Positions 1 through 64,000 of a stretch of DNA of 64,000 nucleotides are shown here, in pieces (position 1 is the first letter of the stretch; the number at the start of each line of letters is the position of its first letter). The position numbers were made by a program, and so were the translations under genes. Below the pieces are notes generated by a model. The model did no database searches. It saw only the letters and a list, made by a program, of their open reading frames with translations, and was not told the DNA's origin. Origin of the DNA: Phycisphaeraceae bacterium (lineage in GTDB: Bacteria; Planctomycetota; Phycisphaerae; Phycisphaerales; UBA1924); the NCBI GenBank assembly GCA_021297895.1, contig JAJTHN010000002.1, positions 62,001 through 126,000 of the forward strand. The letters are read 5' to 3'.

Positions 1-43
1 CTTGATCATGATTTTTATCAGCCATAAGGGCCGATAAATCAAG
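1..43. other. Imperfect nested hairpin at window edge
   Basis: An outer stem CTTGAT/ATCAAG (1-6 with 38-43) competes with an inner stem TTTATCAGCC/GGCCGATAAA (14-23 with 29-38, one mismatch, 5-base loop). The stretch is A+T-rich against its surroundings. It could be the terminator of a gene lying to the left, outside the window; this cannot be judged here. Confidence 0.3.
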
Positions 44-87
44 ATCCCCCTGCACACCGCGTGATTGCCCACACCCACCCGCCGCGC

Positions 88-124
88 CAAAAACAAACCG
101 CCCCCGCGAGACTCGCGGGGGCGG
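88..124 (-). terminator. Intrinsic terminator of the ClpP-like gene
   Basis: A perfect 12-bp G+C-rich stem (98-109 with 113-124, 3-base loop) lies 37 bases past the stop codon of the minus-strand gene. Read on the minus strand it is followed at once by TTTGTTTTTGG, a good U-tract. This is the best-formed intrinsic terminator in the window. Confidence 0.8.
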
Positions 125-161
125 AAAAAGTTCACCCAAGATCACTTCGCGGCACCCGGCC

Positions 162-1532
162 TCAGTTCTGCGGCGGACGGAGCAGGTCACGCAGAAGACG
201 GTCCTGCTCGGTGAACCAGCCCATGCCCTGAAGCCCGACGTTAAGGCCAAGGAGGGGGTTCTCCTCCATCCACTTCCGCATACGAGTCAACTGCGAACGA
301 GCGACCCCAACTTCCCGACGCCGGGCATCCATGTCCCTTGTGCCCGCAGCGGCACCGAGCGCCATCTGATACCGCTGCATCGTGATCACGATTTCCTCAC
401 GCGCAACATTCATACGACGGATGCCGTCATCCACAAACTTGGTCGCTTCCGCACCAGCCGTCTCCCACTCGGAGATGCCCATGACACCCATAAGCTCCTC
501 GAAGGTCGCCGCCGTGCCCTTGGACACCTTGATATCATAGGCATCCTTTGACGTAAGTGTGAGAACCTTGCTCGACCCATTAATGACGCGCTGACCGGTT
601 TCGTCCTGAAAGTACGTGACATTACCATTTTCGTCGATGTTCACCGAAAGGGCAGCCTGGATCTGCATGGCACGAGCAATAAACGGGTGCTTCTTCCCCT
701 CGGCCGACGCCAGCTCCATGCGGTACAGGGTCTTTTCAAGATCAAAGCCCTCGACCGCAGCAACGCCATTGAAGTGGGATGTCGCACCACCCAGCGCGCC
801 CTCAGGGTACATGTAGATTTCCTCGAAAACCCAAGGACTCATCGCGGCTGCGGAGATACCCCACTCGATCCACGCGGCACAGCGGAAGTGCTTCTTGTAC
901 TCGCGGAAGATATTGTGAAACTCGGTGACCTCGGTCGTGTAACCGCCGGGAGAATTGACCCGGATGATGACCACATCAACGTTGTCCTTCTTCAGCAGCG
1001 GAAGCGCACCGACAAAGTGCTCTGCAATAGCCATCTCACCGACCTGGTTGGCACCGTTGCCCAGCTTCCACGAGGAAGGCCCACCGAAGTTCAGCACCGC
1101 CACACGCGTCGGCCGACCGGTGAGCGCCTGAAGCTTCGGATCGTCGGACTTCTTCTGGCCACCGGCACCCTGCGCCTTCGCACCTTCCTTTGCAGGTGCA
1201 GGCCCGCTCGAACCCGGGGACGCCGGGGCAGTTGCCGAGGACGCATCCTTCTGTATCTTGGAGGGTTGAGTGTCTGCAGTACCACGGACGATCTTGAGAA
1301 CCTCTTGGCGAGTCAAGAACACGCGTTCTTCCTTCCCTTCACGAAGGACGCGGATGACGATAACATCGCCCTCATCACGCTCGATCGTTCCGGTCAAGGT
1401 CTCCCCAGAGGCGAGCGTCACCGTGTCGCTTGCCCACCCCATCGATGGGCACAGGACCGCCGCCACGCCCAGCGCCAGAGAGAGGGCCGAACCACGCACC
1501 AGAAGCCGCAGACTCGAAATCAACCTGTTCAT
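162..1532 (-). CDS. Secreted ClpP/NfeD-fold serine protease-like protein
   Basis: The 456-residue product starts with a signal peptide ending near GWASD, so it is exported. Residues about 35-80 form a small beta-rich module (VTLASGETLTGTI). A low-complexity Pro/Ala/Lys linker follows, then a ClpP/crotonase-like domain. That domain carries VIIRVNSPGG, the oxyanion-type motif of SppA/NfeD/ClpP proteins, and GISAAAMSPW, where Ser would be the nucleophile; IYMYPEGALGG completes the pattern. The last 100 residues look helical. The start is ATG with GGAG nine bases upstream. It lies 77 bases downstream of its paralogue on the same strand, so both may share a transcript. The substrate is unknown, and a membrane-linked quality-control role is only an inference. 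Confidence 0.7.
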   Translation of the reverse strand: MNRLISSLRLLVRGSALSLALGVAAVLCPSMGWASDTVTLASGETLTGTIERDEGDVIVIRVLREGKEERVFLTRQEVLKIVRGTADTQPSKIQKDASSATAPASPGSSGPAPAKEGAKAQGAGGQKKSDDPKLQALTGRPTRVAVLNFGGPSSWKLGNGANQVGEMAIAEHFVGALPLLKKDNVDVVIIRVNSPGGYTTEVTEFHNIFREYKKHFRCAAWIEWGISAAAMSPWVFEEIYMYPEGALGGATSHFNGVAAVEGFDLEKTLYRMELASAEGKKHPFIARAMQIQAALSVNIDENGNVTYFQDETGQRVINGSSKVLTLTSKDAYDIKVSKGTAATFEELMGVMGISEWETAGAEATKFVDDGIRRMNVAREEIVITMQRYQMALGAAAGTRDMDARRREVGVARSQLTRMRKWMEENPLLGLNVGLQGMGWFTEQDRLLRDLLRPPQN

Positions 1533-1609
1533 TGGTTATTTCTCCATTTCATCGATCTCGACACAACACCCGCCGGCCCCGACCACCCGGACAAACCATA
1601 AAGCCCGAT

Positions 1610-3160
1610 TCAGCGGCGATCAGCACGAATCGCCTGCTCAACCTCCGCGATCTGAACTTCAAGCCCCTGGCGAAGCGGAGCAATATCGAAGCCGATCGCT
1701 GTCGGAGACAATGAATCCTTGTATCGGTCGAGCATGCGGATGATGTCACGACACAGGCCGATGATCCGACCACGCTGACGGTTCCGCTCCTCGGGGGTCT
1801 CGCCGTTGACCTGAGTCTGGCGAAGCATCCGAATCCGCTCGACAATGTCACGCTCGGTACGCAACAGTTCCCGGCTCCAGTCCGTGAGCACCTGATTTGC
1901 GCGGCCATTGAGTACGCGGAAGTCCCGTGCCACCCCCAACTCAAAGGCCAGATCATCCATCGCGCCCGCCACCCCCCTTGCCACACCGAGCTTGAGCGCA
2001 CGTTCGCTCGTCAGAGTCAGCCAATCGTTCCCCTGATATCGCGCCACTCTATCAATCGTGTCGGCACGCTCCTCAATCAGGCCGCCAGCATCTGTCAAAA
2101 TCTCTTGGCCCAGCATGTCGTTCCTGAACACCGGCTTGCCGCCGACGTAGTCAACCGAAAGTTCATAGTCAGTTCGCGCCATCGCCCGTACCACGATCGG
2201 ATCGTGACCACCCTTGATCGCAAGTCCCTCCGCCGTCGCGAGCATGATGCCGATCATCTTCTCTCGCACACGCTGAGATGGCGAGCCCGAAATCCGCTCG
2301 ACGTGACCGATTCCGCCGTGCAGCGCGCCCGGAGCGTAATAGATCTCAGGAATCACCCACGGGAGAAACGCTGGTGCTCCCAGAGCTCGCCGAACCCACG
2401 CGACCATGCGAGGCTTCTCCCCATTGCGATTCACGAATGCCGCGTCGTCACGGACCTCATCTGTGAATAGAAGCATCAACTGACGGACGATCTCCAGCTC
2501 GAAGAAAACCCGCGGATCTGCCAACTGGGGCTGAGTCTCCCGCCCGTTATTGATGAACTCCATGTCGATGTCGAGAACGATGATATCCGGCTTGAGCCGC
2601 TTGGCGTCCGCCATGATCTCGGCCATCGGCGGGATCGCCACGTTCCGACCGAACTCGCCGCGGAACGGGATCACATAAATCGTCTTGGTCTCCTCGCCGA
2701 TCGGGTCCATCGACGATCCGGCAATGAACGGGCTGTTGCGGTCCGTCGCGGCACCCGTAGCCGTGCCGCCGAGCGCCGGGCGCGAGGGCGCCGTCGGCGT
2801 GCCCGGGGCCGGGTTCGATGAGCCGCCATCGCTCAGGGCCACCGACGCGATCTCGCTGCTCTCGAGCGTCCGCGTCGAGGTGCCGATGTCCTTCTTGATC
2901 CGGATCCGCAGTTGCGCCTGCGTGTGCTCGACGACCTCACCCTCGAGGACCGTCCCGTCCTTGAGCGTCACCTTGACCTTGTCACCCGCCTTGAACAGTT
3001 CCGCCCGCGCCGCCGCGTGTGCTCCGGCGGTCAGCACCATGGGCGAGGCCACCAGCCCCGCGCTGGCCACCAGCAGCGACGCCGCCAACAGCCCGCGCAC
3101 GATCGTTCCAACCCCTCGATTGCTCACGCCACGCTTGCTCGTCTGGCCCATGGTCTTCAT
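1610..3160 (-). CDS. Secreted ClpP-fold paralogue, probably catalytically inactive
   Basis: The 516-residue product has the layout of the protein encoded just downstream: signal peptide, a beta module (VTLKDGTVLEGEV), a Pro/Gly/Thr-rich linker, a ClpP-like domain and a helical tail. The fold is recognisable from IIVLDIDMEFINNG and IPEIYYAPGALHGG. However, the NSPGG motif is absent, and where the paralogue has GISAAAM this one has ALGAPAF, with no serine. I infer a pseudoprotease, perhaps a partner of its neighbour. The chosen ATG (MKTMGQTSKR) has AGGGAAG upstream; a TTG start 17 codons earlier is possible but has no such site. Confidence 0.65.
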   Translation of the reverse strand: MKTMGQTSKRGVSNRGVGTIVRGLLAASLLVASAGLVASPMVLTAGAHAAARAELFKAGDKVKVTLKDGTVLEGEVVEHTQAQLRIRIKKDIGTSTRTLESSEIASVALSDGGSSNPAPGTPTAPSRPALGGTATGAATDRNSPFIAGSSMDPIGEETKTIYVIPFRGEFGRNVAIPPMAEIMADAKRLKPDIIVLDIDMEFINNGRETQPQLADPRVFFELEIVRQLMLLFTDEVRDDAAFVNRNGEKPRMVAWVRRALGAPAFLPWVIPEIYYAPGALHGGIGHVERISGSPSQRVREKMIGIMLATAEGLAIKGGHDPIVVRAMARTDYELSVDYVGGKPVFRNDMLGQEILTDAGGLIEERADTIDRVARYQGNDWLTLTSERALKLGVARGVAGAMDDLAFELGVARDFRVLNGRANQVLTDWSRELLRTERDIVERIRMLRQTQVNGETPEERNRQRGRIIGLCRDIIRMLDRYKDSLSPTAIGFDIAPLRQGLEVQIAEVEQAIRADRR

Positions 3161-3303
3161 CTGCTCACTTCCCTTCAAGTTCCGTCCACTCTGCACAACA
3201 CGCACACCCAACAGGTCATCCTCGTCGACAGCCTCCGCGGCCCATGATCGACAACAGACCCCCGGTGTTTCCGCACCCGCCCTCGAGGCGGATGCTGCCC
3301 ACG

Positions 3304-4605
3304 TTAGACGCTCAGCCCCCGCGCCAGTTCCAACCCCTCCGAAACGGTTGTAATCCGGCCCTCCAACTGGGCATCGTACACCAAGTCCAATAGCCGCTTA
3401 AAGCGTGGTCCTGGCGCAAGTCCTTGATCCACAAGAAGATCTCCGGTGACCAGAGGCTCCGGGCTCAAGCCTCCAAAACAAACCGACAGTCGGTTTATTT
3501 CTTCGCTCACCCGTTTGGCCAAGTTTGGGTTGCGAGCGTTCAGCAGCGCAAGGGCCCCGGAGAAGCCGCGGGACGAGGCCCGCCGCTTGCGGCCGGCCAT
3601 CCCGGAAGCCTCCCACTCACTTTCCAGGCTCACCAAGACGGAAATCACCGCCACAACACCATCACGCACATCATTGCTCAGGCACAAGGCTGCTCGGATC
3701 CTGCCCACCGTCGCCGAGATCGCTGCGGTCGGCCAAGGCTCGGCCGGAGCGAACGAATCGACGATCCACGCGGCGAGGGCGACGATGAACGGCTCGGTCG
3801 GCGGGGCAGGATCAGGGCCTTGCAGGCTGGAAAGACAGGTCATCGGCCGCATCGGCGGCGTTGATGGCAGGTCGAGGACTGGGGCGAGCAGGTCCAGGTC
3901 GCGCAGGAGGGAAATGGCCTGCGCACGCCGGGGGTGCACGAGCATGCGGCGGACTTCCTCGCCGATTCGCTCGCGGCTGACGCCGGCCAGGTCGCGGGCG
4001 TGGGCGCGGATGGCGTCGGCCGTCGCGGGGTCAAGGGCGAAGCCGAGTCGAGCGGCGAAGCGCGCGGCACGCAGGGCACGGAGATGGTCTTCGCAAAGTC
4101 GCTGGGCGGGATTGCCGACAGCGCGGATGATGCGGCTCTGAAGATCACTCAGCCCGCCGACGTGATCGATGACGCGCCCCGCGATGGACGACTCGCCGAC
4201 GGTCGTGGCAGGGGCGAGCGGGTCGAGAAAAAGGGCATTGATCGTAAAGTCGCGGCGATGGGCGTCGGCGACATCATCGGCAAAGGCGATGGAGTCGGGC
4301 CGCCTGCGGTCGGAGTACGGGCCATCGGCCCGGAAAGTCGCGACTTCGATCATGGCCTGAGCATCATCGCCGGGTACGAGCACGACGCCGAAGGCCTGGC
4401 CGACCAGGCGCGTGCCGCGGAATGTGCGTGCGACCTGGTCGGGTCGGGCGCTGGTGGCGATATCGAAGTCTGTGGGATGGAGCCCCAGGAGTTCATCGCG
4501 GACACAGCCGCCGGCGAAGAAGGCGGTGTGACCGAGTTCGCGCAGGCGCGCGACGATCTTGACGGCGGCGGCGCGCGCTCGGGCTGGATCGGCGTGGATA
4601 GCCAC
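3304..4605 (-). CDS. cca: CCA tRNA nucleotidyltransferase / poly(A) polymerase family
   Basis: This is a class II nucleotidyltransferase of 433 residues, expected to add or repair the 3' CCA of tRNA in the cytoplasm. The N-terminal head holds the signature FAGGCVRDELLG and the metal-binding pair DFDIAT. RRDFTINALF and the tRNA-binding-type stretch EDHLRALRAARFAARLGF follow. No HD phosphohydrolase motif is evident in the C-terminal half, so it is not the HD-fused type. A pure poly(A) polymerase cannot be excluded by reading. The start is GTG, six bases behind a TACCCT box with no Shine-Dalgarno, which suggests a leaderless message. The long open frame on the other strand is an artefact of high G+C. 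Confidence 0.85.
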   Translation of the reverse strand: MAIHADPARARAAAVKIVARLRELGHTAFFAGGCVRDELLGLHPTDFDIATSARPDQVARTFRGTRLVGQAFGVVLVPGDDAQAMIEVATFRADGPYSDRRRPDSIAFADDVADAHRRDFTINALFLDPLAPATTVGESSIAGRVIDHVGGLSDLQSRIIRAVGNPAQRLCEDHLRALRAARFAARLGFALDPATADAIRAHARDLAGVSRERIGEEVRRMLVHPRRAQAISLLRDLDLLAPVLDLPSTPPMRPMTCLSSLQGPDPAPPTEPFIVALAAWIVDSFAPAEPWPTAAISATVGRIRAALCLSNDVRDGVVAVISVLVSLESEWEASGMAGRKRRASSRGFSGALALLNARNPNLAKRVSEEINRLSVCFGGLSPEPLVTGDLLVDQGLAPGPRFKRLLDLVYDAQLEGRITTVSEGLELARGLSV

Positions 4606-4611
4606 GGCTGG

Positions 4612-4617
4612 AGGGTA
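4612..4617 (-). promoter_or_regulatory. -10 box of cca, leaderless type
   Basis: TACCCT on the minus strand with six bases to the GTG start; transcription would begin at or next to the start codon. Confidence 0.5.
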
Positions 4618-4842
4618 TCTCGCCGACTGCGGGGGCCCTCGTATAGGAAATTCACCTTGCTGAGGATGGCGAAGCGCGGTAAGTTCTTGAGTCGCCGCCG
4701 CTCCGGGATTGCGTCGCCCGCGAGCGTGTGGTTCTCGGACCGTGTGCCGACGAGCAGCGGGTGTCGGGCTGATGGCTCAGGGGTCGTCGCGTCGGCGGAT
4801 GTCCGAAGTCCAGAACAGTGCGGTATGTCAGGAGCAGCGATC

Positions 4843-7800
4843 ATGCGTCACATCGTCACAGCGCTCGGGTTTTTGTCGGCGGGTGTACTGTCCGCCGCGG
4901 CTCTTGCGCAGCATGCGGGGCAGGCGATGCCGGGGTCGCAGATCAACACCTCGATACCGGCGCTGGGCCACGATCATCGGCGGGGCGGGGAGCCGGGGAC
5001 GGCTGCGGGCGAGATGCCGGCGCAGGTCGATCCTCGTGCGATCGGCTCGACGCTGGGCGTGCACTACTTCAAGCAGTGGGTCCCGATGCTCGGCGACTTT
5101 TCGCGCGTGGCGGTGTACGACGGCGGGAAGGGTCGGGCCGAACTGCTGCGCGATGTGCTGAAGGAACTGGGCCTGGCTGATGCGGACCTGAGCTCCGGGC
5201 CGGCGCGGGGTTGGACGTATATCGCGGTGCCCGAGGCGGAGCGATCCGAGGCGGGCGTGCGGGCGCTGATCAAGCGGCTCAGCGCCGATGAGCGCGTGGG
5301 GTTCGTCTCCCCGGTGATGCTCGACAGCGCGGACCAGCCCGTGCTGATCATGCCGGTGATGTTCGTGCGGCGCTGGGCGACGATCGATGCGGCCGACGCG
5401 AAGGCGGCCCTTGCGGGACTCGGCGTTGCGCGCGAGACCGGGCTCAATGGCTGGACGCTCGAGCGGCTGCATCGTCTGGAGTCGACGACGAACAACGGCC
5501 TTGAGTTCCTCGACGCGGCCAACGCGCTTTCGAAAATGGACATGTTCGAGTTTGCGGAGACCGACCGTCTGGTCACGTACTCGTACGACTACATCCCCGG
5601 CGATCCGCTCTTTGGCCAGTCGTGGCACTTTCTCAACACCGGGCAGAACGGCGGGCTGGCGGGCTTTGATCTGAACATCGCGTCGGCGTGGGACACCTCG
5701 CTGGGCAGCAACGCGATCACCACGGTGATCTTCGACACGGGCACGCAGCAGGACCACCCGGACCTGAACCAGATCCCCGGAGGCGACTTTACCGGCGAGA
5801 ACTTCCCCGGCGGCGGCGCGGCCAATGTCTGCGAGCGTCACGGCACGGCGGTGATGGGCTGCGTGGTCGGCATCCCCGAGAACGGCCTCGGCACGGTCGG
5901 TTCCGCGCCGTTGAGCCTCGCGGCCAGCGCACGGATCGGTGTCACGCCGGTGACCTCGCCCTGCGGCGGAACGTTCTCATCGAGCACCGCCTGGGTCGGC
6001 AACGGGCTCAACTCGGCGATGGCCAACGGCTACCGCGTGACGAATCACTCGTACGGCGGCGGCAACAACACCGCGACGCTCGCGGCGATCTACGCGCAGA
6101 CGAGGCAGAACGGGCTGATCCACTTCGCCAGCGCGGGCAACTCCGCGGGTGGCGCGACACGCTGGCCGGCGAACTACGCCGCGGTGCTGTGCGTGTCGGC
6201 GACCAATCGCTTCGGGAACATCGCGAGTTTCAGCACGACGGGCCCGGAGGTGGACTTCAGCGCACCGGGCGAGGCGATCATCACAACGGACAGGACCGCC
6301 AACGACGGGTACCTCTCCGGAGATTCCGTGTCGATCAACGGGACGAGCTTCTCGTCGCCGCTGACGGCGGGTGTGGCGGCGCTGGTGCTGTCGGTGCGGC
6401 CGGACCTGACCGGGCCGCAGGTCGAGCAGATCCTGCGGCTGACGGCCCGGGATGTCGGCGCGCCGGGGTACGACACGACGTTCGGCTACGGCATGCCCGA
6501 CGCGACGGCGGCGGTGGCGATGGCCCAGTCGATGATCATCCCGAGCCCGGGCGCGTGCATCAACTGGGCCAACGCCGTCTCGGGCGGGCCTGGTGCGCGC
6601 ATCGACGCCGCGGCGGCGTTCAGCGAGGCGCAGAGCGCCGTGGTGTTCCACGGCGGGCTGGTCGGCGGCGCTCCGACGAACGAGACCTGGCGGCTGAACA
6701 GCGCGGGCTGGTCGCTGCTGAGCACCGCCGGCCCGACGATCTCCAACGCGGGTATGGCGTACGACCCCGTGCGACGCGAACTGGTTCTGGCCAGCGGCAC
6801 ACTCGCCGGCGGCGCGCCCAGCGCGAACACATGGGTGTTCGACGGCACGACGTGGACGAACTTCGACGCGGCCCATCCGGGCTGCAACGCGGCGCGGCTC
6901 GCGTACGACCCGACTCGGCGGCAGATGATCGGCATCGTCCGCGATGGATCGAACACGCTGCTTTCTCTGGCAAGGTCATCGTCGACGGGGCTGTGGTCGC
7001 TGCTGCCCAACTCGGGCGTCGTCGCTCCGAACAACTACGCCGTGGCGTTCGACGAGCGTCGCGACACGCTGGTGGTGATCATCGAGACGCCGGACCTTGC
7101 GCTGAACGTTCACGAATTGAACATGGGCACGGGCACGTGGCAGAACGTGGTCATCCCGGGTGTGATGCCGGGCGTGCTGGCCGGGGCGTACTACGACCGC
7201 GCGCGGGAGCGCACGATGATCGTGACCGGCGACAATCTGCGGACGCTCGCGTACGACGGTGTCACCGCGGTACCGACGATCGGGCCGGTGTTCGCCGGCG
7301 GTGAGACGTCCACGCGCATCGCGTCGGCGTACGACCCGGTCCGCCAGATCGGTGTGCTGCTGGGCTCGCAGGGGTCCGGGAACCGCGCGTACGAGACGCG
7401 TCCGTCGACCAATGTGACGCTGACCGGTTCGCCCGCGAGCGGGAGCACGACGGTGGGGCAGACTCTGCAACTGAGCGTTTCGGTGCTGGGTGCTGACAGC
7501 GGGGTTGCGTTCTCCTGGCGACGCAACGGCGTGCCGCTGGTCAACGGCGGCAACATTTCGGGCGCAACGGCGCAGACGGTGACGATTTCGAACATCCGTT
7601 TCGACCAGTCCGGCTCGTACGACTGCGTCGTGACCGGGCCGTGCAACAGCGTGACGAGCGAAATTGCGACGATCAACGTCTTTGCACCGCCGGCGACGGA
7701 ACTGGGCACGCTGACCGAAGCGGGCTCGCCCGTGTCCGAGAGCGTGACGATCGCCGCGGGGCAGGTTCAGTGGTTCCGCTTTACGCTCGTGACGCCGATC

Positions 7801-9249
7801 GATGTCTCAGCGAACACGTTCCTGGACATCGACAGCGAAGGTTCGAGCGTCGAGTCCTCGCCGGGTTCCAACAACAACTATGTGGAGATCGGGCTTTACT
7901 CCAGTTCCGGCGTGCTGATCGCGACGGACGATGATGACGGCTCGGGGCTGAACTCGCAGTTGACCTTCGGGCGCGGGGCTCGCACCGCGGTCGGCGATGG
8001 CCTGCCGTACGACGGACGCGACGGCGCGTCGCTCCCGACCGGGACGTACTACCTGGCGATCGCCGGGTACGACAGCGTGTTCGATCCGGCGAACTTCGGC
8101 GTCACGTCGTCGTCGACACGCACGGGCACCGTGGTGGTGAATCTCCGCCGCGGCGTGCAGCCGGTTGTGGCGACGTTCAGCGAGACCGAGCCCAACGACT
8201 CCAAGGCCCAGGCCAACGCGTTCTCGATGCTCTCGGGCGCCGTCATCACGGGTACCTCGACGGCCACCAGCGGCGCGGGGATCGACATGTTCCGCATCGA
8301 CACACCCGCGCCGAGCGTGGTGGTCCGCCATCGCCTGACGCTCTCATCGACGACGCCGGCGCAGGCGTTGACGCTGCGCGGGATTACGCAGACTTCACCC
8401 GGAATCATCAACGTGACGAGCGACGCATCGTTCGCGACTGCGCCATCGACGACGCGCACGATTCAGTGGTACGGGCTGGCGGGCGGGACCGCCTCCGTCT
8501 TCGTCCGCGTGACCGGCAACGCGACGACAACCGCGCCGTACTCGCTGACACTCGACTCGACCGCGGCGACGATCACCGATCTGCCGGGCGGGCCCGTGCG
8601 CCCCGGATCGGTCACGCTGACGAGCGTCGGGCAGACCGGCACGACGCAGATCGATACGGAGATCATCGTGCTGGACTCCTCGTTCGTGCCGATCGCCGGG
8701 TATCACAATGACGACACACCGGGCACGACGGTCAACCGCGGCTCGACGCTGGCGCGGAACTTCGACGCGGGGACGTACTACCTGGCCGTCTCGAACTTCA
8801 ACACCGCGACGAATCTCTCGCAGGCCAACCCCGATGAGGGCACGCAGACCGGCAACGTGATGGACTTTGCCAACGTGATCGCCAACTCATCGACGACGAC
8901 AACGCCTCAGAGCGTCTCGCTCCTTGTGACCTATGCGAGCGGGCCGCGGCCCGTGCCGCTGACGCGGACGGCGGCCAACGAGGTGCTGTTCGTGCGGATG
9001 ATCGTGCAGGCCCCGGCATCGTGCTCGCCCGCGGATGTCGCCGACACCGACGGGCAGCAGGGCGGCGATGGCACGATCGACAACGGCGACTTCACCCTGT
9101 TCTTCACGGCCTTCTTTGCGCCGCTCGGTGATCCGCAGAGGGCGCTGGCCGATATCGCCGACACCGATGCCGTTCCCGGTGCCGACGGGAATGTGGACAA
9201 CGGCGACTTCACGCTCTTCTTTGACGCGTTCTTCGCCGGGTGCCCGTGA
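4843..9249 (+). CDS. Giant secreted subtilase with Ig-like, PPC-like and dockerin modules
   Basis: The 1468-residue exported product begins with a signal peptide ending near AALAQHA. A propeptide-like region of about 200 residues precedes an S8 peptidase domain with an intact triad: Asp298 in VIFDTG, His333 in RHGTAVMG and Ser502 in INGTSFSSP. Oxyanion Asn lies in ASAGNSAGG. Then come a kelch-like repeat region (about 560-850), an Ig-like domain (about 860-945, ending YDCVVTGPC), two PPC-like beta domains and two dockerin-like repeats at the C-terminus. The ATG at the signal peptide has AGGAG nine bases upstream; the open frame runs about 900 bases further 5', but that part is antisense to cca. 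I expect a cell-surface or complex-bound protease acting on external protein. Confidence 0.85.
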   Translation: MRHIVTALGFLSAGVLSAAALAQHAGQAMPGSQINTSIPALGHDHRRGGEPGTAAGEMPAQVDPRAIGSTLGVHYFKQWVPMLGDFSRVAVYDGGKGRAELLRDVLKELGLADADLSSGPARGWTYIAVPEAERSEAGVRALIKRLSADERVGFVSPVMLDSADQPVLIMPVMFVRRWATIDAADAKAALAGLGVARETGLNGWTLERLHRLESTTNNGLEFLDAANALSKMDMFEFAETDRLVTYSYDYIPGDPLFGQSWHFLNTGQNGGLAGFDLNIASAWDTSLGSNAITTVIFDTGTQQDHPDLNQIPGGDFTGENFPGGGAANVCERHGTAVMGCVVGIPENGLGTVGSAPLSLAASARIGVTPVTSPCGGTFSSSTAWVGNGLNSAMANGYRVTNHSYGGGNNTATLAAIYAQTRQNGLIHFASAGNSAGGATRWPANYAAVLCVSATNRFGNIASFSTTGPEVDFSAPGEAIITTDRTANDGYLSGDSVSINGTSFSSPLTAGVAALVLSVRPDLTGPQVEQILRLTARDVGAPGYDTTFGYGMPDATAAVAMAQSMIIPSPGACINWANAVSGGPGARIDAAAAFSEAQSAVVFHGGLVGGAPTNETWRLNSAGWSLLSTAGPTISNAGMAYDPVRRELVLASGTLAGGAPSANTWVFDGTTWTNFDAAHPGCNAARLAYDPTRRQMIGIVRDGSNTLLSLARSSSTGLWSLLPNSGVVAPNNYAVAFDERRDTLVVIIETPDLALNVHELNMGTGTWQNVVIPGVMPGVLAGAYYDRARERTMIVTGDNLRTLAYDGVTAVPTIGPVFAGGETSTRIASAYDPVRQIGVLLGSQGSGNRAYETRPSTNVTLTGSPASGSTTVGQTLQLSVSVLGADSGVAFSWRRNGVPLVNGGNISGATAQTVTISNIRFDQSGSYDCVVTGPCNSVTSEIATINVFAPPATELGTLTEAGSPVSESVTIAAGQVQWFRFTLVTPIDVSANTFLDIDSEGSSVESSPGSNNNYVEIGLYSSSGVLIATDDDDGSGLNSQLTFGRGARTAVGDGLPYDGRDGASLPTGTYYLAIAGYDSVFDPANFGVTSSSTRTGTVVVNLRRGVQPVVATFSETEPNDSKAQANAFSMLSGAVITGTSTATSGAGIDMFRIDTPAPSVVVRHRLTLSSTTPAQALTLRGITQTSPGIINVTSDASFATAPSTTRTIQWYGLAGGTASVFVRVTGNATTTAPYSLTLDSTAATITDLPGGPVRPGSVTLTSVGQTGTTQIDTEIIVLDSSFVPIAGYHNDDTPGTTVNRGSTLARNFDAGTYYLAVSNFNTATNLSQANPDEGTQTGNVMDFANVIANSSTTTTPQSVSLLVTYASGPRPVPLTRTAANEVLFVRMIVQAPASCSPADVADTDGQQGGDGTIDNGDFTLFFTAFFAPLGDPQRALADIADTDAVPGADGNVDNGDFTLFFDAFFAGCP

Positions 9250-9260
9250 TGCGAGGACGG

Positions 9261-9286
9261 CTGATCGCTCCGATGCGAGCGGTCAG
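9261..9286. terminator. Hairpin between convergent genes
   Basis: A 10-bp stem (CTGATCGCTC with GAGCGGTCAG, one G-U pair, 6-base loop) sits between the stop codons of the subtilase gene and the PEP-CTERM-like gene. No U-tract follows on either strand, so it is only a possible terminator for both. Confidence 0.4.
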
Positions 9287-9294
9287 GAGCCTTG

Positions 9295-10206
9295 TCAGGC
9301 CGCGTGCTGACGACGCTCGCGGCGCGAGGCCCACAGGCCGGCCATCGCCAGCACCGCGGCCGATGCGGGCGTGGGAATGACCTCCGGCGGCGGGGGACGC
9401 CCGCCACCTCCGCCGCCACCACCACCTCCACCTCCACCGCCGCCACCTCCACCGCCGCCGGTTGCGGGCGAGCCGACGGGCGGATTGGCATTCATGCCGC
9501 CGCGGCCTGAGACGAGGGGATCGATGCTCAGCCCGGACTTGCCGACGAGGTTGCCCGATGGCGAATCGGTCGCCAGTTGCATGTCGAAGACCTCGACGAC
9601 GCAGTTATCGAGTCCCCAGGTCGCTCCCGGCGGGAGGCCCGCCGCGGTGAATGAGATGGTGATGGACCTGCCCGAGTGCTTGACGGGGAAGAGCATGCGA
9701 AAGGTGGTGTTGGGCGAGGCCAGGCCGAGCGCGTTGGTCGCGTACGCGCCCGCACCGGCGAAGACCGGGCGAGATGGGTCGGGATAGTTCTGCGTGATGA
9801 TGCCGGCGGGGTCGTCGTTGGCGAGGGTGGCGCTGAGCAGCGGCGCATCGCCCCCGACGATTTCGATCACCATCGATGAAGGCGGCGTGGATGTACGCTC
9901 GTTGCCATTGCCCGCCCACGGGCCGATGATGTGCAGATCGACGCCGACGAGCGCGTGCGTGTGCTCGGGCAGGTCGGGGATGGTGAGCTCGACACGCTGG
10001 TTGCTCAGCGGGCCCAGGAACGTTTCGCCGTTTGGCGCAGTGAACATGTCGGTGACGGACCACTCACTGCCGGCGGGCGCGACGAAGGCGGTCTGGTACA
10101 CCGGCTTGGCCATCGCGATCGGGCCGACAAGGGCGCAGAGCGCGATGGCCAGGGCCGGGGCCCGTCGGGCAAAGGATGGCCGTGGCGGAGGTGTTCCGAT
10201 GCGCAT
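9295..10206 (-). CDS. Exported protein with PEP-CTERM-like sorting signal
   Basis: The 303-residue product has a signal peptide (ALAIALCALVGPIAMA) and a middle region predicted to be beta-rich that I do not recognise. A run of about 20 glycines follows, then RPPPPEVIPTP, a short hydrophobic stretch (ASAAVLAMAGLWA) and a basic end (SRRERRQ). That tripartite tail matches PEP-CTERM/exosortase sorting signals, with PTP in place of PEP, so the protein is probably processed and anchored at the cell surface. The start has AGGAG seven bases upstream. It lies between two subtilase genes; a functional link is only suggested by position. Confidence 0.65.
   Translation of the reverse strand: MRIGTPPPRPSFARRAPALAIALCALVGPIAMAKPVYQTAFVAPAGSEWSVTDMFTAPNGETFLGPLSNQRVELTIPDLPEHTHALVGVDLHIIGPWAGNGNERTSTPPSSMVIEIVGGDAPLLSATLANDDPAGIITQNYPDPSRPVFAGAGAYATNALGLASPNTTFRMLFPVKHSGRSITISFTAAGLPPGATWGLDNCVVEVFDMQLATDSPSGNLVGKSGLSIDPLVSGRGGMNANPPVGSPATGGGGGGGGGGGGGGGGGGGGRPPPPEVIPTPASAAVLAMAGLWASRRERRQHAA
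9401..9460. repeat. Trinucleotide (CCN) tract coding poly-glycine
   Basis: About sixty bases made almost wholly of CCA, CCG, CCT and CCC triplets on the plus strand encode the poly-Gly spacer of the overlapping minus-strand gene. The third positions are mixed, which suggests an old tract rather than a fresh slippage product. Confidence 0.8.
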
Positions 10207-10291
10207 CGAGCGGCTCCTGAGCCGATCGCGCGGAGTGGAGACTCTGCGCGATCGGATCGCGTTGACGCTCGAATCTTCAGATACGCAGGGC

Positions 10292-10317
10292 GGGCATGCC
10301 AGCCTTGGTGCATGCCC
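10292..10317 (-). terminator. Hairpin downstream of the P-domain subtilase gene
   Basis: A perfect 8-bp stem (GGGCATGC with GCATGCCC) with a 10-base loop lies about 60 bases past the stop codon of the minus-strand subtilase gene and about 85 bases before the next start. No U-tract is seen; it could also act as an mRNA 3' stabiliser. Confidence 0.35.
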
Positions 10318-10377
10318 CGATGCGCGGGATTGTCAGGCCGTGCGGGTTATGCGGGCGCGGGTGCCCATGAGCCGCAA

Positions 10378-12453
10378 TCAGCAGGGGCTGAAGAACGAGG
10401 TGAAGAAGAGCGTGAAGTCGCCGTTATCGACCAGACCGTCGGGGCCGACTTCCGCGTCGGTATTGCCGAGGTCGGCGAACGTGCGGATGGGGTCACCATC
10501 TCCGGCGAAGAACGCGGCGAAGAAGAGCGTGAAGTCGCCGTTGTCGATCGTGCCATCGCTCCCGGGGTTGCCGTCGGTGTTGGCGATGTCGGCAGGGCAG
10601 GTCGGCGTGATAGCGGTGCCGAAGAAACGCAGACGCCAGGAGTTCCATGTGGCGATGTTGCTTGCGGTCTCATCGGCGATGCGGATGGTCCAGACGCCGG
10701 AGGATTCTTCATCCCAAAGGCGGCGCGTGGTGAAGACGTAGTCGGCATAATTGTCGGTGCCGTCCGAACGCGGGACGGCCAGGACGCTGGGCGTGCCGCC
10801 GGGGCTGGTGAGGGTGACGCGCAGATCGCCGACGCGCAGCGTGGAGATGTTCAGGACGACCTCGACGTGCTCCAGGCGGATGTTCTCCGGCAGGGTGAAC
10901 GTGCGCGTCAGGCCCGTTGTGTTCGCGTCGGGCAGGGTCGCGCCGACGTTGAGCAAGCCCGAGTCGAGTGTGACCAGTGGGGCGACGGGGGTGAAGGACT
11001 GTGCCGCGGGAACGAGCGTGCCGGCATCGACCGCGCCGTAGCCGAAGCGGTAATGGATGGAGCGTCCCGCGGCGTTGATGGACCAGCCGGAGTCGGCGGG
11101 GCTGTTCTTGCGGGCGTTGCGGACCAGCAGGTGCTGAACATCGCGGAGCGAGAGGTTCGGATTGGCCTGCATGACCAGCGCGAGCACGCCCGCGGCCAGC
11201 GGCGACGCGGAGGATGTGCCGCCGAAACTGGAGGTGTACGTTGCCGTGGTCGAGCCGCTGGTGGTGACGACGCCGCGCGCTCCGCCGCTGGAGTGCGCGA
11301 CGACCAGAGCGGCGGAGCCGGGCTCGGTGTATGACGCGGCGACATCGGTGTCGGTGATTGCGCCGATGGGGATGGTGAACCTGCTGGACGCGTAGGGGTC
11401 GTAATCGATGCGGTCGGCGGTGCCGCCGTTGCCCGCGGCCCAGGTGAACAGGACACCCCGTCCGCCGCGGCCGGTGGTGGCGGCGGTCTGCAGGGCGGTA
11501 CGGACCGCGGGGTCGAGGAAGGAGATGCGGGCGTTGTCCGCCGGGCCCCACGAGTTGTTCTTGATCACGTGCGAGGCGTTGAACGCGCCCAGGGATCCGG
11601 CGGTGGTTGTGGCCGAGCCGTAGACGTGATTGGACCAGGTGGCGTCGTACGCGACGCCGACGCCGCCAAGGCCGTTGTTGTTCTGCGCGGCGATGACGCC
11701 CGCGACGCTGGTGCCATGGGAAGACGCGACGGTTGAGGTCGAGAGAGCGGACGAGTAGTTGGGAGCCAGGTCCGGGTGCGTGACGAGTGCGCCGCCGTCG
11801 ATCACGCCGACAACGACGCCCGCGCCGGTGAAGCCGAGGTTCCACGCGGGCGCGACGTTTGCATCGGCGATAGGCGTGATGAGATTCTGCAGGTGCCACT
11901 GATCGGCGAAACTGGGATCGGTCGGCAACGCTCGATCGTTCTGCGGCGGAACGATGTCGACGTACGCCAGTTCCACGCCCGGCTGATCGGCCAGGCGCGT
12001 CGCGGCGGCGGCCGCGGCACGGATACTCGCCGCCCGCAAGACGCGGAAGCCCGGAACGCCGTCGATGGACTCCAGTGCCCAGCCCGCGTCGATCAGGTCC
12101 GCGGCCGCGGCGTCGGAGAGCTGCAGCAGGACGTTGCTCTCGATCATCCACCCGGCGTCGAGCGGGCCGCCATCGGCCTTTGCGCGGTGCGGCATGACGC
12201 GTGCGGCGTGGCTGGCGCGGTCGTCCGGCCGCGCGACGCGAAAGGCCCGCGGCCCCTGAAACGTCGGCAGTTTGATCTCGACCCAGGAAACGCTGGCCTG
12301 ACGCAGGGCCTCCAAGTCACGAAGGGCCGGCGCATCATCACGGGCCTTGGCCATCGCCGCGTCCGAGAACACCGCGGGGAGCAGCAGACCGGAGAGGATC
12401 AGGAGGCGAGCGGCGGACGGACGAGAGCGGGCGGACGCGAACGAATCGGACAT
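10378..12453 (-). CDS. Secreted kexin-like subtilase with P domain and dockerin repeats
   Basis: The 691-residue product has a signal peptide (LLILSGLLLPAVFS..AMA) and a propeptide of about 150 residues. The S8 domain keeps all three motifs: GVIDGGALVTHPDL (Asp), SSHGTSVAGVIA (His) and GGTSSASPLAAGVLA (Ser). After it comes a P (homo B) domain, recognisable from TFTLPENIRLEHVEVVL, DLRVTLTSPGGT and GVWTIRIAD, as in proprotein convertases and many bacterial exported proteases. Two dockerin-like repeats end the chain. The start MSDSFASARS is preferred because GGAAGG lies seven bases upstream; a longer frame adds 18 residues without such a site. I infer a surface protease with furin-like architecture; its substrate is unknown. 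Confidence 0.85.
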   Translation of the reverse strand: MSDSFASARSRPSAARLLILSGLLLPAVFSDAAMAKARDDAPALRDLEALRQASVSWVEIKLPTFQGPRAFRVARPDDRASHAARVMPHRAKADGGPLDAGWMIESNVLLQLSDAAAADLIDAGWALESIDGVPGFRVLRAASIRAAAAAATRLADQPGVELAYVDIVPPQNDRALPTDPSFADQWHLQNLITPIADANVAPAWNLGFTGAGVVVGVIDGGALVTHPDLAPNYSSALSTSTVASSHGTSVAGVIAAQNNNGLGGVGVAYDATWSNHVYGSATTTAGSLGAFNASHVIKNNSWGPADNARISFLDPAVRTALQTAATTGRGGRGVLFTWAAGNGGTADRIDYDPYASSRFTIPIGAITDTDVAASYTEPGSAALVVAHSSGGARGVVTTSGSTTATYTSSFGGTSSASPLAAGVLALVMQANPNLSLRDVQHLLVRNARKNSPADSGWSINAAGRSIHYRFGYGAVDAGTLVPAAQSFTPVAPLVTLDSGLLNVGATLPDANTTGLTRTFTLPENIRLEHVEVVLNISTLRVGDLRVTLTSPGGTPSVLAVPRSDGTDNYADYVFTTRRLWDEESSGVWTIRIADETASNIATWNSWRLRFFGTAITPTCPADIANTDGNPGSDGTIDNGDFTLFFAAFFAGDGDPIRTFADLGNTDAEVGPDGLVDNGDFTLFFTSFFSPC

Positions 12454-12575
12454 GATGAGCCTTCCGCGCGTCAACCGCGAGAGGCCCTCGGACGGGCGTG
12501 CGCACACTCACGAGCGGGTGCGAACGCCGCCGGGAACGCAGGCCCGGTGCGAATGAAGACGCCGAGAAGATACGG

Positions 12576-13760
12576 TCAGGCTTCGAAGAAGGATGCAAAG
12601 AAGGCCTGGAAGTCGCCGTTGTCGATCACGCCGTCGGGCGTGGGATCGCCGTCGGTGTTGGCGACATCCGCCACAAGGGCGGCGGGATTTCCCGCGGGCA
12701 GGAAGAACGCGGAGAAGAACGCCTGGAAGTCACCGTTGTCGACGACGCCATCGGCACCGCGATCGCCATCGGTGTTGGCGATGTCCGCGGTCCGGGCGGG
12801 CAGGAGCGTGCCGGGCAGCGTGAGCGTGCCGGTGGTGGTCACACTGCCGGCGTTCGGGGTCGCGGGGCCGGCGTCGAGGTTCAGGGTGACCAGGACGTTG
12901 GCCGGCGGCGGCGGGGGCACGGCGGTCGACGGGGCGGGCAGGGCGAAGGGCTGGGGCGTGCCGGCGACATCGACAATCGGCTCGGTGATGCTGATGCCCG
13001 CGACGAGCGAGACGGCGTTGGTCGCGAAGTTCACGGTACCCGTGAACGACAGGCTCGCGACGGTTGGCAGCGAGGATGCGACACCCTGAATGTCAACCGT
13101 CACCAGACCCGAGACGGGCACCGTCACGGCGATGCTGGCGGTGTCGGGTCCGGTGGGCGTGATCGTGCCCACGCCCGCGCCGGACTGCGACAGGTCGAAA
13201 CCGCTGATCGTCGCGTTGCCGAGCGGAATCGGGAGCGACGTGAAGAGCGGGTAGGTGTAGTTCGGGCTGAAGGTGCGGAACGGGCCGTTGGTGAAGAGGA
13301 CGTTCGCGGTGATGCCGACGCCGGGCGGGGGGTTGGTGGTGCCGATGGCGTCGACGGTCAGTTGCGAAACCTCGACGGTGTTTGCGGAGCGGTTGAAGGC
13401 GATGCGGGACGTTCCGGTCGGCGATGTCGCAAGGTTCACGAGCTGGCCGTTGCCCGAGGAGCCGGTGCCGCCGGTGCCGGTGAAGGGCAGCGAGTCGTTG
13501 CGGGGCGCGGCGGTGACGCCGCCGAAGAGCCCGCCGACGACGCGTGTGCCGGAGGAGTTGGTGGCCGCGTTGTAGTTGCCGGTCATCGTGCCGTTAAAGG
13601 AAGTGCTGACGCCGACGCTGCCGGCGAATGTGCCGCCGCTGAACGTGGTGCGGAAGGACTGCGCCTGCGTGACGGCGGGCAGAGCGGCCATCGCCGCCAG
13701 GGCGAGCAGGGCCGGAGCGAGAGCGGAAGAACGGGCCGACGCGTTCGGGGACGTGGTCAT
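12576..13760 (-). CDS. Secreted beta-rich protein with two dockerin-like repeats
   Basis: I do not recognise the main domain of this 394-residue product. It has a signal peptide (ALLALAAMAALPAVTQAQ), then roughly 300 residues rich in Gly, Thr, Ser and Val that look like a beta-sandwich, a Pro-rich spacer (VPPPPPANV) and two C-terminal repeats of the form ADIANTDGD..ADGVVDNGDFQAFF. Cysteine is absent from the body. GAGG upstream supports the ATG at MTTSPNASAR rather than one 11 codons earlier. It lies upstream of the P-domain subtilase gene on the same strand, 122 bases apart, so the two may be co-expressed. A structural or scaffold-bound surface protein is a guess. Confidence 0.7.
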   Translation of the reverse strand: MTTSPNASARSSALAPALLALAAMAALPAVTQAQSFRTTFSGGTFAGSVGVSTSFNGTMTGNYNAATNSSGTRVVGGLFGGVTAAPRNDSLPFTGTGGTGSSGNGQLVNLATSPTGTSRIAFNRSANTVEVSQLTVDAIGTTNPPPGVGITANVLFTNGPFRTFSPNYTYPLFTSLPIPLGNATISGFDLSQSGAGVGTITPTGPDTASIAVTVPVSGLVTVDIQGVASSLPTVASLSFTGTVNFATNAVSLVAGISITEPIVDVAGTPQPFALPAPSTAVPPPPPANVLVTLNLDAGPATPNAGSVTTTGTLTLPGTLLPARTADIANTDGDRGADGVVDNGDFQAFFSAFFLPAGNPAALVADVANTDGDPTPDGVIDNGDFQAFFASFFEA

Positions 13761-13903
13761 TGGTGCCTCAGAATTTGGCGGGTTGCTGTTCAATCAAGCG
13801 TGAAACGAGCAAAAGCGTACCTCACGGGCCGCGCTCAGGCCAGCGGGAAGGCGAAGATACCCCAGATTCACAGGATTTATGTGCAGCATCGCAGCAAAGG
13901 TCT

Positions 13904-13913
13904 TGCAATTGCA
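13904..13913. repeat. Perfect 10-bp palindrome in divergent intergenic region
   Basis: TGCAATTGCA lies in the 270-base gap between the divergent dockerin-protein gene and the AAA+ gene. The gap is less G+C-rich than its flanks. The palindrome is a possible regulator site for either gene. Confidence 0.3.
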
Positions 13914-14030
13914 CGGGACGAGTTGCCAAGATACGCCCGGCCGGAGGGGGCGGGGTCGGCGGTGGCACCGAGCAGCACGCGGGCACCGGGCCGGCTTTGG
14001 CATTGGGATCAGCAACGAACGGGAGGGCGC

Positions 14031-15593
14031 ATGCATCGCGACGCACACACACTGGGCAAACTCCTGGAAGCGGGGCACGCCGTGGTTCGGATCGTCACGC
14101 CGGAGGAGCGCGAGGCACTCGATGCAGCGCGCACCGCGGTTCCGGGATCGTGGCGGGTGTTTCAGTGGTCGGCGGTCACGGGACTGCTCGACGGCCGCGT
14201 CGGCACGACCGATCAGCGGCCGGATGACCCGACGCGCGAACTGGCCGGCGCGTGCGTGCGGATGATGGAGCGATGCGACGGCCGCACGCTGCTGATCCTC
14301 CTGGACGCGGCCCGGCACCTGGGCGATGCGCGCACGCTGCGGGCCTGGCGTGAACTGGTGCAGCAGATGGACGTGTCCGGGCAGCCCGGGCTCGGCGGGC
14401 GGATGATCATGATCGATGAGCACGCGGAGGTGCCGCCGGTCGTCGACGCGACCAGCACGCGGCTTGAACTGTCGTTCCCCACGGCGGCGGAACTGCACGC
14501 GCTGGTGAAGTCGACGCTCGCGGGCATGCACCGCGCCAAGCCGATCAAGGTGGACCTTTCGCGCGAGGCCAGCAACTTGCTGCTCCGGACGCTCTCCGGC
14601 CTGCCGGAGCGTCAGGTCGAGCGGATCATCCGCGAGGTCGTCAGCGAGGACCGGACTTTCGACGACGGGGATATTCGGAAGGTGCTCTCGGCCAAGCGTC
14701 GCGCGATCCAGACCCAGGGCGTGCTGGAGTATGTCGAGGCTCCGGCGAGCATGGACCGCATCGCGGGGCTGCGGAAACTCAAGAAGTGGCTGAGCCAGCG
14801 GGCCGGCGCGATGGAGGCCGGCGGCGACAACCTCGGCATCACGCCGCCCAGAGGCGTGCTGCTGCTGGGCGTGCAGGGGGCGGGCAAGAGCCTGTGCGCC
14901 AAAGCGATCGCGACGGCCTGGAACAGGCTGCTGCTGCGCATGGACGCCGGTGCGCTGTACGACAAGTACATCGGCGAGAGCGAGAAGCGTCTGCGCGATG
15001 CGCTGCATCAGGCCGAGGCCATGGCCCCCGTGGTGCTGTGGATCGACGAGATCGAGAAGGCCTTCGCCGGGGCGAGCAGCACGAGCAACGACGGCGGCCT
15101 GTCCCGCCGCATGTTCGGCGCGCTGCTGACCTGGATGCAGGAGCACCGGGCCAACGTGTTTCTGGTCGCGACGGCCAACGACATCGAGGCCCTGCCGCCG
15201 GAACTGCTGCGCAAGGGCCGTTTCGACGAGATCTTCTTCATCGATCTTCCCGATGAGGCATCCCGCGCGGAGATCTTCCGCATCCACCTGAGCAAGCGCA
15301 AGCAGGATCCGACGAAGCTTGATCTGGTCAGGCTCGCCGCGGCGAGCGACGGCTTCAGCGGCGCGGAAATCGAGGAAGCGGTCAAGGCCGCGCTGTTCGA
15401 TGCGCTCGAGCAGAGCATGGCGGCACCCGCGCCCGAGGGCGACAGCGCGCGCAAGCCCCCGACTTCGCTGACGCTGACGACCGAGCATGTACTCGCCGTG
15501 CTGGAGCGCAGCCCGCCGCTGAGCGTGACCATGGGTGAGAAGATGGCGCGGCTGCGGGCGTGGGGGCGCGAGCGGTGTGCTCCGGCGGACTGA
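14031..15593 (+). CDS. AAA+ ATPase, Ycf46-like
   Basis: The 520-residue cytoplasmic product has an N-terminal region of about 240 residues without a P-loop (LLEAGHAVVRIVTPEE, later a helical part) followed by one AAA+ module. That module shows Walker A GVQGAGKS (280-287), Walker B VVLWIDEIEK, sensor 1 VATAND, and RKGRFDEIFFIDLPDEASR with the arginines expected of the second region of homology. This layout matches the Ycf46 family of cyanobacteria and plastids, which also occurs in other bacteria and has no firm biochemical role. GGAGG six bases before the ATG fixes the start; the frame stays open about 1.5 kb upstream but that part is antisense to the neighbour. No protease motif follows the ATPase. 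Confidence 0.8.
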   Translation: MHRDAHTLGKLLEAGHAVVRIVTPEEREALDAARTAVPGSWRVFQWSAVTGLLDGRVGTTDQRPDDPTRELAGACVRMMERCDGRTLLILLDAARHLGDARTLRAWRELVQQMDVSGQPGLGGRMIMIDEHAEVPPVVDATSTRLELSFPTAAELHALVKSTLAGMHRAKPIKVDLSREASNLLLRTLSGLPERQVERIIREVVSEDRTFDDGDIRKVLSAKRRAIQTQGVLEYVEAPASMDRIAGLRKLKKWLSQRAGAMEAGGDNLGITPPRGVLLLGVQGAGKSLCAKAIATAWNRLLLRMDAGALYDKYIGESEKRLRDALHQAEAMAPVVLWIDEIEKAFAGASSTSNDGGLSRRMFGALLTWMQEHRANVFLVATANDIEALPPELLRKGRFDEIFFIDLPDEASRAEIFRIHLSKRKQDPTKLDLVRLAAASDGFSGAEIEEAVKAALFDALEQSMAAPAPEGDSARKPPTSLTLTTEHVLAVLERSPPLSVTMGEKMARLRAWGRERCAPAD

Positions 15594-15705
15594 GTTTGCC
15601 TGTCACATCGCGGCGATGACGCGCATCGGATGTGGTGTGATCGTGCCGAGTGCCACCGGGAGTGCCGGCGACGCGGCGCGATCAGGAACCAACCGGAGCA
15701 TCGCC

Positions 15706-15849
15706 ATGAGCCTCTCACATTCAGCGTCGCGTCGGATTGTTCGGGGTCTCTCCGTGGCCCTTGTGGCGGCGGGGCTCGCTGCACTGGAGGAGAAGGGCCC
15801 GGAGATCGCGGGGTTGATCCGCGGGTTCATGCGCGAGCGCGTGCGCTGA
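15706..15849 (+). CDS. Possible small protein
   Basis: A 47-codon frame starts with ATG behind CGGAG and encodes a basic N-terminus, a short hydrophobic stretch (GLSVALVAAGLAAL) and a charged end. It could be a small membrane-associated peptide. High G+C makes chance frames of this size common, so support is weak; the usable ribosome site and its place between two plus-strand genes are the only arguments. Confidence 0.3.
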   Translation: MSLSHSASRRIVRGLSVALVAAGLAALEEKGPEIAGLIRGFMRERVR

Positions 15850-15877
15850 GACGTGCGGCGGGGGGAGTGCTGATCGG

Positions 15878-15883
15878 TATACT
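15878..15883 (+). promoter_or_regulatory. -10 box upstream of ECF sigma gene
   Basis: TATACT lies about 55 bases before the sigma-factor ATG. No good -35 element is visible at the usual distance. A leader of roughly 50 bases would result. Confidence 0.45.
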
Positions 15884-15938
15884 GCCCGGGCTGCCGCGAG
15901 CGTTCGCGGGGCCCGGGCGTTGGCATCTGGATTCTGCG

Positions 15939-16565
15939 ATGAGCACGCGAGCGGATCACGACACGGCGATGATCCCGACCGCGCCGGACGACCCGGCGGT
16001 GGTCGATCGCCTGCGGGCTCGTGATCCCGCGGCGTTCGAGAGCCTTGTTCGGACGCTCTCGGGCCGATTGCTGGCCGTCGCCCGGCGAGTGTCGCGCACG
16101 GAGGCCGACGCGGAAGACGCGGTGCAGGAGGCGTTCCTTTCGGCGTACAGAGCGATCGACACGTTCGACGGGCGCAGCAGCGTGAGCACGTGGCTGCATC
16201 GCATCGTCGTCAACGCGGTGCTTGCGCGCCTCCGCCGCGAGCGCACGCACCCGACGGTGAGCATCGATGCACTTGTGCCGACGTTCAAGGATGGTGATCA
16301 CGTCGAGCGTCCGAACCGATGGAAGTCTGTCACGGATGACGGTGATCGGCGCATCGAACAGCGTGAGGCGCTGCTGCGGGCGCTGGGCGAGCTGCCCGAG
16401 GAGTACCGCGAGGTGATCGTGCTGCGCGACATGGAAGAGCGGACCTCGGCGCAGGTGGCTCAGGCGCTGAACATCAGCGATGCGCTCGTGCGTCAGCGGC
16501 TGCACCGCGCGCGGCAGGCGCTGGTCCGGCTGCTGACGCCCGCAATGAACTCGGAGGCCCCATGA
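15939..16565 (+). CDS. ECF-type RNA polymerase sigma factor
   Basis: The 208-residue product has the two sigma-70 regions of extracytoplasmic-function factors. Region 2 is seen in FESLVRTLSGRLLAVARRV and DAEDAVQEAFLSAYRAIDTF, followed by STWLHRIVVNAVLARLRR. Region 4 is seen in LGELPEEYREVIVLRDMEE and the helix-turn-helix SAQVAQALNISDALVRQRLHR. It should direct RNA polymerase to a dedicated promoter set in response to a signal relayed by the anti-sigma factor encoded next. The two genes overlap by four bases (ATGA), which indicates translational coupling. The signal and target promoters cannot be read here; the downstream AhpD-like and thioredoxin genes suggest, weakly, a redox stress link. 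Confidence 0.9.
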   Translation: MSTRADHDTAMIPTAPDDPAVVDRLRARDPAAFESLVRTLSGRLLAVARRVSRTEADAEDAVQEAFLSAYRAIDTFDGRSSVSTWLHRIVVNAVLARLRRERTHPTVSIDALVPTFKDGDHVERPNRWKSVTDDGDRRIEQREALLRALGELPEEYREVIVLRDMEERTSAQVAQALNISDALVRQRLHRARQALVRLLTPAMNSEAP

Positions 16566-16915
16566 GCGCGAACACCCCGGAGCCCACCCGCCCGCCGTGC
16601 CCGGATGCTGCGCGCACGATCACGTGCCAGCAGTGCGTGGAGTTCATTCTCGACTACATCGACGGGGTTCTTCCGGCGGACGTGCGCTTTAAGTTCGAGT
16701 CGCACATCGCCTTCTGCCGCGATTGCGAGATCTACATCGAAAACTACCGCAAGGCCGCGGAACTGGCGCGTGCCGCGGGGGCGCCGAGCCGTCCCGGGGG
16801 CGAGAGCGATGGTTCACTGCGCGTCACGCCGGCGCCCAAGCACCTGGTTGACGCGATCCTTCGGTCGCTGCGGGATTGCGGCACCGAGGACGGCAAGGGC
16901 CACGCCCCGCACTGA
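16562..16915 (+). CDS. Zinc-finger anti-sigma factor (zf-HC2 type), soluble
   Basis: The 117-residue product has an N-terminal zinc-binding anti-sigma domain: ITCQQCVEFILDYIDGVL, then HIAFCRDCEIYI, giving the HxxxCxxC core typical of ZAS proteins that clamp ECF sigma factors. There is no transmembrane segment, so unlike most of the family it should be cytoplasmic; release of the sigma factor might then depend on zinc or thiol state. The C-terminal 60 residues are low in recognisable features. Its start overlaps the sigma gene stop, so the pair is made together. The role follows from family and position; it was not shown by residue-level comparison. Confidence 0.85.
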   Translation: MSANTPEPTRPPCPDAARTITCQQCVEFILDYIDGVLPADVRFKFESHIAFCRDCEIYIENYRKAAELARAAGAPSRPGGESDGSLRVTPAPKHLVDAILRSLRDCGTEDGKGHAPH

Positions 16916-17154
16916 GCGCAGCACTGGGCCCCGCACTGGGCCCGAACGCCGATCGCGCGGCTCGATCGCCGGGCGATCCGGCCAAATCCGACAAATTGAA
17001 ATTCTCTGTCACACGCATCGCTCGGTGTGCATCTGACTGGTAAGGCCGGGCCGCGAGCGCCGGGCCGAAAAGAGAAAACGCGACGCGACGGACCGGCGGG
17101 TGTTCCGCCCGGGCGGACGCGGCGCGGACACGACGAGAACACAGGAGCAGAAGC

Positions 17155-17709
17155 ATGTCACGCATTCCGCTGGTTTCGGATCAGGACGCAACGGGCTCGG
17201 TCAAGGAGATCTTCGGCGCACTCAACAAGGGCCTGGGCCTTGTGCCCAATATGACGCGGGCGATGGCCAACTCGCCTGCGGTCCTTCAGGCCTTCGCGCA
17301 GTTCAACAGCGCGATGGGCGCATCGAAGCTGCCCGGAGCGCTGCGCGAGCAGATCGCCGTGCTGACGGCCGAGAGCAACGCGTGCGCCTACTGCCTCTCG
17401 GCGCACTCGGCGCTCGGCAAGCTCGCCGGCCTGAGCCCCGCGCAGCTCGATGCGGCGCGCAACGCCGATGCGTCCGATCCCAAGACCAAGGCGGCGCTGG
17501 TCTTTGCCCAGAGCATCCTCGACGCACGCGGCGGCGTGAGCGACTCGGACGTTCGGGCCGTGCGCAGCGCCGGGTACACCGACGGGCAGATCGCCGAGAT
17601 CGTCGCCGTGGTCGCGCTGAACATCTTCACGAACTTCATCAACCGCGCGTTCGATGTCGAGATCGACTTCCCGCGCGTTGAGCCGCGAAACCACGCACTG
17701 GCCCGCTGA
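17155..17709 (+). CDS. AhpD-like carboxymuconolactone decarboxylase-family protein
   Basis: The 184-residue all-helical product carries the AhpD core ALREQIAVLTAESNACAYCLSAH, in which the CxxC pair and the following His form the redox-active site of alkylhydroperoxidase D-like proteins. Such proteins reduce peroxides with a thiol partner, or serve in related redox chemistry; some family members have other roles. The length is that of the peroxidase-related subfamily. A clear AGGAG lies seven bases before the ATG. A thioredoxin gene starts 99 bases downstream on the same strand and could supply electrons. No ahpC is nearby. Confidence 0.85.
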   Translation: MSRIPLVSDQDATGSVKEIFGALNKGLGLVPNMTRAMANSPAVLQAFAQFNSAMGASKLPGALREQIAVLTAESNACAYCLSAHSALGKLAGLSPAQLDAARNADASDPKTKAALVFAQSILDARGGVSDSDVRAVRSAGYTDGQIAEIVAVVALNIFTNFINRAFDVEIDFPRVEPRNHALAR

Positions 17710-17807
17710 CGCAGGGCCGGTTCCCGCGAACGGGCGAAAGTCCGGACGCGGGGTTCCTCCGAACGCTCGGGCGTCTCCGGGCGACGGAGGGCACGAAAGG
17801 AATCACC

Positions 17808-18203
17808 ATGAAACTCAGCCACACGACCGGCGGATCGGGCAACACGTCCAGCAACACCGGCGGTGAGTCGGGGGCGATACTCCACCTGGACAGCGTGGAC
17901 TTCGCGCATCAGGTCGCCGCGCCGGGGCTGACGCTCGTGGACTTCTGGGCGACGTGGTGCCCGCCCTGCAGGGCGCTCGCCCCGACACTCGACCGACTCG
18001 CGCGTGACAACGCGCGGAGTGGTGGAGTGCGCATCGCCAAGGTCGATATCGACACGAGTCAGGACCTGGCCGCGCGGCACGACATCCAGTCGATCCCGAC
18101 GATCGTCTTCTTCCGCGATGGCAAGGAGGTCGACCGCGTCGTGGGTCTGCAGAGCGCCGAAACACTCCAGCGCCTGATCGATCATCACGCGGCCGCGCAC
18201 TGA
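17808..18203 (+). CDS. Thioredoxin
   Basis: The 131-residue product has a short Ser/Gly/Thr-rich head of about 25 residues and then a full thioredoxin domain: TLVDFWATWCPPCRALAP with the WCPPC active site (the usual WCGPC has Gly in place of the first Pro), KVDIDTSQDLAARHDIQSIPTIVFF with the cis-proline, and GLQSAETLQRLI at the end. No signal peptide is seen, so it should work in the cytoplasm as a disulfide reductase. AAAGGA lies seven bases before the ATG. It follows the AhpD-like gene and may be its reductant. The WCPPC motif is also found in some resA/tlpA-type proteins, but the lack of export signal favours thioredoxin. Confidence 0.88.
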   Translation: MKLSHTTGGSGNTSSNTGGESGAILHLDSVDFAHQVAAPGLTLVDFWATWCPPCRALAPTLDRLARDNARSGGVRIAKVDIDTSQDLAARHDIQSIPTIVFFRDGKEVDRVVGLQSAETLQRLIDHHAAAH

Positions 18204-18215
18204 GGCGCGGGCGAG

Positions 18216-18248
18216 CGTCGGGCCGGCGTCGGGCCGGCGTCATGCCGG
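18216..18248. repeat. Three 11-bp tandem repeats at convergent gene ends
   Basis: CGTCGGGCCGG occurs twice in direct succession and a third copy (CGTCATGCCGG) runs over the stop codon of the minus-strand gene. Adjacent copies can also pair as GCCGGC/GCCGGC stems, so the block may serve as a weak bidirectional terminator between the thioredoxin gene and its neighbour. Confidence 0.6.
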
Positions 18249-19121
18249 CGGACGCACGCTCACGGGCGGACCCAGAACCTCGGCGGCGATGATCGCCCCA
18301 CGCCACTCCGCGGGGGTCTGCGGCATTCCCGCCAGCGACACGCCGACATTGGGCTGACGCGGGTTAGACATCGCGCGGCGATCCTCGAGTGCCGCGGCGG
18401 CGACTTCCGCGGCGCTGGGCACAGGGCGGCGCAGCTCGGCCTCCTCTGCCTGACGCAACGCCTGGAGTTGCTGGCGGCGCCGGGCTTCCTGTTCCATCGC
18501 CTGGCGACGGGCGAGCATCTCCCGCTCGCTGTCGCCGCGGGAACGGCCCTCGGCTGAACGCTGCCGGTTCTGATCCTTGCGCTTCTTCTGGCGGCCTTCG
18601 CCCGGGCGCGGCGTGCCAGCCTGCTCGGTGCGGGCGATGATGAGTCTGCCGCTGGAATCCGTCGTGAGCACGAGGCCGCCGCCGCCCGCCCCACCGCCCG
18701 CCCCGCCGGCGGGTTGCCGGGAGCCGCTCTGCTGTCGCTGCTGGGCCTCGGCCATCTGACGGCGGCGACGCTCGGCGATTTCGCGCAGACGCTGCTCCTC
18801 GCCGGCGCGCTCGGCCGAGGGGCTGAATGTCTGCTCGACGACGGGAGCACGCGAGCCGGCGATGGGCTCGCCGGTGATCGGGTCCCGCCCGGTGCGTAAG
18901 GCCTCTTCGGCCCGCCGTCGTGCCGCGTCCTGCGCCTTCTTGACCTTTCGGGCCTCGGCGAGCGTCCGCATGATCCAACTGATCGTGCTGAAAAGCACGA
19001 ACGCCGCGATGACGACGATCTGGCCCCAGGGCAGGCTCGACCAGCCACCGCCACCGCCGCCCTGCGCGAGGATCGTGCAGGGGGCCAGCGTGTGCACCGG
19101 GCTGAGCGCGTGCTCGAACAT
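18240..19121 (-). CDS. Membrane protein with single helix and charged coiled tail, unknown
   Basis: I do not recognise a family for this 293-residue product. After a short N-terminal part and a Gly-rich stretch, one transmembrane segment (WGQIVVIAAFVLFSTISWIM) is followed by a long, highly charged region rich in Arg, Glu, Gln and Ala, likely coiled coil (KKAQDAARRRAEEAL, QRLREIAERRRRQ) with a Gly-rich insert. The tail should be cytoplasmic. Its ATG overlaps the stop codon of the ABC ATPase gene by one base (TGATG), a strong sign of coupled translation, so it may act with that ATPase. A scaffold or regulator of the transporter is only an inference. Confidence 0.6.
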   Translation of the reverse strand: MFEHALSPVHTLAPCTILAQGGGGGGWSSLPWGQIVVIAAFVLFSTISWIMRTLAEARKVKKAQDAARRRAEEALRTGRDPITGEPIAGSRAPVVEQTFSPSAERAGEEQRLREIAERRRRQMAEAQQRQQSGSRQPAGGAGGGAGGGGLVLTTDSSGRLIIARTEQAGTPRPGEGRQKKRKDQNRQRSAEGRSRGDSEREMLARRQAMEQEARRRQQLQALRQAEEAELRRPVPSAAEVAAAALEDRRAMSNPRQPNVGVSLAGMPQTPAEWRGAIIAAEVLGPPVSVRPPA

Positions 19122-19957
19122 CACGGCGATGGTAAGCCCCGCGGCACGACGCCGGCCAGAGCGCCATCGGGCGAGCAAGCCTCCCAGAACCGCACCCCAA
19201 AGGCCCTGTGCAGGTGCTCCTCGCAGAGGGCCTGACGGATCGGCCCGTGGGCGACGAGTTCCGCCGGTCCGATCGGGGCCTTTGCGGCATCCGTGTCGGT
19301 CCTTGGCGCGAGGACGACGCCCTCATCGGCCCAGCGGATGGCCAGCGAGAGATCGTGCAGCACCACCAGCACGAGCACGCCGCGGCGGGCAACATCGCGC
19401 AGCGTGGACATCGCTCGCTCACTATGGGCCGGGTCCATCGCGGCGACGGGCTCATCGGCGAGCAGGACCCGCGTGCGCTGGGCAGAAGAAGGAGCCGGCG
19501 CATCCAACTGCGCCAGCGCTCGTGCGAGCGAAACCCGCTGCTGCTGCCCGGCCGAGAGCGTGGAGAACGGCGCGTCGCCCGCATCGGCCAGCCCGACCTG
19601 CGCCAGCGCGCTGGCTACGGCTGGCGCATCGTCAAGACCGTGATGCCGAAGTCGGCCCATCGCCACGACCTGTCGAACGCTGAAGTCGCCGGCGAGGGTG
19701 GGGCGCTGCCCGACGAAGGCCAGCCGACGGGCAATGTCCGCGGGTGACATTTCGGCGATCGGTCGCTCGTCGAGCGTGATGCTGCCCGAACCGGGCGTGA
19801 GCGTGCCGACGATCAGACGGAGCAGCGTGGTCTTGCCGCAGCCGTTTGGCCCGACCACCGCGACGACCCTGCCGGGCTGGAGCGTGAGTGTGAGCGCATC
19901 GAACACCGCGCGGCGATTGGCGAAGGCGAAGCACAGGCGATCGACGCGCAGAGCCAT
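19121..19957 (-). CDS. ABC transporter ATP-binding protein, FecE/HmuV-like
   Basis: The 278-residue product is a complete ABC ATPase: Walker A VVGPNGCGKTTLLRL, Q-loop AFVGQRPTLAG, signature LSAGQQQRVSLARALAQ, Walker B VLLADEPVAAMDPAH and switch His in VVLHDLSLAIRWAD. The pattern is nearest to iron-siderophore/haem/cobalamin importers (FecE, HmuV, BtuD type). No permease or binding protein is adjacent; instead the next gene, coupled by TGATG, encodes an unknown single-helix protein. Substrate is therefore uncertain. No Shine-Dalgarno is seen; TACGCT lies five bases upstream of the ATG, suggesting a leaderless message. Confidence 0.85.
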   Translation of the reverse strand: MALRVDRLCFAFANRRAVFDALTLTLQPGRVVAVVGPNGCGKTTLLRLIVGTLTPGSGSITLDERPIAEMSPADIARRLAFVGQRPTLAGDFSVRQVVAMGRLRHHGLDDAPAVASALAQVGLADAGDAPFSTLSAGQQQRVSLARALAQLDAPAPSSAQRTRVLLADEPVAAMDPAHSERAMSTLRDVARRGVLVLVVLHDLSLAIRWADEGVVLAPRTDTDAAKAPIGPAELVAHGPIRQALCEEHLHRAFGVRFWEACSPDGALAGVVPRGLPSP

Positions 19958-19962
19958 GGCGG

Positions 19963-19968
19963 AGCGTA
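19963..19968 (-). promoter_or_regulatory. -10 box of ABC ATPase gene, leaderless type
   Basis: TACGCT on the minus strand, five bases from the ATG. It faces the TAACCT box of the divergent epimerase-like gene about 80 bases away. Confidence 0.45.
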
Positions 19969-20048
19969 CGTCGCCCGCGCGATCCGACCACTCAACGCTT
20001 CCCGAACCGGTCGGGGCGCGTCGGCTTTCCAGCCCGGCGGATCGTCGC

Positions 20049-20054
20049 TAACCT
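20049..20054 (+). promoter_or_regulatory. -10 box of epimerase-like gene, leaderless type
   Basis: TAACCT with seven bases to the ATG. TTTCCA, 17 bases further upstream, is a weak -35 candidate. Confidence 0.45.
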
Positions 20055-20061
20055 TGGCTCT

Positions 20062-21048
20062 ATGAACCACACGGTCTGCGTCACGGGTGCCACGGGATTT
20101 GTCGGTCGCGCGGTTGTTCGCGAGTTGCTGGTCGCGGGGCACAGCGTCCGCGCCCTGGTGCGCGACGCGGCCAAGGCCCGCAGCGTTCTGCCGACCGATG
20201 CGAAGCTCGCTTTGGTCACGGGCAATGTCCTCGAGCCGACGACGCTCGGCGCACTGACCGAGGGCTGCGACGCGTGCATCCACCTTGTGGGCATCATCCG
20301 CCAGAGCGGGCGCGCGACCTTTCAGCGGGTGCACGTCGAGGCCACGGCGAACATGCTCGAGGCCTGCACCCGCGCGGGCATCAAGCGGTTCATCCACATG
20401 TCGGCCATGGGTGTTCGCCCGGACGGACGGGCCGAGTATCAGCGGACCAAGTTCGAGGGCGAGCGGCTCGTGCGGCGCAGCGGTCTGGATTGGACCGTCT
20501 TCCGCCCCGGGCTGATCCACGGGCCCGACGGCGAGTTCGTGAACATGGTGCGGACGATGGCCACGGGCGATGTCCCGCCGTTCTTCTTCATCCCGTACTT
20601 CACGCGAATGGTCGAGCATGATGAGGGCGTGATCGGCGCGCGCGTGAGTTTCGAGGCGGCGCGGGTCGCACCGGTGTATGTCAAGGACGTGGCGCAGATG
20701 TTCGTCGCGGCACTCCGCTCGCCGGCGAGCGTCGGGGAGGTCTACAACCTCTCCGGCCCGGAAGAGATGGACTTCCGCAAACTGATGGAAACGCTGCGGG
20801 ACGAGCTGCCGGGCACCGATGTGAATCTGCCCGTGGTGGGCCTGCCCGGCACGCCGCACGCATGGGCGGCCGCGGCGGCGGGGTTCGTCGGGCTGGGCTC
20901 GCTGCTGCCGTTCGATCAGGGACAGGCGTTCATGGCCCAGGAAGACACGACGGCCGACACACGCAAGGCCCAGCAGCACCTGGGCTTCAAGCCGGTGCCG
21001 TTTGTTCCGACGCTCAAGGCTTACGCGCCCGCGATGGCGACGCACTGA
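20062..21048 (+). CDS. NAD(P)-dependent epimerase/dehydratase-like, NDUFA9 type
   Basis: The 328-residue product is an atypical short-chain dehydrogenase. The Rossmann entry VTGATGFVGRAVVREL binds the dinucleotide, VHVEATANMLEACTRAG and FIHMSAMGV follow, and YQRTK supplies the Tyr-xxx-Lys pair. VFRPGLIHGP is the usual active-site-rim motif. The closest pattern I know is the NDUFA9/Coq11-like group, whose bacterial members are thought to work in quinone or lipid metabolism or to be assembly factors; the actual substrate is unknown. It is cytoplasmic and stands alone, with the ABC ATPase gene divergent upstream. The start ATG has no Shine-Dalgarno. Confidence 0.82.
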   Translation: MNHTVCVTGATGFVGRAVVRELLVAGHSVRALVRDAAKARSVLPTDAKLALVTGNVLEPTTLGALTEGCDACIHLVGIIRQSGRATFQRVHVEATANMLEACTRAGIKRFIHMSAMGVRPDGRAEYQRTKFEGERLVRRSGLDWTVFRPGLIHGPDGEFVNMVRTMATGDVPPFFFIPYFTRMVEHDEGVIGARVSFEAARVAPVYVKDVAQMFVAALRSPASVGEVYNLSGPEEMDFRKLMETLRDELPGTDVNLPVVGLPGTPHAWAAAAAGFVGLGSLLPFDQGQAFMAQEDTTADTRKAQQHLGFKPVPFVPTLKAYAPAMATH

Positions 21049-21367
21049 ATCCCGCTGAGTTCCGGCACGCCAGACACTCGCGGTCTGATTCACCACGACC
21101 ACAAGTCCCGACCCCTTGAGGGCGAAGGGCTTTGTTGCGCCCACCCCTCGATTGCTCGCCGTGAGCGGGCGTGAGGACGGGTTGTGTCTGATCCATCGGG
21201 GTTGAATCGTCCGTCACCCCGAATGCTTCGCTGGACTCATTACGATCACTCGGGAGAATGAGATGTGCGCCCGCGGCCCGTTGCGCAGGCGAGCACACGA
21301 CGCCATGTGAACGTCGCGCACCCTGCCGCTCCGATGCCGCCAAGGCGCACAGAACAAGGAGCGTGCC
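21049..21367. other. Gene-free leader of the C39-like gene
   Basis: No convincing reading frame is present. Two short inverted repeats are seen: CGGGGT/ACCCCG near 21200-21225 and CTCATT/AATGAG near 21236-21262. Either could be a leader hairpin or operator. I find no known riboswitch core and no clear -10 box. The stretch ends with AAGGAG seven bases before the next ATG. Confidence 0.35.
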
Positions 21368-22468
21368 ATGATCGCTTCGATGACTCGCGATTGTCCGCGT
21401 CGCCCCCGTGCGCAGCACGGCCGCATCACGCGTCTGGTCGCCGCGGCGTCGCTGATGATGAGCGTCGTCGCCGGTGCCGCCACAGCCCAGCCCTATGGCA
21501 ATGTCACTGTGCCGGTCACGCCGCAGAGCCAGACGGGCAACAACACCAGACTCGATCACTCACAAACGACGATCAACAACAACGGGTGCTTTCTGGTGAC
21601 GATGACGATGTACGTCAACAGCCAACTGGCCGCGCAGAACGTCCGCGATGCCGACGGCAACGTCATCCAGTACACACCGGATCAGATCAACAACATCGCG
21701 ATGCGTCAGAGCACCAATCCGGTCAACGTCCGCGTTGATGGTCAGGTCGACAGCTACCACACCGACGCCTTCGGCAACCTCTACCGCCCGGGCGAAACCG
21801 AGCCCGCGTACATGCCCAATCCCGATCGCACCGCGGGACAGCCCGCGTACGTCCCGTTCGACTCCCAGACCGCCACGGGAATGGTCAACGAAGGTGGAAT
21901 CCTCCGGCGTGTCACGGAAGACACCAGGTCACGCTCACCCGACGGCAACGGGCTCGTGGTCAACAACCGCAACCCGCTGAACGTGCCCGAGGGCGGCGCG
22001 GACATCACCGAGCCCGCCAACGCAGCGCTGGCGCAGCGGATCCGCGATGAACTCAACGCCGGCCGACCGGTGCCTGTCTGGGTCAGCACCGACGACGGGA
22101 CGCCGGGCCACTGGGTGCTCATCGCCAGTTGGCACGACACAGGCGGGTTCGACATTGTCGACCCCTGGGTGGACCCGATCACGGGCGAACGCAAGGGCTG
22201 GCTCAGCGATGCGCCGTACAACAACACCATCTTCGCCAGCTCCGGAGGCAACACCTTCGGCCGCGGCACCACCAACGCGGACAACACGCTGCCCAGCGCC
22301 TGGCCCATCGCCCCCGAGGACATGGGCGACCCGCTGCTGAACCCCTACGCCAGTCTGCCGTATGTCTACCGCGAGTCGCGTCCGATCCCGCTGCCTTCGA
22401 GCGTGATCGTGCTGGCGGGCCTGGGCATCACGCTGCTGCTGATGCGTCACCGTCCGCACGGGTCATGA
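21368..22468 (+). CDS. Exported C39-like cysteine peptidase domain with C-terminal anchor
   Basis: The 366-residue product has a Tat/Sec-like N-terminus (twin-Arg region, then LVAAASLMMSVVAGAATAQ). The body resembles a peptidase C39-like fold: candidate Cys in NNNGCFLVTMTMYVN, His in GTPGHWVLIASW and Asp in IVDPWVDP, spaced as in that family. The chain ends in RPIPLPSSVIVLAGLGITLL followed by RHRP, i.e. a Pro-rich motif, hydrophobic helix and basic tail like PEP-CTERM anchors. It may cleave or trim exported peptides at the surface, or be a non-proteolytic relative. AAGGAG supports the start. It stands alone between two plus-strand genes. Activity is inferred only from the three motifs. Confidence 0.6.
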   Translation: MIASMTRDCPRRPRAQHGRITRLVAAASLMMSVVAGAATAQPYGNVTVPVTPQSQTGNNTRLDHSQTTINNNGCFLVTMTMYVNSQLAAQNVRDADGNVIQYTPDQINNIAMRQSTNPVNVRVDGQVDSYHTDAFGNLYRPGETEPAYMPNPDRTAGQPAYVPFDSQTATGMVNEGGILRRVTEDTRSRSPDGNGLVVNNRNPLNVPEGGADITEPANAALAQRIRDELNAGRPVPVWVSTDDGTPGHWVLIASWHDTGGFDIVDPWVDPITGERKGWLSDAPYNNTIFASSGGNTFGRGTTNADNTLPSAWPIAPEDMGDPLLNPYASLPYVYRESRPIPLPSSVIVLAGLGITLLLMRHRPHGS

Positions 22469-22582
22469 GCCGACGCGTACACGGGCGCTGATTCCGACGC
22501 CCGTTCAGAGCGAGCAGAGAGAGTTGACGGGCCGGCGCGCTGCCTCCGTGGGAATGGCGGCGTGTCGGCCTCTTGCGATCCC

Positions 22583-22588
22583 TACGCT
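22583..22588 (+). promoter_or_regulatory. -10 box of rnr, leaderless type
   Basis: TACGCT with five bases to the ATG of the RNase R gene; no Shine-Dalgarno and no clear -35. Confidence 0.4.
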
Positions 22589-22593
22589 TGATC

Positions 22594-25041
22594 ATGGCCG
22601 ACCGCTACGCGCGCCGAATCGTTGAACATCTCCAGCACGACCGCTACAAGCCCGCGCCGATCCCGACGCTCGCCGCGGATCTGGGTGTTGACCCGACGGA
22701 AATCGGCATCTTCGGCCAGTCCGTCAAGGCACTGGTTCAGGCCGGCAAACTGGAGATCGACAGCGAGGGCAAGGTCGGCCTGCCCCGCATGGGCGAAGAG
22801 GTCATCGGGCGCTTCAAGAAAAACCCGCGCGGCTTCGGATTCGTCTCGCCCGAGACGGCCGTGCGCGAAGGCGACGTCTTCATCCCGCCCGACGCGACCA
22901 AGGATGCGCTGACCGGCGACACCGTCCGCGTGAAAGTCACGCGCGGGCGTCGCAACGGCGAGGACGACATCACCGGGCGCATCGTCGAGGTCATCTCCCG
23001 CAAGCGTGCCAAGTTCACCGGCGAACTGCTCAAGCAGGGCAACACCTGGCTGGTGCACCCGGACGGGCGCGAACTGACCCAGCCCATCGTCGTGCGCGAT
23101 GCGACGAGTCGCAACGCCCGCGTCGGCGACAAGGTCGTCGTCGAAGTTCTGCACTACCCCGAGGGCAACACGCTCGGCGAAGGCGTCATCACCGATGTTC
23201 TGGGCGAGGCCGGCCTGCCCGACGTCGAGACCCAGGCCGTCATCGCCGCGTACAACCTCCCGGGGGACTTTGACGAGCGCGTCAGCGCTCAGGCCCGGCG
23301 TGCGGCGGACATCTTCGACCGCGAACTGGCCCAGCTCGAGGCCGACGGATTCACAACACGCGAGGACCTGCGCGGGCAGTTCATCATCACCATCGACCCG
23401 CCCGACGCCAAGGACTATGACGACGCGATCAGCCTCCGCCGGCTTCCCAACGGCGGCGGGTGGGAGCTGGGCGTGCACATCGCCGATGTTGCGCACTTCA
23501 TCCCCGCAGGCTCGCCGCTGGATGTCGAGGCCCGCGCACGCGGCAACTCCGTGTACCTGCCGCGCAATGTCATCCCCATGCTGCCCGAGGTGCTCTCCAA
23601 CGGCATCTGCTCGCTGCAGGAGGGCGTCCCGCGATTCTGCAAGAGCGCGTTCATGGCCTACGACCGTCGCGGCAACATCCTGCGCGCGGGCGTGGCCAGC
23701 ACCCTGATCCACTCCGCCAAGCGGCTGACATACCTCGAGGCGCAGGCCCTGATCGACGGCGACGAGAAGGAAGCCCGCAAGCACGCCAAGACCGAGCCCA
23801 ACTACACCGAGGAACTCATCTCAACCCTGCGCGAGTTCGACGCCTGCGCCAAGGCCATCCGGGAGCGTCGCCGGGCCGCGGGCATGATCCATCTCGAGCT
23901 GCCGGATGTCGAGCTGGTCTACAACGACGAGGGACGCGTTGTCGATGCGCAGCAGGAAGACGACGCCTTCACGCACACGATCATCGAGATGTTCATGGTC
24001 GAGGCCAACGAGGTCCTCGCGCGGCTCTTTGCTCGCCTCGAAGTCCCGCTGATCCGGCGCATCCACCCCGAGCCCGCGCCGGGCGATGTCGATGACCTGC
24101 GCCAGGTCGCCAAGGTCGCGGGCTTCGCCATCCCAAAACGCCCGACGCGCCAGGAACTCCAGAGCCTTCTCGACGGTACCCGCGGCACCGCCGCCGCACC
24201 CGCGGTTCACTTCGCTGTGCTGCGCACGCTCACGCGGGCCGAGTACTCGCCCGCGCTTGTGGGGCACTACGCCCTGGCCAGTGAGGCCTACGCCCACTTC
24301 ACCAGCCCGATCCGCCGATACGCCGACCTGACCGTTCACCGCGCGCTGGCCGAGTATCTCAAGCACACCGACAACGGCAAGAACCCGCCGCGGAGCGACG
24401 AGGAGCGAAAGGCCCTCGGCAAGCGACTGCTCGAGTCGCCCAACTGCCCGGACATGGAGACGCTCACCGCGATCGGCAAGTCCTGCACGCAGACCGAGGA
24501 GCGCGCAAGCGAGGCCGAGACGAGCCTCCGTTCGTTCCTGGTCCTGCAACTGCTGGCCGAGCACGTCGGCGAGGACTTCCCCGCCATGGTCACCGGCTGC
24601 ACCAACGCCGGCGTGTTCATCAAGCTCGACAAGTATCTGGCCGAGGGCATGATCAAGGCGGTCGACCTGCCCGTGGGCGACGGCGGCCGCAGCGGCGCCT
24701 GGCGCATCGATCAGCGCTCCGGCTCGCTGGTCAACCAGGCCTCGGGCCGATCGTTCAGCATCGGCGACCGCGTGACCGTCACCATCAATCGCGTCGATCT
24801 GGCTCTGCGCCAGATGGATCTGATCATCGCCGACCCCGCCTCTCGCGAAAAGGGAAAGGGCCGGAAGCTCTACCCCAAGCGCGGCAGCGACTCCTTCGCC
24901 TCCCCCACCGGCCCGCAGTCTCGCCCGCTGATCAGCGAGGAAGATTGGGAACGCCTCAAAACCGGGCGCGACGGCTCGAGCGCTCGCAACCAGAAGAGCA
25001 AGCAGCGCGACCGCGGCAAGAAGAACCATCGGCGGGACTGA
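22594..25041 (+). CDS. rnr: Ribonuclease R (RNB family 3'-5' exoribonuclease)
   Basis: The 815-residue product has the full RNase II/R layout: an N-terminal helix-turn-helix-like part (about 1-60), cold-shock domains (GRFKKNPRGFGFVSPE; DIFRE-like GDVFIPPDA), the RNB catalytic domain with DPPDAKDYDDA (268-278) whose aspartates hold the metal, YAHFTSPIRRYADLTVHR, and an S1 domain near 660-745 (VTGCTNAGVFIKL). A Lys/Arg-rich tail follows, typical of RNase R rather than RNase II. It degrades structured RNA in the cytoplasm and assists mRNA and rRNA turnover. The ATG at MADRYARR is chosen over one seven codons upstream because of the closely placed -10 box. Confidence 0.93.
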   Translation: MADRYARRIVEHLQHDRYKPAPIPTLAADLGVDPTEIGIFGQSVKALVQAGKLEIDSEGKVGLPRMGEEVIGRFKKNPRGFGFVSPETAVREGDVFIPPDATKDALTGDTVRVKVTRGRRNGEDDITGRIVEVISRKRAKFTGELLKQGNTWLVHPDGRELTQPIVVRDATSRNARVGDKVVVEVLHYPEGNTLGEGVITDVLGEAGLPDVETQAVIAAYNLPGDFDERVSAQARRAADIFDRELAQLEADGFTTREDLRGQFIITIDPPDAKDYDDAISLRRLPNGGGWELGVHIADVAHFIPAGSPLDVEARARGNSVYLPRNVIPMLPEVLSNGICSLQEGVPRFCKSAFMAYDRRGNILRAGVASTLIHSAKRLTYLEAQALIDGDEKEARKHAKTEPNYTEELISTLREFDACAKAIRERRRAAGMIHLELPDVELVYNDEGRVVDAQQEDDAFTHTIIEMFMVEANEVLARLFARLEVPLIRRIHPEPAPGDVDDLRQVAKVAGFAIPKRPTRQELQSLLDGTRGTAAAPAVHFAVLRTLTRAEYSPALVGHYALASEAYAHFTSPIRRYADLTVHRALAEYLKHTDNGKNPPRSDEERKALGKRLLESPNCPDMETLTAIGKSCTQTEERASEAETSLRSFLVLQLLAEHVGEDFPAMVTGCTNAGVFIKLDKYLAEGMIKAVDLPVGDGGRSGAWRIDQRSGSLVNQASGRSFSIGDRVTVTINRVDLALRQMDLIIADPASREKGKGRKLYPKRGSDSFASPTGPQSRPLISEEDWERLKTGRDGSSARNQKSKQRDRGKKNHRRD

Positions 25042-25050
25042 TGCGCCCGC

Positions 25051-25644
25051 TTATGCCCCCGCGAGAATCCTCTCCGCCGCCGCCGGCAGGTCCGCGCAGT
25101 CGCTCCCTGCCTCCCCGCTGGTCGCCAGCAGAAAGCACCGCGACCGCGCGAGCCCCGCGTTGACCGCGGCCTGGACATCCCGCGGCTTGTCCCCCACCGC
25201 CCACGACCGCGACAGGTCCAGCCCGAGCTCCCGTGCCGCGGCCAGCACCATTCCCGGCCCGGGCTTGCGCCAGTCGTGCTCGCGCGTAAACACCGGGTCC
25301 GTGCCCGTCGTCGGATGAAACGGCACGTAGTAAATCGCCTCCAGCGGCTGCTCCCCCAGTTCCTTGGTCAGCAGTTCTCGTACGCGGTCGTTTACCACCT
25401 CGACCTGCGCGAGGGAGTATGCCCCGCGAGCCACGCCGCCCTGGGAGGTGAACACCACGAGCGTGTACCCCGCCCGGCGCAGCGCCGCCAGTGCCGCGGG
25501 AACCCCCGGCAGCAGCCTGACCAGCGACGGGTCGCCCATGTCTCCGGGAACGGCATGGGTCCTGGTCGCCCCGTAGGTGTCGGTGATCGTGTCGTCACGA
25601 TCCAGAAACACACACGGTCGCAAACCGGCGGCGGCAGTCAGCAT
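25051..25644 (-). CDS. HAD-superfamily phosphatase, GmhB/HisB-N type
   Basis: The 197-residue product has the HAD motifs in order: FLDRDDTI (motif I with both aspartates), VVFTSQGG (motif II region), Lys in DWRKPGPGM, and SWAVGDKPRDVQAA (motif IV). The pattern matches the D,D-heptose-1,7-bisphosphate phosphatase/histidinol-phosphatase group. The zinc-binding cysteine loop typical of GmhB is not visible: the region reads YYVPFHPTTG. Substrate is therefore open. A family 9 glycosyltransferase resembling heptosyltransferases lies elsewhere in the window, which fits a heptose role weakly. The start ATG lies six bases from a TATGCT box. A longer frame upstream is not supported. Confidence 0.78.
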   Translation of the reverse strand: MLTAAAGLRPCVFLDRDDTITDTYGATRTHAVPGDMGDPSLVRLLPGVPAALAALRRAGYTLVVFTSQGGVARGAYSLAQVEVVNDRVRELLTKELGEQPLEAIYYVPFHPTTGTDPVFTREHDWRKPGPGMVLAAARELGLDLSRSWAVGDKPRDVQAAVNAGLARSRCFLLATSGEAGSDCADLPAAAERILAGA

Positions 25645-25650
25645 GCCGCG

Positions 25651-25656
25651 AGCATA
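25651..25656 (-). promoter_or_regulatory. -10 box of HAD phosphatase gene, leaderless type
   Basis: TATGCT on the minus strand, six bases from the ATG. The divergent atpG box lies about 100 bases away. Confidence 0.5.
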
Positions 25657-25752
25657 GCGACCGAACGCCCGCCTGCTATGAACGGTGTCTGTTTGGTGCC
25701 TATCGGGCTCGGTGGCGGCCGCGTTCAACGCGACCGTTCCGCCCCTGGGCGC

Positions 25753-25758
25753 TATCCT
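25753..25758 (+). promoter_or_regulatory. -10 box of atpG, leaderless type
   Basis: TATCCT with eight bases to the ATG. No Shine-Dalgarno is present between them. Confidence 0.5.
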
Positions 25759-25766
25759 TCGCTCCT

Positions 25767-26663
25767 ATGGCCAAGACTCGCGAGATCAAGAAGCGCATCA
25801 AGGCGGTCGGCAACATCCGTCGCATCACCAAGACGATGCAGATGATCGCCACCAGCAAGTTCGCCCGCGCCCAGGCCGCGGCGACGGCGACCAAGCCCTA
25901 CACCGAGGGCCTCTTCGAACTCGTCACGGAACTGGCCGCCACCGCCGGCGACACCTCCCACCCGCTCATCAGCGGCCCGGAGAAGTTCGCCGAGGGCGCC
26001 ACCGAACTCACGCTGGTGATCACCAGCGACCGCGGCCTGTGCGGGCCGTACAACGGCTCGATCCTCCGCACCACGATGCAGCACTTCGCCAAGGCCGGCG
26101 TCCGCCCGCCCGCCGGGCTGCTCGAGCTCATCGGCAAGAAGGGCGCAGGCTTCATGCGCTACAACGGCACGCCCGTCGCGCGCCAGCACACGCAGTTCGG
26201 CGATAAGCCCTCATTCGACAACGTCGCCGCCCTGGCGCAGGACTACATGGACCGGTTCACCAGCGGCAAGATCAAGGCCGTGCGCGTGATCTACATGAAG
26301 TTCCACTCCCCGGGCAAGCAGTCGCCCGAGGTGCTGCAGCTCCTGCCGCTCAAGCCGATCGCCAAGTCCAAGCCCGCAGCCGAGGCCGGCAAGGTCGATG
26401 CGGGCGTGGTGTACGAGTTCAGCCCCAAGGCCGAGGAACTGCTCGGCGACCTGCTGCCGGCGACGGTCAAGGCGACGCTGTTCCAGTGCTTCAACGACGC
26501 GATCGTCAGCGAGCACGTGGCCCGCATGGTCGCGATGAAGGCCGCGACGGACAACGCCGGCAAGATGCGCAAGCTCTACACCCGCGACTACAACCGCGCC
26601 CGCCAGGCCCAGATCACCACGGAACTGTCCGAGATCATCGCCGGCGCCGCAGCGCTCGGTTGA
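25767..26663 (+). CDS. atpG: ATP synthase F1 subunit gamma
   Basis: The 298-residue product is the rotor shaft of F1: the N-terminal helix MAKTREIKKRIKAVGNIRRITKTMQMIA, the conserved ITSDRGLCGPYNGSI, and the C-terminal helix AATDNAGKMRKLYTRDYNRARQAQITTELSEI which enters the alpha3-beta3 ring. (Each motif is given as a description of the region; the ends of the protein are the most conserved.) It couples proton flow in Fo to ATP synthesis at the membrane. In most bacteria atpG sits between atpA and atpD; here no other ATP synthase gene is within the window, so the operon is split in this organism. Confidence 0.93.
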   Translation: MAKTREIKKRIKAVGNIRRITKTMQMIATSKFARAQAAATATKPYTEGLFELVTELAATAGDTSHPLISGPEKFAEGATELTLVITSDRGLCGPYNGSILRTTMQHFAKAGVRPPAGLLELIGKKGAGFMRYNGTPVARQHTQFGDKPSFDNVAALAQDYMDRFTSGKIKAVRVIYMKFHSPGKQSPEVLQLLPLKPIAKSKPAAEAGKVDAGVVYEFSPKAEELLGDLLPATVKATLFQCFNDAIVSEHVARMVAMKAATDNAGKMRKLYTRDYNRARQAQITTELSEIIAGAAALG

Positions 26664-26737
26664 GCGGGAACGTCCCACGACCGTCCGAGTTCGCGGCACG
26701 CCGCGGGTGTGTGCGAGCGCGGCCGCGTTGAACCGCG

Positions 26738-28516
26738 TTACCGTGCATCATCGCGCCGCAGCCGCGCTGCGCACCATGCCACGCCTGCCGCCATCAGCAA
26801 CCCGAGCGCACCAAGATTGATGATGCTCGCGCTGGTCCGCTCATCCTGCAGGTAGTGCAACTGTTCGAGAAGTTGTCGGGCGAGGCTTGCGCGACCCGGC
26901 GGCTGGACCATGATCGCGCTCTCGATTTCGTGCAGGCTCAGGGCCGCGCCGACGATGACCACCCCCGCGAGCACCGCCAGACGCGTCGGCGTCGCGAGCA
27001 CGAGCACGCCAAAGGCCCGCAGCCCATCGCCGGCCATGAGCACTCGGGCCTGCCACAGCGATTGCTCCTCGCTGCGCCAGAGCGCGATGCCCGCGAGCAC
27101 GCCAACAACGCCGAATCGGGCAACGTGCGCCGCGATCAGGATCATCGGACCCTCGCTCGCGCCGGCCAGCACGCCGCGAAGGCCCACGTCCTGATCGAGC
27201 CCGCGCAGGGCCGTCGCAAGCCCCGCCCACGCCGAGCCGATGAGCACGCCCGGCACCAGCGCTCCGGCGAGCATCACACCCAGCATCACCCACACAACAG
27301 CGCGGATCGCCGAGCGCCCGCCCCCGCCATCAACTCCGCCCCGCCCCGCGGCACTGAGCCCATAGAACGTCGCGACACACAGCAGCACGAGCACCGCGCC
27401 GACCATCGCCGAAACACTCAGGCTCGCGCCGAGCGCCGGGCCGGTGTCGATCCAGAACCGCCAGAGCGACCGGGCCTCGCGCAGCGTGACGGCCATGATC
27501 GCCATCGGCACGACGACACCCAGCATCAGCGGCAGCATCGCCAGCAGCCGCGTGCCGATGCCCAGGCCCGAATCGCGCGGCCGCCCTCGCGTCGCGATGA
27601 AGTTCGCCTCCTCGGGCCGCTCGCGCCCGAGCCTCCCGCCGCCCCAGATCGCGATCGCCAGCCCGATGCAGACCATGGCCAGAACCAATGGTGTCGCCCG
27701 TCGCCACACCTCCGCCGCGGGACGCGCCGAGAGCTCCGCCCACAGGTCGATCGCGATGGTCGGGATGTTGGCCAGATGGATCGGCACGGCCGACGAAAGC
27801 GCCAGCAGCACCGCGAGCATGAAACTCGACGCCAGACCGCCCCTGCACACGCCGAGGCGCACGCGCAGTCGATGCGCCGCACCACGCACGCCCCGGGCCG
27901 TCTCCAGCGCGAGCAGGTCCTCGTGCTCGCGGCTCAGCCGCGCCAGCGACAGCGACAGCACAACAGCGCACATCGGCACCAGCCACACCACCAGCGACCC
28001 GACGCCGATGAGATACCCCGCCCACTCGCTGGCCCGCCCGCCGAGGTTCTCGAGCATGCGCCCGCTCAACCACGCGGGTGTGCGCAGAGTGCTCCAGCCC
28101 GCGTAGCCGACGCTCATGGGCAGAACCATCGGCACGCACGCGACGAGAACCCACCAGACCCTTGCCCCGGGAGCCGATCCCGTCCGCGAGAGCACCCGCG
28201 CCAGAGGCCAGGCCATCGCCGTCGACAGAAGACCGATGAGGATCGGAACAACGAGGCTGACGATCCACACGGCGCGCCCGGACCACGGCGCGACCCCGCC
28301 TCCGCCGAACCCGCCGGGAGAACTCCCCGCCGCGGACTCGCCCGCCGCCCCCCACCACGCCCCACCCACGGCGTGAATCATCGGGATCAGCACCGCCACC
28401 GCGCCGACGGCCGCCACAAAACCCGCCGCGACCCACGGACCGACCGCCGACCGGCCGCCAAAGGAGCGCTGGCCGGACCCGCTTGTCTGCTCGCTTTGGC
28501 CGAGGGGGTCGGGCAT
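26738..28516 (-). CDS. ABC transporter permease, fused two-domain type (Fe3+/thiamine-like)
   Basis: The 592-residue inner-membrane protein has about twelve hydrophobic segments arranged as two permease halves. The first half carries an EAA-type loop (LALETARGVRGAAHRLRV), which docks on the ABC ATPase. The second half has GDGLRAFGVLVLATP in the equivalent place. This doubled form is typical of FbpB/ThiP-like importers for iron(III) or thiamine, but the substrate cannot be read. Neither a binding protein nor an ATPase is adjacent; the FecE-like ATPase gene is 7 kb away. The gene is convergent with atpG. The loop near residues 55-75 is unusually Gly/Ser-rich. Confidence 0.75.
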   Translation of the reverse strand: MPDPLGQSEQTSGSGQRSFGGRSAVGPWVAAGFVAAVGAVAVLIPMIHAVGGAWWGAAGESAAGSSPGGFGGGGVAPWSGRAVWIVSLVVPILIGLLSTAMAWPLARVLSRTGSAPGARVWWVLVACVPMVLPMSVGYAGWSTLRTPAWLSGRMLENLGGRASEWAGYLIGVGSLVVWLVPMCAVVLSLSLARLSREHEDLLALETARGVRGAAHRLRVRLGVCRGGLASSFMLAVLLALSSAVPIHLANIPTIAIDLWAELSARPAAEVWRRATPLVLAMVCIGLAIAIWGGGRLGRERPEEANFIATRGRPRDSGLGIGTRLLAMLPLMLGVVVPMAIMAVTLREARSLWRFWIDTGPALGASLSVSAMVGAVLVLLCVATFYGLSAAGRGGVDGGGGRSAIRAVVWVMLGVMLAGALVPGVLIGSAWAGLATALRGLDQDVGLRGVLAGASEGPMILIAAHVARFGVVGVLAGIALWRSEEQSLWQARVLMAGDGLRAFGVLVLATPTRLAVLAGVVIVGAALSLHEIESAIMVQPPGRASLARQLLEQLHYLQDERTSASIINLGALGLLMAAGVAWCAARLRRDDAR

Positions 28517-28603
28517 GAGGGTGCCTGTGGTCTCTAGGCTTGGGTCGGATGGTTCACACTGAATTCGGGAAAACCCTAGCCGTCGTCAAAGTCTGTGAAC
28601 GTG

Positions 28604-28632
28604 CTGAGATCTCACGGGCATCATGATACGAT
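28604..28632 (+). promoter_or_regulatory. Promoter of M24 peptidase gene, leaderless type
   Basis: CTGAGA (28604-28609), a 17-base spacer and TACGAT (28627-28632) form the best -35/-10 pair among the short-leader promoters here. TACGAT ends eight bases before the ATG. Confidence 0.55.
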
Positions 28633-28640
28633 GTTGACCC

Positions 28641-29813
28641 ATGCCGAGCACCACCACCGCACGTCGGACCGCCAAGTCTCGCCCGAAGGCCCCCAAGATC
28701 TCCCAGCCGGCCCACCAGCGATTCGTCGATCGGCTCACCCGGCTGCGGGCGGGCATGGCCAAGGCCGGGCTGCCCGCGGCTCTGATCACCAGCCCGAAGG
28801 ATGTGGGGTACCTCACCGGCTTCCTCGGCGGCGACTCGTATCTGCTACTGACGGCGACCGGGGCGGTGATCCTGTCCGACTCTCGGTACGACGAAGAACT
28901 CGAGCCCTGCCGGCCGTTCTGCGATGTGGTCATCCGCAAGAAACTCATGAGCGATGCCTTGGCGGACCTGCTCACCGCTCACCGCATCAAGCGCCTCGGC
29001 ATTCAGCCCGAGCACGCAACACTGGCCACGCGATCGGCCATCGCCTCCAAGGCCTCCGGCGTCGAGCTCGTCGAGGCCCCGGGGATCGTCGCCCGCCTGC
29101 GGATCCTCAAGGACGAGCACGAGATCAAGGCCATCAAGAAGGCCATCGCCATCCAGGAAGAGGCCCTGGAGGCGACGCTGAAGTTCATCGCCGCCCGCCT
29201 GCGCAAGGGGCCATCCAGCGAGATGGAGGTTGCGGCGAAACTCGAGTTCGAGATGAAGATCCGCGGCTCGAGCGCCCCGGGGTTCGAGACCATCGTCGGT
29301 GCCAAGGCCAACGGCTCGCTGCCGCACTACCGCCCGCACGATGTGAAGTTCTCGCGCAATCACCCCGTGCTGATCGACTGGGGCGCGATCTACAACGGCT
29401 ATCACGGCGACATGACCCGCGTCTTCTGCTGGGGCAAGTTCCCCGCCAAGGTCCGCGAGATCTACTCGATCGTGCTCGAGGCCCACGAGCAGTCCGCCGC
29501 GGCCCTTGCCCCGGGCAAGAGCGTTCGCGCCGTGGATGAAGTGGCCCGCGGCATCATCCGCCGCGCCGGCTACGAACAGCAGTTCGGCCACGGCCTGGGC
29601 CACGGCATGGGGCTCGACGGGCACGAAGGCCCGAGCCTCTCGCACCTTGCCGAGGACCGACCGCTCGAGCCGGGCATGGTCGTGACCATCGAGCCGGGAA
29701 TCTATCTCCCGGGCATCGGCGGCGTTCGCATCGAAGACGACTTTCTGATCACGGAAAAGGGCGCGGTGAATCTGTGCACCCTGCCCAAGGATCTTGATTA
29801 CGCGACGCGCTGA
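28641..29813 (+). CDS. Xaa-Pro aminopeptidase/dipeptidase (M24B family)
   Basis: The 390-residue product has the creatinase-like N-terminal domain (about 25-155) and a pita-bread metallopeptidase domain. The five metal ligands are visible: Asp in VLIDWGAIYNGYHGD (both aspartates), His in FGHGLGHGMGLDGHE, Glu in VVTIEPGIY and Glu in GGVRIEDDFLI. It should remove an N-terminal residue before proline, or split Xaa-Pro dipeptides, in the cytoplasm. The first 30 residues are a basic, Ala/Pro-rich head not typical of the family. In many bacteria this gene precedes efp or accB; here accB follows after 70 bases, so a shared transcript is possible. Confidence 0.88.
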   Translation: MPSTTTARRTAKSRPKAPKISQPAHQRFVDRLTRLRAGMAKAGLPAALITSPKDVGYLTGFLGGDSYLLLTATGAVILSDSRYDEELEPCRPFCDVVIRKKLMSDALADLLTAHRIKRLGIQPEHATLATRSAIASKASGVELVEAPGIVARLRILKDEHEIKAIKKAIAIQEEALEATLKFIAARLRKGPSSEMEVAAKLEFEMKIRGSSAPGFETIVGAKANGSLPHYRPHDVKFSRNHPVLIDWGAIYNGYHGDMTRVFCWGKFPAKVREIYSIVLEAHEQSAAALAPGKSVRAVDEVARGIIRRAGYEQQFGHGLGHGMGLDGHEGPSLSHLAEDRPLEPGMVVTIEPGIYLPGIGGVRIEDDFLITEKGAVNLCTLPKDLDYATR

Positions 29814-29883
29814 GCGTCGCCCCGATTCGCGAGTCTTTCCCGCTCGTGCCGGCCGCGGCCCGAGCACACATTGGAGCCCACCC

Positions 29884-30363
29884 ATGATCGACATCCGCAA
29901 ACTCAAGGAACTTGTCCGCCTGATGGTCGAGAACGACCTTTCCGAACTGAACCTCCAGGATCAAGCCGAGACCGTCGCGGTCAAGCGCGGCTACAACGGC
30001 GTGCCGGTGGTTCATCAGGCCCCGGTGATGATGGCCGCCCCCGCTGCCCACGCGACCGCCGCCCCGGCTCCGGCCGCGGCCCCCACCTCCGCCCCGGCCG
30101 CCGCCGCGGCCAGCGATGCCGGGCTCAAGGCGATCACCTCGCCGATGGTCGGCACGTTCTACTCATCGCCCAATCCCGACAGCCCGGCGTTCGTGAAGGT
30201 CGGCCAGGCCGTCAGCGCCGACACGACCGTGTGCCTGGTCGAGGCGATGAAGGTCTTCAACGAGATCAAGGCCGAGACCAGCGGCACCATCGAGCGCGTG
30301 CTGGTCCAGTCGGGCCAGGCCGTCGAGTACGGGCAGAAGCTCTTCCTCATCAAGCCCGCCTGA
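29884..30363 (+). CDS. accB: Biotin carboxyl carrier protein of acetyl-CoA carboxylase
   Basis: The 159-residue product has the usual AccB layout: a conserved N-terminal helix (IDIRKLKELVRLMVENDLSE), an Ala/Pro linker (about 48-78) and a biotinyl domain with VEAMKVFNEIKAE, where Lys123 is biotinylated, then VESGQAVEYGQ-like and LFLIKP. It carries CO2 between biotin carboxylase and carboxyltransferase in fatty-acid synthesis. TGGAG lies eight bases before the ATG; a frame 30 codons longer is not supported. accC, its usual neighbour, is absent: the next gene is on the opposite strand. Confidence 0.93.
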   Translation: MIDIRKLKELVRLMVENDLSELNLQDQAETVAVKRGYNGVPVVHQAPVMMAAPAAHATAAPAPAAAPTSAPAAAAASDAGLKAITSPMVGTFYSSPNPDSPAFVKVGQAVSADTTVCLVEAMKVFNEIKAETSGTIERVLVQSGQAVEYGQKLFLIKPA

Positions 30364-30373
30364 GCAACAACCC

Positions 30374-30414
30374 GCCACGGCGCCGCCCGCTTCAGCGTCG
30401 GCGGCGCACGTGGC
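30374..30414 (+). terminator. Strong hairpin after accB
   Basis: GCCACG-GCGCCGCC pairs with GGCGGCGC-CGTGGC (14 bp, one bulged A) around a 12-base loop, starting 10 bases after the accB stop. No U-tract follows, so it may be an RNA-stabilising or Rho-assisted 3' end. It also lies between convergent genes. Confidence 0.5.
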
Positions 30415-30476
30415 GTTCGGCACTCCAAACGGTGCGGCACGGGGCGCTCCCAACGCCCTGCGCCCGCCGTCCGAAC

Positions 30477-31907
30477 TCAGCACTCGATAATCCCGACGCT
30501 CACATTCACGGCCAGCCCGCCCTCGCTGGTTTCCTTGTACTTGGCCTGCATGTCCTGAGCGGTGGCCCACATCGTGCGGATCACGCCGTCGAGGCTCACG
30601 CGGGCCTTGCTCGGGTCGCTGTCCATCGCGATGCTCGCCGCGAGGATCGCCTTCATCGCGCCCATCGTGTTCCGCTCGATGCACGGCACCTGCACCAGCC
30701 CGCCGATCGGATCGCACGTCATGCCCAGATGATGCTCCATCGCGATTTCCGCCGCCATGAGCACCTGCCCCACGCTCCCGCCGAGCACCTGCGTCAGCCC
30801 CGCCGCGGCCATCGCGCTGCTGACGCCGATCTCCGCCTGACACCCGCCCATCGCGGCGCTGATCGTCGCGCCTTTCTTGAACAGGATGCCGACCTGGCCG
30901 GCGGTGAGCATGAACTGGATGATCTTGTCCTCATCGCACGGCGTGAAGCACCACGTGTACAGCATCACCGCCGGGATCACTCCCGCCGCGCCGTTGGTCG
31001 GTGCCGTCACCACGCGCCCATACGCCGCGTTCTCCTCATTGACCGCCAGCGCGAAGGCGCTGACCCATCGCAGCACCTGATCGAACCGCCGGCCGGAGCA
31101 CTTGATCGCGTCGATCCAGGCCTTGATGTTCCGCCGCGTCTCGGGCGTCGCATCGTCGGCGATGAGCTTGTCGTGGATCCCGCGTGCCCGCCGCGTGACC
31201 TCCAGCCCGCCGGGCAGAATGCCGTCGGTATGGCAGCCGCGGTGCATGCACTCCTGCATCACGCGCCAGATCTTCCACAGCCCCGCGCGCGTCTCATCAT
31301 CGCTACGCCATCGCTGCTCATTGGCCCAGACGATGTCCGGTATGTCCAGCCCGCGGGCGCGGCAGTGATTGGTGATGTCTTCGGCGACCTCGATCGGGAA
31401 TGGCAGACTCACCGCACGCGCACCCGTCGGCTTCTCCCCTTCCTGCACCACAAACCCGCCGCCAACGCTGTAGTACGTCTGCACGATCCGTCGTCCATCG
31501 TCCAGCAGCGCCGTGAACCGGATGCCGTTGGCGTGATACGGCAGCACCTTGTCGAAGTTGAACACCAGGTCCGCATCGCTGTCGAACTCCGCGTCAACCT
31601 CGCCGCGCAGCCGAATCCGCCCCGATGACTTGATCGCCTCGACGCGGGCCATCAGCCCTTCGACCTCGCACGTGACCGGATCCTCGCCGCTGAGGCCCAG
31701 GATCACGGCCATGTCCGTCGCGTGCCCGCGTCCGGTCTTGGCCAGCGATCCGTACAGGTCCGTCCGCACCCGTACGCACCGCTCCAGCAAGCCCAGCGTC
31801 CGGAGGTGCTCCAGGAACCGCTGGGCCGCTCGCCACGGGCCCATGGTGTGCGAAGAACTCGGCCCGACGCCGATCTTGAAGATGTCAAGAACGCTGATGG
31901 CTTCCAT
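30477..31907 (-). CDS. sdaA: L-serine dehydratase, single-chain iron-sulfur type
   Basis: The 476-residue product is the one-polypeptide, 4Fe-4S form that turns L-serine into pyruvate and ammonia. The beta-type domain comes first ([19 protein letters not shown] and [13 protein letters not shown]), and the alpha-type catalytic domain follows ([57 protein letters not shown]). The cysteines in GGCQAE, MTCDP and VPCIER are the expected cluster ligands. The chosen ATG begins at [10 protein letters not shown], where family members start; the frame upstream is open but has no such similarity. Cytoplasmic; the gene stands alone, convergent with accB. Confidence 0.93.
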
Positions 31908-32016
31908 GAGCAATCGTTGCACCGCTTGCGCGCAGCGTGGGCCAGTTGCGCCGAACGGCCGCACACCCACAGACACGCTGGGCATCGCGTGATCGCGCGG
32001 CCCGCCGCGGGCCGGA

Positions 32017-34101
32017 TCAGCCGACGGGGCAGCCGGTGAAGAACAGCGAGAAGAACGCCGCGAAGTCGCCGTTATCGATCGAGCCATCCGGCCCGCCGCC
32101 GGTGAGGGCCGTGTCGCCGTCGGTGTTGGCGATATCGGCGATGAGCCGCGCCGGCTCGGCCTCGGGCAGGAAGAACGCCTGGAAGAACAGGCCGAAGTCG
32201 CTGTTGTCGATCACGCCATCGGGCTGCGGATCGCCGTCGGTGTTGGCGATGTCCGCCGGGGAGCACGCGGCGTCGACCACAAACTCGGCGAAGCGCACAT
32301 CGAACGCGCCGCCCTTGGTCAGGCTCACACTCCGCGCTCCGTCCGCGTCGGCGATGGTCAGCGAAACGTCCCGCCCCGTCGCGTCCGACGAGCACAGCAC
32401 CACACCCGGGAACTCCAGCACCACGCCGCCCAGCCACCCGTCATCGCCCGGGCTGGCCTGGTTGTTCGACAGGTCGGCATCGCTGATCACCAGGAGATAC
32501 CGCCCCGGCGCGAACGTCCGCGTCAGGCTCGAGCCCAGGTCGCTCGGCGTGCGCCGGTCATCATTACCGAAGCCCGCGATCGGCGACAGTGTCGTCGCGT
32601 CGTACACCCACAGGTCCGTGTCGGTCTGGTTCGCACCGGTCTGGCCCACGGTGCTCAGCGTGATCGCGCTCGGGCGGAACGCGCCGGGCACGGCAACCGG
32701 CGCGACGCTCACCGGATCGCTCAGCGTGATCGCGTAGGTCTGGAACGTCGCGGCGCTGCCCGAAACGCTCAGGGTGATCTCGCGTGCCGCGCCGCCGAAG
32801 GTGTACGCCTGAACGAAGTTCGCGGGGCTGGTCAGCGTGCTGGACCGTTGGGCGATAATGCTGGATGTGCCGATGATCCCGCCGTTCGGCGACGAGTTCT
32901 GGTTCAGCCCGCGGATCGCGACGGTCTGGCTCGGCGTGAGAGACTCCAGCGACAGCCGCCAGCGCGTGATGCCCGGCGCATCGGGGAGCGTGAGCCGGAA
33001 GAAGTCGATCGACGAGATCCCCGGCGCCGAGGATGTGCCGGTGGTCAGGCCCGCGATGCTCCCGCCCGGCGCGAGCGCGACCGCGTTGGACTGCGCCCGC
33101 GTGTCGTTGGGCTCGATCTCGAAGGTCGCCGCCGGCGACACGAGCGGCCGCACGCGCATCTGCAGCGTCGACTCGTTGCCGGGCAACTGGCCGGTGCCGA
33201 CTCGTCCGAGCACGATGTAGTAGGTCGTGCCGGCGGTGAGGCTCGCGCCCGCAACGGCGCGTGACCCGCAGGATGTGTCGTTGCAGGCCACCAGCGTGTA
33301 TGGCCCGCCGCACGCGGGCGCGGTGTAGATGCCGACGATGGTGTCGCCGACATTACCCGCGGGCGCGGCATCGGCGCAGGTCTCGAACAAATACGCCCCG
33401 CTTGTCGCCGGCGTGAATGTGTACCACACCGTCCGCCGCGCCTGCGCGTTGCAGAGCACCGGGTCGCCAACGCTCGATGTGCTGGCGGTGACGATGCTCG
33501 CCGCGGGCGAGAGCCAGGGGAACGGTCCGGCCTGCGGGATCGTGATCGCACCGGCGCAGAGATCGTTGCTCGGCGGGGCCGGCGGCAGGCCGGAGATCAG
33601 CGTGATCCGCACGTTCGACCACGTTGCCTGCGTGCCGGGCACGCCCTGCGTGAACACCAGATGCAGCGGCCCGCCCGCGCTGAAGGTGTTGCCCGCATTG
33701 GCGAACACGCCGCTCCATGTGACCTCACGGGCGACGGTATCCGCAGCCGAACCATCGCCCGGGCCGCTGTCGGCGTAGACGATCGTTCCGCCCGGGATCG
33801 CTCCACCAACCAGACCGGCGCTGGTCAGACGGAAACTCGCATCGCTCGACCACGCGTTGTTGATCGCCCCACCCCACGACACGCGCACCTGATACGCGCT
33901 GAACGTGCCGCTGAGGCCGGAAGTGTCCAGCAGCACGCTCTGCGCGGCACCGGTCGCGCTCAGCGACGCGATCGTCGGCAGGTCCGTGTCGGCCATCGCG
34001 GGCGAACAGACCATCAGCCCGCTCAGGGCCGACATCGCAAGCACCGCCAAACGCGAGCAGGAAACCCGCCGCGCACGATTGATTATCAGGCTGAAGGCCA
34101 T
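32017..34101 (-). CDS. Secreted PPC-type beta protein with dockerin repeats
   Basis: The 694-residue product has a signal peptide (RLAVLAMSALSGLMVCSPAMA). Residues about 40-165 form a beta domain resembling cohesin/carbohydrate-binding folds (SAYQVRVSWGGAINN, LHLVFTQGVPG), though this is uncertain. Two PPC-like domains follow (ARRTVWYTFTPATSGAYLFETC and FEIEPNDTRAQSN), then further beta regions, and two C-terminal dockerin-like repeats. No enzyme motif is seen, so a structural or binding role at the surface is most likely. GAAGAGAG precedes the ATG. The gene follows the large dockerin-protein gene upstream on the same strand, with a strong terminator between them. Confidence 0.7.
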   Translation of the reverse strand: MAFSLIINRARRVSCSRLAVLAMSALSGLMVCSPAMADTDLPTIASLSATGAAQSVLLDTSGLSGTFSAYQVRVSWGGAINNAWSSDASFRLTSAGLVGGAIPGGTIVYADSGPGDGSAADTVAREVTWSGVFANAGNTFSAGGPLHLVFTQGVPGTQATWSNVRITLISGLPPAPPSNDLCAGAITIPQAGPFPWLSPAASIVTASTSSVGDPVLCNAQARRTVWYTFTPATSGAYLFETCADAAPAGNVGDTIVGIYTAPACGGPYTLVACNDTSCGSRAVAGASLTAGTTYYIVLGRVGTGQLPGNESTLQMRVRPLVSPAATFEIEPNDTRAQSNAVALAPGGSIAGLTTGTSSAPGISSIDFFRLTLPDAPGITRWRLSLESLTPSQTVAIRGLNQNSSPNGGIIGTSSIIAQRSSTLTSPANFVQAYTFGGAAREITLSVSGSAATFQTYAITLSDPVSVAPVAVPGAFRPSAITLSTVGQTGANQTDTDLWVYDATTLSPIAGFGNDDRRTPSDLGSSLTRTFAPGRYLLVISDADLSNNQASPGDDGWLGGVVLEFPGVVLCSSDATGRDVSLTIADADGARSVSLTKGGAFDVRFAEFVVDAACSPADIANTDGDPQPDGVIDNSDFGLFFQAFFLPEAEPARLIADIANTDGDTALTGGGPDGSIDNGDFAAFFSLFFTGCPVG

Positions 34102-34232
34102 CTCTCTCTTCCATGTTGGAGCCCGTCGGCGCGCGATGCGCGCTCTCGGACCATGATCAGAGTCTATCGCACGAACGCCGGGATGCCAGCGGGAGAGAGT
34201 TCGCTGTTCCGACCTTTCACCCCAAATGCAAA

Positions 34233-34262
34233 CGCGGCCCCGGGCTGATGCCCGGGGCCGCG
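34233..34262 (-). terminator. 13-bp perfect hairpin, terminator of the 859-residue protein gene
   Basis: CGCGGCCCCGGGC (34233-34245) pairs fully with 34250-34262 around a TGAT loop, 62 bases past the minus-strand stop codon. On that strand TTTGCATTTGG follows, an imperfect U-tract. This is a convincing intrinsic terminator that separates two same-strand dockerin-protein genes. Confidence 0.75.
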
Positions 34263-34324
34263 ATGTGTTAAACAGACTGTCACCGAGTCACGCCGACAAG
34301 TTCGGCGCGACCGCGGCGGGGCGA

Positions 34325-36904
34325 TCAGAAGCCCTCGGGAACCGGGCAGCCCAGGAAGAAGTAGGTGAAGAACGCGGTGAAGTCGCCGTTGTCGACGGTG
34401 CCATCCGGGCCAGCACCCTGACGAGCGGTCTCGCCGTCGGTGTTGGCGATATCCGCGAGCAGACGCGCCGGATCGGTCTCATCGAGGAAGAACGCCAGGA
34501 AGAACAGCGTGAAGTCGCCGTTGTCGATCGCGCCGTCGGGCGACGCATCGCCGTCGGTGTTGGCCACGTCGGCGGGGTTGTTGCAGGGCTGAGCGCCCGC
34601 CGCGCCCGAGGCGACCGCCAGACCGCTGAAGCCGTCGGCCGTGCCGGTGGGCAGCGTGATGTAGTTGACGATGTTCGACGCGACGAACTGCGTCGTGACA
34701 TCACCCGTGGCCGGGAAGGCCGCCACCGCGCCGCCGAAGGTCGACAGCAGCACCGTGCCGTTGCTGCGCAGGCCCAGTTCACGGGCCGTGTTCAGCGTCG
34801 GGGTCGAGACGTTCACCGAAGCCGTCGGCGGCTGGAAGATCGCGCCGGGCAGCTGCGTGGTGTCGGGCTTGGGCAGAACCCAGACGAAGTTCCGGGTGCT
34901 CTGCGGCGTGCCGCCGAAGGAGCCAACGCTGACGATGATCTTGTCGCTGAAGCCCGTGGCGTTCGGGTTGAACTCGACATCGGTGAAGGCGTTGTTGCCG
35001 ATGATCGGCAGCGAGCCGCCCGCGGGGATCGAGAGCGTGTCGATCTTCGAGATCGAGTTGATCGACGCGTCCACGCGGAACAGCGAGAGCTCGACGCGCT
35101 CGTTGCCCAGCGTGTTGAACGGAGCCGCAACGAGCAGGTACTCGTTGTCCAGCCACGCCGTGCCCGCGGTCGCGTTGGGCGGCAGCGTCACGCCGCCGTC
35201 GCTGAACTCGAACCCATCGCTGATCGTGCCGGTGCCGTCACCGGTGTTGCTGTACTCCAGGATGCCGACGACGTTGCCCGACAGCGGGTCGGCGCTCGTC
35301 GACGTCGTGTACGCGACCAGGTTGTTGTTGGGCGAAACCGACAGACCGCCCATCTGCCCGCGGCTGAGCGTCAGGCTCGGGCTGGTCTCGGTGTAGGGCG
35401 GGGCGCCCAGGAAGAACCGGCTGGCCGTCGAGACCGGACCGGGGAAGTCCGCGATGAACGAGCCCAGCACCACGCCGCCGCGCGGGGCGCGATTCACGGT
35501 CGGGTACGCGTACAGCGAGCCGCCCGTGGTCGTCGAGCCGAAGTTCAGCGCCAGCAGGTTGCCGGCCGGGTTGGCGATGATGCCGTCCTTGTTGTCAAAC
35601 TCGACGCTCTGAGCAAAGCTCAGGTTCGTCCAGTTGTCATTGACCAGCGCCGGGGGCGTGGACAGGTCGCCGCGGATCAGACGCAGCGTCTGGAACGCGC
35701 TCGCACGATTGCCGCCGAACACCACGTCGTTCCGCAGGACGGGGCCGGTCACGGACTGAACCGCGGCGAACGTGTTCGTCGCGGCCTGGTTGCTCGGAGC
35801 GGGCGTGAAGGCCAGCCGCAGGCCCGTCGTCTCGGGGAACTCGGCCGCGGCCGTCAGCACCACATCGAAGCTCGGGATCACCGCGGCCGGGGCCAGCGTG
35901 CCCAGGTTGATCACCAGGTCGCTGCCGACCACGCTCACCGTGCCCGTGCCGCCGGGCAGCGTCGTGGAGACCAGCGAGACGCCCGCGGGCAGCGGAGCCG
36001 TGATCGTCGTCGGGGTCGCGTTGGCGACGCCGATGTTCGTGATCCCGGCGAAGGTGTACGTGATGTTGCTGGGCACGGTGCCGAAAGCGAAGTTGTTCAG
36101 CGTGATCGCGCCGATCGACACGTTGCCGGCGGGCGGCGCCGCGCCGACGTCGATCTGAACGTCGTCGATCGAGACGCCAAGGTCGTTGCCCGTGTCGTTG
36201 ATGTCCGTCCAGCGCAGCGCAATGAACTCGCCGGCGGGGACATTCAGGCCGGTGATGGTCTGGTCATACGCCACGCGGGCCGCGGCGTTGGTATCGGGGT
36301 CGATGGCCGCGGGCGTCGCCGAGCCGACGATCGGGGCAACGAAGTTCAGGGCGGCAAACGCCGTCCAGTTCGTGTTCGTGGTCCAGTCCGTACGCGCCGT
36401 GGGAGCCGTCGCGCCGGCGCGGAACCAGAACGTGAAGCCGTCGGCCGGCGCATTCTCGGCGCGCCACTGCTTGCCGGTGTAGCGAACGCGCAGGCTGCTG
36501 ATCGTCGAGCCCGTGCCGTTCTGCAGGATGATGCCGATGTTCTGCGTGCCCGGCGTACCGGAGCCGACCGAACCGAGTGCCCGCTGGCTGCTGCCCGCGA
36601 CGCCGAAGCCGTACAGGCCGCCGCTGAAGCCCCCGGCGCCCGAGCCGTCGGTAAGACGCGGCACCGGCGGGGTGGCCGGATTCGAGTTCATGAAGTAGAA
36701 CCAGCCCGGCAGACCCGCGACCGCGCTGCCCGTGGCGGTGCTCAGCGGATTCGGAGTCCAATTCGCCGTGCCCGCCGCCGCGTTCACCGGAATCGTGTTG
36801 AAGTTCTGCGAGTACGAGCCCGTGAAGCTCACCTGAGCCATCGCCGCTGAAGCGACCACGGCCGCGCCGGCAACAGCAACCATCGAAGCAATCCGATTCC
36901 GCAT
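34325..36904 (-). CDS. Large secreted protein with dockerin repeats
   Basis: The 859-residue product has a signal peptide (SMVAVAGAAVVASAAMAQ). An N-terminal domain of about 220 residues (YSQNFNTIP at its start, NGTGSTISSLRVRYTGKQW, LRWTDINDTG..GVSIDDVQIDV) resembles exported beta-sandwich domains known from planctomycetes and other choice-of-anchor proteins. A middle region (about 245-380) looks like a DUF11/Ig-like repeat, and residues about 395-760 look like a beta-propeller without clear catalytic residues. Two dockerin-like repeats close the chain (ADVANTDGDASPDGAIDNGD and ADIANTDGE..GTVDNGDF). AGGAGAT lies six bases before the ATG. Its role is unknown; attachment to a surface complex is inferred from the dockerin module. 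Confidence 0.7.
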   Translation of the reverse strand: MRNRIASMVAVAGAAVVASAAMAQVSFTGSYSQNFNTIPVNAAAGTANWTPNPLSTATGSAVAGLPGWFYFMNSNPATPPVPRLTDGSGAGGFSGGLYGFGVAGSSQRALGSVGSGTPGTQNIGIILQNGTGSTISSLRVRYTGKQWRAENAPADGFTFWFRAGATAPTARTDWTTNTNWTAFAALNFVAPIVGSATPAAIDPDTNAAARVAYDQTITGLNVPAGEFIALRWTDINDTGNDLGVSIDDVQIDVGAAPPAGNVSIGAITLNNFAFGTVPSNITYTFAGITNIGVANATPTTITAPLPAGVSLVSTTLPGGTGTVSVVGSDLVINLGTLAPAAVIPSFDVVLTAAAEFPETTGLRLAFTPAPSNQAATNTFAAVQSVTGPVLRNDVVFGGNRASAFQTLRLIRGDLSTPPALVNDNWTNLSFAQSVEFDNKDGIIANPAGNLLALNFGSTTTGGSLYAYPTVNRAPRGGVVLGSFIADFPGPVSTASRFFLGAPPYTETSPSLTLSRGQMGGLSVSPNNNLVAYTTSTSADPLSGNVVGILEYSNTGDGTGTISDGFEFSDGGVTLPPNATAGTAWLDNEYLLVAAPFNTLGNERVELSLFRVDASINSISKIDTLSIPAGGSLPIIGNNAFTDVEFNPNATGFSDKIIVSVGSFGGTPQSTRNFVWVLPKPDTTQLPGAIFQPPTASVNVSTPTLNTARELGLRSNGTVLLSTFGGAVAAFPATGDVTTQFVASNIVNYITLPTGTADGFSGLAVASGAAGAQPCNNPADVANTDGDASPDGAIDNGDFTLFFLAFFLDETDPARLLADIANTDGETARQGAGPDGTVDNGDFTAFFTYFFLGCPVPEGF

Positions 36905-37279
36905 GCTTGATCTCCTGTCGCTCTCGCGACGCTGGGGGGTTCCAGACTCTCCACCGGCGAGCGTCCCGACGCTTCATCGTCGGTTGTCGTTCGTTCGTCA
37001 ACGTGCTCGCCCAGAGTGGTCTGTGAAGCCTAGCCCCCGGACCGTCCTAATCCACGCCTCTTCACGCCGTTTTGTCGCAAACGCCCCTGTTCTCGGGCAA
37101 TCCGCCGCGCGCTTACACAATCCTCATACATCGATCGGATGCACGTTTGGCACGGGTTCTCCCCACCCCAAGAACACCCTCCGTCAAATTGGGCAACATC
37201 GCACGCATGCCCATTACGGGTCTCCGCTCACCGCCCCCGCAAAGCCCCGAACACCACACACACTCCTACCCTCGGTCCC
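36905..37279. other. Gene-free region between divergent genes
   Basis: No supported gene lies here. A candidate minus-strand promoter for the 859-residue protein gene is TTGACG (36996-37001), 17 bases, then GATGAA (36973-36978). The right part is less G+C-rich at third positions than real coding frames nearby, so I do not extend ispD into it. TACCCT at 37267-37272 belongs to ispD. Confidence 0.4.
37267..37272 (+). promoter_or_regulatory. -10 box of ispD, leaderless type
   Basis: TACCCT with seven bases to the proposed CTG start codon. The spacing matches that seen for ATG-started leaderless genes in the window. Confidence 0.45.
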
Positions 37280-38080
37280 CTGAGACTCGCCGTCATCATC
37301 GCCGCCGCCGGTGCTTCGCGCCGATTCGCAAGCCACGCCACCGAAATTCAGCGCTCCAAGCTCGATGAGGATCTGGGCGGGCGTCCGGTGCTGCAGCGCG
37401 CTGTCGAACTCTTCTCGGGCCTGTCGCAAACAGTTCAGACCATCGTCGCCGGTCCCGCCGATGAGCAGGCCATGAGCGCGTTCAAGGAGCGCCACGCCGA
37501 TCGTCTGAGCCTGCTCGGTTGCACGATCGTTCCGGGCGGGCGCGAGCACCGCTACCAGACCGTGCAGGCCGCGCTGGCGCACCTTCGCCCCGAGGTCACG
37601 CACGTGGCCATTCACGACGCGGCAAGACCCTGCACGCCCGCCGAGGTCATCGAGCGCGTGCTCACCACCGCGGAGCAGCACCCCGCCGTCATCCCCGTGA
37701 TCCCCGTCGCCGACACGCTCAAGCGCATCGATCCCGCGCCGCTGGAGCAGACCTCGCCCGATCCGCTCGCGGCGATCCTGGGCGCTGCGCCCTCCGGCCC
37801 GCCGCGGCATCGCGTCGAGCAAACCGTCGACCGCACGCACCTTGTCGCGGTGCAGACGCCGCAGGTCTTCGAGGTCTCGCTGCTCCGCCGCGCTTACGCG
37901 CAGCCGAACCTGGACAGCACCGACGACGCCCAACTCATCGAGCGGCTCGGCGAGCCGGTCATCACTGTGATGGGCGACCCGAAGAACCTCAAGCTCACGC
38001 GACCGGAGGACCTGACGCTCATCCGCGCGATCATGGGCGTGCGAGCGCCGGAGGCTAAGCCGGCGCACCTTCGATTCTGA
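37280..38080 (+). CDS. ispD: 2-C-methyl-D-erythritol 4-phosphate cytidylyltransferase
   Basis: The product makes CDP-methylerythritol in the MEP isoprenoid pathway. The nucleotide-binding start LAVIIAAAGASRRF, the stretch VTHVAIHDAARPCTPAEVIE, VIPVADTLKRI and AVQTPQVFEVSLLRRAY identify IspD. The usual G-x-G-x-R-M/F loop here has Ala-Ser-Arg-Arg-Phe, followed by a 15-residue insertion (about 19-30) before KLDEDLGGRPVL. No ATG or GTG lies near the family's normal N-terminus: a CTG directly before AGACTCGCC, seven bases behind a TACCCT box, is my choice (266 residues). The next upstream ATG would add 47 residues with atypical codon use. The product feeds hopanoid synthesis, as squalene-hopene cyclase is also encoded here. 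Confidence 0.88.
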   Translation: MRLAVIIAAAGASRRFASHATEIQRSKLDEDLGGRPVLQRAVELFSGLSQTVQTIVAGPADEQAMSAFKERHADRLSLLGCTIVPGGREHRYQTVQAALAHLRPEVTHVAIHDAARPCTPAEVIERVLTTAEQHPAVIPVIPVADTLKRIDPAPLEQTSPDPLAAILGAAPSGPPRHRVEQTVDRTHLVAVQTPQVFEVSLLRRAYAQPNLDSTDDAQLIERLGEPVITVMGDPKNLKLTRPEDLTLIRAIMGVRAPEAKPAHLRF

Positions 38081-38083
38081 CCC

Positions 38084-38425
38084 CTACCGCCTCGTCGGCA
38101 CGTACGTCTCGACCACCGCGCCCGTGGATCGCTCGAAGGCGATGCCGGGCACGCTCCCCCACCGCGCCGTGCCGATCGCGCGCAGCCGCGGCGCGTGATC
38201 GCGCAGGTACGCCTCCATCGCCGCGCGATCGGGGAACGTGTATCGCACTTCCACTCCGAAGCCCAGCGCCGCCGTCGCATCAGGATCCAGCCGCACGATC
38301 GCCGCGGCCACCGCCCCGCAATCGACCACTTCCTGCACGTGCCCATCGCGCAGCCACGCGATGTACTCGTCGGCGGTCCGGGCCGAGACACACCGCACCC
38401 GCACGCTGTAGGCCGAAGCGTTCAT
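38084..38425 (-). CDS. DUF4286-like small protein
   Basis: The 113-residue product resembles the DUF4286 family: a short alpha/beta domain with YSVRVRCVSARTADEYIAWL near the start, VEVRYTFPDRAAMEAYLRDH in the middle and a beta-rich end (RSTGAVVETYVP). The family has a ferredoxin-like (dimeric alpha+beta barrel) fold and no known activity. It is cytoplasmic. CGGAGGC directly precedes the ATG. Its stop codon lies three bases from that of ispD on the other strand, so the two transcripts converge. The receiver-domain gene lies 33 bases upstream on the same strand and the two may be co-transcribed. Confidence 0.65.
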   Translation of the reverse strand: MNASAYSVRVRCVSARTADEYIAWLRDGHVQEVVDCGAVAAAIVRLDPDATAALGFGVEVRYTFPDRAAMEAYLRDHAPRLRAIGTARWGSVPGIAFERSTGAVVETYVPTRR

Positions 38426-38458
38426 GCCGCCTCCGTTCCGTTCGTCTTCCCGTTGGCA

Positions 38459-38881
38459 TCAGCCGCGGGCGAGCATCAGCCGCACGCGGTCGAGCAGGTC
38501 CGGCTTGGCGACAGGCTTGGTCAGGAAGTCGTCCGCTCCGCAATCGGCGGCGCGGGCCTTGTCCGACTCCTCGCCCAGCGCCGTGATCATGATCACGCGG
38601 ATGTCCCGCGTCGCGGCGTCGCCCTTGAGCTTCCGGCACAACTGGAACCCGCTCATCTTGGGCATCATCACGTCCAGCAGAATCAGCCGCGGCTTCTTCG
38701 CCTCGATGAGCCGGAGAGCCTCGAGCCCGTCCCGCGCCGATCGCACACTGCCACCGAGCTCATCCAGATACGCCTCGAGCAACTCGATGTTCTGCTCGTG
38801 ATCATCGACGATGAGAATGTCGCCACCGGCGACACCCGCATCCGCCGCTCCCTTGCCGCTGTGTGCTGATTCGTTGCCCAT
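38459..38881 (-). CDS. Single-domain response regulator
   Basis: The 140-residue product is a stand-alone receiver domain after a 20-residue Gly/Ala/Ser head. It shows the acidic pocket DILIVDDHEQ, the phospho-acceptor in RLILLDVMMPKMSGF, the Thr/Ser switch in VIMITALGEE and the Lys in DFLTKPVAKPDL. No output domain follows, so it should act through protein contact, for example in a phosphorelay or by binding a kinase. The ATG at MGNESAHSG has AGGATGG five bases upstream; another ATG lies three codons earlier. No histidine kinase is encoded nearby. Confidence 0.9.
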   Translation of the reverse strand: MGNESAHSGKGAADAGVAGGDILIVDDHEQNIELLEAYLDELGGSVRSARDGLEALRLIEAKKPRLILLDVMMPKMSGFQLCRKLKGDAATRDIRVIMITALGEESDKARAADCGADDFLTKPVAKPDLLDRVRLMLARG

Positions 38882-39146
38882 CGACACCATCCTAACGCCT
38901 CGCCGCGTCCGCCGCCGGGGCAACCCCGGGCAAGTGCCCGCTCCATCGCGGCGGTGCCTCATCGGCACGTCCGAATCCCTCCCCGAGCCCCGGGCGAACT
39001 CGCCATCGCGACGGTACTCGGACGCATCGCGGAGGTTCGCGCAAACTCGCTGAAGCCCCCGCCCGTCGCCGGTCGATACAGTGACATCGTCGCAGAGAGC
39101 AACCGCTCCACTGGGCCAGCATCGCACCCTTTCTCGGACGCACCCG

Positions 39147-40769
39147 ATGACCCTGCTTTCCGCCCCCGTCGCCCCCGGCTCGATCCGTCCGCGCGCGGGC
39201 CTCCGCCGAGCCCTCTTCGGTGCCGCCGCACTGCTCCTTGCCGCCGGCGCGGCCATCGCCGGCCCGCTGGACCGCGAACTGCTCAAGCTCGCCGCCGAAG
39301 CAAAGCTCGGCTCGTCCGTCGCCGGCGTGGCCATCTACGACGCGACCACCGGCGAGGAACTCGGCTCGATGAACGAGCGCCGCGCCCTCATCCCGGCCAG
39401 CAACCTCAAACTCCTCACCAGCGGCACCGCCCTGCTGGTCCTCGGCCCCGACTTTGAATTCCGCACCCGCATCGTCCGCGACGGCGACCGCATCGTCGTC
39501 ATCGGCGCGGGCGACCCCGCCTTCGGCGACAGCGAACTGCTCGGCGAGATGAAGATCACCGCCAACGAGTTCGTCGACCGCCTCGCCCAGCCCATCATCG
39601 AGGCCGGCGGCCACGTCCGCGAGGTCGTCATCGACGACCGCGTCTTCGACCGCGAGGCCGTCCACCCCACCTGGCCCAAGGGCCAGCTCCACCGCTGGTA
39701 CTGCGCCGAAGTCAGCGGCCTGAACTTCCACGCCAACGTCATCGAGGTCTTCGCGACCTGCCGCAGCGCCACGGGCATCCCCAGCGTCCGCAAAGCCCCC
39801 GATGCGCCCTGGCTCGAAGTCAACGTCACCGCGCGCTGCGCGGGCAAGGGCGCCTCCACCGCGCTGGATGTCCAGCGCGAGCCCGGCTCCAACCGCTTCA
39901 CCCTCTCCGGAACGCTCGTCGGCTCCATCGATGAGCCCATCCGCTGCTCGCTCACCGACCCGGCGCTGGTCTTCGGCCGCCTCCTGGCCGACCGCCTGCA
40001 CGCCGCCGGCATGGACGCGGCCGCGACGACCGCGACCAGCCCCGCCACCCAATCGCCCGACGCCGTGCCCGGTGGCGCCAACGCCCCCACGCAGCGCACC
40101 GGAATCGTCGTACGCCTGGCCGAGCCCGGCGAGGTCTTCAACCCAAGCAAGCAACTGGCCGTCGTCCGCACGCCTCTGCAGCGCGTGCTCGAACGCTGCA
40201 ACGTCGACAGCCACAACCTTTATGCCGAGGCCCTGCTCAAGCGCATCGGGCGCGAAGTCACCGGCCAGCCCGGCTCATGGTCCAACGGCGCCGCCGTCGT
40301 CCGCATGCAGGTCAACGAAAAGGTCGGCACCGAGTCGGGCAGCCTGCTCATGGTCGACGGCTCGGGCATGAGCGCCGAGAACAACGTCAGCCCCATGCTC
40401 ATGGGCCGCTGGCTCGTCGCGCTCAATCAGAACGAGCGCGTCCGCGACATGTTCATCGAGAGCCTGCCCAAGCCCGGCGAGGGCACGCTCCGCCGGCGAT
40501 TCCAGGATCGTCTCCCCGGCGAGGTCCGCGCCAAGAGCGGCTTCATCAACAACGTTCGCGCGTTCAGCGGCTACGTGACCAGCGAGGGCGGGCGTCGCGT
40601 CGCATACTCCATCATCATCAACAACACCAACGCCGCGCCGCCCGGCAAGGTTGTCGAGTTTTCCGAGGACACCGTCGCCGCGATCGCCCGGTACCTCGAC
40701 CGTCAGGAACGCGACGACAGGCCCGCCCGCCCCAACGCGCAGCCCTCGAGCAAGTCCGGCTCACGCTGA
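39147..40769 (+). CDS. dacB: D-alanyl-D-alanine carboxypeptidase/endopeptidase (PBP4, S13)
   Basis: The 540-residue exported product has a signal peptide (RRALFGAAALLLAAGAAIAG) and the S13 penicillin-binding motifs: SxxK in IPASNLKLLTSG, SxN in CNVDSHNLYAEALLKRIG and KSG (for KTG) in VRAKSGFINNVRAFSGYV. It should trim or cleave peptidoglycan cross-links in the periplasm. Its presence fits the finding that planctomycetes make peptidoglycan. The ATG lacks a Shine-Dalgarno; TACAGT about 65 bases upstream is a possible -10. A Thr/Pro-rich insert (about 295-325) and a charged C-terminal tail are beyond the family core. Confidence 0.9.
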   Translation: MTLLSAPVAPGSIRPRAGLRRALFGAAALLLAAGAAIAGPLDRELLKLAAEAKLGSSVAGVAIYDATTGEELGSMNERRALIPASNLKLLTSGTALLVLGPDFEFRTRIVRDGDRIVVIGAGDPAFGDSELLGEMKITANEFVDRLAQPIIEAGGHVREVVIDDRVFDREAVHPTWPKGQLHRWYCAEVSGLNFHANVIEVFATCRSATGIPSVRKAPDAPWLEVNVTARCAGKGASTALDVQREPGSNRFTLSGTLVGSIDEPIRCSLTDPALVFGRLLADRLHAAGMDAAATTATSPATQSPDAVPGGANAPTQRTGIVVRLAEPGEVFNPSKQLAVVRTPLQRVLERCNVDSHNLYAEALLKRIGREVTGQPGSWSNGAAVVRMQVNEKVGTESGSLLMVDGSGMSAENNVSPMLMGRWLVALNQNERVRDMFIESLPKPGEGTLRRRFQDRLPGEVRAKSGFINNVRAFSGYVTSEGGRRVAYSIIINNTNAAPPGKVVEFSEDTVAAIARYLDRQERDDRPARPNAQPSSKSGSR

Positions 40770-40782
40770 CCGCCGCGAGCGA

Positions 40783-41622
40783 TCACGGCTTGGACACGGG
40801 CGCCGCCGCCGGCGATGCCCGCTTGACGAACTCGTACCCGCCCTTGACCGCGCCCCAGACCTGCGTCCCCTGGGCGTCGTAGCCGCGGTCCCACGTGACC
40901 ATCCGCGCACCCTTCTCGTGCGCCGGCATGATCGTCGCCTCGCTCGTCGCATACGACGCCCCGCGCAGCGAACTGGCGCACGTCTTGTCCCCCGTCGCGC
41001 CCTTCCACGTTCCGTCGCCCTGCTTGCCCAGCGTCAGCGCACAGCCTTCCCGCGGCGTGAGCATCTCGGGCGTGACATCCTTGAGCAACTCGACCTTCGC
41101 ATACGCCCCCGCGAACGCCAGCGCCTCTCCCGGCAACTCGAACACCTCCGACCGCACCCGCCCATCCTCCAGCCCCACCAGCCGATACACACGCTGGCGA
41201 TACGGCTTGTCCGCCCGCTGCGCCATCGCCTGTTCAACGTACAGCCACACACCGTCGGTCCGGTCCGTCCAGATCGGTGTCATGTGCAGCAGAATCTCGA
41301 AGTACTCCGGATCCGCCTTGGCCTGCTCGACCGTGTCGAACGCCCCGCTCAGAAACGCCGCGACCTCGCGCACGCCCGGCGTGATGGGCTCCTTGGCGAC
41401 CTTGGCATCATCGGCCCCCGCCGGCACCGCGGCGGCCGGCGCAGCAACCGCGGGCGCAGCAGGTGCCGCGGGTGCTGAAGGTGCCGCGGGCGCAGCCGGC
41501 GGGTTCGCGGGCTTGGTCTGAGCCGTCTGCCCCACCGCCACCATCGGCACCGCGCACACAAACCCCGCCGAGATCGCGACCATCGCCGAGTTCCAAAGCG
41601 TCCGATTAAGCCGAGCGTTCAT
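40783..41622 (-). CDS. CpeT/CpcT-family protein, exported
   Basis: The 279-residue product starts with a signal-like segment (NSAMVAISAGFVCAVPMVAVGQ) and an Ala/Pro linker. The remaining 190 residues match the CpeT/CpcT family: VREVAAFLSGAFDTVEQAKAD, WLYVEQAMAQ..KPYRQRVYRL, LTPREGCALTLGKQGDG and GDKTCASSLRGASYATSEATI. In cyanobacteria such proteins attach bilin to phycobiliproteins; outside them the role is unknown and no phycobiliprotein gene is here. Export makes a lyase role unlikely. AAAGGA six bases before the ATG fixes the start; the frame upstream has no such support. It is convergent with dacB, 13 bases apart. Confidence 0.75.
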   Translation of the reverse strand: MNARLNRTLWNSAMVAISAGFVCAVPMVAVGQTAQTKPANPPAAPAAPSAPAAPAAPAVAAPAAAVPAGADDAKVAKEPITPGVREVAAFLSGAFDTVEQAKADPEYFEILLHMTPIWTDRTDGVWLYVEQAMAQRADKPYRQRVYRLVGLEDGRVRSEVFELPGEALAFAGAYAKVELLKDVTPEMLTPREGCALTLGKQGDGTWKGATGDKTCASSLRGASYATSEATIMPAHEKGARMVTWDRGYDAQGTQVWGAVKGGYEFVKRASPAAAPVSKP

Positions 41623-41734
41623 CGAAGGTCCTTTCGTCAGGGCAGACCCCACGCCGCAGGATAGCCGCGAGGGCCACCGCCTCGACCGCCGTGATTCCAA
41701 CGAGATCATCCGCACCCGCGCCCGATCCCGCACC

Positions 41735-43339
41735 TCACGGCAGCACCACGTCAAACCCCTTCTGGTCCTCCACGCTCCAATCGTTCAGCGGCCTGGTCCC
41801 GCCATTATCACTACCGTCCGGCCCCACCGCGTACAGCACATACCCACGCTTGAGCACCGGCATCCCCCGCAGCGACAGCGCATCACCATCCACCGTTCGC
41901 TCTGCCCCTTCCACCACGCGATACCTCAGCAGCCCGCCGACGTACGGATCCTGCGCGTCGGGATCGTTCGCGAACATCGACGCAAACTCCGCCTCCGTCG
42001 GCAAGCGGCCGTGCTCGAGACGGAAGAGTTCCATACGAACCGAGAGCCGCAGAGCTCGCACACGCAGTTCGCTGCGCACAACCGCCTCGACTCTCGGATC
42101 CCAGTACTGCAGGAACGCCCAGACCGCCCCGTTCGTGTAGACCTCAGGACGCTCCTGCCGCAACTGCTCAAGGAACTCCGCCCGCTTGACCAGCGGCGTG
42201 ACTTGCAGCGATGCGATGCGATCCTCCGCAAAGCCTGAGATCGCCCCGACGACCTCCTGAAACGACACCCGCTCCACGACCGCACGCGGGGCACGCCGCA
42301 GCCCTATGCGATTCGAACTGTCGTCACCCAGCCACTCCTGAATGCTTGCCTGCAACCGCTCCGGGTCGACCATCGTCATCCGCGCCAGTTCGTCGCGCAA
42401 AAACCTCTCCTCATTCCGAATGATCCGCGCATGATCGCTCTGCGGAATGCTTGCCGCTATGTCAAGCACCGCTTCGAGCCACTCGCGGTCCGGATGCGTC
42501 CGCGCGATCCAGTCGAGATGCTGGCAGAGGCTTCGGCTCCGCTGCGCCGCCCACCCAGCGTGGCTCAGAAACGGCTCATCCTGACCCAGTTCGATCATCG
42601 CCACCACGACCGCGGACTGCCGACGGACCTCCGCCAAGTCACCCCGGATCGCCGCCTCACGCATGAGCATCAGCGCCGCCATTGCGACAGTGTGGCTCTC
42701 CTGCGCGCTCGTGCCCACAGAGGACACCCTCGCCGGGAGGGGCCGATCAGCAACGCCCGCCACTGCATCGGGGAGACCTGAGGCTCGGATGATCGCGAGC
42801 ATCTGCCGCGCAGTGTCGGCGTTCAACGCCCGGCCATCGGCTTGTGCCTTGGCATGATCACTCCGCGTTGTCAGCAGCAAGAGTCCGTGCGAGTACCAAT
42901 TCACGGGCTTCCCGGCAACATCGGGCAGATCCGCGAACTGCAGGTATGTCGCGCCCAAATCCGCCGCGACCCGCCTCGCCGCCGCCGCGCGATCCTCTTG
43001 CCCCGCCGGCACCATCGGCACGCGCCGCCCCTCGTTGACGATCGCCTCGCGCTGCTCATCCGTGAGCACCACGGCCTTGGCCGCTGCGACCTCACTTGCG
43101 ACCCACTCGCGCAGACGCCGCTCCCGGATGCCCCATGCCGCGCCCGCGATCAGTACCAGCACACCAACCACCGCACCCGCCCACACCACGCGTCGCCGCG
43201 TCCACAGCCCGCCAGCCGGGCTGTACGCCAGCCTCGTCGCGTCAACCCCGGTGCCGCCACCCCCCGCGCCGCCACCGATCCCAAAGAAACGCTGGGCTCC
43301 CAATCCGAGATCCGCGAGCCACTGATATAGGCGTTGCAT
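41735..43339 (-). CDS. Membrane-anchored protein with pseudopilin-like C-terminus (short paralogue)
   Basis: I do not know the family of this 534-residue product. A Gly-rich head precedes one transmembrane helix (VVWAGAVVGVLVLIAGAAWGI). The large helical domain (about 75-440) has no motif I recognise. The last 100 residues, RMELFRLEHGRLPTEAEF..., VLKRGYVLYAVGPDGSDNGG, resemble the C-terminal half of type II secretion pseudopilins, which bind calcium there. It is a tandem paralogue of the next gene upstream, sharing the helix, the linker (LTDEQ.EAIVNEGR) and the C-terminus. The start lies five bases from AATACT with no Shine-Dalgarno. A role in an envelope complex is a guess. Confidence 0.6.
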   Translation of the reverse strand: MQRLYQWLADLGLGAQRFFGIGGGAGGGGTGVDATRLAYSPAGGLWTRRRVVWAGAVVGVLVLIAGAAWGIRERRLREWVASEVAAAKAVVLTDEQREAIVNEGRRVPMVPAGQEDRAAAARRVAADLGATYLQFADLPDVAGKPVNWYSHGLLLLTTRSDHAKAQADGRALNADTARQMLAIIRASGLPDAVAGVADRPLPARVSSVGTSAQESHTVAMAALMLMREAAIRGDLAEVRRQSAVVVAMIELGQDEPFLSHAGWAAQRSRSLCQHLDWIARTHPDREWLEAVLDIAASIPQSDHARIIRNEERFLRDELARMTMVDPERLQASIQEWLGDDSSNRIGLRRAPRAVVERVSFQEVVGAISGFAEDRIASLQVTPLVKRAEFLEQLRQERPEVYTNGAVWAFLQYWDPRVEAVVRSELRVRALRLSVRMELFRLEHGRLPTEAEFASMFANDPDAQDPYVGGLLRYRVVEGAERTVDGDALSLRGMPVLKRGYVLYAVGPDGSDNGGTRPLNDWSVEDQKGFDVVLP

Positions 43340-43615
43340 GACGGAGTATTGCGTCGGGCGCTGACGGGGATGCAGTAGAGCGATCGGTGCGTTGAAAATT
43401 GCACCTCATCGGCAAGTCAATGGCACCGCCGCCGGACACCGAGTCCCCTTCAAGACACGGGCAGTCCTTGCCTCGCTCACTGGACTTGCGTGCAAGGGAC
43501 AGAGCCCATAGTGGTCGGCGGCACAAGTAAGCCCGCACCGGCTCATCATCGCAGACCGAGGATTCAGTGTCATGCCGAGGGCAGGACTCGATGCGACACA
43601 TCCCAACCCCGCACC

Positions 43616-45847
43616 TCACGGCAGCACCACGTCAAGCCCCTCAACGTCCCGCATCCGCCAGTCCTCCAGCGGCTTGGTCCCGCCATCATCAACCCCATCC
43701 GGCCCAACGCTGTAGAGCACATACCCACGCTTGAGCACCGGCATCCCCCGCGGCGACCGCGCATCCGGATCAACCGTCCGCTCAGTCTCCTCCTGCACCC
43801 GATACCTGAGCAGCCCGCCGACAAACGGATCCTGCGCATCGGGATCGTTCGCAAACATCGCCGCGAACTCCGCCTCAGTCGGCAGGCGACCGTGGTCGAG
43901 ACGGAAATACTCCAGACGAATCGAAACGCGCAAGGATCGCGCAGACATGCCTGCCTTGATTTCCGCGTTCATCACAAAGTTCCACACCGACTCCACCATG
44001 GACACCGACTCACTCGAATAGACCTCGGGCCGACGCGCACGCAACTGCTCGCGCCGCTCGGCTCGCTTGATCCACGGCATGACCTCCAGCAATGCGATGC
44101 AGTCCTCAGCAAACGCCGCCATCGCCGCGCTGTTCTGTTCGAACGACATCCGCCGCGCGGCCTCCCGCGGCACGCCGAAGAACGCACGAGCTCCGTACTC
44201 ATCACCCTGAGCCACAGTCTCGGCAAGGCCATCGCGAACCGCCTGGGGATCGCTCATCAACTTCGCCATCTCGTTGCGAGAGAAGACCGCCTCGTTCCGC
44301 ATCACGCGCTCCAGATCCGCCCGAGGAATCCTCGCCGCGATGTCGCTCGCCACTTCCAGCCACTCCCTCTCCGGTCGCGTGCGCGCGATCCAGTCCAAGT
44401 GCGTACAAAGCCACCCTGCATGCCCCCTCGCGATCAGGTGCTGGCTCAGAAAAGACTCTTGCGACATGAGTTCGAGTGCCGCGACCGCCGTCAATGACTG
44501 TCGCCTGAACTCCGCGAGGTCACCCCGAATGCCCGCCTCACGCATGAACATCAGCGCGGCCTTCACCACGCCGGCAGCTTCGAGTTTGCCGTCATCAAAG
44601 TCGGTGATGACTCTCGCCGGCATCGGGTACTCCGGAAGCATCGCGACCGCATCGCGCACGCCGGTCAATCGAATCACCTCGAACATTTCGCGCTCAAGCT
44701 GCGCGGGAACCAGCCGATCCTCTTGCTTGTACTTCTCGCGTTCCGCTTGAGTCTGCAGCAGAAAGAGCTCCGTCGGCCACAGTCCCATGATCGATGCGAC
44801 CCCCGGCAGACTTGAGGCCTTGCCATACGCCACCCTGAGCTCCTCGTTGAGCCTGCGCACCGCCGCCCGTCGGTCCTCCTCACCCGCACGCGCCTCCGGC
44901 ACCTGCGGCACCTCTACCTCCGCTCGCCCCTCGTTGACAATCGCCTCCAGTTGCTCGTCGGTCAGCACCGCCGCCCTCGCCGCCGCGACTTCCCGATCGA
45001 TCCACGCTCTCACACGCACCTCCCGAATCCCCCAGATCGCCCCGCCGACAACCGCGATCGCGCCGATCGCCGCCCCTGCCCACATCGCCCGCCGCCGCGT
45101 CCACAGCCGCCAGACCAGCCCGCTCGCCGGGCTGTACACCAGCCGAGCCGTGCCCGCATCGCCGACCTCGGCGACGGCCCGACTCTGCGGCCGGACTTCA
45201 CCCCATCCGCGAACCACCGCCTGCATCGTGCCGCATTCGCTGCACCGCACCGCCAGCACCGCGTCCTGCTCGGGCGTGCCGACAATCGGCTGCCCCGTCA
45301 GGTCGTGCGCACACTTCACGCACCACCGCCGACGCGCCAGGCACGCCCGCGCTCCCAGGCGGCACCAGACCAGCACAAACACAAAGAGCATCACCAGCCC
45401 CACCACACCCGCCACAACCGCGTACGACCCGGGCGCACGCTCGAGCGCGATGCTCAGGTCCGACTGCCAGCCATCCCACATCGACGCGGCGGAGGGCAGC
45501 AGCAGCGTGATGATCGCCTTCTCACCCACGAACAGCCCGCCGAACATCGACCCGTCGTTCCGCTGCGCCGCCCAAGCCATGTCCAGGAACACCAGCGCCC
45601 CCACCACCGCCGCAAGCACCGCCGAGATCCCGATCCCCACCGCCGAAACGATGAGCCCCCAGAACCCGCTCACGCCCCAACGCAAAGGCCTGCCGTGCAT
45701 CTGCGCAAGCACGGCACGGCGTTCGTCGGCGGTCGGGCCATGAAACTCACCCGGCGCGGCCAACGCCGAATCACCGCCTGCAGCCCCCGCACGCACGCGC
45801 AGCGCGCCGAGTCCGATGTCCGCCATCCAACGAATGCTTGGTCGCAT
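43616..45847 (-). CDS. Multi-pass membrane protein with zinc ribbon and pseudopilin-like C-terminus (long paralogue)
   Basis: The 743-residue product extends its tandem paralogue at the N-terminus. Residues about 55-130 hold two or three membrane segments (GISAVLAAVVGALVFLDMAWA and others). A CVKCAHDLTG ... RCSECGTMQ double CxxC follows (about 180-220), as in a zinc ribbon. Then comes the shared part: transmembrane helix near 250-270, linker LTDEQLEAIVNEGRAEVEVP, helical domain and the C-terminal LYSVGPDGVDDGG. The family is unknown to me. The zinc ribbon with CAHDLTG resembles short ribbons seen in many planctomycete membrane proteins. TAATAT lies six bases before the ATG and there is no Shine-Dalgarno. 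Confidence 0.6.
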   Translation of the reverse strand: MRPSIRWMADIGLGALRVRAGAAGGDSALAAPGEFHGPTADERRAVLAQMHGRPLRWGVSGFWGLIVSAVGIGISAVLAAVVGALVFLDMAWAAQRNDGSMFGGLFVGEKAIITLLLPSAASMWDGWQSDLSIALERAPGSYAVVAGVVGLVMLFVFVLVWCRLGARACLARRRWCVKCAHDLTGQPIVGTPEQDAVLAVRCSECGTMQAVVRGWGEVRPQSRAVAEVGDAGTARLVYSPASGLVWRLWTRRRAMWAGAAIGAIAVVGGAIWGIREVRVRAWIDREVAAARAAVLTDEQLEAIVNEGRAEVEVPQVPEARAGEEDRRAAVRRLNEELRVAYGKASSLPGVASIMGLWPTELFLLQTQAEREKYKQEDRLVPAQLEREMFEVIRLTGVRDAVAMLPEYPMPARVITDFDDGKLEAAGVVKAALMFMREAGIRGDLAEFRRQSLTAVAALELMSQESFLSQHLIARGHAGWLCTHLDWIARTRPEREWLEVASDIAARIPRADLERVMRNEAVFSRNEMAKLMSDPQAVRDGLAETVAQGDEYGARAFFGVPREAARRMSFEQNSAAMAAFAEDCIALLEVMPWIKRAERREQLRARRPEVYSSESVSMVESVWNFVMNAEIKAGMSARSLRVSIRLEYFRLDHGRLPTEAEFAAMFANDPDAQDPFVGGLLRYRVQEETERTVDPDARSPRGMPVLKRGYVLYSVGPDGVDDGGTKPLEDWRMRDVEGLDVVLP

Positions 45848-45853
45848 GGCGTG

Positions 45854-45859
45854 ATATTA
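45854..45859 (-). promoter_or_regulatory. -10 box of the long paralogue, leaderless type
   Basis: TAATAT on the minus strand, six bases from the ATG. Confidence 0.45.
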
Positions 45860-45905
45860 CGTCGGCACTCGCTCTCGGGCCGCGGCGTTCGCGGCCGCCT
45901 CTCGC

Positions 45906-47096
45906 TCACGCCCGCCAGTCATCCCCCGGAATCGTCCGCCGCATGTACTCGTCAAATAACGGCACCGTAAATGCAATATCCCCATGGCTCGGGCTGTACG
46001 CCATGCCCTTGTCGATCAGTTTCGCGCGAACAGGGCCGAGTGACGTCACGTCCTTCTTCAACAACTCCGCCACATCGCCGGAGCGATGGGGCCCAGGACC
46101 CAACTCCGCCATGGCGCGAAGATACCGCTTCTCCGCCGGCGTAAGCCGATCGAACCTGACACGGAAGAAGCCCTCATCCAGCGCCGCGAGAACGACCTTC
46201 GATGCCTCTTCCACATCCGCAAGCCGGATCGGCGAGTCCTCCGCGACGTCCCACGAGTGCTTGCCCCACTCCTGCAGAAAGTACGGATAGCCGCGCGTCA
46301 TTTCGATGATCGCCTCGACCGCCGCGGGCTCGTAGGAAACGCCCTCATCCTCCGCGGGCCTGATCAACGCCCGACGCGCATCGTCAGGCCCTAGCGCATC
46401 GATGAGCGGAAAGTCGAACAGCCGCTCCGCGTACGACTTGGCGCTGCCCATCCGACCACGCAACTGCGGCAAGCCCGCTCCGACCAGCAGCACGGGCACC
46501 TGCAACTGCGCACACTTGTGCAACGCCGTGATCAACGCCTCAAGCTCCGGCTCCCCGACATACTGCAACTCGTCGATGAAAATCGCGATGACCGAACCGG
46601 CGTCTTGCGCCGCCCGACCCGCCGCCTCAAAGAGCGCCTGAAGATCGTGCTGCAGGTCGCCATTGTCGGCCAGCCCCGCCTCCGGCTCAAGGTCGATGCC
46701 AACCTCGATGTCCTGGTACTTGACCTTCAACGCCCGCGCGAACCCGGCCAACGCTCGAAGCCCTCGCCGGGCCGCATCGGCCGCTCGCTCGATCCGACTG
46801 AGCTCCAGCAGCACCCGCCGAAGTTCCGGCGCGAGCATCGCCGGGAGCGTCCGCCGCTCGGGCGCTTCGATCGAGATCGTCCGCGCGCCGTCCGCGACCG
46901 CGTCGCGCTGCATCTTGCTCAGAAGCACCGTCTTGCCCACGCCACGCAGACCGACCATGAGCACCGACTTTGCCGGTCGCCCCTGCCGAACACGCTCAAT
47001 CGCGACACCGACCGCCGAGCGCACCGCGTCGCGCCCGGCGAGTTCCGCAGGTTGCGCGCCAGCCCCAGGGGTGTACGGATTTCGAGCGGGATCCAT
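45906..47096 (-). CDS. STAND/ORC-like AAA ATPase with C-terminal winged helix
   Basis: The 396-residue product has Walker A LMVGLRGVGKTVLLSKM (about 46-62), Walker B VIAIFIDELQYV, a sensor-like LLVGAGLPQLRG and an ORC/Cdc6-like lid. The C-terminal 80 residues (FDRLTPAEKRYLRAMAELG..GDVAELLKKDVTSLGPVRAKLIDKG) form a winged-helix. This combination occurs in AAA_16/ORC1-like ATPases, which act as regulators or as parts of mobile or stress systems; the target is unknown. The true start is ATG (MDPARNPYTPG), six bases behind TATACT; the frame also offers TTG two codons earlier. The promoter lies in an A+T-rich repeat cluster, unlike its neighbours, which suggests autoregulation or acquisition. Confidence 0.75.
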   Translation of the reverse strand: MDPARNPYTPGAGAQPAELAGRDAVRSAVGVAIERVRQGRPAKSVLMVGLRGVGKTVLLSKMQRDAVADGARTISIEAPERRTLPAMLAPELRRVLLELSRIERAADAARRGLRALAGFARALKVKYQDIEVGIDLEPEAGLADNGDLQHDLQALFEAAGRAAQDAGSVIAIFIDELQYVGEPELEALITALHKCAQLQVPVLLVGAGLPQLRGRMGSAKSYAERLFDFPLIDALGPDDARRALIRPAEDEGVSYEPAAVEAIIEMTRGYPYFLQEWGKHSWDVAEDSPIRLADVEEASKVVLAALDEGFFRVRFDRLTPAEKRYLRAMAELGPGPHRSGDVAELLKKDVTSLGPVRAKLIDKGMAYSPSHGDIAFTVPLFDEYMRRTIPGDDWRA

Positions 47097-47102
47097 GCCC
47101 AA

Positions 47103-47160
47103 AGTATATCGAGTTTAGCGAGTTTATCAAAACCCGCTATACTCGACTAAACTCGCTATA
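47103..47160 (-). promoter_or_regulatory. Repeat-rich promoter/operator of the STAND ATPase gene
   Basis: TATACT (47103-47108) ends six bases before the ATG. Upstream, on the minus strand, TATAGCGAGTTTAG and TATAGCGGGTTTTG form a direct repeat. An 11-bp inverted repeat joins TAGCGAGTTTA (47116-47126) with TAAACTCGCTA (47148-47158), and CGAGTTTA occurs at 47110 and 47119. The block is strikingly A+T-rich for this genome and looks like a multi-site operator, possibly bound by the ATPase's own winged helix. Confidence 0.6.
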
Positions 47161-47282
47161 AATCAGGCGTTCACCCTATCGCCACTCGCGGGCACCACTC
47201 CGCACCCGCACCACTCGACACCCACCGCTCCCCTCTTCACTTGACCATTTCGCCCCTTGGCCACTTGACCACTTGCTCCCCC

Positions 47283-47942
47283 CTACCCCCTGATCTCAAA
47301 GACCTTCACCGGCGGCACCTCAACCCCCGAAATCGCCTTCCACAGCGCTTCGCCGCGTCGCTCGTGGCCGCGTTTGTTCAGCCATGTGCGGAACTGTCCC
47401 TTGTGGTCCCGCCCGTAGACCTCCAGCGACGGACCGCCCACGAAGATCGCCCGGTGGATCAGCAGCAGATCTTCGCTCGCATATTCGCTCTCGGCCGCGA
47501 CACCGGCGAGCGCATCGACCAACTCGCCAAAGAGCGTCCGGTCGTGCCGCAGAAGCACGTCGGCCTCGCGCCACAAGTAGTAACGCCGCTTGGTGTGGTC
47601 CGCCAGGTCGCCGGGCCGCTCGTTGAGGCGTTCGACCACACCTCCCGGCCCATCGATCGATCGCTTGAGCCGCTTGCCGCTGCTCGACGGCAGCGCACGC
47701 TCAAGCTGCCTGCAGAACCCATCGAAGGTGTGCACCGTCGCCCCGGCGATGATCACCAGCGACGTATCCGGGATCGCATGAAGCCCCCGCGCAAGATCCA
47801 GGGCAAACCGCTCCCGCAGCGCGATGTTCCGCGACCACGCACCAACATGGTGCTCGTCCAGCAGAACCTCCGTCGCCTCCAGCCAGGTCGGCGTTCGCTC
47901 GGCTTCGGGTTTGTTCACGACACTCCGCATGCGTTCGCCCAT
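47283..47942 (-). CDS. Conserved-looking protein of unknown function
   Basis: This 219-residue product is not one I can place with certainty. It reads as a soluble alpha/beta protein without signal peptide or membrane helix. TSLVIIAGATVHTFDGFCRQL recalls the start of barstar-like proteins, but the rest does not fit barstar. RRYYLWREADVLLRHDRTLFG, YASEDLLLIHRAIFVGGPSL and GQFRTWLNKRG look like conserved blocks. The start is uncertain: ATG codons lie at this position and four codons downstream. It lies 187 bases upstream of the STAND ATPase start on the same strand, and the two could be functionally linked. Confidence 0.55.
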   Translation of the reverse strand: MGERMRSVVNKPEAERTPTWLEATEVLLDEHHVGAWSRNIALRERFALDLARGLHAIPDTSLVIIAGATVHTFDGFCRQLERALPSSSGKRLKRSIDGPGGVVERLNERPGDLADHTKRRYYLWREADVLLRHDRTLFGELVDALAGVAAESEYASEDLLLIHRAIFVGGPSLEVYGRDHKGQFRTWLNKRGHERRGEALWKAISGVEVPPVKVFEIRG

Positions 47943-48585
47943 ACCCACCCCCACTCAGCGCGACCGACTCGACACGCTCCGCAGCCACCCGCGCTCGTGG
48001 CCGCATCGCACGATTCACTCCCGCCGTCCTCCAGATACGTCGGCACACCGACGCATCAGAGTCGACAATCCGCGGCGAGCTCCATCGCACGAACACACAG
48101 AGTGTGCATCCCTCCGCCCGCGCGTGCCACTGTTCCCCGGGCAAATCGGGGGTTCATGCTCACGCAAAACGGCCGATACCAACTCACCTACACCCCACAA
48201 AGATCCCCCGTTCACCCGACAATCCGGGGCGGCAACGCCACACTGCCCCGCTCGGCCACGATGCATCGCGGAACACCGCCGCGATCCCGACGGGCCGAAA
48301 TCTCCGCAATCTTCCCGAGAAAATCGCACCAAAGCGACCGATCACCGCACCAAAATGGATCATGTCCCCCTGGCCGGGCGGCAGATCATCCACGACGTTC
48401 AATGCCTGTGCCGCCCTGAGCTGCGCCGCTGTATCTGCTCAATAACCCTTGATTCCAAGGAATCTGGGTGATCATCCTGAGACACTGAATTCCCCCGGGC
48501 GCGGGGATCGAGAACTGTCGATACATGCGCGTTTCCACGCACATGAAATCGAATCTCAGACTCATGCTGGATGTTGTGTGAACGC
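47943..48585. other. 640-base gene-free stretch
   Basis: No supported gene is present; frames here lack ribosome sites and show irregular codon use. The base composition is nearer even than in the flanks. GATTCC-AA-GGAATC with outer CCC/GGG (48447-48468) is an inverted repeat that may be an operator or weak hairpin beyond the FecR-like gene. Nothing else is recognisable. Confidence 0.4.
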
Positions 48586-49359
48586 TTAGCGTGCCGCGCC
48601 GGCGTCGCTGGCCAGTTGAACCTGCGTGCCGTTGACCGCGTCGACGCGCACGCGTGCCCGCGCACGCACCTCGACGAGGCGCTCGGGCGTTGCGACGTTG
48701 ACTGCCTGGCCCTCGCCGCTGCCGGGGTCGATCCGCGCCGCCCCGCGGCTGACTTCGATCAGCGTCATCGCCGGACGCGAGCCATCGGCTTCCACCCGGA
48801 TCACCCGCGCCCGCGTGAGGCGTTCGAGCCGTACCTGCGTGCCGTCGCTCAGCGCGAGCGTGAGGGTCGACACCGCGCCGGTTCGGACCTCAAGCCCGCC
48901 GAGAAACTCGCCCATGACCGCCGCATCGGTCCACGCGCCGCTGCCGGCGCTGCCATCGGGAAGCAATCGCCGCACCTGCGCGCGTGCCGGAGCATCGGTC
49001 CGCGACTCGACCGCGACAACACGCGTGCGCTCGGAGGCAATCGTCCGCCCCGCGAGCAGTTCCGTCGCGGCGCGCGTCGCTTCCGGCGGCGGCAGCGGCG
49101 CGGGCACGATCACCCGCCGGTCATCGCGCGGCGTCGCGCCCGAGCCCGCCCCGCCCCCGCCGATGCGCTCCGAACCCTCCGGCCCTTCGGGCGGCACGAC
49201 CTGGCCCTCGCGCACGCGCTTGGCCGCGCCCGCGAGATCGATCACCGGCTCGTTCACCGCGCCGCCCGGACTCTGCGCCATCGCGCCGGGGACATGCATC
49301 AGCATCATCGCGCAGCAGGCCGCCGAAAAGTTCTTCATCGTGTTGAAGTTCATCTTCAT
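48586..49359 (-). CDS. Exported FecR-like domain protein
   Basis: The 257-residue product has a signal peptide (NFSAACCAMMLMHVPGAMAQ), a Pro/Gly-rich region and, in the C-terminal half, a FecR-type beta domain: LEVRTGAVSTLTLALSDGTQ, then RLTRARVIRVEADG..MTLIEVSRGAARI and a closing beta stretch. FecR domains occur in signal-transducing anti-sigma proteins and in many surface proteins of unknown role; there is no transmembrane helix or sigma gene next to it, so the second class is more likely. Several ATG codons sit at the start (MKMNFNTMKNF); I take the first of the cluster. The following gene on the strand encodes a lipoprotein just upstream. Confidence 0.6.
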   Translation of the reverse strand: MKMNFNTMKNFSAACCAMMLMHVPGAMAQSPGGAVNEPVIDLAGAAKRVREGQVVPPEGPEGSERIGGGGAGSGATPRDDRRVIVPAPLPPPEATRAATELLAGRTIASERTRVVAVESRTDAPARAQVRRLLPDGSAGSGAWTDAAVMGEFLGGLEVRTGAVSTLTLALSDGTQVRLERLTRARVIRVEADGSRPAMTLIEVSRGAARIDPGSGEGQAVNVATPERLVEVRARARVRVDAVNGTQVQLASDAGAAR

Positions 49360-49410
49360 GCTCACTGTTCGCCGAATCGTGTCAAAGCCCGCCACGCCGA
49401 ACGCTGCCGC

Positions 49411-50082
49411 TTACTTCGTCCCCGCCGCGGGCGTGGCGTCGAGGGCCTCTCCGACAGCCATGAGCACCGCGAAAAACTGCGGGCCCGTCGGCAAGTCGGT
49501 CTCGTTCATCGCCGCGGGGAGCGCCCCGCGCTGGCGCAGCCAGTTCATACCCGCGCTCGCTTCGCCCGATGCGAGGCTCGGTTCGACCGCCCGCAGAGCG
49601 AGCGCCACCAGCCGCGAAACGTCACCCGCGTTGGCCGCACGCCGCGGCGCCGGCGGCGGACCGTCGGCCTCGCCCGCGATCAGCCCGGCGCGCTGCGCCT
49701 CGGCCACACGGGCCGGATAGTCACGCCCGATGCGCCCGGTCGTGATCAGCAGCATGCCCGTGATCGCATCGTCGTTGCTGATCGCCGGGCGACGCTCCAG
49801 CGCATCGAGATAGTCCAGATCCGCCGATCGCACCGCGGCCCGCGCCTGGCCGGTTCCCCCGGGAGACACCACCCCGCCGCCATCAGGCCGGACCGCGGTT
49901 CGTGTCACCACCGCCGGCCGCTCCCGCAGCGCAATGCTGGCGGGTGTGATGACCGGCTCGGCATCCGCCCCGCCCGCACACCCACCCAGCAGACCCGGAG
50001 CGAGCGCCAGCACGCCGACCACGCACAGCCCCGCCAACCTCGGCACAAAGCCCACGCCCGATCTGCGACCGAAAGTCTGCAT
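49411..50082 (-). CDS. Lipoprotein of unknown function
   Basis: The 223-residue product has a lipoprotein signal: basic start, hydrophobic stretch (LAGLCVVGVLALAPG) and lipobox LLGGC, so the mature chain begins at Cys and is lipid-anchored. The rest is a mostly helical domain of about 180 residues with a Gly/Ala/Pro-rich start that I do not recognise. AGAGAGGTG seven bases upstream supports this ATG; the frame upstream is open but unsupported. The FecR-like gene starts about 50 bases downstream on the same strand, so the two are likely co-transcribed and may act together at the envelope. Confidence 0.65.
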   Translation of the reverse strand: MQTFGRRSGVGFVPRLAGLCVVGVLALAPGLLGGCAGGADAEPVITPASIALRERPAVVTRTAVRPDGGGVVSPGGTGQARAAVRSADLDYLDALERRPAISNDDAITGMLLITTGRIGRDYPARVAEAQRAGLIAGEADGPPPAPRRAANAGDVSRLVALALRAVEPSLASGEASAGMNWLRQRGALPAAMNETDLPTGPQFFAVLMAVGEALDATPAAGTK

Positions 50083-50620
50083 GCTCACACCTCTCTGCGG
50101 GAACGACGTCAAGTGGTCTGGCCGAGGGGTCACAATAGCGAACTTGCCCAGTTGAAAACGATGCGCAACAACCCCGGTGGGCGGAACTCCTGTTCGGGGG
50201 GGCGCGGGAATCGTTCTCGATCGACATCCGTTGATGTAGGGCGAAGTACCGAACATAAAACAAACTGGCAGTCCGCTTTTCGGGGAATCGAATATTCGAA
50301 TGCCCGAACCAAGGGAACCCCAGATCCTATGCGGTCGCCATGTTAGGGGGTGTACGCCCGATCGACCCGCTCTATACTGAAAGAAGGCAGTCCCCCCAAA
50401 GGACGTGTGGCTCGAATGTCGGCAACATCAAGGGCAACAGCGGGCCTGAATCAGGGACATGCTCGTTCGCGGTCATCGTCGTGAACGATGATCGTGAGCA
50501 AGATCATGTGGCAAGCGGATGAACTCGATCACGGACCAGGCAAAATCGATCGTTGAACCCCGAACAGGTGTCAGGCAGATCGATGTCTCGGGTACCGTCG
50601 TATCAACTGAGAGGAATCGC
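50083..50620. other. Gene-free, less G+C-rich leader of the LuxR-type gene
   Basis: No gene is supported. A perfect 12-bp palindrome TCGAATATTCGA lies at 50288-50299, a TATACT box at 50373-50378, and a 9-bp hairpin (GGTCATCGT with ACGATGATC, 50471-50493) in what would be the transcript leader. The composition differs clearly from the coding flanks. Confidence 0.5.
50288..50299. promoter_or_regulatory. 12-bp palindrome, candidate operator
   Basis: TCGAATATTCGA lies 74 bases upstream of the TATACT box in the region between the divergent lipoprotein and LuxR-type genes. It may be a regulator site for one or both. Confidence 0.4.
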
Positions 50621-51553
50621 ATGAAAGTCGCGGCAGTCCTGACGTCGTATGTGATGGAAGGTCTGTGTCGCCTGCCGGGCGTGGCGACGCTGGATTGGTG
50701 CGATCGTGCCGCGGCCGCCCTGTCGCGTATCTCGCACCCATCGTGTGTGATGGTGTCGCTCGGGCGTGTTGATGCCAAGGGCTTTGTGGTGAATCTGGAG
50801 CTCGCCGGCGCCGCCGCGAGCGATCCGCATCACCGCATTTCGGTCGAGGAGTCCAGCGGCCGGACGTTCATCGGCGGGCAGGGAGTCGCGCCCGCGTGCG
50901 CATCGCCGGCGGACCTTGATCGCGTCCGCGAGAGCGTTCTTGCCGGCGAGTGGATCGGCTGGAACATCGGCCAGCTCAACGAGGGCCTGTGGTTCGTCGC
51001 CACCGCCAGCCAGCAGGGCCTGCTGGGCACCCGCGGGCCGAGCCCACTGGTCAAGCGCTGGGAATGGCTGGGCGCGAGCGAGATTCTTCTCGGCGCGATT
51101 TCCATCCCCGGCACGCAGCCCGGCCGCATGCTCATCGTCGAAATCGCCTCGACCGATCCGGCGATGCGCGAGAGCGCCCGTCAGCAGGCGGTGCTCGCGG
51201 CGATCCTGCCGCTGCTGCGCCACCGCGTGGCCAACGCCTTCGGGCCTGACAGCGAGGACAAGCACCGCTGGCTGACCCCGCGCGAGGAACTGGTCCTCTG
51301 GCACCTTGTCGCCGGCAAGAAGGTTCCGCAGATCGCGGCGGAGTTGCACCGCTCGGTGTACACCGTCCACGATCACGTCAAGAGCCTGCACCGCAAGCTC
51401 AACGCCAGCAACCGCGGGCAGCTTGTCAGCAGGGCTCTGGGCCACCTCGGCCCGCTGAGCATCGACGCGGAGATGATCCCGATGGTCGAGACGCGCAACC
51501 TGCTCGCCGACGAGCCGCCGGCCAAGGGCAAGCCGATCAAGTCGGCCCGCTAA
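50621..51553 (+). CDS. LuxR-type helix-turn-helix transcriptional regulator
   Basis: The 310-residue product ends in a GerE/LuxR DNA-binding domain: WLTPREELVLWHLVAGKKVPQ then IAAELHRSVYTVHDHVKSLHRKLNASNRGQLVSRAL, with the recognition helix in the middle. The N-terminal 225 residues look like a sensor domain of GAF/PAS type (SCVMVSLGRVDAKGFVVNLEL, GRMLIVEIASTDPA) but I cannot name the ligand. No receiver Asp pocket is seen. The ATG at MKVAAVLTSY has GAGAGGA five bases upstream; an ATG 34 codons earlier lacks one. The glycosyltransferase gene follows after 36 bases, so the regulator may control it or merely share its transcript. Confidence 0.82.
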   Translation: MKVAAVLTSYVMEGLCRLPGVATLDWCDRAAAALSRISHPSCVMVSLGRVDAKGFVVNLELAGAAASDPHHRISVEESSGRTFIGGQGVAPACASPADLDRVRESVLAGEWIGWNIGQLNEGLWFVATASQQGLLGTRGPSPLVKRWEWLGASEILLGAISIPGTQPGRMLIVEIASTDPAMRESARQQAVLAAILPLLRHRVANAFGPDSEDKHRWLTPREELVLWHLVAGKKVPQIAAELHRSVYTVHDHVKSLHRKLNASNRGQLVSRALGHLGPLSIDAEMIPMVETRNLLADEPPAKGKPIKSAR

Positions 51554-51589
51554 GGTCATCGCCACGGCGTCAGCATCGAGAGCGGGCTG

Positions 51590-52870
51590 ATGAGCGGCCA
51601 AGAGCCACCTTCGTGGCAAGGGTGTCCAATCGTGCAGGCCCAGTCCGAGGATCCCAGCAGTCCGAGCACCACGCCGCACGGTGGCGTGGTGACCAGCGTG
51701 ACTCACGCCGCGGACACTCCAGCGACCAGCGGTGCCGGACGCTCGGCGCGGATTCTCGTGTACCTTCCCTCATGGCTGGGCGACACCATCATGGCCACGC
51801 CGACGCTGCGTCTGCTGCGCTCGGCGTGCCCGCGCAGCGTGATCATCGCGCTGGGCCGACCCGGGATGGATGACCTGCTGGCCGGCAGCGACTGTGTTGA
51901 CGACGTGATCATCGGCGATGGCCGGTCGCTCATGGGTCCGGCCAAACTCGCCTCCCGGCTCAAGCCGATGCGCCTCGACGCGGCCCTGCTTCTGCCGAAC
52001 TCGTTCGCCAGCGCCATGACCGTGCGCCTTGCGGGCGTGCCCCGGCGGGTCGGCTATGACCGCGATGGCCGCGGGCTGCTGCTGACCGAATCGCTCACCG
52101 CACCGCGGCGGGCGCAGCCCCAATGGGCCAGCGCGGGCTGGATGCCCATCAGCGCCGTGGACTACTACCTCCGCGGCGGGCGCGCACTGCTGGCCCTGCT
52201 GCGTCGCGAGGGCTTTGCCATCGCCGACCTGCCCGCGGGGTGGGATGTCGAAGGTGTGTACTCGGCGCCGGCGATGGAACTGCCCCTGACCGATGCGCAG
52301 GACCGCCACGCGATACAGGTGCTCCAGGCCGGCGGCATCGCGCCCGGGCAGCGCTTTGCGCTGCTCAACCCGGGCGGCAACAACCCCGACAAGCGCTGGC
52401 CCGTGGAGCGTTTCGCCGGGGTCGCGCACCATCTCATCAGCGTTCATGGCCTGAGCGTCGCGATCAACGGCGCTCCGTCGGAGAGCGAGTTGGTCTCGCT
52501 CATCCGCACGAGCATCGCGCTCAATCACCCTGACGATGAGTCACGCGTCGCGTGCCTGAGCGAACTCGGCGGGACCATCGGCTCGCTCAAGGGCATCGTC
52601 CGCCGCGCGGCCCTGATGGTGACCAACGACACCGGTCCGCGCCACATGGCCGCGGCGTTCGGCACGCCGTGCGTGACGCTCTTCGGGCCGACCGACCCGC
52701 GCTGGACCACGCTGCCGGACGCGGGCAGCGGCCGCGAGGCGGTGCTTGTTGCCGACCCGACACTGCCGCCGAGCGAAGTCGCCGACGATCATCCGCAGCG
52801 CTGCCGCATCGACGCGATCAGCACGCAGACCGTGATCGAGGCCGTGGAACGCGTGCTGCGCGGCAGGTGA
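51590..52870 (+). CDS. Glycosyltransferase family 9 (heptosyltransferase-like)
   Basis: The 426-residue product matches ADP-heptose:LPS heptosyltransferases of GT9. After a 50-residue Ser/Thr/Pro-rich head come ILVYLPSWLGDTIMATPTLRLL, the usual N-terminal motif with the catalytic-region Asp, and LDAALLLPNSFASA with GVPRRVGYDRDGRG. The C-terminal domain has FALLNPGGNNPDKRWPVERF and MVTNDTGPRHMAAAFGTPCVTLFGPTDP, which bind the nucleotide sugar. It should add a heptose (or related sugar) to lipid A-core on the cytoplasmic face, implying LPS in this organism. It follows the LuxR-type gene closely. The acceptor cannot be read. Confidence 0.88.
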   Translation: MSGQEPPSWQGCPIVQAQSEDPSSPSTTPHGGVVTSVTHAADTPATSGAGRSARILVYLPSWLGDTIMATPTLRLLRSACPRSVIIALGRPGMDDLLAGSDCVDDVIIGDGRSLMGPAKLASRLKPMRLDAALLLPNSFASAMTVRLAGVPRRVGYDRDGRGLLLTESLTAPRRAQPQWASAGWMPISAVDYYLRGGRALLALLRREGFAIADLPAGWDVEGVYSAPAMELPLTDAQDRHAIQVLQAGGIAPGQRFALLNPGGNNPDKRWPVERFAGVAHHLISVHGLSVAINGAPSESELVSLIRTSIALNHPDDESRVACLSELGGTIGSLKGIVRRAALMVTNDTGPRHMAAAFGTPCVTLFGPTDPRWTTLPDAGSGREAVLVADPTLPPSEVADDHPQRCRIDAISTQTVIEAVERVLRGR

Positions 52871-52891
52871 TCCCGTCCGGCGTCGGTGGCC

Positions 52892-53548
52892 TCACTTCGG
52901 CGACCACGGGCTCTGCTGGCGGATCGCGTCGAAAGGCAAGATCGGAACCGCATCATTGAAGTGGTGCAGGATCCACTCAAGACGGCCCGTGCGATACAGC
53001 CGCGTGAACATGTCCACGCTCTGCGCGTCGTAGCGCGTTCCCGCCTCGCGGGCGAGCAGTTCGAGCGCCTCGTCCGCGGCGCGCTCGCCGATCTGCTGGC
53101 GGTACGGGCGGACGCTGGTCAGCGCATCGAAAGTGTCGATCACGCCGAAATGCCTGGCGGCGATGGGGATCTGCTCGCCCCTGAGCCCGTCGGGATAGCC
53201 CAGGCCATCCGGACGCTCGTGGTGGTGGCGGACCAGGTCCAGATCGATGCGGTCGGAATCATCCAGTTCCAGCAGACGCGTGTGCCCCAGCGCCGCGTGC
53301 TGCTTGATGATGTCGTACTCGTGCGGGTCCAGACGCGCCGGCTTCTGCAGAACGTTGTCGGGGATGTCCAGTTTGCCGATGTCGTGCAACGCCGCGGCGT
53401 GGGTCAGACGCTCGATCAGCGTGTGCGACAGGCCCGCCTCCTCGGCCATGGCCCGCGTGTACAGCACCACGCGCCAGGTGTGCGCGGCGGTCGAAAGGTC
53501 CTTGAGTTCGATGAGCCGGACCATGGTCTGGACGAGCGACGGCTGCAT
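52892..53548 (-). CDS. HD-GYP domain phosphodiesterase-like protein
   Basis: The 218-residue product consists of little more than an HD-GYP domain. It has HTWRVVLYTRAMAEEAGL, the metal pair in LHDIGKLDIPDNVLQKPARL, HHHERPDGLGYPDGLRGEQI with the GYP-type loop, and VIDTFDALTSVRPYR. Such domains usually hydrolyse cyclic di-GMP. No sensor or receiver domain is attached, so regulation is unclear. The chain starts at MQPSLVQTMV, six bases behind TACGAT with no Shine-Dalgarno; a frame 20 codons longer is unsupported. It is convergent with the glycosyltransferase gene (21 bases between stops) and divergent from the lipoprotein gene. Confidence 0.88.
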   Translation of the reverse strand: MQPSLVQTMVRLIELKDLSTAAHTWRVVLYTRAMAEEAGLSHTLIERLTHAAALHDIGKLDIPDNVLQKPARLDPHEYDIIKQHAALGHTRLLELDDSDRIDLDLVRHHHERPDGLGYPDGLRGEQIPIAARHFGVIDTFDALTSVRPYRQQIGERAADEALELLAREAGTRYDAQSVDMFTRLYRTGRLEWILHHFNDAVPILPFDAIRQQSPWSPK

Positions 53549-53554
53549 GGTCCG

Positions 53555-53560
53555 ATCGTA
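53555..53560 (-). promoter_or_regulatory. -10 box of HD-GYP gene, leaderless type
   Basis: TACGAT on the minus strand with six bases to the ATG. Confidence 0.5.
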
Positions 53561-53621
53561 CACGACCACCGCCGCAGAGCACGCCGGATCATCACGCCGC
53601 CACAGCACGCGGCGACGCGAT

Positions 53622-53627
53622 TACACT
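53622..53627 (+). promoter_or_regulatory. -10 box of divergent lipoprotein gene, leaderless type
   Basis: TACACT with six bases to the ATG. Only about 60 bases separate it from the opposite box of the HD-GYP gene, so the two promoters may influence each other. Confidence 0.5.
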
Positions 53628-53633
53628 GCCCGC

Positions 53634-54365
53634 ATGACGCCTCGCAACGCCGACATCGCCGATGCCAACCCGCCCCGCCGCGATACCCGATCGGGTCCGA
53701 GCCCCATCGCGCTGCTCAGGGTGGCGGCGATGGCGATGGCGGGACTCGTACTGACCGGCATGGTCGGCTGCGCCTCGAGCGGGAGCGGGAACGCCGGCAC
53801 CGGCCCGAGCGAACCGATCTCCGTCCCCGTGACAGGTCCGACGGCCCCGCCCGAGGGCGTCAGCGCGCCGACACTGGACCAGATCACGCTCGCCAGCGAG
53901 CGGTCGCCGCTGGACTTTCAACTGGCCGTGACCGTGCTCCCGGCCACGCGCGGGCGCACGAGCGAGAGCGACCCCGCGGCCCTGCGTCGCGGGCAGAGGT
54001 ATGTCATGGAGGCCGACCGCGTGCTTCGATCGGCCGAGGGGCCCGCGGCGGGACGATCGGCGTTTCCCGGGCGGACGCGTCAACTCACCCGCGAGCAGGC
54101 GGCGGACCTGTGGGACGTGCTGCTGGGCAGCGAGATGGGCACAACGCTCTCTCGCCGGCTCGTCGCGGGCGATGCGGAGGCACACCCGGGCCTGGTCGGC
54201 TCGCTGGCAGGACGCACGTTTGCGCCGGACCGGGCCACCGTGCTGGTCTGGGTTCACGCGGACGGCGCGGCTCGCCAATTCGCGCTCACGGGCGAGGACG
54301 CCGGCGATGCGCTGGTCCTCGTCGAGCGGTTGAGCGAGTTGAGCTGGCCGCTGGGCTCGCGCTGA
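53634..54365 (+). CDS. Lipoprotein of unknown function
   Basis: The 243-residue product has a long basic N-terminus, a hydrophobic stretch (VAAMAMAGLVLTGM) and the lipobox-like MVGCASS, so it is probably lipid-anchored. A Gly/Pro/Ser spacer follows. The remaining 170 residues, including ERSPLDFQLAVTVLPATRGRT and ATVLVWVHADGAARQFAL, look like one alpha/beta domain I do not recognise. No catalytic motif is evident. It stands alone: the HD-GYP gene is divergent and the FmdB-like gene convergent (15 bases between stops). Confidence 0.65.
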   Translation: MTPRNADIADANPPRRDTRSGPSPIALLRVAAMAMAGLVLTGMVGCASSGSGNAGTGPSEPISVPVTGPTAPPEGVSAPTLDQITLASERSPLDFQLAVTVLPATRGRTSESDPAALRRGQRYVMEADRVLRSAEGPAAGRSAFPGRTRQLTREQAADLWDVLLGSEMGTTLSRRLVAGDAEAHPGLVGSLAGRTFAPDRATVLVWVHADGAARQFALTGEDAGDALVLVERLSELSWPLGSR

Positions 54366-54380
54366 CGGAGCGGTTCGGCG

Positions 54381-54683
54381 TCAGTCCTCGGCGGCGATGG
54401 ACTTGGGCCCCTGGCTGCCGGCGGTGCGCTCCATGTAGCCTTTGCCCTTGCGCTCGTACTTGGTAAAGCCCAGGCGCTCGAGGTTCTTGTTGCTCAGCGT
54501 GCTCTTCTGCTTGAGCGGGGACCACTTGCCGGCGATGTTGGCCGCGACGATCGCGCGGCGGACCGGCTCGCCGGTGAGCGGGTGCTTGGTCAGCGCATCG
54601 GCCTTGATCGACTGAAGAATCTCGAAGGTCTCGCCCGTGGGCTTGCCCTTCTTGTCCAGCACTTCATACACGTACGTCGGCAT
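54381..54683 (-). CDS. FmdB-like protein lacking the zinc-ribbon cysteines
   Basis: The 100-residue product begins MPTYVYEVLDKKGKPTGETF and continues EILQSIKADALTKHPLTGEP, the layout of FmdB-type small zinc-ribbon proteins (MPTYEYRC..CG..FE..Q....pl..CP.CG). None of the four cysteines is present, so it cannot bind zinc in the usual way. The C-terminal 45 residues are basic with LSNKNLERLGFTKYERKGKGY. FmdB was linked to formamidase gene regulation, but most relatives have no known role. It is cytoplasmic. The start fits the family exactly. It may be a ribosome- or RNA-associated protein, which is only a guess from its charge. Confidence 0.7.
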   Translation of the reverse strand: MPTYVYEVLDKKGKPTGETFEILQSIKADALTKHPLTGEPVRRAIVAANIAGKWSPLKQKSTLSNKNLERLGFTKYERKGKGYMERTAGSQGPKSIAAED

Positions 54684-54738
54684 GCAGAACCATACGTCGG
54701 GCCTGCGTCAGGGTTCGCACGGGGCGTTCGCCGCGTGG

Positions 54739-55638
54739 TTACGGGGCGAGGATGTCCTGCCCGGTGCCCGAGAACAGCGCATTGCTCGGGCCGCGGGAGC
54801 CGGTGCCGGGGTTGGTGGCCTCATCGGCGAATGACCCGTCGGGATTCAGGACATAGCCCATCGCCTCGAGCGTCAGCAGCGCGGCGTGGCCATCGACAAA
54901 CACGCTCGCGCTGGCGCGCTGATGTCGAGGCTCCGCGCCCATGCGGGGCGAGCCGACATCACCCGTGCCGCGATCGCTGGCCGGACCGAGCCGGGGCGGG
55001 TCGAGCGTGTACGCGTGATTGCCGATGTCCGTCAGCGCCGAACCGTTGTTGGCATACGGCGTGCGGAGATCGCGAGCAAAGCCCGACGCGGTTCCCATGC
55101 TGTCGGCCATGACGATGGTCTGGCTCGTCGCGCTGATGCTCGAAAGGTTCACGGGCCAGTTCCGCGAGCGCCCGGCCACGAGGCGGGCGTTGCCGAGGAA
55201 CTGGTAGTTGTATCCGTACGCGGCGTTGCGCTCGTCGGTGCGCTGCGATGCCTCGGGACAGGTGAAGACCGGGCTGACGAAGTCCTGTCGCTCGTCGCTG
55301 GTGCTCGGCTCGGCGAAGGGATCGATCCCGACGTACGCGCTCATGGCGGCGATGAACGTCGGCCGGTACTTCAGGCCGTTGCCGACCTGGTACCAGTTGG
55401 CCGGGTTCGCCGTTGCGCCGGTGAGCCGAGGCGGACGGTGAGCGGGGAACACGCCCTTGTGCGAATCGGCGTAACTGCTCAGGCCTACGACCAGTTGCCG
55501 CATGTTCGAGAGGCACACCGAGCCGCGGGCGCTGGCCCGGGCGCTGGCCATCGCGGGAAGCAGGATGCCCACGAGCAGCGCGATGATCGCGATGACGACG
55601 AGCAGTTCGATAAGCGTGAATGCGTGTCGGCGGTGCAT
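54739..55638 (-). CDS. Type II secretion/prepilin-like protein with N-methylation leader
   Basis: The 299-residue product begins [28 protein letters not shown], where FTLIE is the prepilin cleavage/methylation site and the following helix anchors the protein. Then comes [29 protein letters not shown], the pattern of the large planctomycete pseudopilin-like group (DUF1559 and relatives). The globular part has [21 protein letters not shown], and near the end a [18 protein letters not shown] stretch typical of that group. These proteins may form envelope fibres or act in secretion; planctomycetes have many, with unknown roles. AAGGTGG precedes the ATG. The frame extends 48 codons upstream without support. 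Confidence 0.82.
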
Positions 55639-55896
55639 GCTTGCCCACCTTACCGCACGAGCCACCGGAAGAACGCGAGATGGGGGCAAACCTCCACGCG
55701 ACCGCACAAAACCCCCGGGTTGGGGCGTTTTCAGAGGCCCCGGAGCGTGAGGATTCCTACCATCCGCGAGACTCGGTCGCACGAACTGGAATACGGGCCG
55801 GACGCGGACGGTTCTTCGGCATCGGATTCATGGCGTCGGTTCCGGCACGTCGCGACGCACACACGCACGGTTTGTTTCCTCGAGCCTTCACGCCGC

Positions 55897-58158
55897 ATGA
55901 GCACTCCCGATACGCGCACCACGACCGCCGAGAGCGAGCCCCGGCTCGCGCACGCGCCGACAACCAGCGTCGCGGTGGCGGACATGCTCTCGCAGGCGGC
56001 GCGCGTGGGCACATCGAGCATCATCGCGGCCGATGACCTTCGTCACCGTGTCTCCCGGGCCGTGCAGGCGGCCAGCGCGTCGCTGATCCGCAAGCAGCGG
56101 ACCATGCCCTTCGCCGGACGCGGCGCACCCGGCGCGCACTGGTGCGCCGAACTCGAGGGCGACTCGATCCTCTCCAGCGAGTACTTCCTGATGAAGTGCA
56201 TCCTGGGGCAGCAGAACGAGCCCGGAGAGAAGAAGCGCCTGGCGCGAATCGTCAACCAGTTGCGGCTGAGCCAGCGTGCCGACGGCTCGTGGGGCCAGTA
56301 TCCCGGCGCTCCGATCGATGTTTCGGCGAGCGTCAAGGCGTATCTCACGCTCAAGATCGTCGGCGATGACACCGATGCGCCGCACATGGCGCGGGCCCGC
56401 GAGGCGATCATCCGTGCCGGCGGCGCGGAGAAGTGCAACACGTTCAGCACGTTCTATCTGGCGTGCCTGGGCATCGTCTCGTGGGAGGCCTGCCCCGCCA
56501 TCCCGCCGCAGATCGTGCTGCTGCCCAAGTGGTTCCCGTTCCACATGGACAAGGTCGCGGCGTGGACGCGGACGATGATCCTGCCGCTGGCGCTGTGCTC
56601 GGCGCTGCAGCCGGTGCGCACGCTGAGCGTGAACATCGATGAACTGTTCATCGACAAACGCTTCAAGCGTCGCCTGAGCAAGCGCATCAACCCGAAGAAG
56701 CCGATCAGTTGGCACAACTTCTTCCTGCTGGTGGACAAGGGCCTGAAACTGGCCCGGCGCGTGGGCTTCACGCCACTGCGGCAGCGATCGATCCGCCTGG
56801 CCGAAGCGTGGATCACGCAGCGCATGGACCCGGAGACGACCGAGGGCCTCGGCGCGATCTTCCCGCCGATGGTGTACGTGCAGATCGCGTTCCAGAAGCT
56901 CGGCTACACGCGCTCGCATCCGCTGATCCGGCAGGCCGAGGCGGATCTCGATGCGTTCATGATCGACGAGCCCAACGCCGATCCGCGGCTGGATCACATC
57001 CGCCTTCAGCCGTGCTTCTCGCCCGTGTGGGACACGGCCATCGCGCTCGATGCGCTGATCGAGGCCGGGCACCGCGCGCACAACAACGACGCCGTCGCCA
57101 AGGCCTGTGACTGGCTCCGCCAGCGCGAGGTGACGCGCCCGGGCGACTGGATGAACAACCTGCGCCCGCACGACCGCACGCTCAAGCCCGGCGTGGATAT
57201 GGCCTGCTGGGCGTTTGAGTATCGCAACGACTGGTACCCCGATGTCGACGACACCGCGATGGTCGCAAAGGCCCTGCACAAGGCCGGCGATCGCCCGGGC
57301 GAGCACGTTAATCGCGACGCCGCGGCACGGGCCGTGCGCTTCGTCTTTGCGATGCAGAACGACGACGGCGGTTGGGCCGCGTTCGACCGCACGAAGGATC
57401 GGCGATGGATGGAGGCGATCCCCTTCGCCGACCACAACGCGATGCAGGACCCGAGTTGCTCGGACATCACCGGGCGCGTGCTCGAGAGCCTGGCCACCTG
57501 CGGCGTGGATATGCGCGACGCACGCGTCGGGCACGCGATGGAGTACCTCCTGCGCACCCAGCAGCCCGAGGGCTGCTGGTGGGGACGCTGGGGCTGCAAC
57601 TACATCTACGGCACGTGGCAGGCCATCAACGGGCTCATCGCCGGGCGGCCGTCGCTGAACGAGTGTCAGCGTGCGCGGGCCGATGCCGCGATGGACCGCG
57701 CACGCGCGTGGCTCCTGGCGTGCCAGAACCCCGACGGCGGCTTCGGCGAATCGGCCAACAGTTACCTCGACCGCTCGCTCATGGGCAAAGGCCCGAGCAC
57801 CGCAAGCCAGACCGCCTGGGGCCTGATCACGCTCATGCACCTGCTGCCGATCGATCATCCCAGCATCGAGCGGGCCGCGGCGTACCTGGTCGGCAACCAG
57901 CTGACCGCGCCGAAGCGGCCCTTCGCCAGCGCCCAGCGACGCGGCGACAACGGCGCACCCGGCGACAACGCCCCCGCGGAAATCGTCGGGAGCGATGCGC
58001 TGGCCGACGATGAGGGCTCGTGGGCCGAGCACTGGTTCACGGGGACGGGCTTTCCGAAGGTCTTCTACCTGCGCTACCACTACTACCGCCACAGTTTCCC
58101 GCTCAAGGCTCTGGCGCGATTCGCCGAGCGCCGCTGGGGAACAACGCCGAGCCACTGA
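55897..58158 (+). CDS. shc: Squalene-hopene cyclase
   Basis: The 753-residue product turns squalene into hopene, the hopanoid core, at the membrane. The protonating DxDD motif is DVDD (449-452, in WYPDVDDTAMV). Several QW repeats are present: LSQRADGSWGQYPG, FAMQNDDGGWAAFDR, LRTQQPEGCWWGRWGCNYIYGTW (as two pieces) and ACQNPDGGFGES. The length is above the usual 630-650: an N-terminal extension of about 80 residues is Ala/Thr/Arg-rich. The chosen ATG has no Shine-Dalgarno or close -10 box; a later start is possible. The gene stands between the prepilin-like gene and rho. No other hopanoid gene is adjacent. Confidence 0.93.
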   Translation: MSTPDTRTTTAESEPRLAHAPTTSVAVADMLSQAARVGTSSIIAADDLRHRVSRAVQAASASLIRKQRTMPFAGRGAPGAHWCAELEGDSILSSEYFLMKCILGQQNEPGEKKRLARIVNQLRLSQRADGSWGQYPGAPIDVSASVKAYLTLKIVGDDTDAPHMARAREAIIRAGGAEKCNTFSTFYLACLGIVSWEACPAIPPQIVLLPKWFPFHMDKVAAWTRTMILPLALCSALQPVRTLSVNIDELFIDKRFKRRLSKRINPKKPISWHNFFLLVDKGLKLARRVGFTPLRQRSIRLAEAWITQRMDPETTEGLGAIFPPMVYVQIAFQKLGYTRSHPLIRQAEADLDAFMIDEPNADPRLDHIRLQPCFSPVWDTAIALDALIEAGHRAHNNDAVAKACDWLRQREVTRPGDWMNNLRPHDRTLKPGVDMACWAFEYRNDWYPDVDDTAMVAKALHKAGDRPGEHVNRDAAARAVRFVFAMQNDDGGWAAFDRTKDRRWMEAIPFADHNAMQDPSCSDITGRVLESLATCGVDMRDARVGHAMEYLLRTQQPEGCWWGRWGCNYIYGTWQAINGLIAGRPSLNECQRARADAAMDRARAWLLACQNPDGGFGESANSYLDRSLMGKGPSTASQTAWGLITLMHLLPIDHPSIERAAAYLVGNQLTAPKRPFASAQRRGDNGAPGDNAPAEIVGSDALADDEGSWAEHWFTGTGFPKVFYLRYHYYRHSFPLKALARFAERRWGTTPSH

Positions 58159-58167
58159 GCACCGGGG

Positions 58168-58173
58168 TATAGT
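58168..58173 (+). promoter_or_regulatory. -10 box upstream of rho
   Basis: TATAGT lies ten bases after the shc stop codon and implies a transcript leader of about 130-200 bases. Long leaders are known for rho genes that are autoregulated by attenuation. Confidence 0.45.
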
Positions 58174-58307
58174 GCTCCCGTCGGGGGCGAAGATCGCCGG
58201 CACGGACCGATCGGGCCCGCGACGAGCAACGACCCGGACAGCCCCGCAGAACCTCGACACGCGTCGATGATCGCGGGCAGCAGCGAACGCCTGGACCACA
58301 GGCACGA

Positions 58308-59492
58308 TTGCACAGGCGATCACGATCACACCAGCGCCCGCACGACGAACGCGGCGCTTCCCCCCTCGCGGAGACACGGACGTTGGGATCTCGCAGACGC
58401 AATCGCGGCCGGGGCGGACACCACGGACAAGGCGGACAGCACGCACACGCAGGGCCCAACGGCCACGGAGGCAACCACGCCGGAGGTCATCACCCGGGCC
58501 ACGGCGGCCACGGCGGACCAGTCGGCCACCACGCGCCCGCGGCCACCGCCGAGCCATTTCCGGTGCCGGGCTTCGACCCCGCGACCTCGCCCCGAAACAA
58601 GCCCTTCGAGGACCTGACCAGCATCGACCCGCAGCCGCGGCTGACGCTGGAGTATCCCGGCTGCCCGGATTCGTGCCGGCTCATCGACTTGTTCTGCCCG
58701 ATCGGCCGCGGACAGCGATCGCTGATCGTCTCGCCGCCCAAGGCCGGCAAGACGACGCTGCTCAAGGACATCTCGCTGGCCATCGCCAAGAACCACAGCG
58801 ATGTGACCATCATCGCGCTGCTGATCGACGAGCGGCCGGAAGAAGTCACGGACTTCCGGCGGTTCTTCGGCCACTTTCCCAAGGGCGAGGGCGATGTGCC
58901 CAGGGCCGTGGTCATCGGCTCGAGCAACGACCACGGCGTGGATCGGCACATCGCGGTGGCGACGACCACCATCGCCGCGGCCAAGCGCATGGTCGAGAGC
59001 GGCCGGCACGTGGTGATCATGCTCGACTCGCTCACGCGGCTGGGCCGCGCGTTCAACCTCTCGCGTAAGCACGCCAACAGCGGTCGCACGCTCAGCGGCG
59101 GGCTCGACGCCAAGGCGTTGGAGGTGCCGCGGCAGATCTTCGGCGCCGCGCGTAACGCCGAGGAGGGCGGCTCACTGACGATCATCGCCTCGTGCCTGGT
59201 CGACACCGGCAGCATCGGCGATCAGGTGATCTTCGAGGAGTTCAAGGGCTCGGGCAACATGGAACTGGTGCTCGATCGCAAGATCGCCGAGCGCCGGCTC
59301 TACCCGTCGATCAACCTCGCCGCCAGCGGCACGCGGAAAGAGAACCTGCTGATGGGCGACATCGAGTACAAGACGATGGCCGCGCTGCGGCGAAGGCTCA
59401 TCAGCATGCCGCCGCACGTGCAGATCGAGCAGTTGCTCAGCGCGCTCAAGCGATTCAAGACCAACGCGGACCTGGTTGGCTCGGCGAGTTGA
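58308..59492 (+). CDS. rho: Transcription termination factor Rho without N-terminal RNA-binding domain
   Basis: The 394-residue product has a complete Rho motor: PIGRGQRSLIVSPPKAGKTT (P-loop at about 142-150), LIDERPEEVTDF, LDSLTRLGRAFN, Q-loop SGRTLSGGLDAKAL, GAARNAEEGGSLTIIASCLV and R-loop GTRKENLLMG. It should translocate on RNA and end transcription. But the usual N-terminal half (Rho_N helices and the cold-shock-like primary RNA site, about 130 residues) is missing. In its place are about 90 residues of Arg-rich and then Gly/His-rich sequence (GGHHGQGGQHAHAGPNGHGG). Upstream space to shc is too short to hold the lost domain. The start is uncertain: TTG here, or TTG 25 codons later with GGAG nine bases before it. 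Confidence 0.88.
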   Translation: MHRRSRSHQRPHDERGASPLAETRTLGSRRRNRGRGGHHGQGGQHAHAGPNGHGGNHAGGHHPGHGGHGGPVGHHAPAATAEPFPVPGFDPATSPRNKPFEDLTSIDPQPRLTLEYPGCPDSCRLIDLFCPIGRGQRSLIVSPPKAGKTTLLKDISLAIAKNHSDVTIIALLIDERPEEVTDFRRFFGHFPKGEGDVPRAVVIGSSNDHGVDRHIAVATTTIAAAKRMVESGRHVVIMLDSLTRLGRAFNLSRKHANSGRTLSGGLDAKALEVPRQIFGAARNAEEGGSLTIIASCLVDTGSIGDQVIFEEFKGSGNMELVLDRKIAERRLYPSINLAASGTRKENLLMGDIEYKTMAALRRRLISMPPHVQIEQLLSALKRFKTNADLVGSAS

Positions 59493-59501
59493 GCGGGGGA
59501 C

Positions 59502-59590
59502 GTGGCGCAGCGGCAGAGAGGCGCCGTGACAATCGAAACGCGAGTCAGACGCCGGATCTGAGGCCCTGCGAAGATCCGGATCGCACGCGC
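59502..59590 (+). other. 3' element copy A, directly after rho
   Basis: Begins nine bases past the rho stop. Three blocks are shared with copy B on the other strand: GTGGCGCAGCGGCAGAG (59502), GACGCCGGATCTGAG (59548) and GAAGATCCGGAT (59570). CCGGATCT pairs with AGATCCGG into an 8-bp hairpin; the first block, like a tRNA D-arm (box A), pairs GGCGC with GCGCC. I see no full tRNA: no matching acceptor stem or T-arm. Confidence 0.6.
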
Positions 59591-59635
59591 CCGAACTGGC
59601 GTTGGGCACGCATACGCGCGCACCTGCTCGCACGA

Positions 59636-59739
59636 AACCATCCGGACCTTCGTCGAAAACTCCTCAGGTCCGGCGTCCAAGGCGTGTGACTTTGTAGCAG
59701 CGCGTGAGCACGCACTCTGCCACTCTGCCACTGCGCCAC
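59636..59739 (-). other. 3' element copy B, directly after the PLP-enzyme gene
   Basis: Begins two bases past the stop of the minus-strand PLP-enzyme gene, in the same relation to its gene as copy A. Blocks: GTGGCGCAGTGGCAGAG (59739-59723), GACGCCGGACCTGAG (59677-59663), GAAGGTCCGGAT (59651-59640). The hairpin is CCGGACCT/AGGTCCGG; against copy A one pair has changed on both sides (C-G for T-A). Confidence 0.6.
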
Positions 59740-59741
59740 TC

Positions 59742-61721
59742 TTACTTCAGCAACTCGCTCATCGGCGAGAGCTGCTCGACGAACGTCTTGTGCACGTTCG
59801 CGTAGTGCTTGCGGTAGATCGCGTCGATCTTGTCGGGGCTGAGGAACTTCTTGCTGAAGCCCGGGGCCGCGTGATCGATCGTCAGTTCGGATGTGCGGAT
59901 GATGTGCGCCAGGATCGTGCGCGGGTCCTCCGCGCCAACGGCGATGCGCACCGTCGTCGGCTGAATGCCCGCCGAGCGCAGCGCCTCGTCGCTCATCTCG
60001 CTGTGGCTGGTGATCGCCGGGCAGAGCACAACGGTGTTGGTCTGCCCGAGGCTGACCTGGTGGCCCATGACCGGGTCGAGCGCATCGAAGAACCGCTTGA
60101 ACGTCTCGCGATCGATCGGCGGGCGCTTGCCCGGCTTGCCCTCGAAGTCGATCGTGAACAGCGGCGCGGGCATGCCCAGGTGCAGACACTTCTCGCGGAT
60201 CGGGCCGTTGAAGTGACCGGTGACCGCGTTGCAGTTGGCGTTCATGTCCGGGTGCGCACCGAGCACCTCGGCCAGCGTCAGCGTGTTGGCCGCCTTGGTC
60301 AGCATGCGCATCTCGAGCGTGTGCAGGCCGTTGATCACCTCGTAGGCCTTGTCGGCATCGAGGAACGCGCCCTTGATGTAGTACACGTTCCAGAAGAGCG
60401 TCTCGTGCCCGTGCCACTCGCGGGCCGAGCCGTCGACATCCTTGCCGATGACCTTGTCGTGCTTGCCCATGAACATGCGCTCGTTGCGCCCGATGACGCA
60501 GCCCGCGGTGGTGCCGCCGGTGCCCGAGATGTCCTTGGTGTAGCTGTGAATCACAAAGTCCGGACGCTCCATCTCGTCCTTGCGGCGGAGCGGGCGGTGC
60601 AGGAACGGCGTGCCGACGGTGCTGTCGCACAGCACGGTCAGGCCGCGCTTGTGCGCCTCCTTGCACATGGCCGGAATGTCCAGCACGTATCCGTGCGGGT
60701 TGCACGGGCTCTCGAGGTACACGTAGATGTGCTTGCCCTCGGCGATGCGGTCCTTGTACTTCTTGCTCACCGCGTCGAGCGCCTTGACAAAGTCCGCGCC
60801 GCTATAGCCGTCGAAGAACTCCACCGCGACATCGAGATTGCTCGGCTTGGCGAACCAGTCGTGCAGCAGCTGGTACGTGCCGCCGTAGACGTTCCGCGAG
60901 GCCAGCACGATGTCGCGGTGGCCGACCAGGTGCGAGAGGATCGCGTCGATCGCGGCCATGCCCGAGTTGAAGTTCCACGCGAAGTAGTGCTGCGCCTCCG
61001 GCCCGGCCTCGATGTCCACGATGTGGTTGGCCAGCGCGACGTTCGTCGGATTGAGCAGACGCGAGTAGACCTCGAGCATCAGCTCCTTGCCCTGGAACGC
61101 GTCGTCCACCCACTCCGAGCACGCGTAGATGTACGTCGCCGTCCGCGTGATCACGGGCTTGGCGCTGAACAGCGCCGTGAGGTTGTCGAACACGGGGTAC
61201 GGCCCGCGCGCGAGCCTGCTGCTCTGCGTGTCGACGATCGACTGATACGTCCGGCGGAACGGATGCATCAGCGTGTCGAGCATCTTGGCCATCTGGAAGC
61301 ACAGGAACTTCTGGGCCGCGAAGCGCGCCGCCCGATCCCGCCGGGGCAGGCTCGCCAGTTCGCTCGTCAGCGCCTGCCAGAGGTGCTTGAGGTCGGCGTG
61401 CCCGGAGTAGATGTGCCCGGCGACGCCCGCCAGGTGCTTGCCAAAGTCGCTGGCGGGATCGATGCCGAAGTGCTCGAGCTGCTCGCCGACGAGGCCCTGA
61501 ATGTCACCGGCCTTGGTGCTCTTGCGCCGGGGGCTGATCTCGCGCGCCAGTTCGAAGTCCGTCAGCACGTGCGGCCGCGCGACCTTGCCGCGGCCCGAGG
61601 CCGGAGCGGCGGCAACCGCCGCGCCGTTGCTGGTCCCGTTCTTCGAGCCGTTCTTCGTACCGTGCTTGTTCGCGGGCTTGGCGGAGTTCTTCGAGGTGCT
61701 GCGAGCGGTGGATCGGGCCAT
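59742..61721 (-). CDS. Cys/Met-metabolism PLP-dependent enzyme, long form
   Basis: The 659-residue product contains a type I PLP fold of the cystathionine gamma-synthase/O-acetylhomoserine sulfhydrylase family. The cofactor lysine lies in HSYTKDISGTGGTTAGCVIG; VLCDSTVGTPFLHRP supplies the Asp facing the pyridine, and FAWNFNSGMAAIDAIL the phosphate loop. It should act in gamma- or beta-replacement or elimination on a sulfur amino acid in the cytoplasm. Over 200 extra N-terminal residues (Lys/Ser/Asn-rich start, then a helical part ISPRRKSTKAGDIQ...) make it much longer than the usual 400. The exact reaction cannot be read. AAGGA lies eight bases before the ATG. It converges with rho. Confidence 0.82.
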   Translation of the reverse strand: MARSTARSTSKNSAKPANKHGTKNGSKNGTSNGAAVAAAPASGRGKVARPHVLTDFELAREISPRRKSTKAGDIQGLVGEQLEHFGIDPASDFGKHLAGVAGHIYSGHADLKHLWQALTSELASLPRRDRAARFAAQKFLCFQMAKMLDTLMHPFRRTYQSIVDTQSSRLARGPYPVFDNLTALFSAKPVITRTATYIYACSEWVDDAFQGKELMLEVYSRLLNPTNVALANHIVDIEAGPEAQHYFAWNFNSGMAAIDAILSHLVGHRDIVLASRNVYGGTYQLLHDWFAKPSNLDVAVEFFDGYSGADFVKALDAVSKKYKDRIAEGKHIYVYLESPCNPHGYVLDIPAMCKEAHKRGLTVLCDSTVGTPFLHRPLRRKDEMERPDFVIHSYTKDISGTGGTTAGCVIGRNERMFMGKHDKVIGKDVDGSAREWHGHETLFWNVYYIKGAFLDADKAYEVINGLHTLEMRMLTKAANTLTLAEVLGAHPDMNANCNAVTGHFNGPIREKCLHLGMPAPLFTIDFEGKPGKRPPIDRETFKRFFDALDPVMGHQVSLGQTNTVVLCPAITSHSEMSDEALRSAGIQPTTVRIAVGAEDPRTILAHIIRTSELTIDHAAPGFSKKFLSPDKIDAIYRKHYANVHKTFVEQLSPMSELLK

Positions 61722-61820
61722 GGGGCGTCCTTGTGGTACACGAAGGTCGGGGACCGGCCCTCACAGAGACCCGCACAGACAGACCCCAGGCCGGGAAGAG
61801 GAGTGTAGGTCGCGTGAGGC

Positions 61821-62612
61821 TCAATCCTCGTCTTGCCCGCCATCGGGTCCGCTCCCGGGCCCGCCGCCAAGCCCGCCGCCGAATCCCCCGGGCCCGTCCT
61901 GCCCGACGATCATCCCGCCGAGCCCGGGGCTCATCGGCCCTCGCTGGCGGACGACCATCACGTTGTCGCGCCCCGGCACGATGATGTCCGCGACCTCCAG
62001 CGCATCGGCGAAACTCGCCCGCGCCTGCTGCACATCCGCGCAGGTCGGCATGACCATCTGCCGACGCACGTGCTCGATCGTCGCCACCGCGTCGCCCGTG
62101 ATCAGCGTCGTGGCCTCGTCCTCGCTGATCATCACGCCGCAGAGCCCCGGCGTCACGCCCGGCAGCGGGTAGATCTCCACGCCATCGGCCAGATGGTGCG
62201 GCGCTTCCTCGCATCGCTTGAGGATCGCCACCTCGTGCTCGAGTTGGCGGACCAGTTCCTGATCGCCACCCTGGGACGCCCGCGTGAGCATCGCGACGAG
62301 TTGCCGCCCGAAGCCTTCGCGCTCATCGCGCGAGATGAACCACCGCGCGTTCTCGAACGCCGTCAGCGCCCGGTGCGTGTCGGGGTGGAAACTCGTGAGG
62401 AACACGTGCGTGACATCATCCGGCGTGATGCACGCCCGCTCGCCCAGCCGCGCCGCCAGCGCGCGCTCGGGCAGGCCCGGGTCGATGAGAATCGTGCGAT
62501 CCAGCGAGCGGATGAGCGTGGTGGTGCTGTGCCCCGTGCGGATGGGCGTGCGTTCGCCCCAGAGCGGATGGGCCGGGAGCGTGCCGATGGAAATCACGCG
62601 AACGTCGAGCAT
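61821..62612 (-). CDS. Metallo-beta-lactamase-fold protein with degenerate metal site
   Basis: The 263-residue product reads as an MBL-fold hydrolase: TILIDPGLPE early, VTHVFLTSFHPDTHRAL where the HxHxDH motif should be, LPGVTPGLCGVMISEDEA and LITGDAV later. The motif is SFHPDTH: the first His is Ser and the last His is displaced by one residue. The next metal ligand (His of TPGH) is Leu. Only the Asp of GDA is kept. I infer little or no classical dinuclear activity. The C-terminus is Gly/Pro-rich. TACACT lies five bases before the ATG, with no Shine-Dalgarno. Confidence 0.7.
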   Translation of the reverse strand: MLDVRVISIGTLPAHPLWGERTPIRTGHSTTTLIRSLDRTILIDPGLPERALAARLGERACITPDDVTHVFLTSFHPDTHRALTAFENARWFISRDEREGFGRQLVAMLTRASQGGDQELVRQLEHEVAILKRCEEAPHHLADGVEIYPLPGVTPGLCGVMISEDEATTLITGDAVATIEHVRRQMVMPTCADVQQARASFADALEVADIIVPGRDNVMVVRQRGPMSPGLGGMIVGQDGPGGFGGGLGGGPGSGPDGGQDED

Positions 62613-62617
62613 GATCG

Positions 62618-62623
62618 AGTGTA
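62618..62623 (-). promoter_or_regulatory. -10 box of MBL-fold gene, leaderless type
   Basis: TACACT on the minus strand, five bases from the ATG. Confidence 0.5.
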
Positions 62624-62705
62624 CGGGGCGGGGAGCGCCGAACGATGAGACTTAAACGATGCTCGCCGCGAGCGAAGGCGCATCCGTCGATGGCCGATGG
62701 CCCTC

Positions 62706-63338
62706 TTACCCCTCGTGCCCGCTGTCGCGCACCAGCGCCAGCCGCGCCAGCACCGGGTGCCCCTCGTGCTTCTTGCGCTTGAGCGCCTCGACCACGATCG
62801 GCGGCACCATCGATTCCAGCGGCCGCAGGTCGGAGCCCATGGCCGTGAGCTGCTTGATGAGCGAGCTGCTGGTGTACGCGAAACTCTGCCCCGCCACCAC
62901 GAAGGCCGTCTCGATCCCGGCGATCTCGCGATTGGTCACCGCCTGCTGCACCTCGTTCTGCAAGTCCGACAGGTTGCGGATGCCGCGGAGCAGCGCCGTC
63001 GCGCCGACCTTCCGCGCATAGTCGACGGTCAGGCCCGAGTATCCCTCGACGCGCACGGGCGCGCTCTTGGGGCTCTGCCGAACCATCTCCGCCACCAGCC
63101 GACGCAGCAGATCGACGCGCTCATCGAGCGAGAAGAGCATCTCCTTGTCCGGGTTCCGCCCGACCGCCACAACGATCTCATCGAACAGCGTCCGCCCGCG
63201 ACGGATCACGTCCAGATGCCCGTTGGTCACGGGATCGAACGAACCCGGGAAGATCGCGATGTGCGAACGCCCGTGGTGCACACGGGGCGTTCGAGAGGAC
63301 AAGGTGCGCGTGGTGTTCCGGGCGGGTTTGCGGGCCAT
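62706..63338 (-). CDS. coaD: Pantetheine-phosphate adenylyltransferase
   Basis: The 210-residue product catalyses the fourth step of coenzyme A synthesis, joining ATP and 4'-phosphopantetheine. The signature AIFPGSFDPVTNGHLDVI, with the T/HxGH nucleotidyl-transfer motif, is clear; ATALLRGIRNLSDLQNEVQQA and FAYTSSSLIKQLTAMG complete the family pattern. A basic head of about 28 residues (KPARNTTRTLSSRTPRVHHG) and a C-terminal extension rich in Lys/His make it longer than the usual 160. The start ATG is eight bases from TAAACT with no Shine-Dalgarno. It is divergent from the alcohol dehydrogenase gene. Confidence 0.92.
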   Translation of the reverse strand: MARKPARNTTRTLSSRTPRVHHGRSHIAIFPGSFDPVTNGHLDVIRRGRTLFDEIVVAVGRNPDKEMLFSLDERVDLLRRLVAEMVRQSPKSAPVRVEGYSGLTVDYARKVGATALLRGIRNLSDLQNEVQQAVTNREIAGIETAFVVAGQSFAYTSSSLIKQLTAMGSDLRPLESMVPPIVVEALKRKKHEGHPVLARLALVRDSGHEG

Positions 63339-63346
63339 GCGGCGCC

Positions 63347-63352
63347 AGTTTA
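63347..63352 (-). promoter_or_regulatory. -10 box of coaD, leaderless type
   Basis: TAAACT on the minus strand, eight bases from the ATG. Confidence 0.5.
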
Positions 63353-63377
63353 GCAGTCGCCGCGCCCGCGCGCACCG

Positions 63378-63383
63378 TACCCT
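63378..63383 (+). promoter_or_regulatory. -10 box of alcohol dehydrogenase gene, leaderless type
   Basis: TACCCT with six bases to the ATG; only 25 bases separate it from the opposite coaD box. Confidence 0.5.
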
Positions 63384-63389
63384 GCGGGC

Positions 63390-64000
63390 ATGAAGGCCCT
63401 GGTCATCTCCAAGCAAGGTCCGATCGTCCACGAAAACGTCGCCCTGGCCGACTGGCCCGAGCCACCCGCGCCGCCGACGGGACACGCGCGCGTCCGCACG
63501 CTCTGCTCCGCCCTGAACCACCTGGACCTCTGGGTCGGCAAGGGTGTGCCCGGCCTCAAGCTCTCGTACCCGCGCATCGGCGGGTCCGATGCCTGCGGCA
63601 TCATCGACGCCGTCGGCCCCGACACCGACGCGTCGTGGCTCGGCAAGCAGGTCATCCTTAACGCCGCCACCGCCAGGCCCGCCGCGCCACGCCCGGACGA
63701 CCCGCCCTCGCCCATCGCCGCGGATTACGAACTCCTCGGCGAGCACCACAACGGCGTTCACGCGCAGTTCTTCAACGCGCCCGTCGACAACCTCCAGCAC
63801 GTCCCGAACATCGACCCCGCGCACGCCGCGGCCTTCGGGCTGACGTTCCTCACCGCCTACTCCATGCTCGTGACCAAGGCCCAGGTCCGCCCGGGACACT
63901 TCGTGCTCATCACCGGCATCGGCGGCGGCGTCGCCACCGCCACGCTCAATCTCTGCGTCGCCCTCGGCGCTCGCCCAATTGTCACCTCCCGTCAGCAGTG
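63390..64000 (+). CDS. Zinc-type alcohol dehydrogenase/quinone oxidoreductase family, cut by window end
   Basis: About 203 N-terminal residues are visible and the frame runs off the window. The MDR pattern is clear: MKALVISKQGPIVHENVAL, then LCSALNHLDLWVGKGVPGLK, the loop PRIGGSDACGIIDAVGPDT, GEHHNGVHAQFF and the start of the Rossmann domain, VLITGIGGGVATATLNLC. The structural zinc cysteines are absent in the part seen; the usual catalytic Cys position reads LCSALN. A zinc-free quinone-oxidoreductase-like enzyme or a zinc-binding dehydrogenase is possible. Substrate unknown. The start is fixed by the close -10 box. Confidence 0.82.
   Translation, partial: MKALVISKQGPIVHENVALADWPEPPAPPTGHARVRTLCSALNHLDLWVGKGVPGLKLSYPRIGGSDACGIIDAVGPDTDASWLGKQVILNAATARPAAPRPDDPPSPIAADYELLGEHHNGVHAQFFNAPVDNLQHVPNIDPAHAAAFGLTFLTAYSMLVTKAQVRPGHFVLITGIGGGVATATLNLCVALGARPIVTSRQQ

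Follow-up and report, generated by a model that had tools for sequence, protein, structure and literature searches.

The interval between rho and a gene for a PLP-dependent enzyme in a Phycisphaeraceae bacterium raises the question of why the same blocks of sequence stand behind the stop codons of two convergent genes. The original prediction, drawn from the 64,000-nucleotide stretch of DNA analysed here (the window), had read three shared blocks as one structured 3' element, and had considered a conserved 3'-UTR signal or a tRNA-derived mobile repeat. In the window, 249 bases separate the rho stop (59492) from the end of the PLP gene (59742), and the locus is composed as follows.

58308-59492, plus strand: rho (transcription termination factor); longest ORF, true start uncertain
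59502-59522, plus strand: degenerate octamer array 3' of rho, about two units of GTGGCRSA
59548-59581, plus strand: hairpin copy 1 with tag, stem-loop and AT tail (E = 3.2e-11 in the source genome); GACG tag at 59548-59551, stem-loop at 59552-59579, 8-bp stem, 12-nt loop
59582-59639, no strand: spacer between the inverted hairpins, whose untagged ends face each other and whose tags point outward
59640-59677, minus strand: hairpin copy 2, inverted, with tag, stem-loop and AT tail (E = 1.1e-9 in the source genome); GACG tag at 59677-59674, stem-loop at 59673-59642, 8-bp stem, 16-nt loop
59716-59739, minus strand: octamer array 3' of the PLP gene, three units GTGGCGCA GTGGCAGA GTGGCAGA
59742-61721, minus strand: PLP-dependent enzyme of the Cys/Met metabolism type; ORF of 659 aa

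The part of rho at 58563-59492 scored above the cut-off of NCBIfam NF006886, and the PLP enzyme fell below the curated cut-off of each NCBIfam family among the 25 listed of 43. The TGA of rho occupies 59490-59492, and its block 1 begins 9 bases further on, at 59502; on the minus strand the TAA of the PLP gene occupies 59744-59742, with block 1 beginning 2 bases on, at 59739. These coordinates confirm that the shared blocks follow both stops at 2 to 9 bases. Block 1 reads GTGGCGCAGCGGCAGAG on the rho side and GTGGCGCAGTGGCAGAG on the PLP side, with 16 of 17 positions identical. The arm GACGCCGGATCTGAGG (59548, 16 nt) matches its inverted counterpart at 59662 by 94%, and the arm CGAAGATCCGGAT (59569, 13 nt) its counterpart at 59640 by 92%. 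The identities are thus close to those first given, and blocks 2 and 3 each prove one base longer than the predicted 15 and 12, since the arms measure 16 nt and 13 nt. The 8-bp stems, CCGGATCT/AGATCCGG and CCGGACCT/AGGTCCGG, carry the T-A to C-G compensatory exchange just as had been described. What had been overlooked is the inverted arrangement of the two copies and the fact that block 1 and the hairpin are separate families.

This separation answers the first part of the question: the interval is two unrelated dispersed repeats rather than one element. Among the hairpin copies read in the source genome, 3 of 13 had an octamer double unit within 300 nt, and a hairpin lay within 400 nt of 2 of the 43 octamer arrays; a fourth hairpin copy, on contig C1 of the source genome, lies near a degenerate octamer array. 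The single-element reading of the three blocks does not survive these counts. Our preferred reading, to which we assign a probability of roughly 0.7, is that an inverted pair (tags outward) of a REP-like Phycisphaerae palindrome is flanked here by stop-anchored octamer arrays. Both repeats are dispersed, multi-copy and mostly extragenic, and both favour the sense strand behind stop codons, the hairpin strongly so in genome G080 only.

Block 1 is a short run of a tandemly repeated octamer, (GTGGCRSA)n, two or three units in length. Allowing up to 3 mismatches, it gave 275 matches in the source genome compared with 105 for a reversed control, and the exact double unit GTGGCRSAGTGGCRSAG occurred 150 times in this genome and in 6 of 151 genomes of the order, the source genome included. 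Matches read in place were arrays of 2 to 11 units. At least 43 such arrays were collected from the fetched stretches, a number that is not a full census and in which some long arrays are split in two by the pattern; 42 of the 43 were intergenic. With gene ends taken from a simple codon-usage caller, whose starts are rough, 15 of 42 arrays began at most 30 nt from a sense stop codon and 1 equally close to the start of an antisense gene. Where a downstream gene was called, the other end of the array lay within 30 nt of that gene in 0 of 24 cases. At least 16 of the array places fell within 1 kb of a contig end.

A third, different GC-rich repeat, CCTCCCCC...GGGGGAGG, likewise dispersed and in many cases with a GTCTTCGAG-containing stretch behind it, comes after 23 of the 42 octamer arrays, 3 of them among the 15 near sense stops; it occupied 40 distinct sites, counted on one strand, in the stretches L009-L043. 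Elsewhere in the window, positions 47238-47275 hold another period-8 array, CACTTGAC, in 4.8 copies.

Arrays of GTGGCAAA, GTGACGAA and similar units were seen in genomes G053, G080 and G098, some within 15 nt of a sense stop and others sited elsewhere. More generally, period 7-9 arrays in 80 Phycisphaerae loci were intergenic in 55 cases and inside genes in 19. In a placement test that ignores strand, 15 array ends fell within 15 nt of a gene 3' end, compared with a null of 4.2 (sd 2.1, maximum 9 in 200), while gene 5' ends had 3 observed vs 4.6 expected. Other 7-8-nt arrays with a GGCA core (AAGGCATC and AGGCACGA units) were present in several Phycisphaerae records (L066-L145).

The tandem nature of block 1 also bears on the proposal that the element is a mobile repeat derived from a tRNA, with block 1 as the remnant of a D-arm. 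Two octamer units do resemble the D-arm of the tRNA consensus, as the original prediction noted; however, ARAGORN found no tRNA, Rfam gave no match up to E = 10, and arrays of up to 11 units together with the GTGGCAAA and GTGACGAA variants explain the block as a tandem repeat. We consider a tRNA origin highly improbable. A stable G-quadruplex, the structure associated with the Xanthomonas/Nostoc tandem repeat, also appears unlikely for the octamer, because its unit contains GG only.

A tagged hairpin, 5'-GACG-CCGGAYCT...AGRTCCGG-3', has blocks 2 and 3 as its arms, an 8-bp stem and a loop of mostly 12 or 16 nt. Position 5 of the alignment, within the tag, is C in 89, A in 29 and T in 4 of the 122 rows that have a letter there, so that the tag is GAAG instead of GACG in 29 of 122. 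When two stem pairs were left free in the search pattern, 87 of 90 cells paired among the 45 matches listed, whereas shuffles gave a mean of 60 and at most 72 of 90; the free pairs included A-T, G-C, C-G and T-A as well as wobble. Across 118 distinct aligned copies 98.8% of stem cells pair, a figure inflated by the fact that most copies were collected with patterns fixing most of the stem; the freer test, with the two-free-pair pattern, concerns two pairs. In the same 118 copies, 27 stem cells were changed on both sides compared with 2.6 in shuffles, and this support collapsed once the stem partners were slid. The stem is kept through compensatory changes, and the covariation anticipated for a larger alignment is therefore present.

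Further copies, which the original prediction had proposed to seek in this genome and its relatives, were also found. A tight hairpin pattern gave 9 matches in the source genome and 0 for its control. A sequence-only model returned at least 16 copies at E < 1e-3 and 20 rows at E <= 1; the 16 are a lower bound, since 150 of 5353 first-look candidates were scored. With two inner pairs free, the hairpin was detected in 6 of 151 genomes of the order: 12 matches in the source genome, 55 in G080 (another genome of the same family), 3 in G095, 2 in G094 and 1 each in G046 and G020. A database scan revealed 105 stretches with the hairpin, and the 80 of these that were listed were all titled Planctomycetota. 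Within those 80 stretches, 79 of 86 hairpin copies were intergenic, and 8 of 86 had an inverted partner within 250 nt, all with tags outward and none inward; two further tag-outward pairs lie on contig C1 of the source genome. Copies from one genome are not independent, and 25 of the 86 come from G080, where they form part of its 55.

Neither a hairpin-empty site nor a recent transposition was observed, and no close strain sharing this interval turned up. One record (L073, JAJTDF010000145.1) shares 3039 identical bases with source contig C8, at a place outside the rho-PLP interval, whereas the genome of that record reaches just 80% identity in its best match to the PLP end of the window. These two observations suggest that L073 is possibly a mis-binned contig.

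Because its two hairpin copies run in opposite directions, the interval as a whole also forms a large palindrome and folds as one long hairpin. For a 255-nt stretch including both stops, the folding energy was -125.9 kcal/mol (z -5.2) on the plus strand and -146.9 kcal/mol (z -7.7) on the minus strand. Folded alone, the rho-side half did not surpass its shuffles (z 0.36), whereas the PLP-side half did so to some degree (z -1.99). We asked the same of the octamer arrays in general, and an octamer palindrome did not hold up as a rule: an inverted array lay downstream of only 4 of 42 arrays by a strict pattern. Since inverted downstream arrays are this rare, the palindrome of the interval is mainly a consequence of the convergence of the genes and of the hairpin pair.

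Such a palindrome could in principle act as a bidirectional terminator dedicated to this convergent gene pair, rho and PLP, and the fold of the whole interval, which beat all 200 shuffles on each strand, is in agreement with this idea. Nevertheless, the stems are not followed by a T-run, inverted partners accompany so few copies elsewhere (8 of 86), and the arrangement is absent beside rho or PLP in relatives, save for one single hairpin at PLP. We therefore regard a dedicated bidirectional terminator as improbable. Nor does the hairpin by itself qualify as an intrinsic terminator, as the combination of a GC stem and a T-run is not there: the T fraction was 0.28 in the 8 nt after the stem of intergenic copies. 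A separate terminator lay within 140 nt behind 5 of 52 sense hairpin copies (5 of 21 in G080, 0 of 31 elsewhere) compared with 35 of 376 control genes, for which the stretch covered was 20-200 nt, which indicates no overall enrichment of terminators.

The presence of the element after rho had been singled out as notable. In the fetched loci of 29 rho relatives of the family, three of which span just 135 to 593 nt behind the stop, neither the hairpin nor the octamer array was found (0 of 29), and the copies listed on the rho contig of G080 lie more than 100 kb from rho. Full-length relatives of the PLP gene had no rho beside them within the stretch read (0 of 11). A whole-locus scan, on which the count rests since a wrong frame had been taken at 3 of the 12 PLP loci, found a single hairpin behind the PLP stop in 1 of the 11, that of G080, a copy on which a tblastn search over the 80 listed loci of the 105 also bears; a loose-pattern match inside the called PLP gene of L182 was dropped as chance. 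With 55 copies in the G080 genome, its PLP-adjacent hairpin may be chance as well. Adjacency of the repeats to rho is thus probably a coincidence.

Placement relative to stop codons speaks more directly to function. Both neighbouring genes were called for 66 hairpin copies; 30 of these had their tag end no more than 40 nt from a sense stop, and 5 had the opposite end equally close to an antisense stop. Most of this signal originates from G080, where 17 of 22 copies were near a sense stop and tandem sites held 11 sense vs 1 antisense copies; in all other genomes the counts were 13 of 44 and 16 sense vs 11 antisense. In the source genome, for which 13 of 16 copies were read for gene context, a sense gene lay upstream of 9 of the 13 and within 40 nt of 3. 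The expectation that copies would stand behind stops in sense orientation therefore holds as an overall tendency and for G080; the sense bias is strong in that genome only and weak elsewhere.

These data allow us to weigh the alternative that the hairpin is a selected cis-acting 3'-UTR RNA structure, placed in sense behind stops and acting in mRNA decay, ribosome release or the exit from transcription. The excess of sense stops at the tag end, the polarity in G080, the compensatory stem changes and the copy behind the PLP stop of the G080 relative all argue for such a role. Against it stand the weak bias outside G080, the small share of source-genome copies close to a sense stop, the occurrence in only 1 of 11 PLP and 0 of 29 rho relatives, and the patchy distribution over 6 of 151 genomes. 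Taken together, we consider this explanation doubtful. The strong sense bias in G080, however, exceeds what plain tolerance would need and so counts against our preferred reading. A selected 3'-UTR role of the hairpin or octamer repeats is possible but unproven, and a processing or stability role of the hairpin is likewise possible. In E. coli, REPs within 15 nt of a stop reportedly cause ribosomes to stall (work cited in PMC12306157); the stems of the pair in the window start 59 and 68 nt behind the stops, hence stalling is not expected at this site.

To place the two repeats among known systems, we return to the reading as a REP-like pair beside octamer arrays. The hairpin shares the general features of REPs: it is a short palindrome (20-40 bp), extragenic and mostly near 3' ends, and it forms inverted dimers. 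As portrayed in parts of PMC3733652 (Di Nocera et al. 2013), the CGTC-tagged REPs resemble it in being short palindromes that have an 8-bp stem and bear an unpaired tag, which in our hairpin reads GACG on one strand and CGTC on its complement, in forming inverted dimers often of unlike members with a spacer that here falls within their usual 20-100 nt, in lying extragenically near the 3' ends of upstream and convergent genes, and in having no dedicated or flanking transposase. In contrast, CGTC families 1-4 are described there with a loop of 4-5 nt and a stem that starts with a paired AT, whereas our hairpin has the stem CCGGAYCT, a loop of 12-16 nt and a lower copy number. Given these differences in loop and stem sequence, we did not file it in families 1-4. 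The same paper names Planctomycetes among carriers of tagged REPs, and its Results give five phyla for the CGTC repeats, Planctomycetes not being among them. The copy number of the hairpin is low for a REP; this, the deviating loop and stem, the variable tag, the lack of observed empty sites and the rarity of the hairpin at Y1-transposase loci weigh against our preferred reading.

REPIN/RAYT systems and BIMEs are similar in their inverted pairs of short palindromes scattered through intergenic space; REPIN/RAYT differ in that no RAYT flanked by the hairpin of the interval was found. Of 31 Y1-transposase loci (30 among the matches listed and one of two others), 2 hold the hairpin, in one copy each, and hairpins flanking the transposase gene were not found in any. 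The one full-length Y1/RAYT-like transposase match of the source genome (C71:143723-144067) is surrounded by copies of a GTAG-tagged palindrome (GTAGCCACGGGT...) at C71:143278-144416 (L208, L064), a REP-RAYT-like arrangement unrelated to the CCGGAYCT hairpin.

The octamer has the character of the known 6-9 nt intergenic repeats, being tandem, mainly non-coding and in sense behind stops. Heptamer repeats of Xanthomonas and Nostoc, as outlined in sections of Rehm et al. 2015 (PMC4692102), likewise form short-unit tandem arrays in intergenic DNA and favour the sense strand within 50 bp behind the stop; GTGGCRSA differs from them by being without their runs of at least 3 G. The TAACTGA direct repeats of Beggiatoaceae, by the account in portions of PMC4679880, also comprise many short intergenic tandem arrays of one unit, but are mostly found just before start codons whereas octamer arrays lie behind stop codons. 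No published description of the hairpin or the octamer was found in the literature searched, including by sequence.

How the locus may have arisen can be outlined. The hairpin could have spread as a REP-type element, perhaps through a transposase acting in trans, and may persist where it is least harmful, in the untranslated region that follows genes. As RNA, it would make a stable hairpin and could lend stability to the mRNA end or hold back ribosomes or RNA polymerase, as has been proposed for REPs elsewhere. In this convergent interval, either transcript could also fold the pair together into a single long hairpin. Replication slippage probably makes the octamer arrays expand and contract, and each short array would belong to the 3' end of its adjoining gene.

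A broader, more speculative idea is that gene ends in Phycisphaerae need or attract structure on the sense strand, as the hairpin and the 7-9-nt arrays are both stop-anchored with polarity. We hold this to be unlikely. If true, it would point to a 3'-UTR module acting at translation termination or in mRNA decay, or to a termination-coupled process that seeds and expands repeats at these sites.

As a REP-like family of Phycisphaerae, the hairpin is new and supported by covariation, and the octamer is best read as a stop-anchored short tandem repeat; both are new members of kinds already known. For readers of genomes, the locus illustrates how two dispersed repeats that meet in one interval can pass for a single element placed behind both of two convergent genes. 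The findings add a REP-like family for Planctomycetota and further stop-anchored short tandem arrays besides those of Xanthomonas and Nostoc. The sense bias of the hairpin in G080 is the part worth following up, as its strength allows a test of whether 3'-UTR elements can be recruited from REP-like repeats.
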